Assembly: GCA_001986395.2 (NCBI GenBank)
Contig: MQVO02000018.1
Coordinates: forward strand, 1-64,000
Direction: 5' to 3'
DNA length: 64,000 nt
From: Irpex lacteus
Taxonomy: Eukaryota > Basidiomycota > Agaricomycetes > Polyporales > Irpicaceae
In this document: piece after piece, positions 1 through 64,000 of the stretch
Layout: the number at the start of each line of letters is the position of its first letter
Numbering within the stretch: position 1 is the stretch's first letter
Notes under the pieces: model-generated
Told to the model about the DNA's origin: nothing
Databases searched by the model: none
What the model saw: only the letters and a program-made list of their open reading frames with translations
Position numbers and translations under genes: made by a program

Positions 1-1926
1 GGTTGTGTTGGCGACTTGCATCTGCATTGAACGAGCTACGCCGCGTCTCACCCGTTCCCGTTAAAGCAGACATGCAAGTCCCAGCTCAAGCTCAACATGC
101 AAGTCCCAGCCAGCTCACGCTCAAGCTACCTGCTCAGGGACGTTGTTCAATGGGTGAGTATCGATCATCTCATTGACGGGCAGTACATCTTGCGGCTGAT
201 TTTCATTTACTCGAGAACACCACGAGGTCCATGGGGGCGAGAGGGTCTAGGAAATCAAGGGTTTGAGATGTGCTCGTCGTGCATAGGATAAATAGATGTA
301 TCTCAGTACTATACACTTGGATGTACGGAGCAATGAGCTGCTTTAATAAGTGAGAATAAAAGTGACCATTTATTGAATATTCATGTTGAGCGCTGAGCGC
401 TGATCGTTTGAGTGCTTTCGTCAGATTGGGCGCTTCGACAGCTTTGTCGTTCGCCACCACCATCAACTTCACGCACAGCCTCCCATCGTAGAGCAGCTTT
501 CACCAGTGGATTTCCGCTGGTGCCTAGCTGTAATCTCTCATCGATATCTCTTACAGAGGCCGCAGGCGAGCTGTGAATTGAAGGAACCTTACGAACGTAA
601 ACGAACATACCGTGGTGTGCGTGTACGTGAGTATTCACCTGGTTAGCTGCGTTAGAAACGCCATCAGTAGGCTTGTAACAATACTGACTGCTTGTACTCG
701 ACATCAGATCTTCCTGGACTCTAGATACAGGGCACCGGGAAAGCTAGTCGTTCGGTAGTTGACTAGTAGCTGTGGCGCCTCGGGAACAGGTGAGTATAGT
801 CTTGCACCATAGTCACATCGCGCTGGAATGTGCTGACTAAATGCAGTCCGTTGCTATCAAGCAATTTTGAGTTCTATCCGAGCTCGAACGGTTTCCTTCG
901 CTATCAGCCTTGCCTGAGTGCGTTTCCGCAGCGTTTAGGCCCTGGCCTGAGACGGTGACTTCAGTTCTGAAGTTACGGCTGTGCCTCTTGCGGCTATCTC
1001 AAATTGAAAGTAAGGTATGATCCCAACGCTCTATTTAGTCATGCATCGACTGATAATTACATGTTTTGTGCTTTCAGGTGTTCGTTTTTTGTCTAGCGGG
1101 TAAGTCTCACACGCACGGTGCATCGTGCGCTAGTCGAGGGGTCATATATTTCGAATGTCCAAATCTAAGTTTCTAACCCAGAGGGAGAGCGCGGATAATC
1201 GTAAGACAAGTGAAGGACGGAAGCGAAGCCTGGTTCGTGTGTGTGTGCGTGGTTCTGAAGGTAAGGTGTCACTTCTCGTTCATCGAGATCAAGAGTATTT
1301 ACCTGCATCGGTAACCTTGGCGATTCAAGGCTTCTATCGTTCAAGATCTCAGCAAGTTGTGCGAGTGCCTTCCGCAAGTGGATTTCCGCTGCGTCTAGGT
1401 CTCGCGTTGGACACAATCATCGGTGAAGTCACGAGCATAGGATAGGCCGACCTCTCGAGGAAGAACCTGTCTAGGACAGCAGCACAGCAGGCGATTTTGC
1501 TTTGTAGAAGGTATGCTGTCAAATTTTTCAAGGACAGATATATGCTGAAAGTTGTCGAAATAATTGCGAAGGTGTCGCGCAAGGTGTTGTTCGTCTAGAG
1601 ACACGCGACGTTCTTTCCAGGTATGTCTTTTGATTACATTGACTTCCTATGCTGAAGCTAAAGTAGCCCAGGTGCTTATATCAGTTGGTGAAGCCGACCG
1701 GTGGTGGACGACAAAGCACGGCTCTTGAAGTAGATATGAACAAACTGTAGCAGATATGCAGAACACTTACTACTACTCCACAGAAGGGGCTACGACACAA
1801 TTCCACACCCTATTTACGCAACAATACATCTCTATCATCGTATCCACGGTACCTACACATTCACCGATCCAATAAATTACTTATCGCAAGTACGACCCCT
1901 ATTGCGAGTTTTTCTCCTGAGGTGCT
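1..1926. other. No supported gene
   Basis: Several open frames of 60-110 codons occur here on both strands, but they overlap antiparallel, lack recognisable motifs and cannot be joined through GT-AG introns into one model. A short phrase reading gtggatttccgctg occurs at about 508 and 1378 in similar surroundings, which hints at an old degenerate repeat. The last few hundred bases are presumably the promoter of the gene starting at 1927. Confidence 0.5.
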
Positions 1927-4898
1927 ATGAGTTCGGATTCTACCGGCGATGTTCTACCATTGCTGTTCGATGTGCCTACGGTTTTATGGGCCGATCGTTC
2001 AGACATCCCCGACCATCCGGGTTTATATGTCTCTCCAAATTCAGCGACCCTTCCTCTCGTGGAAAAATATGTTTCACATGGCGATACAACAACTCAGCCT
2101 CCCTCGCCATGGACGTGGTTTCACACTCGATTCGCGCGGCAGGATAGTTACTGGACATCTCTGTGTCCCACTAGTCTGGCTTACGAGGGGATATTAGCGC
2201 CACTATCTGACATCCGCGTTGTGCCCGTCCATCAGTCTAACGGAACAGGATGGAGATTGCATGATGTGGAGGGTTGGCAGGGGTTAGAAAGACTGCTGCG
2301 CAAACTTCTCTCTGCCATGAGCTCGGCGTGGCCCTTGGACGCTTGGACTCCGCTGCTAGTGCGAATTGACTCTCTGATACCGTGGCCTGATGCATACCAG
2401 TACGATTCTGTTTGGTCGACGCGGCAACAAGCAAAGACAGTTGCGAGAAACGCACGCGCAGCGTTTAAGCTTGTTCTGGCGAAAATAACATACGCGTCCT
2501 ACCTTCTTCCGGAGGAGTGGCTTGAGCACCTGCCTCGACTCAACCTCCTGACCGTGGAGGAGACGAACGCGATTCGTCAGTCAGTAATCTGTCAGGCTAC
2601 AAGCGCCACATCCGGCGAACATCTACAGCGAGCAGGTATTATCGTCGACGTGCGGGTGGAGTACTATGGCTCTTTTCTGGAAGAGATACGGAAGCTCGCA
2701 CATCGATTCAGGTTCCCAATATGGTTGTACTATGGTGAGGAGCCCCGCGTGTCGGCACATGCTTGGTCAAGAGTATACTTGCCATCTCGAGAAGCCATCA
2801 CAGCTTGTCGGTCACACGGACATGTAACGACGTCGCCATTCTGGGAAGATGAGCTCTTGGGAGTAGAGGACACTACACACACATGGGAGTGGCCCGAGTC
2901 TGAGCATGCACCTGTAGATGCTGCTCAACAATTCTCACCGTGGTTCAGCCAGCCGACAACTTCTCTGTCTACCATGCCCCCAGCGACTACTTCCGAGTAT
3001 GCCCCCTTGCGTCCAGTAGTGAAACCTTCTCGAAATCCACAGACACGGCAGTATCCAGGGCAAACCGTGGATGAATTCTTCCGTGAGTTACAACAGGAGA
3101 GTGAGAGAAGGATGGCCAAGATGGGAGATACGGAGAAAGCAGCAGTGGCTGCACGGGCGGCTGCACATAAAGACCTTGGTATACCTAACCGGTCGCACCG
3201 TTGCAAGGTATACGTCTGGGAACTGGAGGAAGACGGGAGCTACACGCGCACACTTATTCTTGGGAGGGCGAGGTGGAGGAAGGCATTCGAGGAGTCCGCG
3301 CCCAGTCAACGCCGATATGATCCTGTGCACAACGAGTTCGACATTTGTGAAGCTCTGGACCCATCTGCTGAGGTCGAGGACATCTTCGAGTATGCCATTT
3401 GGGATGCCGACAAGGGACGGTTTCTGACGTTCTATGACTCTGAAAGCCGGTCAGAGCGCATGGCAGATCTGGAATCTGGTACGAGTATAGAAAGGCGTCC
3501 AGACCACACCATGACGATTTCACCGGAGTCAGCGACGTCTGCGGAAACTACGCAGGATGTGCCAATGGTAGAGGGGCTTGGTATGCCACTCGAGCAGCCG
3601 GTGAGTTGCATCACATTTCCTGAAGCTAAGGAGAACTCACATGAGAGCGGTATACAGTCCAGCTTGCCCCCTATTCCTAACTACAATGCTACTGGGCTTG
3701 TCTCATATAGAGAGGTCCTCATGGAGCGCCTTGGATTGCAAACCTCGATTACCATCCAGGAGGATGTGGCGGGGTCATGGCTGAGTACGGAGGAGATGGG
3801 GCGAATTCTTGGGCATATGCATGAGTCGTTGGAACCAGCAATGGAGAGTCTGGCGAGGGAGATGGTGACCGGACTATCACAGGCAGAGATCAGTGCCACA
3901 AACCTGCGTGAAGGTCTGGTGGATGTGGACCCGAGATTTCGCGAACATCACCCCTACCAATTGCGCCGGGATTTGCATGTCCGTACTGGAACCGTCAATG
4001 GGATCCATCAGGCAGAGGTGTGGTACCTGCTTGATGCGTCCAAGAAGCAGGACGCAGACATGTCCTTCATCCTCTGCCTCAAAGATGCGCTGACAGTTAA
4101 TCACATTCTCCGAGCGTGTCATTCACCGTCGATCTACGAGATTACCAGCCGGCTCATCCATTGGGGTATTCCATTCAAGACTCTTCGTCGCAGCCAAGAT
4201 ATCTCATTGCTGCCCAAACCAGCTCCTATGCCGATGTTTCATGATGCCACACCACTGGCTCTTGGGACAGTCCCTCACAACTTTGTATTTGGCCTCAAGG
4301 AGTACAAGGAGTACGAGCAGATGCGGGATAGTGTAGTGAACTCCTATTGTGGTCGAGCGGCGGTCTTACAGGGTGGGATAAGCTGGCGATTGGCACATGA
4401 AGCTGATGTGGATGAAGGGGTTGTACTAAGGGGTCCTAGCGGTTTCCATACCAGAGAGGACCACGTCTCTGTTGGCGGGAGGGGGTATGTGGATGATACC
4501 CTGTCTCATCATCAGCAGGATGTGATTTGTGGGGTATACCGTGTGATGCCAAGTGAGTATTGTACTATCCTGAAAGTGGGTTCACTGACTATATATTTTC
4601 TTTCCTTATCTCAGAGACTGCAAAGGAAGGGCTCAGTCGGGCTGCTTGGCGATCGTGGTGGCCATCAGTCAAGACCTGGGAAGCGTCAGGAATGTGTCTG
4701 GATTACTGGAGTGCCGACAATGAGAGGTGGTTTGCTGCGCGATTGAGACAGATTAAGGAGGGAAATGGCCAGCCATTCACTGCAAGTGAGTGGCGCACTA
4801 AGCTCGCAAAAAAGACACCCCACAAGAGTAATGTCAGAAGAAATGCTCGCAGTTTTGCCAAAGGGACGTTACCTCCTGCAAACGATGTATCTGTGTAG
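1927..4898 (+). CDS. Large hypothetical protein, Agaricomycete multi-copy family
   Basis: This is a two-exon gene: 1927-4552 and 4615-4898, joined across a 62-nt GT-AG intron with the phase kept, giving 969 aa. The intron opens with GTGAGTATT and closes with TTATCTCAG. I see no enzyme motif. The N-terminal half is rich in Trp, Tyr and Pro. Around residues 385-410 lies a charged helical stretch (FFRELQQESERRMAKMGD). The C-terminus holds a Trp-rich block (SWWPSVKTWEASG, then YWSADNERWF) followed by a basic tail. I recall this C-terminal block from hypothetical proteins that occur in many copies in mushroom genomes and have no known function; that is memory, not a search. The gene stands alone, head to tail with the JmjC-like gene 250 bp downstream. 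A transposon origin of the family cannot be excluded. Confidence 0.85.
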
Positions 4899-5020
4899 AA
4901 TGAACTGTATTTTATATAGCTTGCAATGCTGAGAACAAGAATTGAATAAGTAATACCTCAGGGCATGGGAATATAAGTCGCGGGTGGCGATGTGTGGTGG
5001 TGTCGGAAGCGCTTATTGTG

Positions 5021-5083
5021 GACTAGTCCATGACTAGTCCCTGTATAGTCTACGACTAATCAATAACTAGCGGAGGACTAGTC
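5021..5083. repeat. Cluster of GACTAGTC palindromes
   Basis: The palindrome GACTAGTC occurs at 5021, 5032 and 5076, with a one-base variant GACTAATC at 5054, all within 63 bp. The cluster lies 67 bp upstream of the start codon of the JmjC-like gene and 120 bp after the stop of the preceding gene. It could be a binding-site cluster in the promoter or a remnant of a simple repeat. Confidence 0.5.
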
Positions 5084-5149
5084 AGCGCTTGGTTGAACAA
5101 CTTCATACTCGGTACCACCACACTGCTCAATTCCTGACCACAGCTCTCT

Positions 5150-8100
5150 ATGTCTAACTCAGGCTTGGAAACAATATTGTATGATCGGCATAACGAATCA
5201 CACATAATTCTTGGTATAATTCACATTCAATATTATGGAATGGACTTTGACACGTGTACACAGACGACTCCGACACAGACACATTGGGCAACGCTGGTGC
5301 CCCAGTGCATGTCTTCTGGGTCAATCAAAAGTCTATTGGAAAGGCCGAGAACTGGCCAGCTAATCGAAAATTCCCTGCCAAGAGTTCAACGACGGGCTCA
5401 ATGATAGGAGTAACGGCCATTTACTCCTCGGAGCTACAACCCCTGGCGGTTGGGCAAATGGGGGACGTCTGGGTAACTCCACAGACCATGTTTGTCAAGC
5501 AGGAAGGGGGCTGGTCACAATGGAGGCGGAAACAGGTATTTTACTCTCCTCATAGTGGGAAACATGAACTTGTCTGGTCTGCATCCGGGCTACATCCAAA
5601 ATATATGCGTCATGGATCACGGCGAAATGACAAGAAAGACTGGAAAGATTACAAAGGTATTTAGTTAGCTACATTGAACTGGATATCTTCTGACATTTGC
5701 ATGACATGGTTTGGTGGGCTACAGGTCAGGTACCTGCCAACCTCCTCACCGAAACGGTGCGAAGCACCACACCTCAACTACAACGTATCTTCAGCACTTC
5801 CTGGGAATTGCTTTCGGAAGCGGACATCCTATGTGTGTTGAATGCTCGACTTCAAAGTCTTAGAGAAGCTAGCGACAATGACACAAATCTGGCAAGAGGT
5901 GGCGAAGGACAGGGTCCGGGTGAGAATGTTGCGACAGGTACGTAGCGTACTTTCTAAATTGATGATGGCTAATTGATTTCTAGGAGACCCGGACGATCTC
6001 GAAATAGATCAGCAAAGGAACAATATAGACAATCAAGACGATGGAGGTAAGATGCAGTGAACGCTTGACTCAACTCAATCTTCTTGCAAGTACTGAGCCT
6101 GAGATATAGTAGAGACCATTCCAATGACAAGACTGACCTGCCAACCAACTTGCGAGCCTTTTCCTTGTGATCGCTACAAATATCCTGAAGATGGACGGCA
6201 AAGCTCTGGCTATGTTACCTGTGGAATAAACGGAATGGAGGCTTTTCTGCCGGTGGAAGTGAGTGTAATCTCTTTGCAGTATTGAGGCGATTCGGTAAAA
6301 GAAAACAAGCTTATTATACATTACATAGGATGACATGGCTGAAACTGCTGCATGGATGCTTGAGAAAGGACTCGACGCTACTGCACCAAATGGCCAACGT
6401 GGGTGCATGATAACAGTGTTAAACGCACCAAAGCCTGGATGCTCACCCGCTGAGAGCCGAGCTCACGACGAGACAGTCACGAAGCTGCTGTCAACTGGAC
6501 GCAAGGTCGCTTTCACTGCCTATAGTGACGGTGAACATGCCTATGAGTGGACGGAGGAGCGTCTGGCCGAGATTGCCTGTCTAGATCTTGATGACCACGG
6601 CATACAGTGGCAATGTGGGTAGATGAGGTTTTCTTTCCATAGTGTGGAAATTGATTTTTGTTTAGCTTTGCTTGCAAACTTGCGACGTGCTGAGAGTCAA
6701 GCTGAGAGTGGGGGAGCGCCGGATCCAGGTGAGTGAGAATACACCTAGTTTACCTGACATGACATGATTCCGTAATTTCATAGCCAACGGCCTAGTTGAA
6801 CAGATTTTGGAGACCGTGAAGGGTACCATTCGGGATTTTTACGCAGCATCGATGGACCCCAACGACTGTGTGAATTGTTTAGACATTCCGCTTCCCTCAG
6901 ACACAATTCCTCCCTTGATACGGTGATGTTCTCTACCATAGAATTTTCACATTGTTTTCTTATTTCCAAATAGACGTATCTCGAGCTCACTGAAAGCATT
7001 GGCAAAGACCAGGCGTATGGGATTCAAATATTCTGAAGAGCAGCCACGTCACACCGAGTTTGGAAAAGCTTCAGCCGGTAGCAAGAGAAAGCACATGGAT
7101 GATAAGAGAGACGAGTATGAAGATCCGGCAAAGAAAGGCAAGGCATTCGATGAATTCTGGGAGACACTGAAAGCCTCTTTGAAAAGATCCAACGACTCTT
7201 TCGGTGCTCGTACAATCGAGACAGACGTATCGCTTTTGATGGCCTGGGCTTTGTTTGCGACTGGAGGGGCATTAAGTAAATCACACCACGATGGCGGTGG
7301 CCTGTGCACGTATGTCATTTGCCGTAAAGGCCTGAAGCTATGGAGCTTTGTCGAGTCTGACGCCGGAGCACAACAATCTGAGGACGTCGATGTTCGGGAA
7401 GCTATGAAGACTAGGAGAAAATTGCTGGAATCGGTGAATGATACGGAGGAATTAAAGTCTCAAGCCGTGCCACACAATATTGTGTTGAGCCCTGGAACTA
7501 TCTTGTACGTGATACGGGGAAATTAACAACGTTATATCTAACTCGGTGATACCAGGATTCAACCTCCTGGTGCAATACACCAAGTTTATACTCTTTCGAA
7601 GAGTATCTTCACAGGAGGCCATTTTTTACTATTCGAAGCTTTACATCTCACGGAGATCACACGTGTTGGCGCTGCTCTCACGAATCAGAGTGCAACCAAT
7701 GCATCACATAATGGGGTGTTGCGTCTGCTCTCTCGAATGGCTCTAGCTTTAGTGTACACGCCTGAAACACCTGGTAGGTTTCCTTGTTTTGTGATGAGGA
7801 GAATCGCAGAATTGACAATTCATGTACAGTTCTGCGAAAGCCGTTCATCTCGCTAGCACGTATGATCCTTTGGCCGAAGCTCTACGAAGCAAGTGACGTG
7901 GATGCAGAAAGCTCAATGGCCCCTCGTAGTGAGGAATCCAAAGCTGAGTTAGCAGCCGCACAAACCGTCATACGGCTGATTTTGCATCATAACAACATAC
8001 GTCTCAGCAAAATCAAGCCAAAAGCGTTTAACAAGGGACAGTGGCTGGCCGATGATCAGGCAATTCCGTGGAACGATCCTGGCACTGCGACAATCAGTGT

Positions 8101-8365
8101 TCCTGATTTGAGGGATCTGTTTCGTGTATTCCCCCAGTACAAAAGTGACACGGAGGATGAGGATGAGAAGAATGATCATGGCAAGGGAGATGTCGAGGAT
8201 GACGATGACGATGACGATGAGAATGACAATGAGAATGATGATGACGATGAGGATGAGGATGGGGATGAGGACGAGGATGAGGATGGGGATGAGGATGGGG
8301 GGCACATAAGTAAGCGTGTGCGAGAGGACGATTCTGATCTAACCGATCTGGAAAGCAATAGCTAG
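5150..8365 (+). CDS. JmjC-like domain protein with acidic tail
   Basis: An eleven-exon gene predicted to encode 884 aa. Exons are 5150-5213, 5264-5656, 5725-5937, 5984-6046, 6110-6258, 6329-6614, 6666-6728, 6784-6922, 6974-7504, 7556-7773 and 7830-8365. All introns are GT-AG, 46-70 nt, and phase is kept at every junction. The core resembles a JmjC / cupin 2-oxoglutarate oxygenase fold. HHDGGG at about residues 561-566 gives the HxD-type iron ligands, GLKLW follows, and PPGAIHQVYT at about residues 637-646 supplies the distal His. The N-terminal third is unassigned. The C-terminus is a roughly 45-residue Asp/Glu-rich run. JmjC enzymes use Fe(II), 2-oxoglutarate and O2 to hydroxylate or demethylate proteins; activity and substrate here are inference. 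Mushroom genomes carry expanded sets of such genes. The PPGAIH exon lies right after an intron, so the domain is easily missed if unspliced. Confidence 0.8.
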
Positions 8366-8427
8366 AATATTCAAAGCTAGCTCTCTGTTAGTCACCGCTG
8401 ACTAGATTATAAGTACCATGTGGTCAT

Positions 8428-8999
8428 CTACATTGCAAAATGTGATGTTCGAGGCACAAGTATTCTTAAATGTTCACCATCCAATCGAGCATGGACTCTG
8501 GTGAGATCAGCATCATGGTTGAATGAGACATATCGTTCAAAATGCCCTGGGAAAAATATAGGCAAACAATTAGTTCAAGGAGGATCAGACAGGGAGAAGT
8601 GAATTTACCCCCGTTTGGTCGCCAGGAGTCAGCAATAATGTGCAGTATCTGATTGCGTCTAGTACACAGTGTTCTGTAGAAAAACCATGAGTAAACATGG
8701 CTGACAAGGGAGAAAGAATACGCGCAATGGTTTGCCAACACTTACATCCAATTTGATTCATACCCAGGAAGATGCACAATGATTCTGTATTCTGTGCGCT
8801 GGATTTCAACTTGTATCTCTAGATTTGAATATGAGGTATGGGCAAAGAATGTGCCATGGCCATGGTTTGAGGTTGGCGATGGTGTTACAATTACTGGTGG
8901 TCTGCATGTCGTAATGTGGGTATCATCACTTGACAACAAGGATGAAGAACCTGTGATGGTGTTAGCAGAAGATGGCGTATCCGAAGGGCAATGGTGCAT
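8428..8999 (-). CDS. HSP20 / alpha-crystallin-like protein
   Basis: A three-exon minus-strand gene: 8746-8999, 8609-8673 and 8428-8546, with introns of 72 and 62 nt; it encodes 145 aa. The start is the first ATG (8999) of the open frame; upstream in-frame sequence has only non-ATG starts. The N-terminus (about residues 1-60) is Ser/Thr/Pro-rich and probably disordered. From about residue 70 the sequence fits an alpha-crystallin beta-sandwich: EYRIIVHLPGYESNW, then RNQILHIIADSW, then GGHFERYVSFNHDADLTRVHARLDGEHLRI, matching the fungal small heat-shock-like pattern (FERxxxFxxxxDLxxVxAxxxxGxLxI). Such proteins are ATP-independent chaperones or adaptors. It is convergent with the JmjC-like gene, with only 62 bp between stop codons. 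It is shorter than typical HSP20s and lacks the usual C-terminal IxI motif, so it may be an HSP20-like domain protein rather than a true stress chaperone. Confidence 0.8.
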
Positions 9000-9507
9000 G
9001 GTAGAACGGTTGGAGTGTAGGTTTATAATATGCAACTTAAACAACGCGAACCAGGATATGTGTTAGTGTCTTGCACTCTAGACATTATAAATGGAGTCTG
9101 ACATGGACTCACGGGTTTAACGTTTATTGACAATCAGAATGCTACAAGAGCTATATATTGTGATAAAAAGCACACCGATGTCAGGAACAACAAAGAACTT
9201 AAGGGGAAGTGGTTACCGTAATGATTGAGCAAATATGGTCTGACAAGTCAATTGTCGGTGCTGCAGAATCAGAACCTCTTCATAGAATGAGAGAGTTGTA
9301 TATGTACCTGCGCAGACTATACAGAGGTGTGAGGTAAAACGAATGTCTACCACATGGCATATGCGGCGACAATGCAAACATGTGAACAGGATTTATTCGG
9401 GCCGGCGGCAACACGTGGCAAACTACGATGATGTAGTGGTAATGACGTGACCGAGATATCTAGAGATCGTCTGAACATGAGCAGAGAGAAAATCTTAAGC
9501 ACTATCT

Positions 9508-9770
9508 GGAAGAGTAGATCTTCTAAGATCTCTTGATAATGCAACGACAAGAATCGGGTCATCGAGAGACTTGTTACTTCTTGTTCAAAGGGATCTCGGA
9601 AGATCTCATCAAAACTGTCCGTCCTCGGGCAGGCCAGTTCTCTGAAGATCTTATGACATCTCCCCGCACAAAAAAACTCATATATCGTGATCTAAGATCA
9701 TCTTGCCAGATCCCGTAAGATCCTGTAAGATAATCACAAAACTTAAAGGATCTCTCGAGATCTTGAAGGA
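9508..9770. repeat. GATC-rich tract
   Basis: Within about 260 bp the tetramer GATC recurs more than a dozen times, mostly as AAGATCT, GGATCTC or TAAGATCC with near-regular spacing. No coding frame explains it. The tract lies between the HSP20-like gene and the small gene at 9811. The rest of 9000-9810 shows no gene. A similar short GATC-rich run occurs inside the inverted-repeat element near 55340. Confidence 0.5.
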
Positions 9771-9810
9771 AAGGCATTAAGCGCGCATAAATTTCATAGT
9801 TTTGTCCAGT

Positions 9811-10453
9811 ATGGACCGTCAAAATCATAAGCTCTGCTAATCTATATTTTCACATTTTGCTCTCATCAGCGCAATTCGAGGCATTCACTGCGCCCCCCAC
9901 CACTCCCGGAGCTGACCGTTTCACCAATGCCACTGGCCGTCGACTTGTCGTCCCCACCCTGAGTGATGCACCGGGCTCAGTCCCAAAGCCCAAGGGAAGT
10001 GCCGGAGGTGGTCAGCGAGGTTATAACCTCCAGGCAGCCATGGGACTCACCGGACCAGACAGCCACAAGCTCTATACTATGATCCTGGTGAGTCCGCTCA
10101 ATTGTCTAAGCATCTTTTTGTATTGATTGTTTACGTAGGCTACTGTACGAGCGTGCGTGCACTCGGCTCGCATCGACTTATCTCGTCCGTATCGCCGTGT
10201 TAGCGCAGAGGATCTCAGTCGTGTCTTCGCCTCGGTGAGTTCACGAATTTCCTCCATACTATTCTCCATCACTGACTAGCTTCAATAGGCCCGCCGCATC
10301 CACCCGTACCTCGCTCGTTTCGAGCGCGACTGGGCTACCGCTGCCATCGTCAAGCAGTATATGAGCAGCGTGCGACGTTACGGCAGGAGCAAGGGCTACT
10401 TCGCCGACGACAACGCACCCGGTCCAAGCCGCCGCAACCTCGACAACATGTAG
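9811..10453 (+). CDS. Hypothetical small protein, four exons
   Basis: The model is 9811-9817, 9870-10087, 10139-10234 and 10289-10453, with introns of 52, 51 and 54 nt, all GT-AG and in phase; it encodes 161 aa. The first exon is only 7 nt (ATGGACC); it is inferred from a good acceptor (polypyrimidine tract then ATCAG at 9869) and from the lack of any other upstream ATG in frame. The N-terminal half is Pro/Ser/Gly-rich. The C-terminal half is basic and helical (ATVRACVHSARIDLSRPYRR, RRIHPYLARFERDWATAAIV), a pattern I associate with uncharacterised Agaricomycete proteins, without function. The stop codon is 42 bp from the left target duplication of the copia element, so its 3' UTR or terminator has probably been displaced by that insertion. 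Confidence 0.65.
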
Positions 10454-10495
10454 AGCTACGTGCAACCGTGTCCCGCTACCAACTTACGAAATCTC

Positions 10496-10500
10496 TAGTC
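10496..10500. repeat. Target-site duplication, left copy (TAGTC)
   Basis: TAGTC immediately precedes the left LTR and is repeated exactly at 16051-16055 after the right LTR. A 5-bp duplication is what copia integrases produce. Confidence 0.9.
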
Positions 10501-10938
10501 TAAAGACGAGTCGCTCGGGACGTCGTCAATAGGCAGGGGCTGGATACGCTGTCGTAATCCCACCACGCACTGTAAAGACCTAAAGCACACGAGCGAACGA
10601 GTTAATTCCAGGTGCGAAAGGAAAGAGCACAATAACATAGCAGACTGTACCTAAAGCACACGAGCGAACGAGTTAATCTAGGTACAGGATGTGTGAGCAT
10701 ACAGGCATACTGCAAGGGCAATGAAAGATACTCACTCCAGGTGCGAAAGGAAAGAGCACAAGGAGTGTCAGGAGCGGGGGGCGAAGTATATATACTACAG
10801 AGCCGGAACGACCCGAAGAGGGAATCCTCTGATGGAGGCAGTGTCCGCGCGACGAATGAGAAGTGCGTAGCCATACGAAACAAAAGAAAAGGCGCCCGGA
10901 ATGGGCGGAGTCCGTGAGCCGGGCCGGAAAGTTCAATA
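10501..10938 (-). repeat. 3' LTR of the copia element
   Basis: This 438-bp LTR is identical to 15613-16050. Its first bases on the sense strand provide the TGA stop of the polyprotein (10933-10935). It contains an internal imperfect repeat, with ggtgcgaaaggaaagagcac occurring twice (about 10610 and 10740) and a CTAAAGCACACGAGCGAAC phrase also occurring twice. Confidence 0.95.
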
Positions 10939-13900
10939 CTCCCCCTCGGAAGGGCGATACTGGACGAGTCCCAGAGAGAGGCGGTGCTTAGCATGGACAT
11001 CAGCAGGTAAAGGCTTGGTAAGGATGTCAGCTGGGTTGTCGGTTCCGGGAATTCGAACCAAATCGACGAGGCCTTCGTCAACGCATTCATGAACGGCATG
11101 AGCGGTGACGCGAGTATGCTTCGAGCGATGCTTCACGTTGGGTGACTTAGAAGCGTCAACTGCACTCTTGTTGTCGCAGTGGAGGAGGACTGGATGATGG
11201 AGAGGTTGTTCGATTTGATCAGCCAGGACGTCGAGCCACTTGAGTTGTTGACAAGCTTCATGAGCCGCATAGTACTCTGAGTCAAAGGTAGACTTTGCCA
11301 CAGAGCGTTGCTTGCGAGCGGACCAACAGACAGCGCCATGACCAAGGAAGAAGGTGTAGCCAGACATGGAGATGGAATTGTCGATGTCGCTTGCGAAGTC
11401 GGCGTCGGTGAAACCAACAAGATCGTCTCCATTTTCGTCATCGTGACCTAGACAAAGACGGAGATCGGAGGTACCGCGAAGGTAGCGAAGGACATGTTTC
11501 GCAGCTTTGAGGTGTTGCTGCGTAGGATTGGACTGGTATTGGCACAGTCGAGCGACTGCAAAGGAGATGTCGGGTCGAGTACCGAGGGAAGCGTACATGA
11601 GAGAGCCGAGTAAGCTGCGGTATTCGTGGATGAGAGTGGGATCGCATTCGGATGGATCCGCGTCGTTTTTCTCCAGCTTGATGCCCACTGGAAGAGGCGT
11701 AGATGCAGGATTGCAATCCTCGTGTTGGAAGCGAACGAGGACTGAGTTGATGTAGACGGTCTGGTCGAGGTAGACGAGACGACTCCCCCTATCCCTAGTG
11801 ACACGGATAGCGAGATAGTGCTTGAGTTCCCCCAAGTCTTTGAGTTCGAACCGCTTTTTGAGCGCGGCCTTGGTTTCTTCAATCAGGGCGAGGCTGTTGC
11901 CCATCATGGTGAGGTCGTCGACGTAAACAATGAGAATTTCGAGGGCTCCCCCTCGTCGACGAAGGAATATGGATACGTCGCCTGTGTCGTGACAGACGAA
12001 GCCGAGATCTTCGAGAGTTGCCTTGAGCGTGAGGAACCATTGGCGTCCTGCTTGCTTGAGGCCGTAGATTGCCTTCCGAAGGCGACAGACTTTGCCTTCA
12101 GCCACCACGAAACCTTCAGGTTGCTCCATGTAAACCTCCTCGTCCAAAGAACCGTTCAGATACGCTTGGTGGAAGTCGATCTGGTGGATTTCCCAATCTA
12201 GAATGGCAGCTAAAGCGACTAAGTATCGCCAGGATTCCAGACGGGCGACGGGAGCGAAGGTGTCTTCGTAATCGATCCCTTGAACTTGTTCAAATCCCTT
12301 GGCTACCAGCCGTGCCTTGTAACGTTCAACATTGCCGTCCTTGTCGAGTTTGAGCTTGTAAACCCACTTGCTCTTAATAGCCTTGCGGCCGCGAGGCAAG
12401 TCGACAAGTTCCCAAGTTCCTGCGTCCTGTAAACCTTTGAATTCGGTCTCCATGGCTGCGTACCAGTCATCCCTATCCGTAGAACCCATAGCCTGCCTGT
12501 ACGAGCGAGGCTCCCCCTGAGGCGTAACAGCAGCAGCAAAGGCGATTGCCTCGTCAGCGGTGACGGCTGATGCTTTGCTTCGGGGTTTGTACGGGACCTT
12601 GTTGCCTCTAGCCTGAGTCGAACGTTGGATGTCCTCCTCAGATGCAGCCTCAAACAGCCTGTTCAACCGATTCTGCTCGCGCGAAGGCTTTGGCCGCGAT
12701 GAGCGACGCGTAGCGTTGGAGAGTTCGCGATGATCAGGATTGGTGATGGGGCTGTAGTCGGTAGAGGAGCGGTTGAGGTTGGGTTCGAGTTTGGGCGAAG
12801 GTGGGACAACACGAGGGTCGCGTTTGGGTTTGGATGGAGAAGGAGGGAATTCAGACTTCGGAGTGAAGAACTGATCTGGTTCCTTACCCTTGCTTCGCGA
12901 AGTGCTAGGCTCAGGTTTGGGTGCAGGAGGTGTGGAAGGACGAGGGGGAACAGATGGGCGCGGTATCTGTGACGGACGCTCAGCTGCAGATGGAGCTGTA
13001 GGAGCGGTTGTCGTAGATGGTGCACCAGAAGGAGGCGATGGTTGAGTTGGAGGCACTTGAGGCGTGGTAGTAGCCGGCTCAGATGAGGGCGTATGAAGGG
13101 GAATGAAGTCAAAGGAGACTTGAGTGGATGGCGGATTGGTTGTGTTCGAAGATGATGAGGAAGGTGGAACGAGGAAAGGAAAGACCAATTCGTCGAATAT
13201 AACGTCGATACTCGAGACGATCTTATGGGTATGCCTGTTCCAGAGACGGTAACCTTTAGAACCCGCCTCATACCCAACAAAGACGAGAGACTGAGCATTA
13301 GGCTCGAGTTTTCGTCGATGATCCTTGTGGATTTGGCGATAGGCTAGGCAGCCGAAGACGCGGAAGTACGAAACATCCGGCTTCTCGCCTGTGAGAACCT
13401 CGATAGACGTCCTCCAGTCCAGAGCCTTTTTAGGGGCGCGATTTCGGACGTGGACAGCTGTTTTCACAGCTTCCTCCCAAAATCCATACGACATACCGGC
13501 GGCGTGGAGAAGAGACTTAGCAGCTTCAACGATGGTGCGGTTGTAGCGCTCAGCCTTGCCGTTTTGTTGAGGAGTATCCGGATTTGTGCGCTGGTGAACG
13601 ATACCAAGAGACTTGAGCTTCGCGATAAAGCTCTTCGACTGGTACTCCCCCCCTCTGTCAGAGCGGAGGACCTTGATGTCGCGGCCATACTGGTTCTTGA
13701 CCATAGCACGGAACTCGTCGAACTTCGACTCCTGCTCAGACTTCTGGCGAAGGAAGTAGATCCAGAGCGTGTCAGAGAAGTCGTCGATGAACGTGAGCCA
13801 GAACTTGTGGCCGCCAACAACGGAGTCGGCTTGCATGGGACCAGCGAGATCGGTGTGTACGAGGTCGAATGGATGTTCAGCGCGTGATGTCGAGGAAGAA

Positions 13901-15480
13901 GAGAATGTCGTGCGATGCATTTTGCCCATAACGCAGCCTTCGCATGGATGAGGCGAACGTTTCGACTCGTTGAGCTTCAAACCCTTGACTGGAGGATTCT
14001 CAGCGCGAAGCTGTTGAAGAGCCTCCCAGTTCAAGTGTCCGAAACGTTGGTGAGCGAGGTCGATGGGTGCAGAGTCGACATGAGTGGAGGAGGCGACGGA
14101 GGAGGCCTGAACAGCGAGTCCAAACCAGTACTGACCGCCTTTGAGGTGACCTATGCCTACGGTCCTGTTATCCTTGGTGATCCTAGCTCCATTGTCTGAG
14201 AAGACGACGGAGAATCCCTTTGCATCGAGGCAAGAAACCGAGATAGTTGGGCAGGCGATGCTCGGGCAGTATAAGACGTTGTCGAACTGCACTGTGAGAG
14301 CCTTGCCGTCGATCTGTGTGGTGCCTACAACGCGACCAGAGCCGAGTGTCGCCAACGTCGTGGAAGAGTCGGCAAGCTTGGCAATACGAGGCGTGTCGAA
14401 AGCCTTGTACTCAGCGAAGTCGTTGATGTTGTTGGACATGTGTTTCGTGCAGCCAGAGTCAAGCATCCAGGGCGTAGTGCCCGCGTAGAAGAAAACAGTA
14501 GCATTGGTGGTCTCAGACGCGGAGTCTTCGACGGAAACAGCATGTACAGCGGCAGATCCAGTAGACGACGGTGCACCAGACGATTCCTTCCCCTTTCCCT
14601 TCCTCGATTGGGCCTCCACCTTCTGAGCAGCCTTCTTGCGGCACTCACTCTCGACGTGGCCATCGTAGTTGCACCAGTCGCAGTGCTTCCCACTCTTCTT
14701 CTTCGAAGCGGACTTCCGCGCGCGAGGAGCAGCAGTAACTGCGCTGACAGACGCGGAAGAGTCCTTGCGAGAGGCTTCGTCGAGGAGGCGAGAGCGGATG
14801 TCGTCGAAGCTGAGATCCTTGGGTGCGGTGACAGCTAGAATAGGTTCGACGATGTTGGCGAAGGAGTCGGGGATGACGGAGAGGAGACCGAAGATCTTGA
14901 GAAGCTCTTTGCTGTCAAGGATGCCAGAGTCGTTGACCTCCTTCCACAGACGACCACGTTCTTCAAGTTGCTCAGCGAGAGGGCGCGTGCCGTCGAGAGA
15001 CGAGAAGAAGTACTGCTTGAACTTGAGGAACGAAGACAGCGTGGTGGTAGCGGAGTAGTTGGCCTTGAGCTTGGCGAAGATTTCAGCGGCAGAGTCGGTC
15101 TCGTGGTTGATGAGATGGTGGAGGGAAGGATCGATGGTGGTCAGAAGAATCATGGTGACGGCGGCGTCAGCGCGATACCAGTCGGCCTCGTCAGCATCAC
15201 CAGCAGCGGGCTTAGTGAGCGACGGGTTAACGAGGTTTTCAGCGCCCATGGTGCGGAGATACTGGATGAACAGCGTGCTCCACGTCTTCCAAGTCGACGC
15301 GCCGGTCAGCTTAGGGATAGTCTCAGGTTTGACCTGGAGAATGTAACCCGTACCGCTCTTGACGAAAGCGGAAGCTGAGGCGGACGGACCAGCAGATCCA
15401 AAGGTGGCGTGAGCGGCAGCGGAGGGGACGGGGCCCGTCGACGCTGACCCGCCAGCGACAGGAGAGTTCCTGCCAGACAT
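10933..15480 (-). CDS. Copia Gag-Pol polyprotein, intact
   Basis: A single uninterrupted frame of 1515 aa in the copia order Gag - protease - integrase - reverse transcriptase - RNase H. Gag occupies roughly residues 1-330 and ends with a CCHC zinc knuckle near residue 267 (C-x2-C-x4-H-x4-C, starting CDWCNYDGH). The aspartic protease motif LDSG is at about residue 340. The integrase has the HHCC-type zinc region (HQRFGHLNW ... CEGCVMGK) followed by D (HTDLAGP, about 544), D (RSDRGGEY) and E (QNGKAERYN). A Pro/Ser-rich linker follows. The reverse transcriptase carries the YVDD box at about residue 1186. RNase H shows TDADFASD, SEYYA and HCDNKSA, and the end (ADILTKPLP) is typical of copia. No frameshift separates Gag and Pol. 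The TGA stop lies 4 bp inside the 3' LTR. Every catalytic residue I checked is present, so autonomous activity is plausible. Confidence 0.97.
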   Translation of the reverse strand: MSGRNSPVAGGSASTGPVPSAAAHATFGSAGPSASASAFVKSGTGYILQVKPETIPKLTGASTWKTWSTLFIQYLRTMGAENLVNPSLTKPAAGDADEADWYRADAAVTMILLTTIDPSLHHLINHETDSAAEIFAKLKANYSATTTLSSFLKFKQYFFSSLDGTRPLAEQLEERGRLWKEVNDSGILDSKELLKIFGLLSVIPDSFANIVEPILAVTAPKDLSFDDIRSRLLDEASRKDSSASVSAVTAAPRARKSASKKKSGKHCDWCNYDGHVESECRKKAAQKVEAQSRKGKGKESSGAPSSTGSAAVHAVSVEDSASETTNATVFFYAGTTPWMLDSGCTKHMSNNINDFAEYKAFDTPRIAKLADSSTTLATLGSGRVVGTTQIDGKALTVQFDNVLYCPSIACPTISVSCLDAKGFSVVFSDNGARITKDNRTVGIGHLKGGQYWFGLAVQASSVASSTHVDSAPIDLAHQRFGHLNWEALQQLRAENPPVKGLKLNESKRSPHPCEGCVMGKMHRTTFSSSSTSRAEHPFDLVHTDLAGPMQADSVVGGHKFWLTFIDDFSDTLWIYFLRQKSEQESKFDEFRAMVKNQYGRDIKVLRSDRGGEYQSKSFIAKLKSLGIVHQRTNPDTPQQNGKAERYNRTIVEAAKSLLHAAGMSYGFWEEAVKTAVHVRNRAPKKALDWRTSIEVLTGEKPDVSYFRVFGCLAYRQIHKDHRRKLEPNAQSLVFVGYEAGSKGYRLWNRHTHKIVSSIDVIFDELVFPFLVPPSSSSSNTTNPPSTQVSFDFIPLHTPSSEPATTTPQVPPTQPSPPSGAPSTTTAPTAPSAAERPSQIPRPSVPPRPSTPPAPKPEPSTSRSKGKEPDQFFTPKSEFPPSPSKPKRDPRVVPPSPKLEPNLNRSSTDYSPITNPDHRELSNATRRSSRPKPSREQNRLNRLFEAASEEDIQRSTQARGNKVPYKPRSKASAVTADEAIAFAAAVTPQGEPRSYRQAMGSTDRDDWYAAMETEFKGLQDAGTWELVDLPRGRKAIKSKWVYKLKLDKDGNVERYKARLVAKGFEQVQGIDYEDTFAPVARLESWRYLVALAAILDWEIHQIDFHQAYLNGSLDEEVYMEQPEGFVVAEGKVCRLRKAIYGLKQAGRQWFLTLKATLEDLGFVCHDTGDVSIFLRRRGGALEILIVYVDDLTMMGNSLALIEETKAALKKRFELKDLGELKHYLAIRVTRDRGSRLVYLDQTVYINSVLVRFQHEDCNPASTPLPVGIKLEKNDADPSECDPTLIHEYRSLLGSLMYASLGTRPDISFAVARLCQYQSNPTQQHLKAAKHVLRYLRGTSDLRLCLGHDDENGDDLVGFTDADFASDIDNSISMSGYTFFLGHGAVCWSARKQRSVAKSTFDSEYYAAHEACQQLKWLDVLADQIEQPLHHPVLLHCDNKSAVDASKSPNVKHRSKHTRVTAHAVHECVDEGLVDLVRIPGTDNPADILTKPLPADVHAKHRLSLGLVQYRPSEGEY
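10939..10948 (-). other. Polypurine tract of the copia element
   Basis: On the sense strand a purine run GAGGGGGAG abuts the 3' LTR. This is the expected plus-strand primer site for reverse transcription, and its position confirms the LTR boundary at TATTGAAC. Confidence 0.8.
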
Positions 15481-15599
15481 GAGGATGGAGGGTTAGGGAT
15501 AGATGGATCGGACCTGAGTACGCGTGTGCGGACGTTGAGCGGAGCGATGCGCAGATAGAGCGCGGAAAGGTGAACAGCGGGTGAAGATTAGAGCCAGGC

Positions 15600-15612
15600 G
15601 GGGCTCATAACC
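15600..15612 (-). other. Primer-binding site, internal tRNA-iMet type
   Basis: Directly inside the 5' LTR the sense strand reads GGTTATGAGCCCC. This is complementary to the anticodon stem-loop of initiator methionine tRNA (GGGCTCATAACC), not to a tRNA 3' end. It is the half-tRNA priming arrangement known for Drosophila copia and many Ty1/copia elements. Seen: the sequence and position. Inferred: use as primer. Confidence 0.8.
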
Positions 15613-16050
15613 TAAAGACGAGTCGCTCGGGACGTCGTCAATAGGCAGGGGCTGGATACGCTGTCGTAATCCCACCACGCACTGTAAAGACCTAAAGCAC
15701 ACGAGCGAACGAGTTAATTCCAGGTGCGAAAGGAAAGAGCACAATAACATAGCAGACTGTACCTAAAGCACACGAGCGAACGAGTTAATCTAGGTACAGG
15801 ATGTGTGAGCATACAGGCATACTGCAAGGGCAATGAAAGATACTCACTCCAGGTGCGAAAGGAAAGAGCACAAGGAGTGTCAGGAGCGGGGGGCGAAGTA
15901 TATATACTACAGAGCCGGAACGACCCGAAGAGGGAATCCTCTGATGGAGGCAGTGTCCGCGCGACGAATGAGAAGTGCGTAGCCATACGAAACAAAAGAA
16001 AAGGCGCCCGGAATGGGCGGAGTCCGTGAGCCGGGCCGGAAAGTTCAATA
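15613..16050 (-). repeat. 5' LTR of the copia element
   Basis: Identical by eye to 10501-10938. It holds the promoter for the minus-strand transcript: a TATATATA run at about 15899-15906 lies in the U3-like part, upstream of the duplicated GGTGCGAAAGG phrases. Confidence 0.95.
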
Positions 16051-16055
16051 TAGTC
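16051..16055. repeat. Target-site duplication, right copy (TAGTC)
   Basis: Exact repeat of 10496-10500, marking the outer edge of the copia insertion. Confidence 0.9.
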
Positions 16056-17565
16056 TATTTTATCATTTTATATTCCAATAACCCATATAAACATCCCAAC
16101 CTATCTCACTTCGAATCCTTAGTATAAGCGTAGAAAATCCATAGTCAATTCAGCATTGTATCTGTCTCTTTTACATAGAATATGAACCTGATTTTGTGTT
16201 TAACTTTGACTGATTGTGATGACTGGATACTTGATAATATCAACGGATTAAGCAGCTGAATGAGGCGACGAAACTCGCCGGTTGAGTTGATGACGAAATT
16301 CGACGTCGCGTTTGCGCCGATGAGGTGTCGGTGGAAACCCGCAATATTTCGAGCGAACTCGTGGTGAGCGGTTTCCCTCGTCTGTCTGGTGATTGATCAC
16401 GATCATACGCTCATTTTATCACGCTTACCCGCTCGTTTTCGTGCGTTCATGTCCTGCGAATTTCCCACGACGCGGACACCACAGTGACAGTGAGTATCTT
16501 ACTGTGGTTATAGCAGATGCTGAACCGAAACGATATAGTTCGATCTAGCCTTCAGGAGGATCTATATCATGATATTGCTCCAAATGCATGGACGTAAACC
16601 CCCGACTTCGTGTGTACTTGCACTGACGCATGCATACAAAGCCATCTCCGCGTCCGTGCTAAGGCTCAGATACTTTATTCATGGATTACGTGCTATTCTC
16701 ACGTACCCACCATCGGTACAAGACAAGTGCGGTACAACCCTTCACGGACGAAAGGATCTTCCTGACAACCAGATGTTGGACTCTGGACCTGAGGTACGTG
16801 TATAACTAACATCTCAGGGCCCTTCGAAGATAAAACATACGAGCGCCGGACGCGGTGTCTCGAATAATTAATGACGCCTGGTATATAGGAAGCTCTTCCT
16901 CGAACTTCTCAGAAAAAAGTTGTCTTCGGTGAAACCGGTCTCCGAGCATCTGCGCGTGAGTCTGAATAAGTACTCAGCGCGACCTATCCTGATCTTAATT
17001 GTCTGTCGCTTAAGCTTGAATTCTCGCATATCATTTTGTCGCACAGGGTGCTTAAAACTTCACAGCGATTGAAAGTCCGTTCGCCGTCTCATTGAGCTAT
17101 CTTTGCCACACTGCATCGAAAGATGTTTGTATGAACATTTCTGTGAATCTCTGACGGTAGGCGACGCACGCCACCTTGTAACTTCCGAGTCTCTGATAGT
17201 CATGGCGCTAGACGGTGCGATAACACTGTCCAGTTCAGGCTTCAAGCTTGAAGCTTCACTGCCAACCAATGACTGACAGTATTTGCATATCTGTAGCATG
17301 ACGTCGCAATGGTTCTCATTACTTTCGACATTATGATGCTCTGCAAACCCACACTTGAACGCTATCCGCACAACTCGGACTTCACGTCTTCGTCCATTGA
17401 ATGCCTTAATCTGTAATTCGCATTGCCAGCTTTCCGAAGTCATTCCTAGCGTCCGTGAATAGGACTCCTGCTTTTATAAAAGCCGAAAGACTCGTCTCCC
17501 AGCCCCCAGCATCAAGCTGAAGTACCTCAGAAACACTCCTTCTCCAACGAGTCCTCCTCATCACA
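16056..17565. other. Intergenic, no supported gene
   Basis: AT-rich next to the LTR, then mixed sequence. The longest frame (16569-16805, 78 codons) has no motif and no spliceable partner. The last hundred bases are the promoter of the terpene synthase. Confidence 0.5.
17475..17481 (+). promoter_or_regulatory. TATA box of the terpene synthase gene
   Basis: TATAAAA lies 85 bp upstream of the start codon at 17566, followed by a pyrimidine-rich stretch, the expected geometry for a fungal TATA promoter. Confidence 0.6.
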
Positions 17566-18766
17566 ATGTATGTCCACATTCTCGCTTTAAATCATCGTAC
17601 TCAATCTAGTCTACTCAGGACAGGGAATTTAATCACTCTCCAGAGCTCACCAGCCATCACCAAACCAAGTACATCTGCAAAGAACGACGTATGTGCGGTC
17701 ACTACGCTCGGATCCGTTGTCTATAACTAACGAGTGCTCAGACTAGCACCTATCGTGCCATCATAGCGGATTTTTTGCGGAATACTAAAATACCCACGAA
17801 GGCCTTGCAGCCCCCTACGAGAGCCGATGTAGAGGCCCGTGTTCTTGACCTAACCAAAGAATGGGACAACAAGGGCCTTGCGCCTACCCGTTGGAGGCCA
17901 TACCTCGAGGCGTCTCTCGACATCGCAACCATCACTTATAGTCATACCCGGCTCGATGTTCAGGTCCATATCACTCTCTTTACAGCTCTGACCATTGCTA
18001 TCGACGAGTTTGAGGTCAGCGATGAGGACCTCGATGGATTTACCGCTCGACTGCTCAGCGGAGCCACTCAGCCTGACCCCCTACTGGACTGTCTGGTCGA
18101 TAACCTCCGTCATATGCCTGACTACTTCCCATCTTATGCTTACAAGTGCATTACCCTCTCGACTATGGATTTTATCGACGCCACGCTTCATGATAAGGCA
18201 TTCATAAACATGGACTTACGTCCGGACGCGCTACCTTATGTCAACAATAAACGGTTCCGAAGTGGCTTGGGAGTTGCATATGGGCTATTCATCTGGGATA
18301 AGTTCTCGTTCCCCGACATCTCTACTTACGTCCAAGTGATTCCGTAAGTTCCAATCGCACTCGCCCAGCTATCTACTGCTCACCTTGTAATTATATTTTA
18401 GAGATGCCGAGCTCTGCCTGTGCTTCGTGAAGTACGCACAAATTCTACAGGATATACTGTCGTGATATGTACGCTAATTCCTTTCTTTGCAGCGATATCC
18501 TCTCCTTCTACAAGGAGGAAATATCCGGGGAGAGAGGCAACTACCTTCACAGCCGGGCTATAGTTACGCAGAAAGATGTCAACGACGTTCTCAAGGAGGT
18601 CATTGGGGAGGTGGTCGAGGCGGTGGAGCGGGTCCGGTCCGTCTTAAACGGAGATAAAGAGAAGGAGGCTTGGGACAACTTTGTGATGGGATACGCTGCA
18701 TTTCATTATGCCACGTCTCGTTACAGGTTGGCAGAGATACTGAGCGATGATGCCGTTCTGTGCTAA
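17566..18766 (+). CDS. Trichodiene-synthase-like (Tri5 family) terpene synthase
   Basis: Exons 17566-17688, 17742-18343, 18402-18431 and 18493-18766 keep phase through introns of 53, 58 and 61 nt and give 342 aa, about the family length. Class I terpene synthases ionise a prenyl diphosphate with Mg2+. The NSE/DTE metal motif is plain: NDILSFYKE from residue 252, assembled across the last intron. The Asp-rich motif is less canonical: AIDEFE, with its Asp near residue 129, where the family has DDxx(D/E). A helical, Trp/Tyr-rich body surrounds them. Farnesyl diphosphate as substrate is inference from the family. A 51-nt stretch after ATG (17568-17618, GTATGT...CTACTCAG) looks like an intron that would split the start codon; it is a multiple of three and open, so both forms keep frame (342 or 325 aa). 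A decayed copy of the last exon lies 135 bp downstream. No other secondary-metabolism gene is adjacent. Confidence 0.85.
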
Positions 18767-18901
18767 TTTGAGCTCGGAGGATGTCAGGTTGTACATAATA
18801 CATAGTAACCCGGATACTAGTAGACTGGTCTGCCACAAGACAAGATAGCTTTCTTCGACCGACTTCACCATATACATGGGAATGAATCTCATGGATTCCG
18901 T

Positions 18902-19174
18902 CACATTCTCTCCTTTCACAAGGAGCAAGTTGCTGGAGAGAGGGGAAATTACCTTTATAGTCGTGCTACTGTCACGCAGAAGGACGTCAACGACGTTCTC
19001 AAGGAGGTTGTTGAGGAGGTGGCTGAGGCGTTGGAGCGCGCCCGGTCCGTCTTAACAGGAGATATAGAGAAGGAGGCTTAGGACAATTTTGTGATGGGAT
19101 ATGCCGCATTCCACTGTGCTACGTCTCGTTACAGGCTGGCAGATTTGCTGAGCAATGATGCTGTTCTGTGCTGA
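18902..19174 (+). pseudogene. Decayed tandem copy of the terpene synthase last exon
   Basis: This stretch matches the final exon of the upstream gene almost codon for codon, from HILSFHKEQ to DAVLC and the stop. The NSE motif is damaged (R-H-ILSFHKE in place of NDILSFYKE, losing the metal-binding Asn and Asp), and an in-frame TAG at 19079-19081 falls about two thirds of the way along. No copies of the upstream exons are seen between the gene and this stretch. It is therefore an exon-sized tandem duplication or the remnant of a deleted paralogue. Many third-position and some coding differences show it is not recent. Confidence 0.85.
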
Positions 19175-19600
19175 CTTAGCCCCGAGAGTGTTAGAGCGCA
19201 AACTCTGATAGGCCGCTCTGCATAGAGTTGAAAGGCGCCAGCCCCGTTCTTCGTAAAGTTGTACTAGTAGTTACGTATATGGGAATGTAGCTCATTGATA
19301 AGTAGCTTGAGCATAGGTATAGCGGTGGTTAGCCACCATCATCATAAAACCAACAATCAACTGCTTTCCGGCACTGATCTACATTCGCGAGAGGTTGCAT
19401 ACATGTGCGTGAAGTGCCTCCAACCTGGCGTTACACAGATCGTGAGAAACTGCCCGAAAGGGCAATAGTCGTCGGACTTCAGAATTGAAACCAAAGAGTA
19501 TAAAGAACGTAACTGACGACATACATCCTCTTCTTGCCACTATCACTACCCTCCGAGTATCTGTTGTCGACACAAGAAATACTATATTCTCAGCATTAGT

Positions 19601-20368
19601 ATGATTGGACCTCGGGTAATACCAGTGAGTAATGTCCGGCTTGTTTCTCCCCTGCTCTTGTTCATCTTTGCATCCAAGCTCGAGCGCACAGCGGAGGACC
19701 TTGAAATATATGGGCTGGACTATGGCCTCAACAAGCATGCTTGGCCGACTCCACCGGACTTCCTTGCACTCAACCCCAGCCTTTACGACTGGCAAGACGA
19801 CCCGGAGATTAACAAGCGCAACATCGCCCAGGAAATTATTACACGCACCGCAGGCGTCCCAATTTTGGGATACTTCTCCGTTACACTGACCCAGGCAATC
19901 GACGCAGGAGGAGACCCGTTCGCTTCACTGCGGAAGATATTGCCAAACGTGGATAGGGAGGTATCTACCACCTTTCTCAAGTCCAACGAATGCGCGAGAG
20001 TTGCAGCAAAGATTGTCGAGGACCTTCAGAACGCTGTGGTCCATCCGGACTGGCATCGTGTCCCAAACCCGAGCACGTCCTTGCCCTGCCTATACGACTT
20101 TTGTGACGATGACATGGAGCTATGCCTCCTGGAAATATCGCAGGAGATCGCGGATATGAACGGTTACGAGTGCTATATTTGGAACTCATTTGACGCGATG
20201 CATATTTTCAGAGACATCCAGAGGCCCACAGGCGAGTACGCCATCGAAGAGACTATGGCAGGCCCACCGGCCACCGTATTCGGTCGTCCTGCCCGACGTA
20301 GCAATGAGGCCGGCAGCGTCAGATCACGGTATATTGCGGCCAGCGTTGCAGCAAGGTGGGATTGGTGA
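19601..20368 (+). CDS. Hypothetical protein, 255 aa
   Basis: A single open frame of 255 codons starting at ATG 19601. It is acidic in the middle and has two Trp-containing blocks (LYDWQDDPEINKRN; HPDWHRVP) and a Cys-containing CYIWNSFDAMH segment. I recognise no family. A GTGAGT at 19625 and an AAG acceptor at 19678 bracket 54 nt in frame, which could be an intron and would remove the only hydrophobic N-terminal stretch; both versions stay open. A TATAAAG-like box lies at about 19498. The stretch between the terpene synthase remnant and this gene shows nothing else. Confidence 0.5.
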   Translation: MIGPRVIPVSNVRLVSPLLLFIFASKLERTAEDLEIYGLDYGLNKHAWPTPPDFLALNPSLYDWQDDPEINKRNIAQEIITRTAGVPILGYFSVTLTQAIDAGGDPFASLRKILPNVDREVSTTFLKSNECARVAAKIVEDLQNAVVHPDWHRVPNPSTSLPCLYDFCDDDMELCLLEISQEIADMNGYECYIWNSFDAMHIFRDIQRPTGEYAIEETMAGPPATVFGRPARRSNEAGSVRSRYIAASVAARWDW

Positions 20369-20822
20369 CGGAAGGGGCGGGACGTAATTTGCCAGTTTTG
20401 TACTAGTATTCATAGTAAAGTTTCTTCGAGTAGTCACGCTGGAATTTTGGATTGTGATCCTATTGTTGAGGACAATGAGGAGGCCAAACCTCCCTGTTTT
20501 ACGGTCAATATCATATCAAACTACGGATAAAAATATGACCACTCATCTCGTCCAGCCAGTCGCGTATCTATGGTCACAAAGGCGCCGCGTGTTTTGGTAA
20601 CAGGTTGCACATAATATCGGAATCACGATCAATGGCCTCCATTCACCAGCGAAGAAGCCCTAGTAGGATGATGATCACGCGTCAACCTGGCCGGCCGCCC
20701 GAATATCTGAATTCTGTGAGCGAGGTCATACCTCATACATATTTAAACCATAGTGGTCTGAGCACTCACCCGTTACCACTGCTACCACCTTCAACGACAC
20801 ATCCTCCGAGCTATCATCAATA
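20369..20822. other. Intergenic, no supported gene
   Basis: No coherent frame or RNA gene is seen. A TATTTAAA-like box (about 20739) precedes the next start codon. Confidence 0.4.
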
Positions 20823-21312
20823 ATGACGAGCAACAATCTGCCGCCACTCATCCTTGTCAACTCGCCTGTCGACGTGAAATCATCGGTGAGTAACATAGCT
20901 TCCTCACAGTCAGACATTTTAATGCTCACCACCATTGTCTGACGGCCGTTAGACCACGAGTAATAGCAATGAGGGAGAGTCGCCAGAAGTCGCGAGGATA
21001 TTATTGAGCAGTACGTCGAGTCACCATTCGCCTCAGTCCTTCCGATGGATTCTGGCTAACGTTCTTCAAGAGGAGTACAGAGCCTTGGCCTGTTCACTAA
21101 GGCGTTTCGCGCGCTCGAGAGCATCGGAGACCGAATACCGCTCTAGCCACACTTATTGGTCAACGCCTGCCATGAAAACACACTACCGCGAGGTCATCAC
21201 ACAGCCTCCGGTCGGCGCTGAGGCCACCGAGACGGAATTGGAGGAGGGTAAGGAGGAGGAAAAGGAGGAGGAAAAGGAGGAGGGTAAGACGGAGGGTATG
21301 GATCATGAGTAG
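20823..21312 (+). CDS. Small hypothetical protein with Glu/Lys tail
   Basis: Two exons, 20823-20885 and 20953-21312, joined across a 67-nt GT-AG intron in phase, give 140 aa. The N-terminus is Ser/Asn/Pro-rich. The middle has an Arg-rich helix (LACSLRRFARSRA). The C-terminal 30 residues are a Glu/Lys repeat (EEGKEEEKEEEKEEGK) encoded by a GGAGGA-type purine microsatellite. No family is recognised, and the purine repeat may vary in length between strains. Confidence 0.55.
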
Positions 21313-22672
21313 AGCATCTATCTCGCTATTACCCCTCAAAGTGGGGCGAACGATCGTCGAAGTCTTTTGTAACTCTGTTTGCTGCTTGTGCCAACTTCTG
21401 CTGTATATCCTAAACACAAGGTAGTATGATGAAACTTCATGTATTTTGGACTGCTGGTCTTTGATCGCAGGACGAAATTCATAGCTGGCATCCGCTGGTT
21501 ATTTGCCGTGCTAAATGCCTTGATGAGCCTTTGTTTGAGGGTATGGCCATAAAGCGCTTACCGTGGAGGCGATCCTTGCTTTTGACCTTCATGATAGGTA
21601 CGGCCATTGAGCGCAGACTACGCTAAGGCCGTGATATAGTAAGTACTACACGCTCAGTGGATATTGCTAAAGCTCACCTTTTAGTAACCACAAGCACACC
21701 CAAGGCATCCCAGGTTTCAGCCTTCGTAAGTAACGCGGAACGGCCGCAATGTATCGGTTCATCCAGCCTGCGGTATAATCTACACACGGCGACATGTAAA
21801 CGACTTGAAGATGACGAGTGGTCATATTTACACGTACCTTTGACTGACGGTAATGTCTGGTGGCCACACACAGATCTATGCGGAACAGTTCCCTGAGGCG
21901 GTCTGGGGAATAGACAAACTGGCAAACGATACTTGCCTCCTTGCAACTGCAGATGTCACTAGATGTAATCGCGGGCAAGAGGCTATAATTGCGCAACAGG
22001 ATCCACAGGACAGCGATGAACCTCGAAAGGGGACACCAGCCAATTGCGACGATAACCAGACCCCCGCCGCAAAGTCGGGCACTGTAATGGAAACTCTCGC
22101 TCCAATCGCGCAATGAAAAGGGCCTCATCTATGCTTCAAGACGCGAAGCCATGCATTCCACCCCAACACGGAATTGATCTCGCTTGCCTCGGCCATTACT
22201 GGTGATCGAGTCAAACAGGGGTTTGTTGAGACTATTGAGGCGATGAGACATTCGATTATCTGTGAAGAACCAGACGCGTCAGCTCTCAAAGTATTTTGAG
22301 CTGATCAACTCATACTAACGCTGAGTGAGGTCAGGGAGTGAGGTCAGGGTATGCGGCGTGAAACCAAGGAAGTAGCGCAAGCGCAGGGGCCACAAAGAGG
22401 AAAGCATGCAACGGTAGATCGGACCCTGGTTCATCCACCATCGGTACGAGATAGCCTGAACTCATTATCACAGCTCAACGGAAACGGAAGGTTTAACAGT
22501 TGGTCATGATCATTTAAAGGGGGTTCCGTGATAGAATGTACATTCTGAAATAGAGAAAAAGTGAGTACGCGATATAAGTAACGTGAATTGGCTTACATTC
22601 GATAGGGCTAGGAGTGACCGAGATCCAAACTATAATACCAAATAAATGACGAATAAATGCCTACAAGACGTA
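21313..22672. other. Intergenic, no supported gene
   Basis: Open frames of up to 153 codons occur on both strands in 21650-22130, but they overlap antiparallel, have no motif and do not splice together. Nothing else is seen. Confidence 0.4.
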
Positions 22673-23637
22673 CTATCCAGATGCACTGGCTCCTGGTTCT
22701 GCAAGCTGCAAAAACTTCTCCCACTCTTCCTCCGGCATTTCGTAGCTTTCTTGAAGGGCAGGGAACGTTCGAGCACGGACCTCTTCTGCATAGCCTCTGA
22801 CGCCCCGCTCGATCTCGCCGCGAACATCCCCAAAGTGTCGCACAAACTTGGCTTTATGTCCGTTCCATGTCCCAAGCATATCGTCCCACACAAGCACTTG
22901 TCCATTCGTCTGCGAACCAGCACCGATGCCGATAGTCGGAGCTCGTCGAAGGCGCGAAGTGATGTAGGCTCCGAGTTTGTGGGGAATGGCTTCCAGCAAA
23001 AACGCAAACGCGCCAGCTTCTTCCAACGCAAGCGCAGTTTCGAGGATCGAAGCTGCACCCTTTGCGCTTCTTCCCTGAACCTTGTATCCAGAGAACATCG
23101 TGTGACGCTGGGGCATCAGACCAACATGCGCCATGACCGGAATCCCAACGCTGGTGAGCCTCCGAACAACATCTACCACCTCCAATCCGCCTTCAATCTT
23201 CACTGCCTCTATTCCACCCTCGCTCACTAGCCTTGTGGCATTCCGCACGGCATCTTCGACGCTCGTGTGATACGTCCCGAATGGCATGTCGGCGATGAGG
23301 AACGGTGATTTGCTACCGCGTGCGACGGCTCGACAGTGATGAAGCATCTCTTCGAGGGTGAGGCGGGTGGTAGAGTCGTATCCAAGGCATACTTGAGCAA
23401 GAGAGTCTCCGACGAGGGTGATGTCGATGTTGTGAGCCTCGCATGCTCTCCCTGTTGGGAAGTCGTAGGCGGTGAGCATTGTGATCGGTGTCCCCGACTT
23501 GCGAAGTTGCTGGAGGTGCTGGATAGTCACCTTCTTTCGTTCTGAAGCGGTAAAGAAGTATATTAATGGTATGTGCCTGAAGAAAAGAACAGTAACGCAC
23601 GACTTGGGAGGGCACCCTGCTCGGGTCGTACACTCAT
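22673..23637 (-). CDS. ECM31: 3-methyl-2-oxobutanoate hydroxymethyltransferase
   Basis: Ketopantoate hydroxymethyltransferase (PanB) moves a hydroxymethyl group from methylene-tetrahydrofolate to 2-oxoisovalerate, the first committed step of pantothenate and CoA synthesis. Two exons, 23601-23637 and 22673-23541, with a 59-nt intron, give 301 aa. I chose ATG 23637 because the splice from AGTC to AACG then keeps frame (MSVRPEQGALPSQ|RKKVTIQ); an ATG 4 bp upstream opens a frame only if the intron is retained. Family landmarks are present: TMLTAYDFPT, LVGDSLAQVCLG (metal-binding Asp), RAVARGSKSPFLIADMPFG, AVKIEGG and AHVGLMPQ, then IGIGAGSQTNGQVLVWDDML near the end. The length matches fungal PanB apart from a short N-terminus, so a mitochondrial presequence is not obvious. 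It stands alone. Confidence 0.95.
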
Positions 23638-24591
23638 CCATCGCCGTACTTGATGAACTCTAGGCGTCGGCTTTAGCTTCAAGGATGCCAGGAGCGTCGA
23701 GGTCGTCGTCATCGTGCGTAATGGTACCGGGAGAGATGATTTACGGTGATACCGAGGTTTTTACATGATGAAAAGTTGAGGAGAGAAAGTGGTTTTTATG
23801 TCGGCTGTGATTACTGCGACTCAGGAGCTCCGACCGGTTGTGCCATTTCCCGGCATGCATTTGTAGCTCTAGCCTCCATACGCTGCTGTAGGAACCGTGT
23901 GGTAGTTGTTGATATTCGAGTATCGTCGAATTGAAAATGGGACGATGGTGGAGGTGTTGGGGCAAGTTGAGCATTTCTCGGACTCGGACGCGGCAATCAT
24001 ACGCAGCCAGCTGGGTTCTACAGGAAAGATCGACAGACGATCTGTGAAATATGGATTTCTTTTCGACACGAACAAGACCTCGTCGTACAACTCAGGATTA
24101 TTTCACTCAGTTGAGAGAGCATTCGAGCTACGCTAAAACAGCAATACAACTCGTAAACTGAACAGAGAACCTCCGCTCGTGTCGGTGTGAGCTCAGGGCC
24201 TTTTCGCTGACCAACCAATACCTCTCTGCCCCAACGCAGCCGGGTACACTCTAAACCCAAATGGACCACGCGGATCGCAAGTTACGTGGTTCGAGTGGCG
24301 TTGGAGGGGCGGTGAGTGAATACCGCTGACGAAGTCCTGCGACGATCCTCTCGACCGACATATGAGTACGGCATGGCGACGTTCTGTAAGTATGTGACCA
24401 CGGAGGCATGAGCATGGGGCCTTTGGACACTCTCGTAAAAAGCGAAGACTCACAGACTTGGCTCGTTACTCTTGTTCGTGTACCAAGAGTATCTCCGATA
24501 GCACATAGGTATAACTGAAACGTCTCTTCATAGCATATAAGGAACGTCGTGCCATGACTGAGGCATGTGAGAACATACCAGGTACAAGTTA
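23638..24591. other. Intergenic, no supported gene
   Basis: Short frames on both strands overlap each other and carry no recognisable motif; no RNA gene is seen. Confidence 0.4.
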
Positions 24592-25713
24592 TCACTTTCC
24601 GGCCAAAAGGTCGTTGATTACCCGAGCCACTCTACCAACAGCTTCTCGTACAACCTCCTTATCAGCCTCACGGACGCGAGACATTATCCGTCCCTCAAAC
24701 TTGTCCGGATGGAAACGCAACATCGTCTCTCTCAACTTGTCTCGTCGTTCTTTCTTGATGGCTTCTTCGTCCCTTGCTGCGCTATCAGGTAGTCTTCCAC
24801 CAGGAAGTAAGAAAGCCGACACAGCTTCCATGGTGATATCTTCGATCTCAAGAGTAGCAGGCTTCTTCTCTTGGCCATGTGCAGAGGGACCAACGTCCGT
24901 AGCGAGAGCAGGCCATGGAATATCCTCGAAACGCAGCTCGATATCGGTGGCCTGTGATGATTCCACCCCTCCCAGTAACTCCTTCCAGCGACTCTCGTAG
25001 CGAGCACGAGCGTCGTCCCAGCGCATTCTTTCCTTCTCGTTGCGCCGTTGTCTCCGCCGCTCATGCTCAGCCTTCTCCATCCTGGCGGTCTCCTCTCTCA
25101 GCTTCTTCTCTCGCTCGTGGCGAGCGGCACGTTCTGCCTTCTTCCGTTCTTGCTCTGCGAACTCAGCAGCGTGTTTCTTCCTGCAATAGAGTAAGCCAAC
25201 ATTTTAGCATATAGTTTGATAGAAGTGAGTAGGTACGCACTTCCACATCGCAGCACGCACCCACTCCGCATAGTCCTCTTCCTCCATCATTTGTGGGTCA
25301 ATATCCAACTCATCATCCATCCTATCCATCCCGCCAGCCCTCCACCGTCTCGGTACGTGCGCATATCCGTTGAGATTTGCCTCTACAGAGTCGAGCCGCT
25401 CATCTTCCCCAAATGCTCCCCATAGCTTCTCGCGAAACCGCTCCTCCTCGACTTGCGCCTGGATGTAGTCGTAGTCCGGTTTGTGAGCACGATGAGATGG
25501 CCCCGCTGACAGCTCGTCTTCATCAAACACAAAGTCGTTGTTTCCATTTAAATACGACGCTCGATGTTTCTTGCGAGGTTCATCATCCTCCTCGGATAGG
25601 TCATCTGTGTTCCTGTGACGACGTTTGGCAGCCTTACGAGCCCTCTTCTGAGCCTTCCGCAAGTCATGCGCTGCCTGTTCTTCAGGTGTTCGTTTCAATT
25701 TGAGCTTGCCCAT
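24592..25713 (-). CDS. NFKBIL1-like coiled-coil protein
   Basis: Exons 25241-25713 and 24592-25180 flank a 60-nt intron and give 353 aa. I start at ATG 25713 (MGKLKLKRTPEEQAAHDLRKAQKRARKAAKRR), since this opening is typical of fungal homologues; an ATG 18 bp upstream would add six residues. The N-terminal third is basic and nuclear-targeting in character, followed by an acidic region and a long charged coiled coil (about residues 150-225, AEFAEQERKKAERAARHEREKK...). The C-terminus has the J-like helix LRFHPDKFEGR, shared with the human NF-kappa-B inhibitor-like protein 1 family and reminiscent of the HPD of DnaJ domains. Function in fungi is not established; a role in RNA processing has been proposed for the family. 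A 60-bp promoter element shared with TSC10 begins 104 bp upstream. Confidence 0.8.
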
Positions 25714-25817
25714 GCCTGGCACTCGGTGCAATGAGGACGTGGACGAGATGGTGTAACATGTTCAAGGCAGAAGGCAAGTGACGCTGGGGAAGGGCGCGAC
25801 GCCACAAAGCTGTAGAG

Positions 25818-25877
25818 TATGCCGTCCAAACTGTACAAAAAATAAGCGCGCCGCGCGGGTAACCAATGCGCCGCGCG
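25818..25877 (-). promoter_or_regulatory. 60-bp GC-rich CCAAT element, copy 1
   Basis: This 60-bp block matches 43806-43865 at 58 of 60 positions (as a reverse complement between strands). Read towards the gene it has CGCGCGGCGC, ATTGGTT (an inverted CCAAT box), CCGCGCGGCGCGC, then TTATTTTTTGTACAG and TTTGGACGGCATA. It begins 104 bp upstream of the NFKBIL1-like start codon. Sequence just outside the block does not match between copies. It may be a shared promoter module or a tiny dispersed repeat. Confidence 0.65.
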
Positions 25878-26608
25878 GCACATGCCGCGCGCACATGGCG
25901 TATGCGATTGTGAGCAATGTTGAGCGCAACCACACGGTATGTCGACTTTCCCTGTATGTCTGTACATCCTCTATGTGTCTTGGTGTTGTATGTAGGCTAA
26001 TATAAAAGCAATACATAACGACTTTGTCACGTTGAAGCCAGATTTTTCCAGCGCTTTCATGTTGCTACTTGCTAGTATGATTGCACACCCTAACTGCTCA
26101 GTGTTCAACATTATCAGAGTGTTCCTATAGGCAATGTACTACGATTTAGACATAGAACGACCAGACGCACATGTGCTATTTGCGACTATAAGTGTCGGAA
26201 TCAATTTAAGCGTAGTAGCATTACAACTGCCTAATCGGGAAGTTCACGGTACTACCACGGCGCAGCTGTATTAAGCTCTAGTGCCCGTCGAACTATCGCA
26301 TTCTGTCGTGGTCATAGACTTGAATGTCCAAGCGGAAAGTAATGTGATCATTCGGGGAGGTATTGGTAGATACTATGAGTCCGTTGCAGAGCATTGCTCG
26401 TAGAAGTACTATTAAGCTACGCCGGTATGAGCAAAGAAGGATTACGATACGAAAGAGATGTAAAATAAGACTCAAAAAAGAAATAAAAGGGTGAATGAGC
26501 GTGTATACTTGTGAAATAAAAATGGACAAAGGAGTGGCGCTTGTCTGTTGAAGACGGGTGTTAAGTCTTTCGAAGGAGCTCGGACTCAAAGAAGAGGCGG
26601 AAGTTATT
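25878..26608. other. Intergenic, no supported gene
   Basis: No gene seen; the stretch continues GC-rich palindromic (GCCGCGCGC) for about 30 bp beyond the element and then becomes AT-rich up to the stop codon of gene A. Confidence 0.4.
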
Positions 26609-27235
26609 TTAATACCACGGATTGCGTACACCCGTGGGTGGGTCGTACCTGGTCGGAGAGACATTGGTCTCAGCGGTTGTAGCGGCGCCGTGGGAGAAAC
26701 TAGGAGTTACGGGACGGGATGGAGTCAGAGAGCCCATCTCTTCGAGAGAGCTAGAGGTGAGCATCTGGGGCACCCCCGGCGCTGTATGTGCAGTTGTCGA
26801 GCTGATGGTTCCAGGCGCAAAAGGGTTGGGTGCGCTTGAACTGGCTCCCGGTGCAATCTCGGGAAGCGGCTCGGAGTCGGAAATTGGGCTGGGCGATGGA
26901 CTAAAGTCTTCTGGCCGCATAGGTATGTTGTTGAATGAATACTTGAGCCCGGTGGTGGCCTTTGTCTCTGAGTTCGGACCTTGTATTGTCGATGAAGCAG
27001 ACGTGGACGCGGTGTCTATAGAGAGAAGGTACGTCAATGATTGCTGATGACTCGGTCAATATGGTTGGAATTGCAACTCACCTGCCAATGCTAGCGCACG
27101 ATCCAACCCGCCTAGCAACCGCGACTTCGACTTCTTCGCACGCACTTGTACCGCCCAAGAAAATGATGGTAAGTAGGGCGGATAAAGTATAGGTAAAGGT
27201 AGTATGAACTTACCAGAGGCCGTTGGCTCCACAAG

Positions 27236-27243
27236 CTCGATAT
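27236..27243. repeat. 8-bp target duplication of hAT copy 1 (CTCGATAT), outer
   Basis: CTCGATAT abuts the outer end of copy 1 and is repeated exactly at 33037-33044. Eight base pairs is the hallmark of hAT insertion. Confidence 0.95.
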
Positions 27244-27420
27244 TAAAGCATGGCATGGGTCCGGATACCTGTAGGTCATTGTGGGTATACCTGCCATCAA
27301 ACCCCCAGGTAAACTGACCTGCGGGTCATGGGTACCTGGTCTACAGGTAAGCTACAGGTGCAGGTCACGCTATAGTAACTGTGTAGGTATACCTGCGGGT
27401 CAACCTGCCATTTTATTCAG
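27244..27420. repeat. Subterminal ACCTG repeats, transposase-3' end of hAT copy 1
   Basis: Ten copies of ACCTG (either strand), often as TACCTG or ACCTGCGGGT, lie between the terminal repeat and the transposase stop codon. The opposite end (about 32880-33030) has seven more. hAT transposases are known to bind arrays of short subterminal motifs, so these are candidate binding sites. The same arrays occur in copy 2 (40653-40829 and 35043-35193). Confidence 0.75.
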
Positions 27421-30411
27421 CTAGTTATCACAATCATGTACATCACTATCAACATTAATGACAGCCTTTTCTTTCCCCTTTGACCCCTTTGATCTCTTGT
27501 TTTTCTCCCGCAACAATTCCAGTATCTCCCTCTCCGGAATAACACCATCAACTGTAGCCCAAGAGCTAAGCACAGTTGCCGCCCGCGTTGACTCGTCGTT
27601 CAGGGAATGACGGCGCTTCGAGACAGTCAGCCCACCTCGGGAGAAGGCGCGCTCGACGTCTGTTGATGCTGCGGGAGTGGACAGAAAGTCCAGTGCCATG
27701 CGTGCGAGGGCCTGTTTCTCTGCGCTTCTGCTCGAAGTGAGAACACCGTTCCAGTGGGCTAACGGATCGTCGACGTCCCCGAGGCATGGAGTGCTGAGAT
27801 GCTCCTCGAGAGCGTCGGATGAGACAGTATTGCGGCCATACTGCTCAAGGCGCGCGAAACGCTCGTTAGCCGAACGACGAAAACCCATCTGACAGTTAGA
27901 ATATAGTGAGCCTGGAGTCTGGACGCTACAAAGCATATAATATACGAATTACTTACTGATGATGTTTGCGACGACGGCGACGCCTGCGCCACGTTCGCAT
28001 CACTCGGAGGGTCGGGCTTGTAATGGCTCTTCCATTGGTCGCGAACAAGCGTAAGGGCCGTTTCGATCCAGTCGGGAGGCCAATGGTTGTCGCGGAAGTA
28101 TTGTGTCTTGTACCTCGGGTGTAGTACTAAAGAAAGCAGTCAGCGGCGAATCCGTAAGCTCATAGTAAACAAAAGACATGAGTATCGAGTCTGGACGTAC
28201 CCATGGCAACACGGTGCATGATCGACTCGTCCGTTTTTCCGTAGTACTTGTTTAGGATACGAACGCCTCGGGCGGCGGCAACACGAACAATATCAGAATA
28301 CGTTTTGCCAGCCTTACCGTCGACCACGTCTTCCAATGCACCGGTGAGTGTGTCGATAATAGGAATAACCTCGTGTAGAAGCGGCGTGTTGCTCTTTGAT
28401 ATCTTGTGAGTGGCGTATGTGAAGTCCTATAGATAGTATATCAGCACAAGGGCTTGCATCAAAGTGAGCGGCGGTCTCACCCCTAACACGCTATCGAGCT
28501 CAGTTAACAGTGCCCATTCGTCTGCCGAGAGACGACAGCTACGAAGCCCCTTCTTCCCAGCCACATCCCACGCGGGCAGAGCGAATAGCTTCTCCAATGC
28601 CGGTCGAAGCTCGAGGGCACGCTCGATGGCCATGGAGACGGAGTTCCACCTTGTTGCGACCGCGCGTAACGGAATCTTGGGGGTGATCTTCGATCGTTCG
28701 CAGCACGTCTTCAGGTCCGCTCTCAACAGCGGAGAGTAAAATATACGTTTTGCGAGCTTCTTTAGCTAATATATATGATATGAATAAGCATGGTATAGCA
28801 AGAGTTAGGCATGATAGAGAGCGTACCTTGGTCAGTGCACGACGTGCATGACGGGCCTCATCTTCGTTGATGTGCAGATCCTCCTCTACGGAGGCTATCA
28901 CCGCTTCGATCTCTTCGTCTTCAGCATCCTCTCGGCTAGGATCGAGCTCGTATTCATCGTCCCTGAGATCGTTCGTCGAAGCGCTCGCGGTCGTTCCTTC
29001 AGTGGTGTCATCATCGAGTACGGGGTCGGCTGCGGCGTCGTCATCTGTGTCGCTGTCTGCCGGGTCGTCACTGCTATCTGAACCTCGCTTACGCGACTTC
29101 ACAAAGCAAGACAAGATTGCCTGCAATGGCTCGTGAGTAAGACGTCAGAGGCAAACTATTTGACCACTCACCTTGACCACCAGATTCAAGATGTGCGCCA
29201 AGCACCGCACTCTGGTTTCTGCGCTGTTGATCCCTCCAAGAGTCTCCAGCTCCATCACCATGGTATCGTTGTTCGATGCGTTGTCACAGATGATACCCAG
29301 GATCTACATGGTCAACATTGTATGATAAGTAACGACTCGGATACGGTCAAAGGCTCAGAAATTACGTACCATGTCCGCGATTCCTAACTCTTGAAGGCAT
29401 CGCTTTAGTTCTTGGCCTAGGTAGCGACCCGTATGACCTTGATCGAGTCTGTTGCGATGGTGAGTACATGTCCAACACACTGTAGATTGCTCGAAGACTT
29501 GTGAACTCACCGGATGAAATCCAGAATGAACTGCGTAGCTTTTCCATCTACCACGCGATGAACTGTCACTCCTAAGAACGAGTATACATTAGGCGACGTC
29601 CATCCGTCGAGACCAAGGTGCAGACGACCGGGGTGCGCTTTCAGCAGCTGCCCGATATGTTTATGCGTGACGGCAAAGATCTCACGCACATCGCGAGACA
29701 CAGTGCTGCGGCTAGGAGTCTCGACCTTCGCGTAAAGCATCTCGAAGATGGCAAGAAGTTCCGGGTCTTCGACGATAGCAAAGGGTCGGTGACGGCGTGC
29801 GATCCAGAGAGCAAGGAGGTATCGCATCCGCTCCTTAGTGTACGTTGTGCCATGTGCGAATGCGGCGATGCTCTTCTCATTCGGCGCGGGGCCTGGCGAG
29901 CACTTTTCGATATGCCGCTTGAGGTTGCCGGTAGACTGGTCCTTACGGTGACGCGTAACCTTAATTTTAGGGCTATAAGCGACGCATTAGATTTGCATAG
30001 TACATAGGATAGAAGTTCACGTACTGTGCCTTGCAAACGAACTGGTACTTAACCATGCCCTTCGAGTCCGTAATGATCTCAGGGGGAGACCTGAAATGGG
30101 TATAGTAGGCAGAACTCCACGTCTTCATTTGGTCGGCTACATGTGTGTCGTTGGTTAATGAGAATAACAAAAGGTTTATGAGAATACTTACCTAGGACGT
30201 CCGGCGCTGATCGTGTGTCAGTCCTATATTTCTCCTCGAAGGTGAGTTGTTTACTGGCGGCGGGAGCTTCAACCTCAACAACGTCGGGGCTTGAGGATCG
30301 GTCACCAGAAGCAGACTGAGCGTCGGAGGCATCGTTTTCAGTGCGACGAGAGCGGTCACTTGCTGGGGACAGGTCTTTGCGACGACGTTTTTGGCCCCTA
30401 TGACTGGGCAT
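27421..30411 (-). CDS. hAT transposase, copy 1
   Basis: The mirror image of the copy 2 gene at 37662-40652: ten exons, 815 aa, with every ORF segment identical in translation. Exons (minus strand, 5' to 3') are 30192-30411, 30025-30136, 29511-29972, 29370-29448, 29172-29303, 28827-29120, 28481-28765, 28201-28426, 27957-28126 and 27421-27888. No stop or frameshift is seen. It reads in the same direction as the interrupted gene A. See the copy 2 entry for domains. Confidence 0.92.
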
Positions 30412-30998
30412 GGTGAGTCGTTGGGAGGGACCTGAAGGACAGAGATGGGGGTCAAACGAGCAGGCGATCCACTACATCTCTGCTATATCAATTAACGGCT
30501 TAATCCGACAACTCGTCACAGTATCGTAGAGCGTACCTTTTCAGGCGTCGTGTGTATTTACCCGCAGTGCGGGCGGCGGGTATGTGAGCTCGGCATGCGG
30601 ACACTAGCAATGCAAAGAACCAATGGAGTTTTGTGGATAAGTCAAAGGTCGGCCGTCCACACGGAATTTGCATGAGGAATATTAAATTTGCGACAGGAGA
30701 TGGCGATGGTGGTGGGCGACGGAGGCAAAACGAGAGGATATGCGCGGCCAATACCTACGGCTCGGGTATTGTTGATGGCGCGCGCCAACCTCTAGCCGGT
30801 TTCTGCCACGTCAACCTTCCATCCTTCTCTCCCTACTCTCACCTACTCACTCTCCTGCTCGCTGCGTAGTCTCATATACTCGTATGCCACACCCTCAACA
30901 CTACCACATCACCTGCCTTTTTGGAACGTGAGTACACTGTCTATGGATACCAGTGGTGTTGTGTACCTTGATGATCGAAACTAATCTCGATAATTCAG

Positions 30999-32069
30999 AT
31001 GGAGCATGCCCGACGCCCGAAGGTCGGATTAACGAGGACAACAGCATTTTACGGTGAGCTTACAAGCAATGCTCCATAGTACAACTCAATACGGACGTGA
31101 TTATAGGTCATAATACGTATGCGTAGCCAATGAGACAAGGTAGCAGATGGAAAAGATATGTGGCAAGTGAGGATGGTGAGTAACGAGTTCAGCGATCGGG
31201 AATTGCACCCAGTACTCATGTTCATCGTTCGCATTGCTCGGCTTTGATCACAAGATACTGGCCGAGATTTTGGATCGGCACAATAGTCAAGGCGCATCCC
31301 TATGGCCAGAGGGCTACACGGTCCGTGGCAAAATTTACGCACGCATGACGAAGACTGACTAATCTAGGGACTGCACGCAGCGCTGACTGCACTGAACGGG
31401 CCACAGGATCTCAAGCGTACTGCACGCACCTGGACCACAGTCCGCCTTCTCCTTCAATCCTCACAGAGAAGCCGGACGCACAAGACCTTACCTTGGTCCT
31501 TGGTGTTCCTCCACCACTGGTCGTACTGTAGGTCACGTCACGGCCTGTCATCGCTGTATACTAATTTAGTCATATTCTCCGGTGGCAGATTAAGGCACAG
31601 AGCTGAGAGAATGAGCGGGTCGTTCCGTCGACAAGACTCAGCCCCGAGAGCTCAACAACCGCTGCCTCCACGTCGCGGATCTCAAGAGGTAGTGGAATTC
31701 GAGTGGATGGTGCTTGTAGCATCCATAGGTAGCTACTATCGCCGCCGTAGAATACACATGATACGACACTCGCGCAATACTTCATGCGTACATCTTCTCA
31801 CAAGAATTCCGCCAACGCAAGTTTCCATGTGTGCAAACGAGAGGTTTCTTATCCTCGCCATCCTCGACGTTGCTGGCCACTTCGCGCGGTACCACCTAAC
31901 CGGCCAAGTTCCGTCTGTAGGACACATGCTAGGAGGGTTGATGGCTTTATATTTACGTTGGGATAGAGATGGCGGTAGGGGACACTTAAGTGAGGAGACC
32001 ATCTCGGCGATCTGGAACTTTCTTATGCTCGCGCAACAGTATTTAGAATTTAGTACAACAAATGTTTAA
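30999..32069 (+). CDS. hAT accessory gene Y, copy 1 (unknown)
   Basis: A multi-exon gene divergent from the transposase, exact exon structure uncertain. Supported parts: an ATG at 30999 right after an acceptor (30998), opening MEHARRPKVGLTRTTAFY; an exon starting near 31216 that reads SCSSFALLGFDHKILAEILD and continues to about 31321; and a long final exon from about 31370 to the stop at 32069. A 47-nt intron near 31322-31368 (GTCCGTGG...AATCTAG) joins the last two in phase. The final exon may contain a short intron with a perfect TACTAAT branch site near 31556. The C-terminal domain has CANERFLILAILDVAGHFA and hydrophobic helices. I recognise no family. Nothing comparable is needed for hAT transposition in known elements. 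Confidence 0.5.
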
Positions 32070-32117
32070 TGTTAATACAATAGGACGCGATTCTCAATGA
32101 TAGCGGTGCTGTATATA

Positions 32118-32782
32118 TCAATGCTGAATGTGATTGTCGAGATGCATTGCTGTGGAGAGACGGAGTGCCACGGCGGTATCGATTCCAGAGTCGAGTACGA
32201 GCTTCGAGTACCACTCTGTATGGTCCGCCTCATCGAAGTACTTAATGACCTCGTCGTAGAGTCTGTTAGGCAGCTCTAACTCTGCAAAAACATCCCTACA
32301 CGCCTGCCCGAACCGTGCGTCTATGAATGTCGGGTCTCCGAATACTTCTGCTTCTGACGTCTGGTCTGTTTGGAAGTGATGCGAGAGTCACTCTGGTAAG
32401 TACGCGGTTCAGCGTTTGACTTGGTATGATATTAAACTGACCCTCCGATGCCTCCGATGCCTCGCTAATGCCCTCATCGTACTCCATGGCGGAGTCCGTG
32501 CCCGACTCGCGCTGCGAGCTATTGTAGGGGGCCTGGGATGTTTCGTTTGGATAGTACTGGTAGTGATAAAGGTATTAGTATAGATGATAGAAAAATACCT
32601 GCAAGACTTACCCTCCCCGGTGCGCCAAAGAGCAGTTGCCCGAGACGAAAGTGTGCTGTCGATAGCCCACCGCGAAGATAGATTATCTCCCGCTCCTGAG
32701 CTTCGAGTCGTCTCTCCAAAGTGAGATTCCTCGCCCGTGCTTGATCTAGATGTCGCCGGAGTTGGGTAACTTCTTCGTTCAT
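32118..32782 (-). CDS. hAT accessory gene X, copy 1 (coiled-coil protein)
   Basis: The mirror of the copy 2 gene at 35291-35955. Exons are 32612-32782, 32442-32556 and 32118-32365, giving 177 aa. It is tail-to-tail with gene Y, whose stop codon is only 48 bp away. See copy 2 for description. Confidence 0.7.
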
Positions 32783-33036
32783 AGTCACGGAGGGGTTGTA
32801 CGAGTCGTACAAATAGCATTGATGGATAAAAACTACGGCTTGAACATACATGTAATATAACTTAGTAAGCAAATATGTGACCCGTGGATCGACCTGTACA
32901 TTGTAGGTACCTGTACCCGCGGGTCAGGTACCTGGCGCTATGAAACCTGTGAGGGTGCAGGTATGACTTTCGCACTTTCCATTACCTGTGGGTATGGGTC
33001 CGGGTAGATCCACGGGTGGACCCGTGACCAGCTTTA

Positions 33037-33044
33037 CTCGATAT
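33037..33044. repeat. 8-bp target duplication of hAT copy 1 (CTCGATAT), inner
   Basis: Exact repeat of 27236-27243; on the coding strand of gene A it reads ATATCGAG. Confidence 0.95.
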
Positions 33045-35028
33045 CACTGTCGTCGCTGATAGAGAATATCTTTCGCTTCTTCCCTTTCTTGTCAGTGGCA
33101 CCATGAGCTGATGAGCTTGCTTCAAGTTGCGGCTGAGTTGCGACTCCCGATACGGTCTCCGAGTTGCTCGGGGCCTTGCCGGACATAGCGGTCTGTACCT
33201 TTCTCACTTTTAATGCACTGTCTCGAAGGGCAGCAACTGAAGCTTGAGACCAGAGGAGAGAGTCAGCAGCAGCGCAAATCATAGCAAAGCTGCACGCACC
33301 AATATGGATAAAACTTTCCGACGCTCCTCGCCCTTTCCTGCTTTTCACGCCATAAATGTCCTCACCGTTCGGTTCACGTTTCGCGTAAACAGATAGCTTC
33401 CGAGTCTTGGGGTTGCGGAAGCAGAACGCGTAGGGAAGTTCACCATCACTGAGTCTGCCCGTTTCTGGGTTATACCCTAACTCGGCTTCACAGTGGGCAA
33501 AGAACTCGGGAAGTGCGGCGCGCAGAGCCAGATCGATACGCGTGAAGTCCCATGAACGGTTGAACTTCACGTCGAAGTTTGCTTGGCCTATGACCTCCAA
33601 GTCTCGCAATAATCCTTCCGTGGTGACTGGATCGACAGTCTGTTCCTCATCGAAACTGAGCCGCCCTTCGCTCTATCAAGCAGCAGATAAAATCCCAATG
33701 GTAAGTAAAACTGCTGTTGTTAATGCTGTGAACTGAAACGTACGTCGTTTATAAGGCCATCAATATACAACACGATTGCGCGGACTTCAAAATCCATGGC
33801 TGAGTTCGCAGAGGACGGGAATTTGAGGTGTGGGCCATTCCTGCCAGAACTCACGCCTGCGGAAGTTCTCCGAGTCTTGGTGCTGCCGCGGCCGAAGGCT
33901 AATAAAGGATGCATGCGTGATAATATAAGGTGAGTTAAGTCGATGATGTTGACGATGGTAGCAGCACTGACCTTTGACTTCTTAATGATCGCAGAAGCCA
34001 CACTGGCACCCTTCGCCTTAGCGGTGAGACCGGTATTCGCTTCTCTGTCGGCTATCTGAAGAGCCGCCTCAGAGAGCTTATAACCATGCAATCCCGTCAG
34101 TGAGTCGATTATCGTTCGCACGGATGCACTGGTGGTGTGCAGAGCTGAACCGCCTGCCGCTGCGGCTGGGGCGTCCTGTGCAGAGACGTCGACCTCGTCT
34201 GAATCAGGGCTGTCGGAGGACATAGACGAACTGAACAAGGTGACAAGGACGAGTGGGAACGAGAGGGGGTGCCTACGTTCACCTGGTCCACTGGAATTTA
34301 TCATTTTCAGTGCGACGTTGTAGGTCCGAATGTTCCTGACTATCAACCTGAATTGCAATTTAACACACTGCGGCAGATAGGCAGATAGGTTTTGTACTTT
34401 TTCGGCATGTAATAATTGCGTGCTACAGACAAATTTTATTGTTTATACATTATTCCGTGAGTCGTACAAGAAGGTCGAGAGCTCGTGCCCACATCTCGGC
34501 ACGAGGCCTCCATACACTGTCAGGCAAAGTAATGAAGATTTCGCGACTGCCACGCCGGCCTGAATATAATGCCTCGACCTCTGAGTAAGTCCCGTTCTCC
34601 CATTCGTCCTCCTGCAGATAATAACCATGCGGAACCGTTTGCGCCTCGTGCAATATTGCCAATGCTGTGTGAAATACTTGCTCCTCCTCCTCAGTTGCGA
34701 ACGGATTTTCATCCTCCGGAACGTTGACGGCCTCGTGATTGTAGTTGTGATCGTGAGCTTGAGCAATGGTACCTAGATCTTTGCAAAATATGTAGTTTCA
34801 CACGCAGCTAGTTGGAGAAGCAGTTTCAACGTACCTGGTCCTGGCACAGCCGGAGGTTCTTGATTCTGTTCCTGCAGTGCGTTGGTAAGATGTTGAGCAA
34901 CGATTTCGGGGTGTACACCACTCAGATCATTGATATACACTCCGTGTTGCAGCTGACCAATGAAGCGTAGATCCTAGACGAAGTCAGATAGTGTCTCGGA
35001 TCAGTACCTGCTATTTTATAACTCACAT

Positions 35029-35036
35029 TTGGACTA
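35029..35036. repeat. 8-bp target duplication of hAT copy 2 (TTGGACTA), inner
   Basis: Exact repeat of 40830-40837 and different from the duplication of copy 1. Confidence 0.95.
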
Positions 35037-35290
35037 TAAAGCTGGTCACGGGTCCACCCGTGGATCTACCCGGACCCATACCCACAGGTAATGGAAAGTG
35101 CGAAAGTCATACCTGCACCCTCACAGGTTTCATAGCGCCAGGTACCTGACCCGCGGGTACAGGTACCTACAATGTACAGGTCGATCCACGGGTCACATAT
35201 TTGCTTACTAAGTTATATTACATGTATGTTCAAGCCGTAGTTTTTATCCATCAATGCTATTTGTACGACTCGTACAACCCCTCCGTGACT

Positions 35291-35955
35291 ATGAACGAAG
35301 AAGTTACCCAACTCCGGCGACATCTAGATCAAGCACGGGCGAGGAATCTCACTTTGGAGAGACGACTCGAAGCTCAGGAGCGGGAGATAATCTATCTTCG
35401 CGGTGGGCTATCGACAGCACACTTTCGTCTCGGGCAACTGCTCTTTGGCGCACCGGGGAGGGTAAGTCTTGCAGGTATTTTTCTATCATCTATACTAATA
35501 CCTTTATCACTACCAGTACTATCCAAACGAAACATCCCAGGCCCCCTACAATAGCTCGCAGCGCGAGTCGGGCACGGACTCCGCCATGGAGTACGATGAG
35601 GGCATTAGCGAGGCATCGGAGGCATCGGAGGGTCAGTTTAATATCATACCAAGTCAAACGCTGAACCGCGTACTTACCAGAGTGACTCTCGCATCACTTC
35701 CAAACAGACCAGACGTCAGAAGCAGAAGTATTCGGAGACCCGACATTCATAGACGCACGGTTCGGGCAGGCGTGTAGGGATGTTTTTGCAGAGTTAGAGC
35801 TGCCTAACAGACTCTACGACGAGGTCATTAAGTACTTCGATGAGGCGGACCATACAGAGTGGTACTCGAAGCTCGTACTCGACTCTGGAATCGATACCGC
35901 CGTGGCACTCCGTCTCTCCACAGCAATGCATCTCGACAATCACATTCAGCATTGA
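35291..35955 (+). CDS. hAT accessory gene X, copy 2 (coiled-coil protein)
   Basis: Three exons, 35291-35461, 35517-35631 and 35708-35955, joined through 55- and 76-nt GT-AG introns in phase, give 177 aa. Residues about 3-45 form a strong coiled coil (VTQLRRHLDQARARNLTLER and on through EAQEREIIYLRGG). The middle is acidic and Ser-rich (EYDEGISEASEASE). The C-terminal half (GDPTFIDARFGQACRDVF ... YFDEADHTEWYSKLVLDSGIDTAVALRL) looks like a small helical domain. No family is recognised. I start at the first ATG of the conserved frame; an in-frame GTG/ATG further up lies within the subterminal repeats. It is read from the element's end towards gene Y. Confidence 0.7.
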
Positions 35956-36003
35956 TATATACAGCACCGCTATCATTGAGAATCGCGTCCTATTGTATTA
36001 ACA

Positions 36004-37074
36004 TTAAACATTTGTTGTACTAAATTCTAAATACTGTTGCGCGAGCATAAGAAAGTTCCAGATCGCCGAGATGGTCTCCTCACTTAAGTGTCCCCTACCG
36101 CCATCTCTATCCCAACGTAAATATAAAGCCATCAACCCTCCTAGCATGTGTCCTACAGACGGAACTTGGCCGGTTAGGTGGTACCGCGCGAAGTGGCCAG
36201 CAACGTCGAGGATGGCGAGGATAAGAAACCTCTCGTTTGCACACATGGAAACTTGCGTTGGCGGAATTCTTGTGAGAAGATGTACGCATGAAGTATTGCG
36301 CGAGTGTCGTATCATGTGTATTCTACGGCGGCGATAGTAGCTACCTATGGATGCTACAAGCACCATCCACTCGAATTCCACTACCTCTTGAGATCCGCGA
36401 CGTGGAGGCAGCGGTTGTTGAGCTCTCGGGGCTGAGTCTTGTCGACGGAACGACCCGCTCATTCTCTCAGCTCTGTGCCTTAATCTGCCACCGGAGAATA
36501 TGACTAAATTAGTATACAGCGATGACAGGCCGTGACGTGACCTACAGTACGACCAGTGGTGGAGGAACACCAAGGACCAAGGTAAGGTCTTGTGCGTCCG
36601 GCTTCTCTGTGAGGATTGAAGGAGAAGGCGGACTGTGGTCCAGGTGCGTGCAGTACGCTTGAGATCCTGTGGCCCGTTCAGTGCAGTCAGCGCTGCGTGC
36701 AGTCCCTAGATTAGTCAGTCTTCGTCATGCGTGCGTAAATTTTGCCACGGACCGTGTAGCCCTCTGGCCATAGGGATGCGCCTTGACTATTGTGCCGATC
36801 CAAAATCTCGGCCAGTATCTTGTGATCAAAGCCGAGCAATGCGAACGATGAACATGAGTACTGGGTGCAATTCCCGATCGCTGAACTCGTTACTCACCAT
36901 CCTCACTTGCCACATATCTTTTCCATCTGCTACCTTGTCTCATTGGCTACGCATACGTATTATGACCTATAATCACGTCCGTATTGAGTTGTACTATGGA
37001 GCATTGCTTGTAAGCTCACCGTAAAATGCTGTTGTCCTCGTTAATCCGACCTTCGGGCGTCGGGCATGCTCCAT
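36004..37074 (-). CDS. hAT accessory gene Y, copy 2 (unknown)
   Basis: The exact mirror of the copy 1 gene at 30999-32069. The final exon holds the frame 36004-36573 on the minus strand (189 codons open). Divergent from the transposase; the roughly 590 bp between their starts (37075-37661) is a shared promoter region. Confidence 0.5.
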
Positions 37075-37661
37075 CTGAATTATCGAGATTAGTTTCGATC
37101 ATCAAGGTACACAACACCACTGGTATCCATAGACAGTGTACTCACGTTCCAAAAAGGCAGGTGATGTGGTAGTGTTGAGGGTGTGGCATACGAGTATATG
37201 AGACTACGCAGCGAGCAGGAGAGTGAGTAGGTGAGAGTAGGGAGAGAAGGATGGAAGGTTGACGTGGCAGAAACCGGCTAGAGGTTGGCGCGCGCCATCA
37301 ACAATACCCGAGCCGTAGGTATTGGCCGCGCATATCCTCTCGTTTTGCCTCCGTCGCCCACCACCATCGCCATCTCCTGTCGCAAATTTAATATTCCTCA
37401 TGCAAATTCCGTGTGGACGGCCGACCTTTGACTTATCCACAAAACTCCATTGGTTCTTTGCATTGCTAGTGTCCGCATGCCGAGCTCACATACCCGCCGC
37501 CCGCACTGCGGGTAAATACACACGACGCCTGAAAAGGTACGCTCTACGATACTGTGACGAGTTGTCGGATTAAGCCGTTAATTGATATAGCAGAGATGTA
37601 GTGGATCGCCTGCTCGTTTGACCCCCATCTCTGTCCTTCAGGTCCCTCCCAACGACTCACC

Positions 37662-40652
37662 ATGCCCAGTCATAGGGGCCAAAAACGTCGTCGCAAAGAC
37701 CTGTCCCCAGCAAGTGACCGCTCTCGTCGCACTGAAAACGATGCCTCCGACGCTCAGTCTGCTTCTGGTGACCGATCCTCAAGCCCCGACGTTGTTGAGG
37801 TTGAAGCTCCCGCCGCCAGTAAACAACTCACCTTCGAGGAGAAATATAGGACTGACACACGATCAGCGCCGGACGTCCTAGGTAAGTATTCTCATAAACC
37901 TTTTGTTATTCTCATTAACCAACGACACACATGTAGCCGACCAAATGAAGACGTGGAGTTCTGCCTACTATACCCATTTCAGGTCTCCCCCTGAGATCAT
38001 TACGGACTCGAAGGGCATGGTTAAGTACCAGTTCGTTTGCAAGGCACAGTACGTGAACTTCTATCCTATGTACTATGCAAATCTAATGCGTCGCTTATAG
38101 CCCTAAAATTAAGGTTACGCGTCACCGTAAGGACCAGTCTACCGGCAACCTCAAGCGGCATATCGAAAAGTGCTCGCCAGGCCCCGCGCCGAATGAGAAG
38201 AGCATCGCCGCATTCGCACATGGCACAACGTACACTAAGGAGCGGATGCGATACCTCCTTGCTCTCTGGATCGCACGCCGTCACCGACCCTTTGCTATCG
38301 TCGAAGACCCGGAACTTCTTGCCATCTTCGAGATGCTTTACGCGAAGGTCGAGACTCCTAGCCGCAGCACTGTGTCTCGCGATGTGCGTGAGATCTTTGC
38401 CGTCACGCATAAACATATCGGGCAGCTGCTGAAAGCGCACCCCGGTCGTCTGCACCTTGGTCTCGACGGATGGACGTCGCCTAATGTATACTCGTTCTTA
38501 GGAGTGACAGTTCATCGCGTGGTAGATGGAAAAGCTACGCAGTTCATTCTGGATTTCATCCGGTGAGTTCACAAGTCTTCGAGCAATCTACAGTGTGTTG
38601 GACATGTACTCACCATCGCAACAGACTCGATCAAGGTCATACGGGTCGCTACCTAGGCCAAGAACTAAAGCGATGCCTTCAAGAGTTAGGAATCGCGGAC
38701 ATGGTACGTAATTTCTGAGCCTTTGACCGTATCCGAGTCGTTACTTATCATACAATGTTGACCATGTAGATCCTGGGTATCATCTGTGACAACGCATCGA
38801 ACAACGATACCATGGTGATGGAGCTGGAGACTCTTGGAGGGATCAACAGCGCAGAAACCAGAGTGCGGTGCTTGGCGCACATCTTGAATCTGGTGGTCAA
38901 GGTGAGTGGTCAAATAGTTTGCCTCTGACGTCTTACTCACGAGCCATTGCAGGCAATCTTGTCTTGCTTTGTGAAGTCGCGTAAGCGAGGTTCAGATAGC
39001 AGTGACGACCCGGCAGACAGCGACACAGATGACGACGCCGCAGCCGACCCCGTACTCGATGATGACACCACTGAAGGAACGACCGCGAGCGCTTCGACGA
39101 ACGATCTCAGGGACGATGAATACGAGCTCGATCCTAGCCGAGAGGATGCTGAAGACGAAGAGATCGAAGCGGTGATAGCCTCCGTAGAGGAGGATCTGCA
39201 CATCAACGAAGATGAGGCCCGTCATGCACGTCGTGCACTGACCAAGGTACGCTCTCTATCATGCCTAACTCTTGCTATACCATGCTTATTCATATCATAT
39301 ATATTAGCTAAAGAAGCTCGCAAAACGTATATTTTACTCTCCGCTGTTGAGAGCGGACCTGAAGACGTGCTGCGAACGATCGAAGATCACCCCCAAGATT
39401 CCGTTACGCGCGGTCGCAACAAGGTGGAACTCCGTCTCCATGGCCATCGAGCGTGCCCTCGAGCTTCGACCGGCATTGGAGAAGCTATTCGCTCTGCCCG
39501 CGTGGGATGTGGCTGGGAAGAAGGGGCTTCGTAGCTGTCGTCTCTCGGCAGACGAATGGGCACTGTTAACTGAGCTCGATAGCGTGTTAGGGGTGAGACC
39601 GCCGCTCACTTTGATGCAAGCCCTTGTGCTGATATACTATCTATAGGACTTCACATACGCCACTCACAAGATATCAAAGAGCAACACGCCGCTTCTACAC
39701 GAGGTTATTCCTATTATCGACACACTCACCGGTGCATTGGAAGACGTGGTCGACGGTAAGGCTGGCAAAACGTATTCTGATATTGTTCGTGTTGCCGCCG
39801 CCCGAGGCGTTCGTATCCTAAACAAGTACTACGGAAAAACGGACGAGTCGATCATGCACCGTGTTGCCATGGGTACGTCCAGACTCGATACTCATGTCTT
39901 TTGTTTACTATGAGCTTACGGATTCGCCGCTGACTGCTTTCTTTAGTACTACACCCGAGGTACAAGACACAATACTTCCGCGACAACCATTGGCCTCCCG
40001 ACTGGATCGAAACGGCCCTTACGCTTGTTCGCGACCAATGGAAGAGCCATTACAAGCCCGACCCTCCGAGTGATGCGAACGTGGCGCAGGCGTCGCCGTC
40101 GTCGCAAACATCATCAGTAAGTAATTCGTATATTATATGCTTTGTAGCGTCCAGACTCCAGGCTCACTATATTCTAACTGTCAGATGGGTTTTCGTCGTT
40201 CGGCTAACGAGCGTTTCGCGCGCCTTGAGCAGTATGGCCGCAATACTGTCTCATCCGACGCTCTCGAGGAGCATCTCAGCACTCCATGCCTCGGGGACGT
40301 CGACGATCCGTTAGCCCACTGGAACGGTGTTCTCACTTCGAGCAGAAGCGCAGAGAAACAGGCCCTCGCACGCATGGCACTGGACTTTCTGTCCACTCCC
40401 GCAGCATCAACAGACGTCGAGCGCGCCTTCTCCCGAGGTGGGCTGACTGTCTCGAAGCGCCGTCATTCCCTGAACGACGAGTCAACGCGGGCGGCAACTG
40501 TGCTTAGCTCTTGGGCTACAGTTGATGGTGTTATTCCGGAGAGGGAGATACTGGAATTGTTGCGGGAGAAAAACAAGAGATCAAAGGGGTCAAAGGGGAA
40601 AGAAAAGGCTGTCATTAATGTTGATAGTGATGTACATGATTGTGATAACTAG
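37662..40652 (+). CDS. hAT transposase, copy 2
   Basis: Ten exons: 37662-37881, 37937-38048, 38101-38562, 38625-38703, 38770-38901, 38953-39246, 39308-39592, 39647-39872, 39947-40116 and 40185-40652; all introns are GT-AG and phase is kept, giving 815 aa. The N-terminus is basic and Ser-rich. A BED-type zinc-finger-like segment lies at about residues 105-145 (FVCKAHPKIK ... NLKRHIEKC), though only one Cys precedes the paired His/Cys. The RNase H-like core has D233 (LGLDGWTS), D298 (IICDNASNND) and E739 (STDVERAFSRGG). An acidic insertion of about 80 residues (DPADSDTDDDAAADPVLDDD...) sits after the second Asp. The C-terminal hAT dimerisation region is clear (DFLSTPAASTDVERAFSRGG, KRRHSLNDES). 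The enzyme cuts and pastes the element with 8-bp target duplications, which fits the flanks. No inactivating change is visible. Confidence 0.93.
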
Positions 40653-40829
40653 CTGAATAAAATGGCAGGTTGACCCGCAGGTATACCTACACAGTTACTA
40701 TAGCGTGACCTGCACCTGTAGCTTACCTGTAGACCAGGTACCCATGACCCGCAGGTCAGTTTACCTGGGGGTTTGATGGCAGGTATACCCACAATGACCT
40801 ACAGGTATCCGGACCCATGCCATGCTTTA

Positions 40830-40837
40830 TTGGACTA
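40830..40837. repeat. 8-bp target duplication of hAT copy 2 (TTGGACTA), outer
   Basis: Exact repeat of 35029-35036, within the fourth coding exon of gene B. Confidence 0.95.
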
Positions 40838-42516
40838 CGATGGTTGACTTTGCCGGAGATCGGTTTGGCGTTCCAATCCGCGCAGAACTGAGTGCAATCT
40901 GCATTAATCATGCCCAAGAATAGGTGGTGAAGTAGCCACATATGACAAGGATCCTCGATATTGAGGTGATGTAAACGTTCGAGGCGATAGAAGAACGCAC
41001 GCCATCGGCGTGCGAATTGAGAGCCGACTTCCACCCATAGACGTTCAATGCGCGTGTTATGCGTAGATCTGTCAGACGTCAAGATGTCAATTGCGGTGGT
41101 AATGTTCAGAAGGCTATTACTCACGTTCCCCAGATAAACGAGCCACGATTGGCCCCACGAAGCAGAATCATCAATACTGCAACTTCCTTATTCTCGCCTC
41201 CGCGATCTCCGCGTACACGAGATGGAAGACCCCATGTCTTCGCTGCATTGACGAAATGCTCGCACACCGTCGAAGCTCGGTTGTTCGTGCTTGTTTGTAG
41301 CATGACAACCTGTCATTTGGACAGTTTTATGAGCTGGCTCCTTTACGCATTCGAAACTGACTGGTGACGCACCGTACGATCAAAGCCATCAACTCCTCCG
41401 TGGATGACAAAACCCCACCGAATGAGCTTGTGGTGGCCATCAATATGCCATACCGCATTTGGGCGGGATACCTTATACTCTCGTCGTTTGATCGCCTGCC
41501 GCTGTGTGTGAAGGACATGCCCGATCGGGTCCACCCGCTTAATGCTAGACACAACCCTGTTGCTCTGTACACGAAGCTGTTTCTGGCGAAGAAATCCAAC
41601 AAGATAGCGTATACCGGAATCGGGACGAACCTCGCGGAATCGCTTGACGATGGTATCGAGGTCGTTGTCGGTAAGAGTGGTGAACGAGGTATCAATCTGA
41701 TATTGACGCAGGTATTTGCGTAGGGTATGTCGGTGAACGCCCAAAAGACGAGCGAGGCGGGAGATTGACAGTCGTCGGGACGGTGTCATGGCAGCCTGAA
41801 GATACGTCTTATTGATGACTTTGCAGGGACGTCCTCGATGTCCGCCGTTGACGTGAGAGCGAACGATTTGGACAGGCTGAATGGTAGCAACGTCCAAGGT
41901 TTCCCTGAGTGAACTTAGTGAAGAAGCGATGAACCGTTAGATGATTGTAATTGAGTTGAAAATGCTACACACCTGCCGCTTGCGGTTTCGTGCATTTCCT
42001 TCAGCCGACGCCCCAATTTTCCGACAGCCTCTGCAGAAGCGACAAGCCAATCCCCCAAGGGTGCTTCCGTATCCGCAATCTGTGCAAGCGCAACAAGAAG
42101 CGGGCAAACATCGTCTGCCAATGTATCAATATGTACTTTCATGCGCAGTGGGTCCAGATCAGCCTGTCGAAGAAGTTGAAACGCCCTCGTATACGATGAT
42201 TCGATGATCTGGTAGGCCCGCACGATGTTCGGTGGCCAGGGCTGATTGCGATCCGGCAATAGGGGGATTGACTCCAACAGAGAATTCTCTTGCTGCGGCA
42301 TGTCGAGGATGGAATAGGAAAGTAGTGTTGAGTGTATACTGCAGAGATCGCCAAAGTCACTGATGGTGTTATTGATCACTGACCTTAATCGGGTCAACTT
42401 CCTGCGAGTCGTTAATCGGCTTCCGCACTCTGATCGCTGACGCTGTCACAGTACGAAGATTCCATTGGTATATTCCTACACAGTGGCTTACAGTTAGTAG
42501 TAAGCGTATTATAGAC

Positions 42517-43511
42517 ATGGAGCATCCAGAGTCGCATGAGGAATGGATCAAAAGCCCCGACTTCTGCTTCCATGACGGGACAATCTGGCTGCGCGTGAGT
42601 ACTCTGGCTATTGACCAAGTCAAAGCAATCATCACTCACGGCCACCGTACTGTGCAGGCGGAGAAGACGTTGTATTGCGTGCACTCCGGTCTTCTACAAT
42701 CGCACTCCGAGGTATTCCAGTCTTTTCTCACACTACCTGGGACGGACGGCGATTGTGAACAACGCCCGGTGTTCCTACCGTCAATCTCGAGCATAGAGTT
42801 TGACTACCTTTGCACACATCTGTTTGTAGGGTGAGAGCACTTATCATTTCTCTATGTAATGCACTAGGAACTCACTCGGTGCTGTATTGAAGATGGAAGG
42901 GCCCCCCGCCATATGAGCCTGACATGCTTATTAGTTTGCTCAAGCTTTCCGCACTATACCTCATGCCGTCCGTCCGTGACTTCGCCAAGCACCACATTGC
43001 GAACAGCTACCGCATCGGACCTGCAATCAAGATTGAGCTTGCTCGGAAATATTCAATTCCAGAATGGGTCGCACCTGCCTTCAAGTCATTGGTCGAACGG
43101 GGACCGTCGAGCATCTCATTGGAAGATGCAGAACACCTTGGCCTCCGTGTTCACTTCATTCTCGCCCAAGCGCAAGCCCAGATCAACGAAGAACGAACAC
43201 GCCTCTCCCTCGTTGCCTCGCCAGTTATTCACGGTTACGGCTGTAACAGTCAAGTCCGCTGTGAGCTCGCATGGAAGGAATTCTGGATGGTCAAGGTTTC
43301 CCGGTGGCTCATAAACCCCGATGATACTCCACGTATTGCGGACATCTGCTCGCACATCGAAACTCTGTTGCCGATTTCGTCGATGGAATCTAGGTGCCAG
43401 CAACAGACATTGGCGAAGCTGCGAGGGATGCTGGTGTTGAAGAGAGAAGAAACGATCACGAAGACAGCCTTGGATAAAGTACTGGAGTATCATCAGTCTC
43501 TAGAATTGTAA
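42517..43511 (+). CDS. BTB/POZ domain protein
   Basis: Three exons, 42517-42594, 42658-42830 and 42893-43511, with introns of 63 and 62 nt; 289 aa. The opening SPDFCFHDGTIWLR ... KTLYCVHSGLLQSHSEVFQS matches the BTB/POZ pattern common in Agaricomycetes (D-F-x-D-G-x-x-x-L-x-A ... F-x-V-H-x-x-L-L-x-x-x-S-x-x-F). It is followed by the second half (FDYLCTHLFVG, PPPYEPDMLISLLKLSALYLMPSVRDFAKHHI). BTB domains dimerise and often recruit cullin-3 ligases; a role here is inference, since this fungal group is uncharacterised. The remaining C-terminal part is helical with no second domain seen. Head-to-head with gene B, whose start is 215 bp away. Confidence 0.85.
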
Positions 43512-43972
43512 CTACTCACCTCGCTTCCCGCTGTGTCATATAGTAGATGAGATTGTATATGTTAGAACAGTCGTTGGACCCGAGTGCGAGCTTGCCTTCG
43601 TTACCGCTGGCAGCATCGTGGCAGGCGGACTGTCCGCAATTACTATAACAGGAACTCATTTCACTATGTAAGGATGCCTATTCATATGCTATAATGGCGT
43701 ATCTACAAAGCTGTACCCTACATACACGTCGGGGAGGTGCTGAACTCCCTATACGAGCACCAAAGTGAATATTACACGGTAGGTCCGCCAGGCGCCTATC
43801 AGCCGCGCGCGGCGCATTGGTTGTCCGCGCGGCGCGCTTATTTTTTGTACAGTTTGGACGGCATAGTAGAGGCGCATCAGCGCATCAAATTGAAAGGGTC
43901 CATCATTTGAACGCCGGCGGCATCTAGTACAGAGTTAGCCTTGCCACCTCATGCGGCAGTCTCTCTAAGACT
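43512..43972. other. Intergenic between BTB gene and TSC10
   Basis: No gene; it contains the 60-bp CCAAT element at 43806-43865, described separately, and GC-rich palindromic flanks. Confidence 0.5.
43806..43865 (+). promoter_or_regulatory. 60-bp GC-rich CCAAT element, copy 2
   Basis: 58 of 60 positions match 25818-25877 in the same orientation relative to the downstream gene. It ends 107 bp before the TSC10 start codon (104 bp at the other gene). It contains ATTGGTT (inverted CCAAT) between two CGCGCGGCGC palindromes, then TTATTTTTTGTACAG. Confidence 0.65.
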
Positions 43973-45328
43973 ATGCCGTCGCTGCCTTCAATCTCTGCTT
44001 CGACGGTTGGCTTTCTCGTTCTCGCTGTCGCAGCCGTCTCTATCAGCACAATGTTCGGAAGAAAACCAAAGTGGGATCCAAGCGGGAAGGTCAGTCCAAC
44101 CGCGAAACGCTGGGAATGTGTTTCAAGAACCGAATTTCTGTAGCATTGCTATGTCACGGGAGGAACAGCAGGTCTTGGGCTCAGCCTTGCTATACTCCTT
44201 GCCAAACGCGGCGCGCATGTTTCTATTGTAGCAAGGAACCAAGAGAGACTGAACAAGGCGTTAGAAGAGCTTGAGGTGCGTACGCTAGTATCAAATGTCA
44301 CACTCCCATTTGTACTGAGTTGGGTGCACAATGACTACAGAAAGTACGCCAAACCCCGGAACAGAAATTTCACGCCTATTCGTTTGCTGTCGACCAGGCG
44401 AAAGAAGCCAACGCTGCACTCGAAGCGTCTACAGTCCCGTTCGACGGTAAATGCCCTGACGCGTTGTTCCTCTGCGCTGGGAAGTCAAGGCCAGGCTTCT
44501 TCATTGAGCAGACGGAGGAGTTGATGGTAAAGACTATGGAAGAGACCTACTGGGCGCAAGCGTGGACGGCTCTGGTGAGTCATCGTGATGTTTGTCAGTA
44601 TAGAGCGATTTAGCCTTACGCGTGGGTTCGGTGCAGGCAGGTTCAAAGCGCATGGTCCGTGAGGGTGTCAAAGGCAAGATCGTCTTCGTGTCATCCATAG
44701 TGGGATACTTCTCCATGGTTGGATATTCGTCTTATTCTCCTGGAAAGTTTGCTCTCAGAGGTAACGTTGCTTTTCATAATCTGTATATTCGAGCCTTGGC
44801 TCACCTCTCGCATAGGACTCGCAGAAGCACTGCAAGGCGAGTTCCTGATGTACGGTATCGACATCCACATCACGTTCCCCGGAACTATCTTCAGTCCCGG
44901 GCTAGTCGAGGAGAACAAGATCAAGCCGAAGATCACTCTCAAGATTGAGGAATCTGACGATGGGATGGAGCCGGACAAAATCGCGGAGCACTTGCTCAAC
45001 GGTACGTATTGTTTGAACTGGCCTATAAAATAGGCTTATCGGAAGAACGCAGGTGTGGTGAAGGGCAAGTTCCACATCACATACGATTTCATTGGAAACA
45101 TCTTCCGTGCTTCCACGAGAGGGAGCTCTCCAGGGAATCACTCTTTACTCGACGGGATTTACGCTTTCATCGGTTCGGTACGTACCTTCAGTGAATACGT
45201 CCTATGCCATCATATTTACATGACCTGCTCAGATTGCTCTGCCGTTGTGGCGTCGTGACGTCGATTCAAAAGTTATCGCTCATCGCGACGAACACTACGC
45301 TTATCTGAGGGAAAGGAAGATCATCTAG
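43973..45328 (+). CDS. TSC10: 3-ketodihydrosphingosine reductase
   Basis: A short-chain dehydrogenase/reductase of the KDSR/Tsc10 type, which reduces 3-ketodihydrosphingosine to dihydrosphingosine with NADPH at the ER, the second step of sphingolipid synthesis. Seven exons: 43973-44089, 44144-44275, 44341-44574, 44637-44760, 44816-45001, 45053-45177 and 45233-45328, all in phase, give 337 aa. An N-terminal membrane segment (about residues 12-28, VGFLVLAVAAVSIS) precedes the Rossmann fold. The nucleotide motif is TGGTAGLG; LFLCAGKSRPG corresponds to the NAG-type motif; IVFVSSIVGYFSMVGYSSYSPGK carries the catalytic Ser and the Y-x3-K pair. The C-terminal region has GNHSLLDGIYAFIGSIALPLWR, a probable second membrane association, then a charged tail. 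A shared 60-bp promoter element lies just upstream. Confidence 0.92.
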
Positions 45329-46067
45329 AATACCCGTGTTTCGTACTTATTATCTTGCGGATATACTCGTAAGTGTCTTCCTGCGTTGGTACTCAGATTG
45401 AAGGTTACGCGCTAAAGGCTTGCTATGTAGGTTTCAACCTATACTCTGACCGCTTTATGATTTGTCTATGGACCTGGCTCTGCATCCTCGACTGCATTCC
45501 ACTAATTTCAATACTATTGTCTCAGCCTTCTTTGTCTCTCATGCACCACTTAGGACTTCGGATGTTGCGCCCTTTGATAAACCGAGGCTCCTCAAGCGCT
45601 AGACGAGAAACTGACAACAATGGCGCTTCAAGTCCTTATTCTAGAACCGGCATTTTATGCAGTCTATCCCGGATAGACTGTTCCAGGTTTTCCTAATATA
45701 TGCTGTGCGCAGGCTATACAGCTCAGCGCCCAAGACCCTTCCGGACAACGGCTCCGAGCTCAGCATAAAAGCGCCACTATGGACGAGAGGTACAAAGGTG
45801 AGAGAGTCCTGTGTCTGATAATCAATTGTTCTGAATTGGCAAGTTTACAGAAAGTATGTACAACAATATAAGCAACAATAGTATAAACGTACAAAGGTAT
45901 GAGAAGACGAAACAATACTGTGTGCATGCGTACCAGGAAAGGTGGTCATTACGAATTCGTCAAATCTGGTCCATAGTTCCACAACACCGAGAAGAACAAC
46001 GAAGGAGGAAAGAGTGCGCCGAACCAGCAGGGTTTATCCCCTCCAACTGTGCTCACCAGAGGTCAAA
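45329..46067. other. No supported gene
   Basis: A frame at 45373-45696 (107 codons) is open but has no motif and contains several apparent splice acceptors (CTCAG at 45523) without partners. It may hold a gene remnant. The 3' end of the convergent orphan gene follows. Confidence 0.4.
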
Positions 46068-46668
46068 TCAAAGTGGATGGACGTGATTCGGGTGGGAGTG
46101 TCGTCGCTCGTTGTACGCGTCCTCGACTTCCGGAAGAGGTATGGTTCTCATCAGAGGAGCACCAGGGCACTTCATGTCCATGCGGTCGTCGACCATGTCT
46201 CCTCGAGATGCAGCCCGTGGATAGTCTTGCGCATATCGAGCATAGTGCACAGGTGGCGGCGTAGGCTGGTGGTGGGTATGGGTGTGGGCGCCTCCCATTG
46301 CACGCCTTGATGCACTGGAGTTCGCAGTGGGTGCTGCATTGAATGCAGGGGCTACGTGTAGGTGTCATGGTTAGCTCGTGTGCTTGACTAGTCTGTCTAG
46401 GATACTGACGTACCTTTGATGGGCACTGGTGTAGGTGTTGGGCGCGCATGCACAGGCCGAGGACGAGAAGGGCCAGGCGTGGAAGGGAACGAAGTCGATG
46501 GCATGAAACCCCCTGGCAGTGCGCAGTGGCTATGTGAACTGAACACCTGTAGAACGCGTAGGTGAGCTGACTATACAGTGTCCCGGTGTTGGCTGGACTC
46601 ACTGGGTGTGCACTCGATTGCCCCTGGAATCTGGCGGCGTATACGTCGATGTAGGTGTAAGTGGCCAT
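46068..46668 (-). CDS. His/Pro-rich orphan protein
   Basis: Three exons, 46603-46668, 46414-46546 and 46068-46351, separated by 56- and 62-nt GT-AG introns, join in phase to 160 aa. The product begins ATYTYIDVYAARFQGQS and has a Pro/Ser-rich middle (STSFPSTPGPSRPRPVHARP), a His-rich patch (AHTHTHHQPTPPPVHYARYA), an RGDMVDDRMDMK segment and a His-rich end (RRHSHPNHVHPL). No signal peptide or family is seen. A TATATA box at 46800-46805 lies 130 bp upstream. The low-complexity composition suggests a disordered, perhaps metal-binding, protein; that is inference. Confidence 0.6.
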
Positions 46669-49600
46669 AGTCGTTGTGCGGCGCGTGAAGTGAAGAGCTT
46701 GTTTGAACGCGAAGTCTGGGAGTGTGCGTTGGGAAGTGGGTTGGTAGTGGGAGCGAATGCTCGAGTCGATGAGGCTGACTACGGGGAGACCCTGCAGCCT
46801 ATATACGCCTGCGGCTACTGACCGAGCACTGATGCAGGCAACGTGTCCCAGATCTCGATGTGATAGTAGGTACAGTCAGTAGACGAAGGGCTAATCAAGC
46901 GCCCTTGTACTTGGGAAGTCACACTGACCTCCGAGTCCATCAACGTCAAACGCTACCTCCATCCCGACAACGACATATGTCTTCGATTACGCAGCATGAC
47001 TCGCCTAACGCTTCTCAACACGCAGCACTATCAAAACGAAGTGGATTTGTTTCCTGATGATGTTGGGCGACTTCCATGAACGAGCTCCTGTGGGCATCGA
47101 ACAGTAGTGAGATTACACGACGGGGGATCTGGACCTGAGGACGTACCGGCCAAGATTCAGATCTTACATGTGTACGACAACAATGGCTTGGGCTTTCATT
47201 TCGGTATTTGCGGAACTTTTGTTGCTTCTCACTTTACCTCCCCTTGAGGCGTGCACGAGGCTGGCCTGCTCCTTATTTGGCAAGAGGGGTGTGCAACTCG
47301 TACCTAGAATCCAAATGACGACCTTTGGGACTTCAAAAGCATTTTCCAAGGTCCAGCACGATGATGGCCGGACATTCTTCCACCCCACGCAATCGCATCC
47401 GAAGCCGTATGTGGTGTGAGGAAGCAAGCGACTTCGAATGATCAAATTAGACGTGGTGGACGTCCCAGGGAGCCGCAGTGCCACTCGCAGTATTCCGAGC
47501 TGGCGCCTTGTAGGAGAGTAACGAGAGGGGCGTAAATTCGGCGATAATAGTTGATCACAGAATGCGGGGTCGAGAATATGAACGGCATGGTATTACGGAT
47601 GTGATTGTAGAGACAGTGCGGTAGTATGTATCAGCAGCAACAATATGTTCTCTAACTACCGAGATGTGTGTACGCTCACCGGCAGCGTGAAGTATTCAGG
47701 TCAACGACGAACCACAATAGTGAGCCCGCTGATATGCTCACGGCATGTCTAGATCTGAGCCATTAGTGCCTATGAATTCGGTAGAGATCGCATCACTCAC
47801 CTCTGCGTGTGATCTCAATCATCCGCCCACCATAATGATAGCCTCGTGCCCCAATGCCCGACCCACACCTTGCCGTGGGGAAATCGCGTCCTCGATCGCT
47901 ATTGAGTGGCACTCCTGATGCGGTCGACAGAGAGGATAGAGCATGGGCAAACTTGGGCCCAGGACAAACACGACTTGATTATATCCTGTGGGTCCACAAA
48001 GAAACCAAAACCAAAGAAACAAAGGTGACTCGAATGGAGAAGCATAGGCCATTAGGCCATTTGAAATGGCCTTTGGAACGAGGTCGCGGTCGCAATAGAG
48101 AACGAGCAGTCGGATTCTCACCGTTAGAGTATAGCTATACCAGCAAGGACGTGCGTGTGGCTTCAGAGGTTGGCAGACATGGATGAGCGTGACGTATAGA
48201 CTAGATAGCAGTGCATAAGATGAATCTACGGCACTGCTCAGTGACACATTCAGACGAGACATGGCTGTCGCTACCTGGATAGTCATCACAGGGCTCATGT
48301 ATTGTGGAACGTCCTAGAAGGCGGACAGATTAACGGCTAATCATCCTGGATTTTGAGCCCCATGGCCCTAAATTACCAGATGCATACAACTCTTGCCCTT
48401 TTGCAAGGTATGCATACCCAGCGTTGCGATGTCGACATTGATGTTCTGAATCTAGTCAGACAGTCCCAGTCAGCCAATAAACACTTTGCGTATTGTACCT
48501 GAAGCTTTCAACATCGAACCATGGTTCGAGTCAGGAGTCGTGCCGGGGTCCGTCAGCACCTCGGCAGGAACCAGTGATGCCAGTTGATGGCGGTGAGTGC
48601 GCCATCTTGTCAGCCATGGCGAAACCAAGGCAACCTATTAATATTTGAGGCAACGGTGATATTTGTGAATTTACGGAGGGTTTTGGACGACATGCGTACC
48701 TTTCGATTTCGTTGTGATTTTGACGAGTGTCATCACGAAAATAAACAAGTCGGGATCTGGGTAGACCTGGCGTGCCAGATGTTCGCACAGGTGCTAAACG
48801 CCCGCCACTGTGGCGTTCCTTTTCCACGGCTGATCTGAACATGTCACGTTGGTTTGACCTGAGCAACGCAGGCCACGGTGAAAAGGACATTATCATGGCA
48901 TGGATATGCGAGATCTGCGATGCTTGGACGTGATCTGCTTATGCTCCCACAGTATTACATACAGGTGTCTGAGGCATTTCCTGAGTTCGGGACACCCGTA
49001 TTGGGGCCTCAAAGCTTCCCAGTCACGATTTTACAGCTGTAAGCAATAATAGTGTCATAAAACTGTGCTAGAATCATTACATAGACTAAATAAACACGCT
49101 CCCGATAGTAGAAGGAGTGACGTTGTTGTTGCAATGTACGTATCGGCGGATGGTACGAAATCTGGAATCAGAGCAGTGGCGTCAACCATGACACAGGCGC
49201 AGACCACGGTTGACTGAAATGCTAAATTAGCCCTGCTGAGTATCTGCGTGAATACTGCAGGGGGTTGAAGCCAGAACCTGAGCAACGTCGAAGTGCAGCC
49301 TGAGAATCCGAGTCGCGGCGGTCACGGTCACGCGATTCCAAGTGGCGCTGAAAACCTTGTTTTCGCGAGCGCATATAAGTCCTTCCTTTACGCGAGGTTT
49401 CTTTTGCTCTCATACCACCATGACCTCCGGCCTCAGACCTGCAAAGAGGTTGACTGTTTCTCTCTTCGCACTTTTTCTTGCCAACGACGCTTGCTTCAAG
49501 ATCATCGCCCTTGCCTCTGTAGTTAGACGAAACATCCGGCATCACATCCGCTGAGGCTGGAGAGCGAGCTGTACACTGTTCATATGTGCTTCGAGGTACG

Positions 49601-51258
49601 CCTGACACCGTCCTGGTATCGCTCTATGATGCGCTAACTTGTTTGTTTTCGGTGCGTCGGTTTGTGCTCTGTTTGGTCTCGGAGGACGGGATAGAAAGCG
49701 TGCGCACTCAGTATGTGAGCTATTTAGGTACGTTTTCGCCAGTTTGTAGTTTATACGAAGCCAGACAACTTCACCATTGCCGCACAGCCTTCCTTCCTTC
49801 CCCTTCAACACTGCAGTGCCCGACGAGGGATCATCTTAATGGACGGTTGTGTGAGGTCCCGGGCCCTTGAGTACCCATTTGTATCGCTTACCACACTGAT
49901 TCTTGACAGCTATAGTAATGACGAAGTGCAACATGGATTTGCAGCGGCCTATACCCCATGGCTCAATCGGACGTGGCTTCTGGCTGCCATATATGTAAGT
50001 CACTACACTTTGTCTTCTTCGGCCATCTCATGGTCACTATATGCTAGTTGCAGGGATATTTTCGGAGTTAGTCGTCTCTCGACGTGTCCCTGTCCGTCAT
50101 TTGCAGTAGCATCTATACTAATTTTATTGAATACCGGATTATAGGAAGCTCAACAAGGTCGAGTTGATCTTCGGCCGTCGTGATCAACGTACGAGATCAA
50201 GGTCTTCCAAGCAGAGTCAGTTAAGTATGTAAGTACCCTTCGTTTGTCATCTACATATCTCATGCTCACGCGCATGTTATAGACACACATATTATAGATG
50301 GCTCTCAGAAGCTGTCCCGGCCGGCCGGCGGCGATGCTTTCTGCTGCTAATAGTAAGTCTTTATCTTTTGTGTTCTGGTTTCGCTCCCCATTGCCTCTAC
50401 GGTACCGGCGCTCGCTTCGTCGAGCATCTCCGCTCTCATTTACCTACCTCTGTCTTCCGCGGTCTCTTCTTACCTTTTGCTTCTGTTTAGGTAGCATATA
50501 CTCATGTAGCTACGAGTGTCTTCCTCTTATGTTCCTAGCACAATATAAAAATATATTTTATGCATGTTTCATTGATACAGTGACGACCTCAATAAGTAAT
50601 ACCGCACGAGATTTCTACCCAGGGCCAGGCAACACAGATCTGCCCAATGCACGCATTCTCTCAGATGTGATAGGGTGCGAAATGTCTCGCACCGTGGAAG
50701 ACGATTATCACCCTCTAGCACCGTGACAGCCTTTATCACGGCAGATCTCACATAGCTCTAAGCAGATCAAAATTCCTTAGGACAGATTTGGGTAGCTATG
50801 GCTGCGATACGATGATATGGCTGCTAAACTTAGATATTCCCAGATATCGATATGTTTATTTTCGTGATGGTCCAGAACAAGCTGGACTTGGTGCGGGGAA
50901 CACGCTGTTTGATCAGTGTTCGACGTAGATTAGATAACTTGAAAATTTGTAACTGCAGTTATCAGACCGTCAGCAACTCCATCGTCCCTGACCTTGCACG
51001 ATGTCGAGCGTGATATTTCTAGGGATTCCTGCGCGGATGGCTGGATGGTTTTCTGGAGGGAGTCAGGACATCCGCTTGGAGACCGTTTCCGCCTATTCGC
51101 GTGGGAACAAATGACTTCAGCGCAGTGACGCCGGCCGCGGTGGTCATCCGACCGACTGATAATAATTTGCCCTCTTCCAACCCCCGCCATATTCCTCTCC
51201 CCCTTTCCCCCGTCATTCGACCCCCCGACGCCAGCGAGCGCACCAATTACTCGCCGCC
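46669..51258. other. Long gene-poor stretch (4.6 kb)
   Basis: No complete gene could be modelled on either strand. Fragments that look locally coding include 46912-47079 (plus; TWEVTLTSESINVKRYLHPD and on to DDVGRLP, then stop) and 50570-50726 (plus; ARDFYPGPGNTDLP then stop), but neither connects in phase to upstream exons. A TATA-like box (CATATAAG) at about 49371 precedes a 44-codon ORF at 49421-49555 with a hydrophobic start; a short peptide gene there cannot be excluded. The last 300 bp serve as the NMA1 promoter. Confidence 0.45.
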
Positions 51259-52343
51259 ATGGCATCCTACTCGCCCCAGCGAGAGTTCAGCTACCCGGAG
51301 GGCTACACCTTCCCCTCCCACCGCCTTGCCCGTACGCTCCGCAACCCAGACAAGCAGCCCATAGTCCTTGTCGCATGCGGCTCCTTCAGCCCGGTCACGT
51401 ACCTTCATTTGAGGATGTTCGAGATGGCGAAGGACTATGTTCGTCAGAGCACAGACTTTGAGATCGTCGGTGGTTACCTCAGTCCTGTCAGCGACCAGTA
51501 CAAGAAGCCAGGACTCTTGGCGGCGAATCATCGGTGAGCACCCAATTCACTCAGTTCTATCACGTCTCTTTGGCTAACTTCTACTATGTAGAGTTCACAT
51601 GTGCCAGCTCGCTACTGAGCAGACGTCGTCATGGCTTATGGTCGACGGATGGGAAGCTTACCAAGACTACCAACGTACTGCGGTCGTGCTTGACCACTTT
51701 GATCACGAAATCAATACCAAGCTCGGGGGAGTCATGACCGAGGATGGAGAGCGAAGAAATGTACGAATCATGCTCCTCGCAGGCTCGGACCTCATTGCAA
51801 CCATGAGCGAACCCGGAGTATGGTCTAACAAAGATGTCAGTACCCACCCCTTCTCCGTTCCATTCACTTCCCCTCCCAGACGTTTCTCTCCATTTCCTCT
51901 CCCACTGTGCGCTTGTGGCGTAGCCCCATGATTCTGCAATTCTTACTGAATCTAACCACTATGTCTGCTTTACACAGCTTGACCACATCCTCGGTCGGTA
52001 CGGTGTCCTCATCGTCGAACGCGCAGGCTCCGACATGGATCAAGCGATTGACAACCTCGCTCGATGGCGACACAATATTCACCTCATCCACCAGCTCATC
52101 CAGAACGACGTCTCCTCGACCAAAGTACGACTCTTCCTCCGACGCGGGCTATCGGTAAGGTACCTACTGCCGATGCCTGTCGTGGACTATATCGAGGAGA
52201 ACGGGCTGTATACGGATGACGGTCCCACTGCGAGTGCCTCATCAGGAGCTAGGGAGGCTGAGAAAGAGAAGGAGAGAGAGAAGGGGAAGGGGAAAGAGGC
52301 TGGCTCGTCTAAGCAGACGCAAAGCAGCTCGTCATCGTCATGA
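51259..52343 (+). CDS. NMA1: Nicotinamide/nicotinate-nucleotide adenylyltransferase
   Basis: NMNAT joins NMN or nicotinate mononucleotide with ATP to make NAD or its acid form, the central step of NAD synthesis. Exons 51259-51533, 51592-51835 and 51978-52343 give 294 aa with phase kept. ATG 51259 has a good context (gccATGg). The nucleotidyltransferase motif is VLVACGSFSPVTYLHLRMFE (residues about 35-54; the fungal form of GxFxPxHxxH). WLMVDGWEAYQDYQRT, MLLAGSDLIATM, YGVLIVERAG and the C-terminal SSTKVRLFLRRGLSVRYLLP (ATP-phosphate-binding ISSTxxR motif) follow in the right order. The extreme C-terminus (about 45 residues) is a Glu/Lys/Ser low-complexity tail not found in the catalytic core. 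The second intron is 142 nt, longer than others in the window. Confidence 0.95.
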
Positions 52344-53387
52344 CAATGTGGACCTGCCGTGTCTACCTCCGACCTCACCTGACTCATACCCATCTTCATC
52401 TTTACAACCTCCTCATCACATCACTACCACTCGTATATGAAGGAAAAGTGTAAGATTACCGCTTCCACCTCGATTGCTTGAGCAAGGGGCTTATAGACTT
52501 GCTATGTGTACACATACCTACCCACCCCGTTTACCTATCTCTTGACTTCTCTTTCTCTTTCAGTTGCTCACCTTTCTATTTCCGTTTCGTTTCGTATTTA
52601 ATTTCACGTTCGTTCGTTCGTTGGGGTCGAAGCTGGTAAATACTCAAATTAAAGGCGGGACTTTATGATATTTGATGTACCTAGGTGTATTTTTCTTGTT
52701 TATAGGTGTACGAATGACGATTAACAGGGGATGTAAAAATACATTGCTGTAAACTGAATGCCTGCTCATCTGTCAGGCGAGAGTTCTCGGTATGACAGAT
52801 CTAGTGGGTGGCTGCCAGGCGGAAGTTCGGAAGGAGATAGGCAATCAACGGGAAAGTTGACGTTTGGTCAAGCCGTACCGAGGATAGCTATCAAGTAGGT
52901 ATATCCTGCGGTACCGCCTAAAATTGGTAGTCGTTTTAAGCTGTCTGCTTCCCGACCATAACACATAGCTTCTGCGAGTTTGGGAGACCAGACACTGGAC
53001 TGTCGCTTAGTTACCAGCTAGGAGGCTGAGAGGCTGACCTCCAGCTTCATTGACTTGGGTATACGAACTGTATTATGATCGCCTATACTTAATACGCACC
53101 AGCCTGTGCTTTACATCATAATAGTCTCATACGATAATCTAGATATAACGAAACACCGTCAAGATGTCTTCCAGTACTCAGGCTGCGCAGCGCCCGCTGT
53201 CATACTAGTCACTAGTACTGCGGGCCCCCTCATGTCCTCCAAACGCCAACATATCTGCTGCGAGAATCCGCAGCTCCAAAGATTCCTGTCGTATGTACAA
53301 CTTCTCTTCTGGATCTATCAGATCTATCGGTCGCCTTCATCTGCCTTCGGTACCCCACATGTACAAGGTCCCGAGATTGCATTTCGT
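52344..53387. other. Intergenic between convergent genes
   Basis: Contains the 3' flanks of NMA1 and the membrane protein gene; a run of TTCG repeats (CGTTCGTTCGTTCG, about 52608) is the only simple repeat. No gene supported. Confidence 0.5.
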
Positions 53388-54565
53388 TCAAACGCTCCCC
53401 TCGTTACTCCTGAGGCGTCTGCCACCAGAGCCGGTAAGCTCCATCGACTCGGAACCGTCCATCTCTCGGTTGGCGATCTCCTTCCTCGAGGGGACGAGAC
53501 CTGGGATAGAGAAGAAACACACGGCGAGGAGTTCTGGCAGGGCTCCGAGGGGGTAGTAGAGGTGCGCGTTGTTTTGCTGTGGATGGCTTAGATTAACTCT
53601 GTAAAATGTTGGAAGTGAAGAGACAAGCTTACCTTTGTCGTATTCGACGCTGTGGCTACAAAGAACGACTCGCGTACGAGACAGAGCAGGCCAATTGCTG
53701 TGAGGAAGTATAAGGCGTAGCGATTGCCCAGCTTTCCTGCTGCACTACGGGTGCCAGCTACAGAGACAGTCAAAGGGTTAGTAGAGCCGTTGGGCAGGGT
53801 GGGATATATGGAAGACTTCACCTTTGTGCTCTTGAAAAGCGAGGTCTGCGGTGAGGAGGACCAACAGAATAGCGATAACGAGGAAGATGTAAAAGCTGGC
53901 ATGGCGGAGTGTCGATCCTGTGCTTTGCTCCGAGGGATTGCTGCTAGCGGCGTCGACCTGAAAGAGAGAATATTAATGGCTTTGTAGATGGGAAGAGTGA
54001 AATGCCGCTTACGCCACCGACGATGCCCAACGTGACAGCAGTCAGGAGTATCAGACGAATGAGATGTTTCATCTTCATTATTCTCCTCATGATGGCCAGC
54101 GGACCGCCCTCAGTATCTTCATACCCAAGGATCTGCTCCCTATATCGTACGTCAGCCATTGTCGGCACGGAAGAAAAAGGGCTGCTAACCTGTCCAGTAC
54201 GAGAGTGTACGCTGAGTATAGTAGGCCGAAGAATCCTACTCCATAGATGATGCTGGCTGCAACAACAAGGTTTAGGTTCTGCCCCGCCGTGTCACTGGCA
54301 GCAATAATCGCTCGTAGTGTGAAAGCCGTTATCCGGACTGTGCGAAACGTTGACCGTCAGCGGCGCAAGCATGCGATGAGGAGAAAGACATACTGATGCA
54401 GAAGACAGCTAAGACAATAAGAACGTATGTCGGGCGCCGGATGCTTCGAAAGACGTTGTGTATAAACAGCGGGATGTATACGACGGCGAAGATGATTGCG
54501 CCAGCGAGCTCGCTCTTGAATATGCCTTCTGCGCGAGCGTAGTTGATGGGTTGGGTGCTGGCCAT
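53388..54565 (-). CDS. Seven-helix membrane protein, paralogue 1 (DUF7702-like)
   Basis: Six exons: 54394-54565, 54190-54337, 54013-54139, 53822-53957, 53633-53757 and 53388-53576; all in phase, 298 aa. Seven hydrophobic helices are evident: LAGAIIFAVVYIPLFIHNVF; YVLIVLAVFCIIRITAFTLR; VVAASIIYGVGFFGLLYSAY; LIRLILLTAVTLGIVGG; FYIFLVIAILLVLLTADLAF; YALYFLTAIGLLCLVRESFF; YPLGALPELLAVCFFSIPGL. The layout (R-x-E-x2-F near the start, LR between helices 2 and 3, LLYSAY, VRESFF, ELLAVCFF then PGLVPSR) is that of an uncharacterised fungal family I associate with DUF7702; a sensor or transporter role is possible but unproven. A paralogue with the same exon plan lies at 59592-60806. A TATA box lies 82 bp upstream. 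Confidence 0.85.
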
Positions 54566-54646
54566 TGTAATACTGAAAAGGAGGAGTGAGGTATAGAGTT
54601 CGCTAGTGGGTATAGGTGTGTGGTATACTGCCTGCTGTTGCTCGTA

Positions 54647-54655
54647 CTTTATATA
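54647..54655 (-). promoter_or_regulatory. TATA box of membrane protein gene 1
   Basis: On the minus strand TATATAAAG begins 90 bp upstream of the start codon at 54565. Confidence 0.55.
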
Positions 54656-54889
54656 CCGTGACCGACTGGCGATAGCGAACGCTGTGCACTTTGTCGCATG
54701 CTCCGCTAATCGTCGCAGTGCACCCTGGTGACCGCCCGCATTATGCCATGTCAATAAAAGTTCTGCTAGGACTTGGAATGTGCGGTTCGAAGGGCTGTGA
54801 GGAACGCAAATATCTCCGCCTGTGATTGGCTCGAACCTGACGATCCTAACAAGGTTTTTCAAGAAAGACAGGATGCCGATACGATCATA

Positions 54890-55565
54890 CTATGGGGTGA
54901 CGGGTTTTGCAAACGCGTTTGCAAAGTAGCAGCTGCGAACCGTGTAATTCGCCGTACACTTAGTCGATAGACGTGATTTTTGCATTCATCGACAGCCTAG
55001 GGTTTCTTCTACAATTTCCGGAGGACCTGGTATCCCAAAAGTGATAAGGGCGTTGAGAGGAACGTTTCCGGGGACGAAAGTAGAGGTTTTGCAAAACCTG
55101 TCGCTGTTCTCGTCACAGATTGATGTCTGATGGTAACGAAAGTCACAGCGCTTCAGTGCTGTATGAAGCTGTCTGTGACGATGGGTAACGTCACTCTCAT
55201 CCTCCGTTGGTCACGCATATGAAAGACTCTCGTTCATACATCCCCACAGCGATGCAATTTATTTTGTTTGAGTATGCATATGCAACGCTAAAAATACTGC
55301 AGTCTACCTCTGAGAGTCTTAGAACGACCGCCCTATAAGATCTCTCGGATCTCTCCCGATCCTCTCTCACTTCAACCTGCAAAATCTACCGGTAGTAGTC
55401 GGCTGGACGTTGAACAACACTAATATCTATAGAAACTACACCGAAATAGACGTAAGAGCCATCTCTTTGTATGGCGCATCATACCGGTGCGGAAGATCTC
55501 ATGTCGTAAATACAGGACAGCGATTTGCAAACTCTGTCGCGTTTGCAAAACCCGTCACCCCATAG
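54890..55565. mobile_element. TA-flanked inverted-repeat element (MITE-like, 676 bp)
   Basis: Perfect 28-bp terminal inverted repeats start CTATGGGGTGACGGGT and run through TTTGCAAACGCG at both ends (54890-54917 and 55538-55565). A TA dinucleotide flanks each side (54888-54889, 55566-55567), the target duplication of Tc1/mariner elements. TTTGCAAA motifs recur just inside each repeat. The 61-codon ORF inside shows no transposase motif, so this would be a non-autonomous derivative. It lies between the promoter region of the seven-helix gene and the small gene at 55738. Confidence 0.85.
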
Positions 55566-55737
55566 TACTGATAGGCGCACCGCACCCACGCTTTGTGCGC
55601 AGTCCTCCGCAGGTCTGAGTTGCGGAGGACAACGCGCTGGACGGTCGCCGGTAGGTGTGTGTCATCTGGTCGTGGTCAGCTAGCCTGGGGACGAAAGCGC
55701 TCGATGGAAGAAGCCGTAAATTGCCTGATTGGGGAAT

Positions 55738-56122
55738 ATGGCGGTGCAGTCCTTCCCCCGCTCGCTTGAAACGCTGTCTACAAAGTATGGGCGTTGCGAT
55801 TGTGGCTTAGTGCGTCTATACCGGAGGTACATTGTAGACGAGGTCTATTCGTCCATGGCAGCTGCGCCTCGTATATCAGTACGCGCTCTTTCAACCCCAC
55901 AAAAAACTACTCGCCACAGTGTAAGTACGCTTAATTGGCAACAGTAACAGATGAATAGCAGCTGGAGTGAGTGCGCAGTTGTTATTCATTCAGTTGGCCA
56001 GACGACCGGCAGTCTGTGAGGAGATTTTGGACCCATATCAACAACTCTTGACATTGCCAAAGAAGTACATGCGCCACCACGTCTATCGACCACTACAATC
56101 TAGACAGCACTCCATCCCATGA
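55738..56122 (+). CDS. Small hypothetical protein, two exons
   Basis: Exons 55738-55920 and 55979-56122 join across a 58-nt GT-AG intron in phase and give 108 aa. The sequence is basic (CDCGLVRLYRRYIVDEVYSS, then LARRPAVCEEILDPYQQLLT and KKYMRHHVYRPLQ). No family is recognised; the length and charge would fit a mitochondrial or ribosome-associated protein, but this is a guess. It starts 171 bp from the edge of the MITE-like element. Confidence 0.45.
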
Positions 56123-56924
56123 CACCAAAACTCTTGCCTCTGCCGTACCCGTACCGTTGGGCATCCGACGACCTCCCGCAGGACCCGATCGCCATCCGTT
56201 TGGCTACAAGATTGAGGTGCGAGGAATGCGAGTTTATCGAGGACTTCACAGTCGACGGAACGTTGAATAGCGATGACTTCGATACGGGTACGGATGATCT
56301 GGGGTAATTGATTTGCTACTTTCGTCAAGTCACACCACACGAAGTAGTGAACGACGAGACGCTAATGACGGAATTCCGCCCGGCTGCAACAATAGGGGTC
56401 GGCTAAGTTAGCCTTCGAGGTTGGTGACACCAAAGCATGAGACTCACCAGGTTCCAACCTTTGGTTCCTGAAAACTCTCTCTCGACGAGAGCCTGACGTC
56501 CCTCAGTGGGACCACGTACAGCAGGCATTAGCCGTATCGACCGCTGGCAAACTACGTGCAACTCTGGGTGCAACTACGCTCGGAGCCCTGAATACAAGAA
56601 TGAGCACCTCTGACAATCGGTTAGATAGGTAAACTTACTCTTCGCTGGGGATGCCGCCACCGCACCGCTCGCAGGCTGGCTATAGGCTGGCAGAGCAGAG
56701 CCAAAGAGACACCTCAGGAGCTGGCGCCTTGCTTATATCCCTTCTTTAGGGCAGGCATAGTCACCGGGCGCTTTGACTACAATAACGATCATCGTCATTC
56801 CTGGACCGCCTACCAGCGAGCCTCCACAATACTTCCAGAGAGACTGCACTCTCTATTTGTAACCACCATGGTGTAGTCCTACTTACCGCTATTGTAATCT
56901 CTTTTGTCTTTTCAGGTTGTACAT
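56123..56924. other. Intergenic, no supported gene
   Basis: One 62-codon frame (56119-56307, acidic C-terminus) overlaps the previous stop and has no partner. The final 50 bp are pyrimidine-rich 5' leader of POL4. Confidence 0.4.
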
Positions 56925-59366
56925 ATGCCTTTCAAACGTCCAGCACCTCCTGTTCGCGCAGGATCCTCCGGATATTCATCTCGTTCAGACACCGGGGTGG
57001 GCAACGTTGACGTTCCGTCCAAACGAACCAAGGTCGAAAGAAGTGCGAAGGTTCTGCCTGAAGTCAAACTCTACATTGTTCAGGCCAAGATAGACGGGTC
57101 CTCCCTTGCCGAGTTGTTTGCTCTGGCAGAGAGGAACTGTAAAAGCCTTTGCACAGACATTGAGGATGCAAATGTTATTCTTACCGCTATTACCATGAGG
57201 CGACGCTTCGAGAGGCATGTGTCATGGGAGCTCGCAGTAAGCACGAAACCTTCCTTTACTTGAACTATTCTTATGTTCAGCCTAGAAAACGAAAGCCATA
57301 GTTACACCCAGTTGGTTGCGGGACTCTGTCGTAGAAGGGAAATCATTACCTTGCGGGGGATATGTTGCCTTTCCTGATCTACGTGATGAGACGGTCAGGA
57401 ACTGTCCCACCTGTGCTCAACGACCATGCTTGTGCGAAGATACCTCGGACGAGCGTGAGGATGCCATATCTCCTCCAATGCAGCAGTGTCCATCTCCACC
57501 AGCCAGTCCTTCCTCTTCGGTTCAGGAGGTCAGACCGACCAGGTCGAAGGTGAAACAATCTTCCTCACTACCTACCAAAGAGAATTGCCTTGCCTCTACT
57601 CCTCTTCATCTTCTTCCACCCTCCCCGCCAATACCGACAGATACAACGAAACTCGACTGGAGATCACGATACGCCTGCCAAAGAGCTTCCCCTTTGGTGT
57701 GCCCTAATCAGGCTGTTGCTGTAGAGCTAGACATAATCAAGCGGAGTCGTGCGCTCGAAGGTGAAGAACGGAGTGCATTGAGCTACTCTCGTGCCATTGC
57801 TGGTATCAAAGGTTTGTACTACCTGTGCAATACACTACCTAATTATCCCTAACTTACCTAACCTGGTTCATACAGCTTATCCCCATCGTATAACTTCTCG
57901 TGCACATATCAACGAAATTCCATATTGTGGGACAAAGATCAGAGACTTGGTTAGTTACAGCCGTTGCAGCGTACAGCGAGTTGTCCATATTAACCTATCA
58001 AACTTCAGATCGAGGAATTTGTGGATTCAAGCCAAATTCAAGAAGCTCGTAAGTCTTTCGATCCCGGATCGTTGAAAGATATCGTTTGCCTGACCAAATG
58101 GACAGGTGCAATCGCATCCTCAGAACGTTTTCAGAGCCTCTCTCTTTTTTCCTCTGTCTACGGCATAGGTCCGCATACCGCTCGCCGGTTATATGCGCTT
58201 GGCCTCAGGACGATTGATGATCTTGAGATATATTACGGCGTCGAGCAGGAGGAGACTGAAGAGTCTCAGCTTGTTGAATTGGAGCACAAGCCGGGCCATG
58301 GAGAGCAATTCGATACGAGTTTGGGCGAAACGTGGATCAAGATCGCGCTCGGTCTACGGAAGGACTTGGATATGAAGTGAGTGTATTATCTTTCGGCAAG
58401 GTCGCTGGACTTTTGAGCTTATCCCTATCGCCAGGATCCCACGGGACGAGGTTGAAGAGATGGGTCGCGTTGTCACGCGTGAACTTGAAGAGCTAGAGCC
58501 TGGTTGTGTTTCCACTATCGTTGGCGGGTAAGTGTCAAATTACAAGACGTTAGTCTGGTTTGCTACTTGTAGTAATAATTCTCCAGCTATCGTAGAGGGA
58601 AACCAGGAAGCAATGATGTCGATATTGTATTCACTCACCCCGACGCCACGATCGCGAAAGGGCTTTGCAAACGATTCGTCAAACGGCTTTATGAAAGAGG
58701 TGAGCAGTCTACTTGAACGTTCAACTATTCAAGTCTAACAATACCTCACGCAAGGTATGGTGACACACGTTATGCGTACGTATCCTGAGCTCTTGATGCC
58801 ACTCAATAAGCTCACTTGACATCCACTCAGACTTATCCGACTTCCGTGGACACAACCCACTTCGCACAACCCACTGGGACTCATTGGAGAAAGCGCTTAC
58901 AGTGTTCACTCTTCCTTCGTCTTCGTCATTCTACAAAGGTACAAGAAGGCGTTTAGACTTGATTTTCGCTCTTCCTGAGGTATACTGGACGGCTGTCATT
59001 GGGTGGTGAGTCTCAGGGTTCTCAGCAACGAACTCACAGATAACTCACTGACGGGAACTATGAAGGAGCGGTTCGATCATGTTTCAACGTGATCTCAGGC
59101 TGTGGGCAAAGGACAAAGTGTTAGTACGCCTCCCTCCACCACCAATACCCATCATTGACACCACAACTATAGAGCGATGAAATTTGATAGCTCTGGAATG
59201 TAAGTGCTCCACCGGGACTTTCGTCTTTGATGACATTTGCTGAGAACACATTTGTAGAACACGACAATACGACTCGAAACCGTTCTACCCCAAAACAGAG
59301 AAAGAGGTGTTTGATCTGTTTGGGCTGGAGTGGGTGGATCCTACGTGGAGGAACGCTGATGTGTAA
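56925..59366 (+). CDS. POL4: Family X DNA polymerase with BRCT domain (Pol4 / pol lambda-mu type)
   Basis: Eleven exons: 56925-57236, 57286-57811, 57876-57949, 58009-58376, 58435-58527, 58587-58699, 58755-58775, 58831-59005, 59066-59119, 59173-59199 and 59258-59366; all phases fit, 623 aa. A BRCT domain spans about residues 35-125 (VKLYIVQAKIDGSSL ... AIVTPSWLRDSVVEGKSL). A Ser/Pro-rich linker follows, then the 8-kDa lyase-like region (SYSRAIAGIKAYP) and a helix-hairpin-helix (VYGIGPHTARRLYALGL). The palm has PRDEVEEMGRVV, GGYRRGK, the metal-binding NDVDIVFTHPD and the third Asp in RRRLDLIFA. GWSGSIMFQRDLRLWA and GLEWVDPTWRN close the thumb. Such enzymes fill gaps in non-homologous end joining and base excision repair. 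Two exons are tiny (21 and 27 nt). Confidence 0.92.
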
Positions 59367-59591
59367 TGAACGCTACGTGCCTGGACTTCTTGGGGGCTGT
59401 GTATACTTAATCGTTGCGTACGTGTAGGCGAAGCCCAAGTCTCATGTGTTAGGTAAGATTTGTTTGTTGAAGTCATCATTCCGAGTTAATATTATACAGG
59501 GCAAAATAATACGCATGAACATGGAACACTGATATTACGAAAGGTCTTCAGAATGCTGCAAGATTTCACTGCGGCCGCGTTGGGAAAGAGA

Positions 59592-60806
59592 CTAGACGGG
59601 ATTGAGGTAGACGTTCTGGCGTCCGCCAACACTGTTGCTCGCCCCGCCATTATAATTTGGTTTCCCTTTTTCGTTACGAATTCCTGCCTCCATGAGTTCC
59701 TGTCTTGAAGGAACCAGCCTGGGAACAAGGAACAGTAGAGCGCAAATAAGCTCTGTGACCGCAACGAGAGGGTAAAACCAGGCTGCTCTATTGTGCTGTG
59801 ATGACATACATCCCTTAGCTAGATGAAGACCAAGAAGCGGGCGCAAACTCACCTGTGGGAACGTTGAAGCCGTGGCACATAGGAACGCTTCTCTTACAAC
59901 GCAAAGAACACCAATCAGGAGGAGAGCGAAAGTACCGTGTCTAGGTCCGTATCGTCGATCGGCTGAAGAGGTACGTATTAGGTTGGATGTAATCGTTATA
60001 CCATCGACTGATACTTACTGCTCAATTCCTCTCCAGCGAGGATTACGGTCATAATGAGTAGCAGGCAAGATACGACCAAGAAGATATACAAGCTTCCACG
60101 ACGAAGGTCGAGTGCAGTTTGTTGATCGTCCGCGTTTGTGTGTCCTTGTTTCACCTGCAACGTATATGAGGATTACTCCTCGTCTTGTCTTGGTATGATG
60201 AGAGGAACAGGGTGACTTACACCGGAGGTGATCCCTAAAGCAATTGCTGCCAAAAGTGCAATACGAACGAGCATACGTGTTCTACGGAGACCACCAATAA
60301 ATACACCAATAGGGCCCCGGGCCTCGGTGGCTGGTCCATGGGTTAACATGTCCCTACAGAAAGAAGGTATGAGCATCTTTGTATTCTGCATGGTGGGAGC
60401 TTAAGCGGATTGTACCTATCCAGGACGAGCGTGTACGCTGAGTAGAGGAGGCCGAAGAATCCGATGTTATAGATAACTTGCTGACTGATAACCAGCCCAA
60501 GACTCGTGCTTGCACTTATGCTTGCAGCGATGACGGCCCTCAAGATAAAGCCAACCATTCGGACTGTGGGAAGGAGGATCAAGCTCGTGGTGAGTAAACA
60601 ATTCAGTTATTGAAAGAGACAGTTACTCAACACTCACATAGACAGAAGACAACAAGAGATTGCCATACGAATGTTGGTTTGCGGAAGCTCAGGACGAGGT
60701 AGACGATTAGAAGTGGAGCATAGATGACAGAGAAGATGATGGCAGCGGGTAGTTCGCTGTGCTCTATGCCTTCGAGTCTGCCGTAGGGAATATTGTTAGA
60801 TGGCAT
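59592..60806 (-). CDS. Seven-helix membrane protein, paralogue 2 (DUF7702-like)
   Basis: Six exons: 60638-60806, 60416-60563, 60221-60353, 60019-60154, 59853-59962 and 59592-59795; all in phase, 299 aa. Intron positions and phases match paralogue 1; exons 2 and 4 are even the same size (148 and 136 nt). Helices mirror those of paralogue 1: AAIIFSVIYAPLLIVYLVL, FCLFRMVGFILRAVIAAS, VIYNIGFFGLLYSAYTLVLD, RIALLAAIALGITSG, FYIFLVVSCLLLIMTVILAG, FALLLIGVLCVVREAFLCA and YPLVAVTELICALLFLVPRL. I start at ATG 60806 (MPSNNIPYGRLEG); the open frame upstream has only a GTG. The loop after helix 3 differs (DMLTHGPATEARGPIGVFIG). The gene is convergent with POL4, with 225 bp between stops. Confidence 0.85.
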
Positions 60807-61794
60807 GACGGGCTGTGACACTGAGTCTGGGGCACGAAGTCGATATAAATTTGACGCATCATTATGCTATAGGACTCATATTTATACACCTCTAGTGATT
60901 CAGCTTCGCCGCAAGTCTTCAAGCTCGCCCACCCTTGCGCCACTTAGCAACATTGCTCCTCCTTGCAATGCCATCGCGCAATGCGGTGGTTGGAGTGTTC
61001 GACTTTTCTCCACGGCATATATGGGCGGCGAGATGACTGACTGAACTTTGTTCGAAATGATGGTACCTATGGATCGAACAATGTCGGGATACTGGGTTGG
61101 CTTGGTCGCTTCTTTTGATGTGCACAGAGCCTAAATGCTGCTATATTGATGATTGAGCATAAGCCACATCGCTGTGTCCGTAGTGGACAGTCAAGGTATG
61201 AAGTTAGAATATTTGTAGTCGCTACTCTACCACCGAATAATAAAACTGTACCGTCTCAACAGAGCACTCTTGCGAGGAATAGGCAGCCTGAGGACGGTTC
61301 GTATCTCGCCTGCAACTTCTGTCGTCAACTGAACATTTAAAATGTGGCGTCTTAATCTCCGTGCTATAGACGAAAATAGCTGGTACGCCCAGAAGCAACA
61401 TTGATATTACTGGGAGCTTGGCCGGTTTCTGTCAGTGGCGTGGCTAGCACTACCGGCTGAGTGATCCCCGAGCAATCTGAGGAGAAGGTTTACTGTATGC
61501 TGCTCTTCAGACAGTCCGTAGATAGCGTCGTCTAGCTTATCTGCTAGTCGGTAGATAATCTACGAGATATGACTGTGACACACGTATAAACGCAACTTGA
61601 GCGTTACCCGGGCCTGGCATAGTCCGCATCCCTCGAACTCAATATTGCCTGATCAGGCAGATGCTCGCGACTCAACGTCCGGCTCGGAGTGGAAGCGAGG
61701 ACACCATCAACATATTCACGAGCTGGTCTTTGCCAAACGCTCTCAACGTTCACACATGCAACACAAGCCTCAAGATATTACGGCGAACAAAATA
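60807..61794. other. Intergenic, no supported gene
   Basis: Apart from the TATA box of the seven-helix gene nothing is seen; frames are short and overlapping. Confidence 0.4.
60878..60887 (-). promoter_or_regulatory. TATA box of membrane protein gene 2
   Basis: On the minus strand GTATAAATAT lies 81 bp before the start codon at 60806. Confidence 0.5.
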
Positions 61795-62127
61795 TCAGAT
61801 TGGAAACCGTAGAAAGTAAAAAACACAAGTATCAAAGATGTAACTGAAAACCAGCCGCGCAAGATCCATTGCCCCTGAACGTTCCTGTCGATGCACAACG
61901 TGCTGCAGTCCAACCGTTGCCCAGATGAATCCCCCAGCAAGCTCCCACCACAACTCATCCTCCTGCGTCCTCCATTTCCACCACTTCCAAAAAGCAAGGG
62001 AGCGATCATTGACTCCGAAATAGTCCGCCCACAACCTCGCCAGAGGTCTAGATGTATGGTACATCGTTACGGGGGTATCATCGTCTACGCTGTCGAGTTT
62101 CAGCCACCAGGCCATCCGAAGTTCCAT
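61795..62127 (-). CDS. Trp-rich hypothetical protein, possibly partial
   Basis: An open frame of 110 codons from ATG 62127 with strongly protein-like composition: MAWWLKLDSVDDDTP, RPLARLWADYFGVNDRSLAF, WKWWKWRTQEDELWWELAGG, then a hydrophobic end (LARLVFSYIFDTCVFYFL). It may be the 3' exon of a larger membrane protein. Upstream minus-strand sequence to about 62800 contains hydrophobic segments (LLFLCTLGLGFLFSW; RGLTMVMYI before an intron-like GTGAGT near 62442), but I could not join them in phase. Function unknown. Confidence 0.5.
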   Translation of the reverse strand: MELRMAWWLKLDSVDDDTPVTMYHTSRPLARLWADYFGVNDRSLAFWKWWKWRTQEDELWWELAGGFIWATVGLQHVVHRQERSGAMDLARLVFSYIFDTCVFYFLRFPI

Positions 62128-64000
62128 GTTGTCGTGAGCCGTATTGTTTTTGGTTTGTTTTCTGTGTTTTGAGTGTATTCGTGTTTCTTCGAGTCCAACC
62201 TGCTGAGTCCCAGAGAGCGAGAAAAGAGAGCGAGAAGAGCCGAAACCGAAGCCGGGGACGCGCATGCAGTCTTACTCGTCGTCAACTTGTCAGACCACGA
62301 GCCCGTGTTCGAAAGGTAAGTGCCGTGTTCGTGTCAGTGTCGAAGCGAGGGTGGCCTTTGTCAATGTCGTCCGATGTAAAGTCCAATACTGCAAATACGT
62401 TAGTCAAAAGACGATAAGAAGCTAGTCAGATATACTCACATGATGTACATGACCATCGTCAATCCGCGAATGTCACGGCGAAGGTAAGGTAGTTGAGGTA
62501 TGTCGTAGAACGTCGAAGTAAGAAGGCGTGTCGTCACTCAAAGTAAGTCTTCTGCATAGTCAAGGGAGGTGGTGTGGCCGCGAGAGTACCATTGGTGAAG
62601 AGGTCCAGTTAGATAGTCCGCGAGTCCGTAGCGTTCCTCGGAACAAGATGTTGCGCGAGAGCACAGGATCGAGAGAATCGGCGAGACCATGTCGGTAATG
62701 GCGAGCAGCGAGAGTGGTGAACAGCTGAGATCAAGAGAGAAGCCACAAGTCCAAGAGAACAGGAACCCCAGCCCGAGGGTACACAAGAACAATAGCATCT
62801 GCGATATATGTCAGCCCACTGGTCTCGATCGTAATAGAACTGTCAGCCACTCACCAATAAGCACAAGCAACGAGCGGGGAAAGAGAGTGAACCAAGTATG
62901 ACCTCTGAGGAACAACAATGCCAACGGCTCTTCGATTCCGCCATCGAAGAGTTATGCGAACGTCGCTTGATGTTCCCGTTTGTCTCGAACTTGAATCGGA
63001 GTCAACCTCGTATAGTATGCAATGGAGGGATCAGAGGCTGACTCGGAGTCAAGATGTGAGGAGTGTGTTGGTTCTGGGAGGTACGCGTGTAAGGTGTATG
63101 TGTGGGTGGTGCTTGAGATATTGAAGCCGTGATTCGGAGTGCGGTGCTGTGCGAGCGTGGTGGGAATGGGGTGGACAAGTAGCTTCATTATGGAGAATAA
63201 TTGACGAGCTGTGTAGATGATGGATGGAGATGATAGAGTGACTATGACGCCTGAGGTCGGCGACGAAGAGAGAGTGAAGACACGAACGTCTGACGACGAC
63301 GAGTGGTGATAGAGGTGGACATTATGTGCGAAGGGAGATGGGAGGACTGTCGTAGACATAGACAGAGGCTTGCCCACGCCGCTAGCTAACCAGAGCAGAG
63401 GCAGAGACAAGTCGAGGGAAGGGAAGGTGGTGGTGAGAGAGGAAGAGGGGGCGAGGAGTTCCAGCAGATGTGAGAGTGGCTTTATACACGCGAGAAGACT
63501 AGAGGGCTGACCGTGGCGGAGGCTGGAGACGATCGACTCGGAGAAGCTGGGGCGGTCAGCCCGTCAGCCTCTACAGGCTGACTTTTTGGCAACTGCAGGT
63601 CGTAACGTAGAGTGTTAATAATTTTTGGATATCGATGCCAATTCGATAAAGTACGTTTGCCCTGAGGCATGCCATTGAATAATCCTGGGACCCTGAGATT
63701 TTACAACTTCGTCAGTCACAGTGTCAGCTTAACATGTGTCGATGCGTGGACCATTTCCGACTGTATGATCACTTCACATAGTTAAACATAGATGTGATGA
63801 GATGTTGAGTAAGATATGCATTCTATGTTCCCGGGACCTGGGCGGCACTCATTGAGATTCTGCTGTTAAAACCTCCACCGATCTAAGTACTTGCCTTTGC
63901 GGTCTAGTGTTGAGCTCAACGCAAGATAAAATGCTTGGAAGTTATCCAGGTCACTTTGCTGAATTTCCTTGCGTCTCCTCTCTTGAAGACAAGAATAAGT
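62128..64000. other. Unresolved stretch to window end
   Basis: Hydrophobic minus-strand frames at 62538-62798 and a Ser/Thr-rich one at 62952-63410 are open, but no consistent exon chain was found. A gene running through this region with a structure I cannot resolve is possible. Nothing is seen in the last 300 bp. Confidence 0.35.

Follow-up and report, generated by a model that had tools for sequence, protein, structure and literature searches.

Two identical copies of a hAT transposon, lying in opposite orientation about 2 kb apart, form a palindrome with 5.8-kb arms in the window, that is, the whole 64,000-nucleotide stretch of Irpex lacteus DNA that was analysed. We propose, with a probability of roughly 0.8, that one element hopped about 2 kb away, reversing its orientation, and that the donor copy stayed in place. 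From the sequence we infer that this transposition was local, linked to replication and recent. Local hopping, which the earlier note had offered beside a recent burst, is supported by the presence of only two close copies in the genome and by a second local pair formed by a sister family.

An exact palindrome created by two insertions

The two arms, 5793 bp each, are fully complementary, with 0 mismatches and 0 indels when position i is aligned with position 68073-i, confirming the earlier claim of equal arms that pair at a constant coordinate sum without indels. In this coordinate-sum comparison, the pairing is unbroken and ends at both element termini. A repeat finder run on positions 25000-43000 (exact seed 14) recovers the same inverted pair and, besides the arms, no repeat of at least 40 nt in that interval. 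An exact inverted repeat of 5.8 kb is far beyond chance. Outside the palindrome, a 60-nt inverted repeat of 97% identity is present at positions 25818-25877 and 43806-43865, with a different coordinate sum.

The left copy is flanked by a perfect 8-bp duplication, CTCGATAT, and the right copy by a perfect and different one, TTGGACTA. Because each arm carries its own perfect duplication, two separate insertions took place, as had been read from the sequence, their arrangement in cis being that given by the assembly. The arms are exactly 2000 nt apart, in agreement with the spacer length first reported, a figure that counts one duplication copy at each side and that we take to be round by coincidence. 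Additionally, the duplications are in phase, so that the spacer is in its original orientation in the assembly or has undergone an even number of inversions.

Each insertion interrupts a predicted exon, the two exons belonging to neighbouring minus-strand genes. In the joined empty site of the left insertion, the exon frame stays open across the duplication as far as a GTAAGT donor. The gene broken by the right copy encodes an rva_4 integrase domain; two ORFs match positions 2-41 and 96-176 of the 194-position profile. On its minus strand, the spacer is predicted to contain a 3' portion of the rva_4 gene and a portion of the neighbouring gene.

Table 1. Features of the palindrome, its insertion sites and its predicted genes (window coordinates).
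Feature	Position	Strand	Basis
Left insertion, target site duplication CTCGATAT, outer copy	27236..27243	.	direct reading
Left hAT copy, 5793 bp	27244..33036	- (transposase strand)	arm comparison, repeat finder, genome search
Transposase gene, left arm; 815 aa in 10 predicted exons, the last with PF05699	27421..30411	-	score-placed splice model
Gene B, left arm; 152 aa, without Pfam match, helical model	31611..32069	+	prediction, homology
Gene A, left arm; N-terminal exon predicted coiled coil, conserved C-terminal exon, splicing predicted	32118..32782	-	
Left insertion, target site duplication CTCGATAT, inner copy	33037..33044	.	direct reading
Host-gene exon (predicted), interrupted by left copy	33037..33672	-	gene prediction, joined empty site
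Spacer, 1984 nt between the duplications	33045..35028	.	gene prediction; genome search: single copy
Right insertion, target site duplication TTGGACTA, inner copy	35029..35036	.	direct reading
Right hAT copy, identical to left, inverted	35037..40829	+	arm comparison, repeat finder, genome search
Gene A, right arm	35291..35955	+	arm identity, homology
Gene B, right arm	36004..36462	-	arm identity, homology
Transposase gene, right arm, mirror of left	37662..40652	+	arm identity, splice model
Right insertion, target site duplication TTGGACTA, outer copy	40830..40837	.	direct reading
rva_4 (PF24764) gene exon (predicted), interrupted by right copy just before GTGAGT donor	40830..41187	-	domain match

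A hAT element with three predicted genes

The assignment to the hAT superfamily, first made from the sequence alone, is supported by the hAT dimerisation domain PF05699 in the minus-strand ORF 27421-27948 (38.4 bits against a cut-off of 21.4) and by a weak match to the Hermes transposase (best E 2.6e-4). The D, D and E of Hermes, which we take to be its catalytic residues, align with D, D and E of the window transposase in weakly scoring stretches. Among 8000 candidates scored, 66 proteins reach E 0.001 or less; the closest are hAT proteins of mushroom-group fungi, the best by E-value being one from Antrodiella citrinella (51% identity over 91% of the query), and weaker relatives come also from other fungi, plants and fish. 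The spliced transposase model is without stops, with the proviso that splice models were picked by score and a stop could be hidden inside an intron. The terminal inverted repeats are short and imperfect, both ends reading TAAAGC and then a motif of the CAYGGGT type, and 8-bp duplications occur at the window pair, the sister pair and a copy on contig C187, as in the hAT superfamily. Between the window and C187, Ks of a transposase stretch is saturated and Ka/Ks has no finite value. No Rfam family matched the window at gathering scores. Taken together, the window element looks like one of the hATs with three predicted genes, namely transposase, gene A and gene B, and is apparently intact and low in copy number.

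Genes B and A, which lie tail to tail, occupy the stretch from the transposase to the opposite element end and recur in related hATs. At E 1, gene B has no Pfam match and gene A has four, none above cut-off. Gene B is modelled as a helical protein (mean pLDDT 77.4); of the 74 matches that a fold search with this model gave up to E 10, none reached 0.001, and no solved structure matched significantly. The model of gene A is weak (pTM 0.41). Ka/Ks values are 0.11 and 0.19 for gene B in two of three pairs and 0.05 and 0.08 for two exons of gene A, all of them rough because Ks is 1.8-2.4; the gene B comparison between the window and the sister family gives no finite value, Ks being saturated. Protein databases hold eight homologues of gene B and five of gene A, each count including one from the window itself. 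Several homologues lie on contigs of 5.6-5.9 kb, about the length of the element, and one homologue of gene A carries the name Irpex lacteus. For the entries from the window itself, the listed contig is exactly 5793 bases long, consistent with a two-copy repeat having collapsed in a different assembly.

Within the genome, gene B (query P0001) matches 11 places, two of them with in-frame stops, and gene A (query P0009) matches 19 stretches that make up 15 loci. At 10 of these 15 loci a PF05699 match lies at most 6 kb away; the one near C187:1021436 may come from a neighbouring element. Transposase homology is present within the stretch examined at C187:1021436, C40, C257 and C308 and absent from that examined at C213, and at C66:51107 the nearest PF05699 match is 11.7 kb off. 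The P0009 query missed gene A of the sister family, yet its first exon is seen by direct comparison. Gene A-like ORFs lie about 0.4-4.2 kb from further hAT domains at C58:2306824, C187:1024942, C38:231034, C48:68572, C255:170848 and C185:1469126, so this gene may be widespread among the hATs of the genome. At C213:284000-290166, near C58:2148543 and near C1:1750669, the gene A-side hAT end is present with no transposase match in the stretch examined, and these three loci are possibly deletion derivatives. Genes A and B mark a hAT group with extra proteins that match no Pfam family above cut-off, gene B matching no solved fold either. It is conceivable, albeit doubtful, that a three-gene hAT lineage of mushroom-group fungi uses proteins A and B to steer insertion beside the donor, giving tight pairs and, in some cases, multi-kilobase palindromes.

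Two close copies in the genome

One arm, searched against the full 44.3-Mb assembly, gave 27 matches, of which two are the arms at 100% and the remaining 25 are all partial and at most 79% identical; such repeat counts are lower bounds. As far as this search shows, the window element has just two family members, which lie 2 kb from each other. The recent burst suggested in the earlier note is therefore rejected, and the presence of only two close copies argues for one element hopping locally.

Both the spacer and the right flank are single-copy in the assembly, and elsewhere the left flank is matched only in part. Among sequences outside the left arm, window 25244-25817 is 88% identical to C32:131017-131581, the match ending at 25817 and starting with the query at 25244. 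A segmental or tandem duplication was considered and rejected on the grounds that flank homology was not found, that spacer and right flank are single and that the arms are the sole repeat of the size sought in the interval scanned.

The flanks also bear on a possible haplotype chimera, in which each insertion would occupy its own nucleus or haplotype of a dikaryon and the assembly would change phase within the spacer. Sequenced strains of mushroom-group fungi, the source of the closest transposase relatives, can be dikaryotic, and both duplications would remain genuine in such a chimera. However, the spacer and flank searches revealed no second haplotype contig, and the sister pair would require the same accident, which makes this account very unlikely.

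A second tight pair on the same contig

The sister family has its two copies on the contig that carries the window pair, at C163:449935-455396 and 456956-471474. They differ by 1 substitution in 5462 bp, have the same orientation, lie 1559 nt apart and carry different 8-bp duplications, TACTGCGC and GTATGCCC; their flanks do not match each other in the 26 kb compared. Searching the 44.3-Mb assembly with the sister element gave 27 matches, three of which belong to the two copies, a nested LTR array dividing the second. Each of the remaining 24 covers only part of the element at no more than 86% identity, the best spanning 58 to 115 nt, and no third close copy was found. The array inside the second copy (C163:460285-469337) is made of LTR retrotransposon sequence, with three LTRs of about 1295 nt and two internal parts.

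If targeting were uniform, a second insertion would land at such short range with a probability of about 9e-5 in the window pair and 7e-5 in the sister pair. C163, which makes up 1.6% of the genome, carries both tight pairs, so that a regional target bias may add to proximity and weaken the assumption of uniform insertion. A genome census of PF05699 gave 33 matches, with four groups alike in score and profile range, and the tight pairs are two of these four. The other two recently copied families are not tightly paired: the C67 and C262 copies are 100% identical over 1366 nt on different contigs, and the two C66 copies and the C187 copy are 99-100% identical over about 1190 nt, the two on C66 being about 85 kb apart and inverted. 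These controls point both ways. Elsewhere in the assembly, many contigs contain a sequence of about 729 nt in +/- pairs spaced about 1286 nt apart (for example L053:1191-1919; 40 of 116 candidates scored), an arrangement resembling that of a fold-back element with long inverted arms.

The concentration on C163, together with the wider spread of the other hAT families, would also suit two insertions that arrived independently in a preferred target region, for instance from a donor copy that has since disappeared. The lack of a third close copy for either family, the just zero and one differences between copies and the distances of 2 and 1.56 kb speak against it, and we give this account slightly less credence still than a haplotype chimera.

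Proposed local transposition and its timing

We propose that the window pair arose through an Ac-like, replication-linked transposition. Either a copy already replicated would have inserted into nearby unreplicated DNA, or the gap left at the donor site would have been refilled from the sister chromatid. Such an event would yield two identical copies separated by 2 kb, each flanked by a separate 8-bp duplication and each breaking one of two neighbouring minus-strand genes. Excerpted text of PMC4270019 describes Ac as transposing during replication into unreplicated sites, and according to part of PMC2753552 more than half of Ac reinsertions fall within 1.7 Mb. The latter figure alone does not predict hops of 2 kb.

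Inverted identical arms can convert one another. Older copies might thus have been kept identical by gene conversion, which is compatible with a local hop and would undo only its recent date. Within the array nested in the sister pair, the outer LTRs (first and third) differ by 3 in 1295, more than the hAT copies that contain them, the reverse of what is expected if the LTRs inserted later. That comparison, however, draws on an array of three LTRs, perhaps not of one origin; conversion tracts have left no direct sign, and recency is simpler. We therefore regard conversion as unlikely.

Inverted or tandem duplication by alternative transposition, of the reversed-ends or sister-chromatid kind, or by segmental duplication is known, in the former case, for maize hAT elements (PMC8225341 and PMC3744419, both in excerpt). 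As modelled in the excerpt of PMC3744419, a reversed-ends event leaves the second copy with one unmatched side. In contrast, each copy here has a full matching duplication and the repeats stop at the element ends, so that an origin of this kind is extremely improbable. A reversed-ends tandem duplication in particular was rejected, the unmatched duplication and duplicated flank that it predicts being absent at both the window and sister pairs.

Expected consequences for the locus

Excision or inversion of the spacer had been suggested as an outcome of the palindrome. Excision is unlikely because inverted repeats recombine to invert, and inversion is possible in principle, yet the in-phase duplications indicate a spacer that is not inverted in the assembly. 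Both outer ends are transposase-side ends; as these do not make a complementary pair, the whole should be unable to act as one composite transposon, and excision of the spacer as a composite element is likewise disfavoured by the end types.

Silencing through hairpin RNA appears less likely than first put forward. In both arms, the transposase and gene A point away from the spacer and only gene B inward, so that a hairpin would need read-through from gene B or a long host transcript. The predicted instability is plausible, albeit tempered by the spacer: in yeast, long spacers strongly lower instability without abolishing it, since Alu inverted repeats with 1.5- and 20-kb spacers rearranged 31 and 47 times less often than with a 12-bp spacer and still above background (PMC10164571, in part). 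The window locus also offers a testable long inverted repeat with unbroken arms.

Comparison with known hAT systems

The Hermes transposase (PDB 2bw3, 4d1q, 8edg, 6dww) has in common with that of the window a C-terminal dimerisation region and the aligned acidic residues, whereas the sequence match between them is weak.

Among fungal elements, the hAT7 elements of rust fungi (PMC12730594) likewise carry a gene besides the transposase. According to the excerpted text, they have 7-bp duplications and a TET/JBP dioxygenase gene; the window element, by contrast, has 8-bp duplications and two small proteins without a Pfam family, and no TET/JBP Pfam match was found among its seven ORFs of at least 120 aa and the gene A and B models. 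That paper was the sole one on further genes in fungal hATs that our literature search found, and no title treating gene A or B appeared in the search.

The Ac/fAc pairs at the maize p1 locus similarly consist of two linked hAT copies, but neither pair here shows a sign that alternative transposition has occurred. By the definitions excerpted from PMC3744419, the sister pair would have reversed ends and the window pair directly oriented unlike ends, so the two offer a direct and an inverted arrangement side by side. Like the window pair, Ac/Ds of maize, which transposes locally to linked sites, combines 8-bp duplications and a hAT transposase with a donor and a new copy close together. Distinct from Ac/Ds, the pairs described here are natural fungal ones at 1.6-2 kb, read from sequence only and with three predicted genes, and they constitute apparent natural records of very short fungal hAT hops whose orientation and duplications are known.
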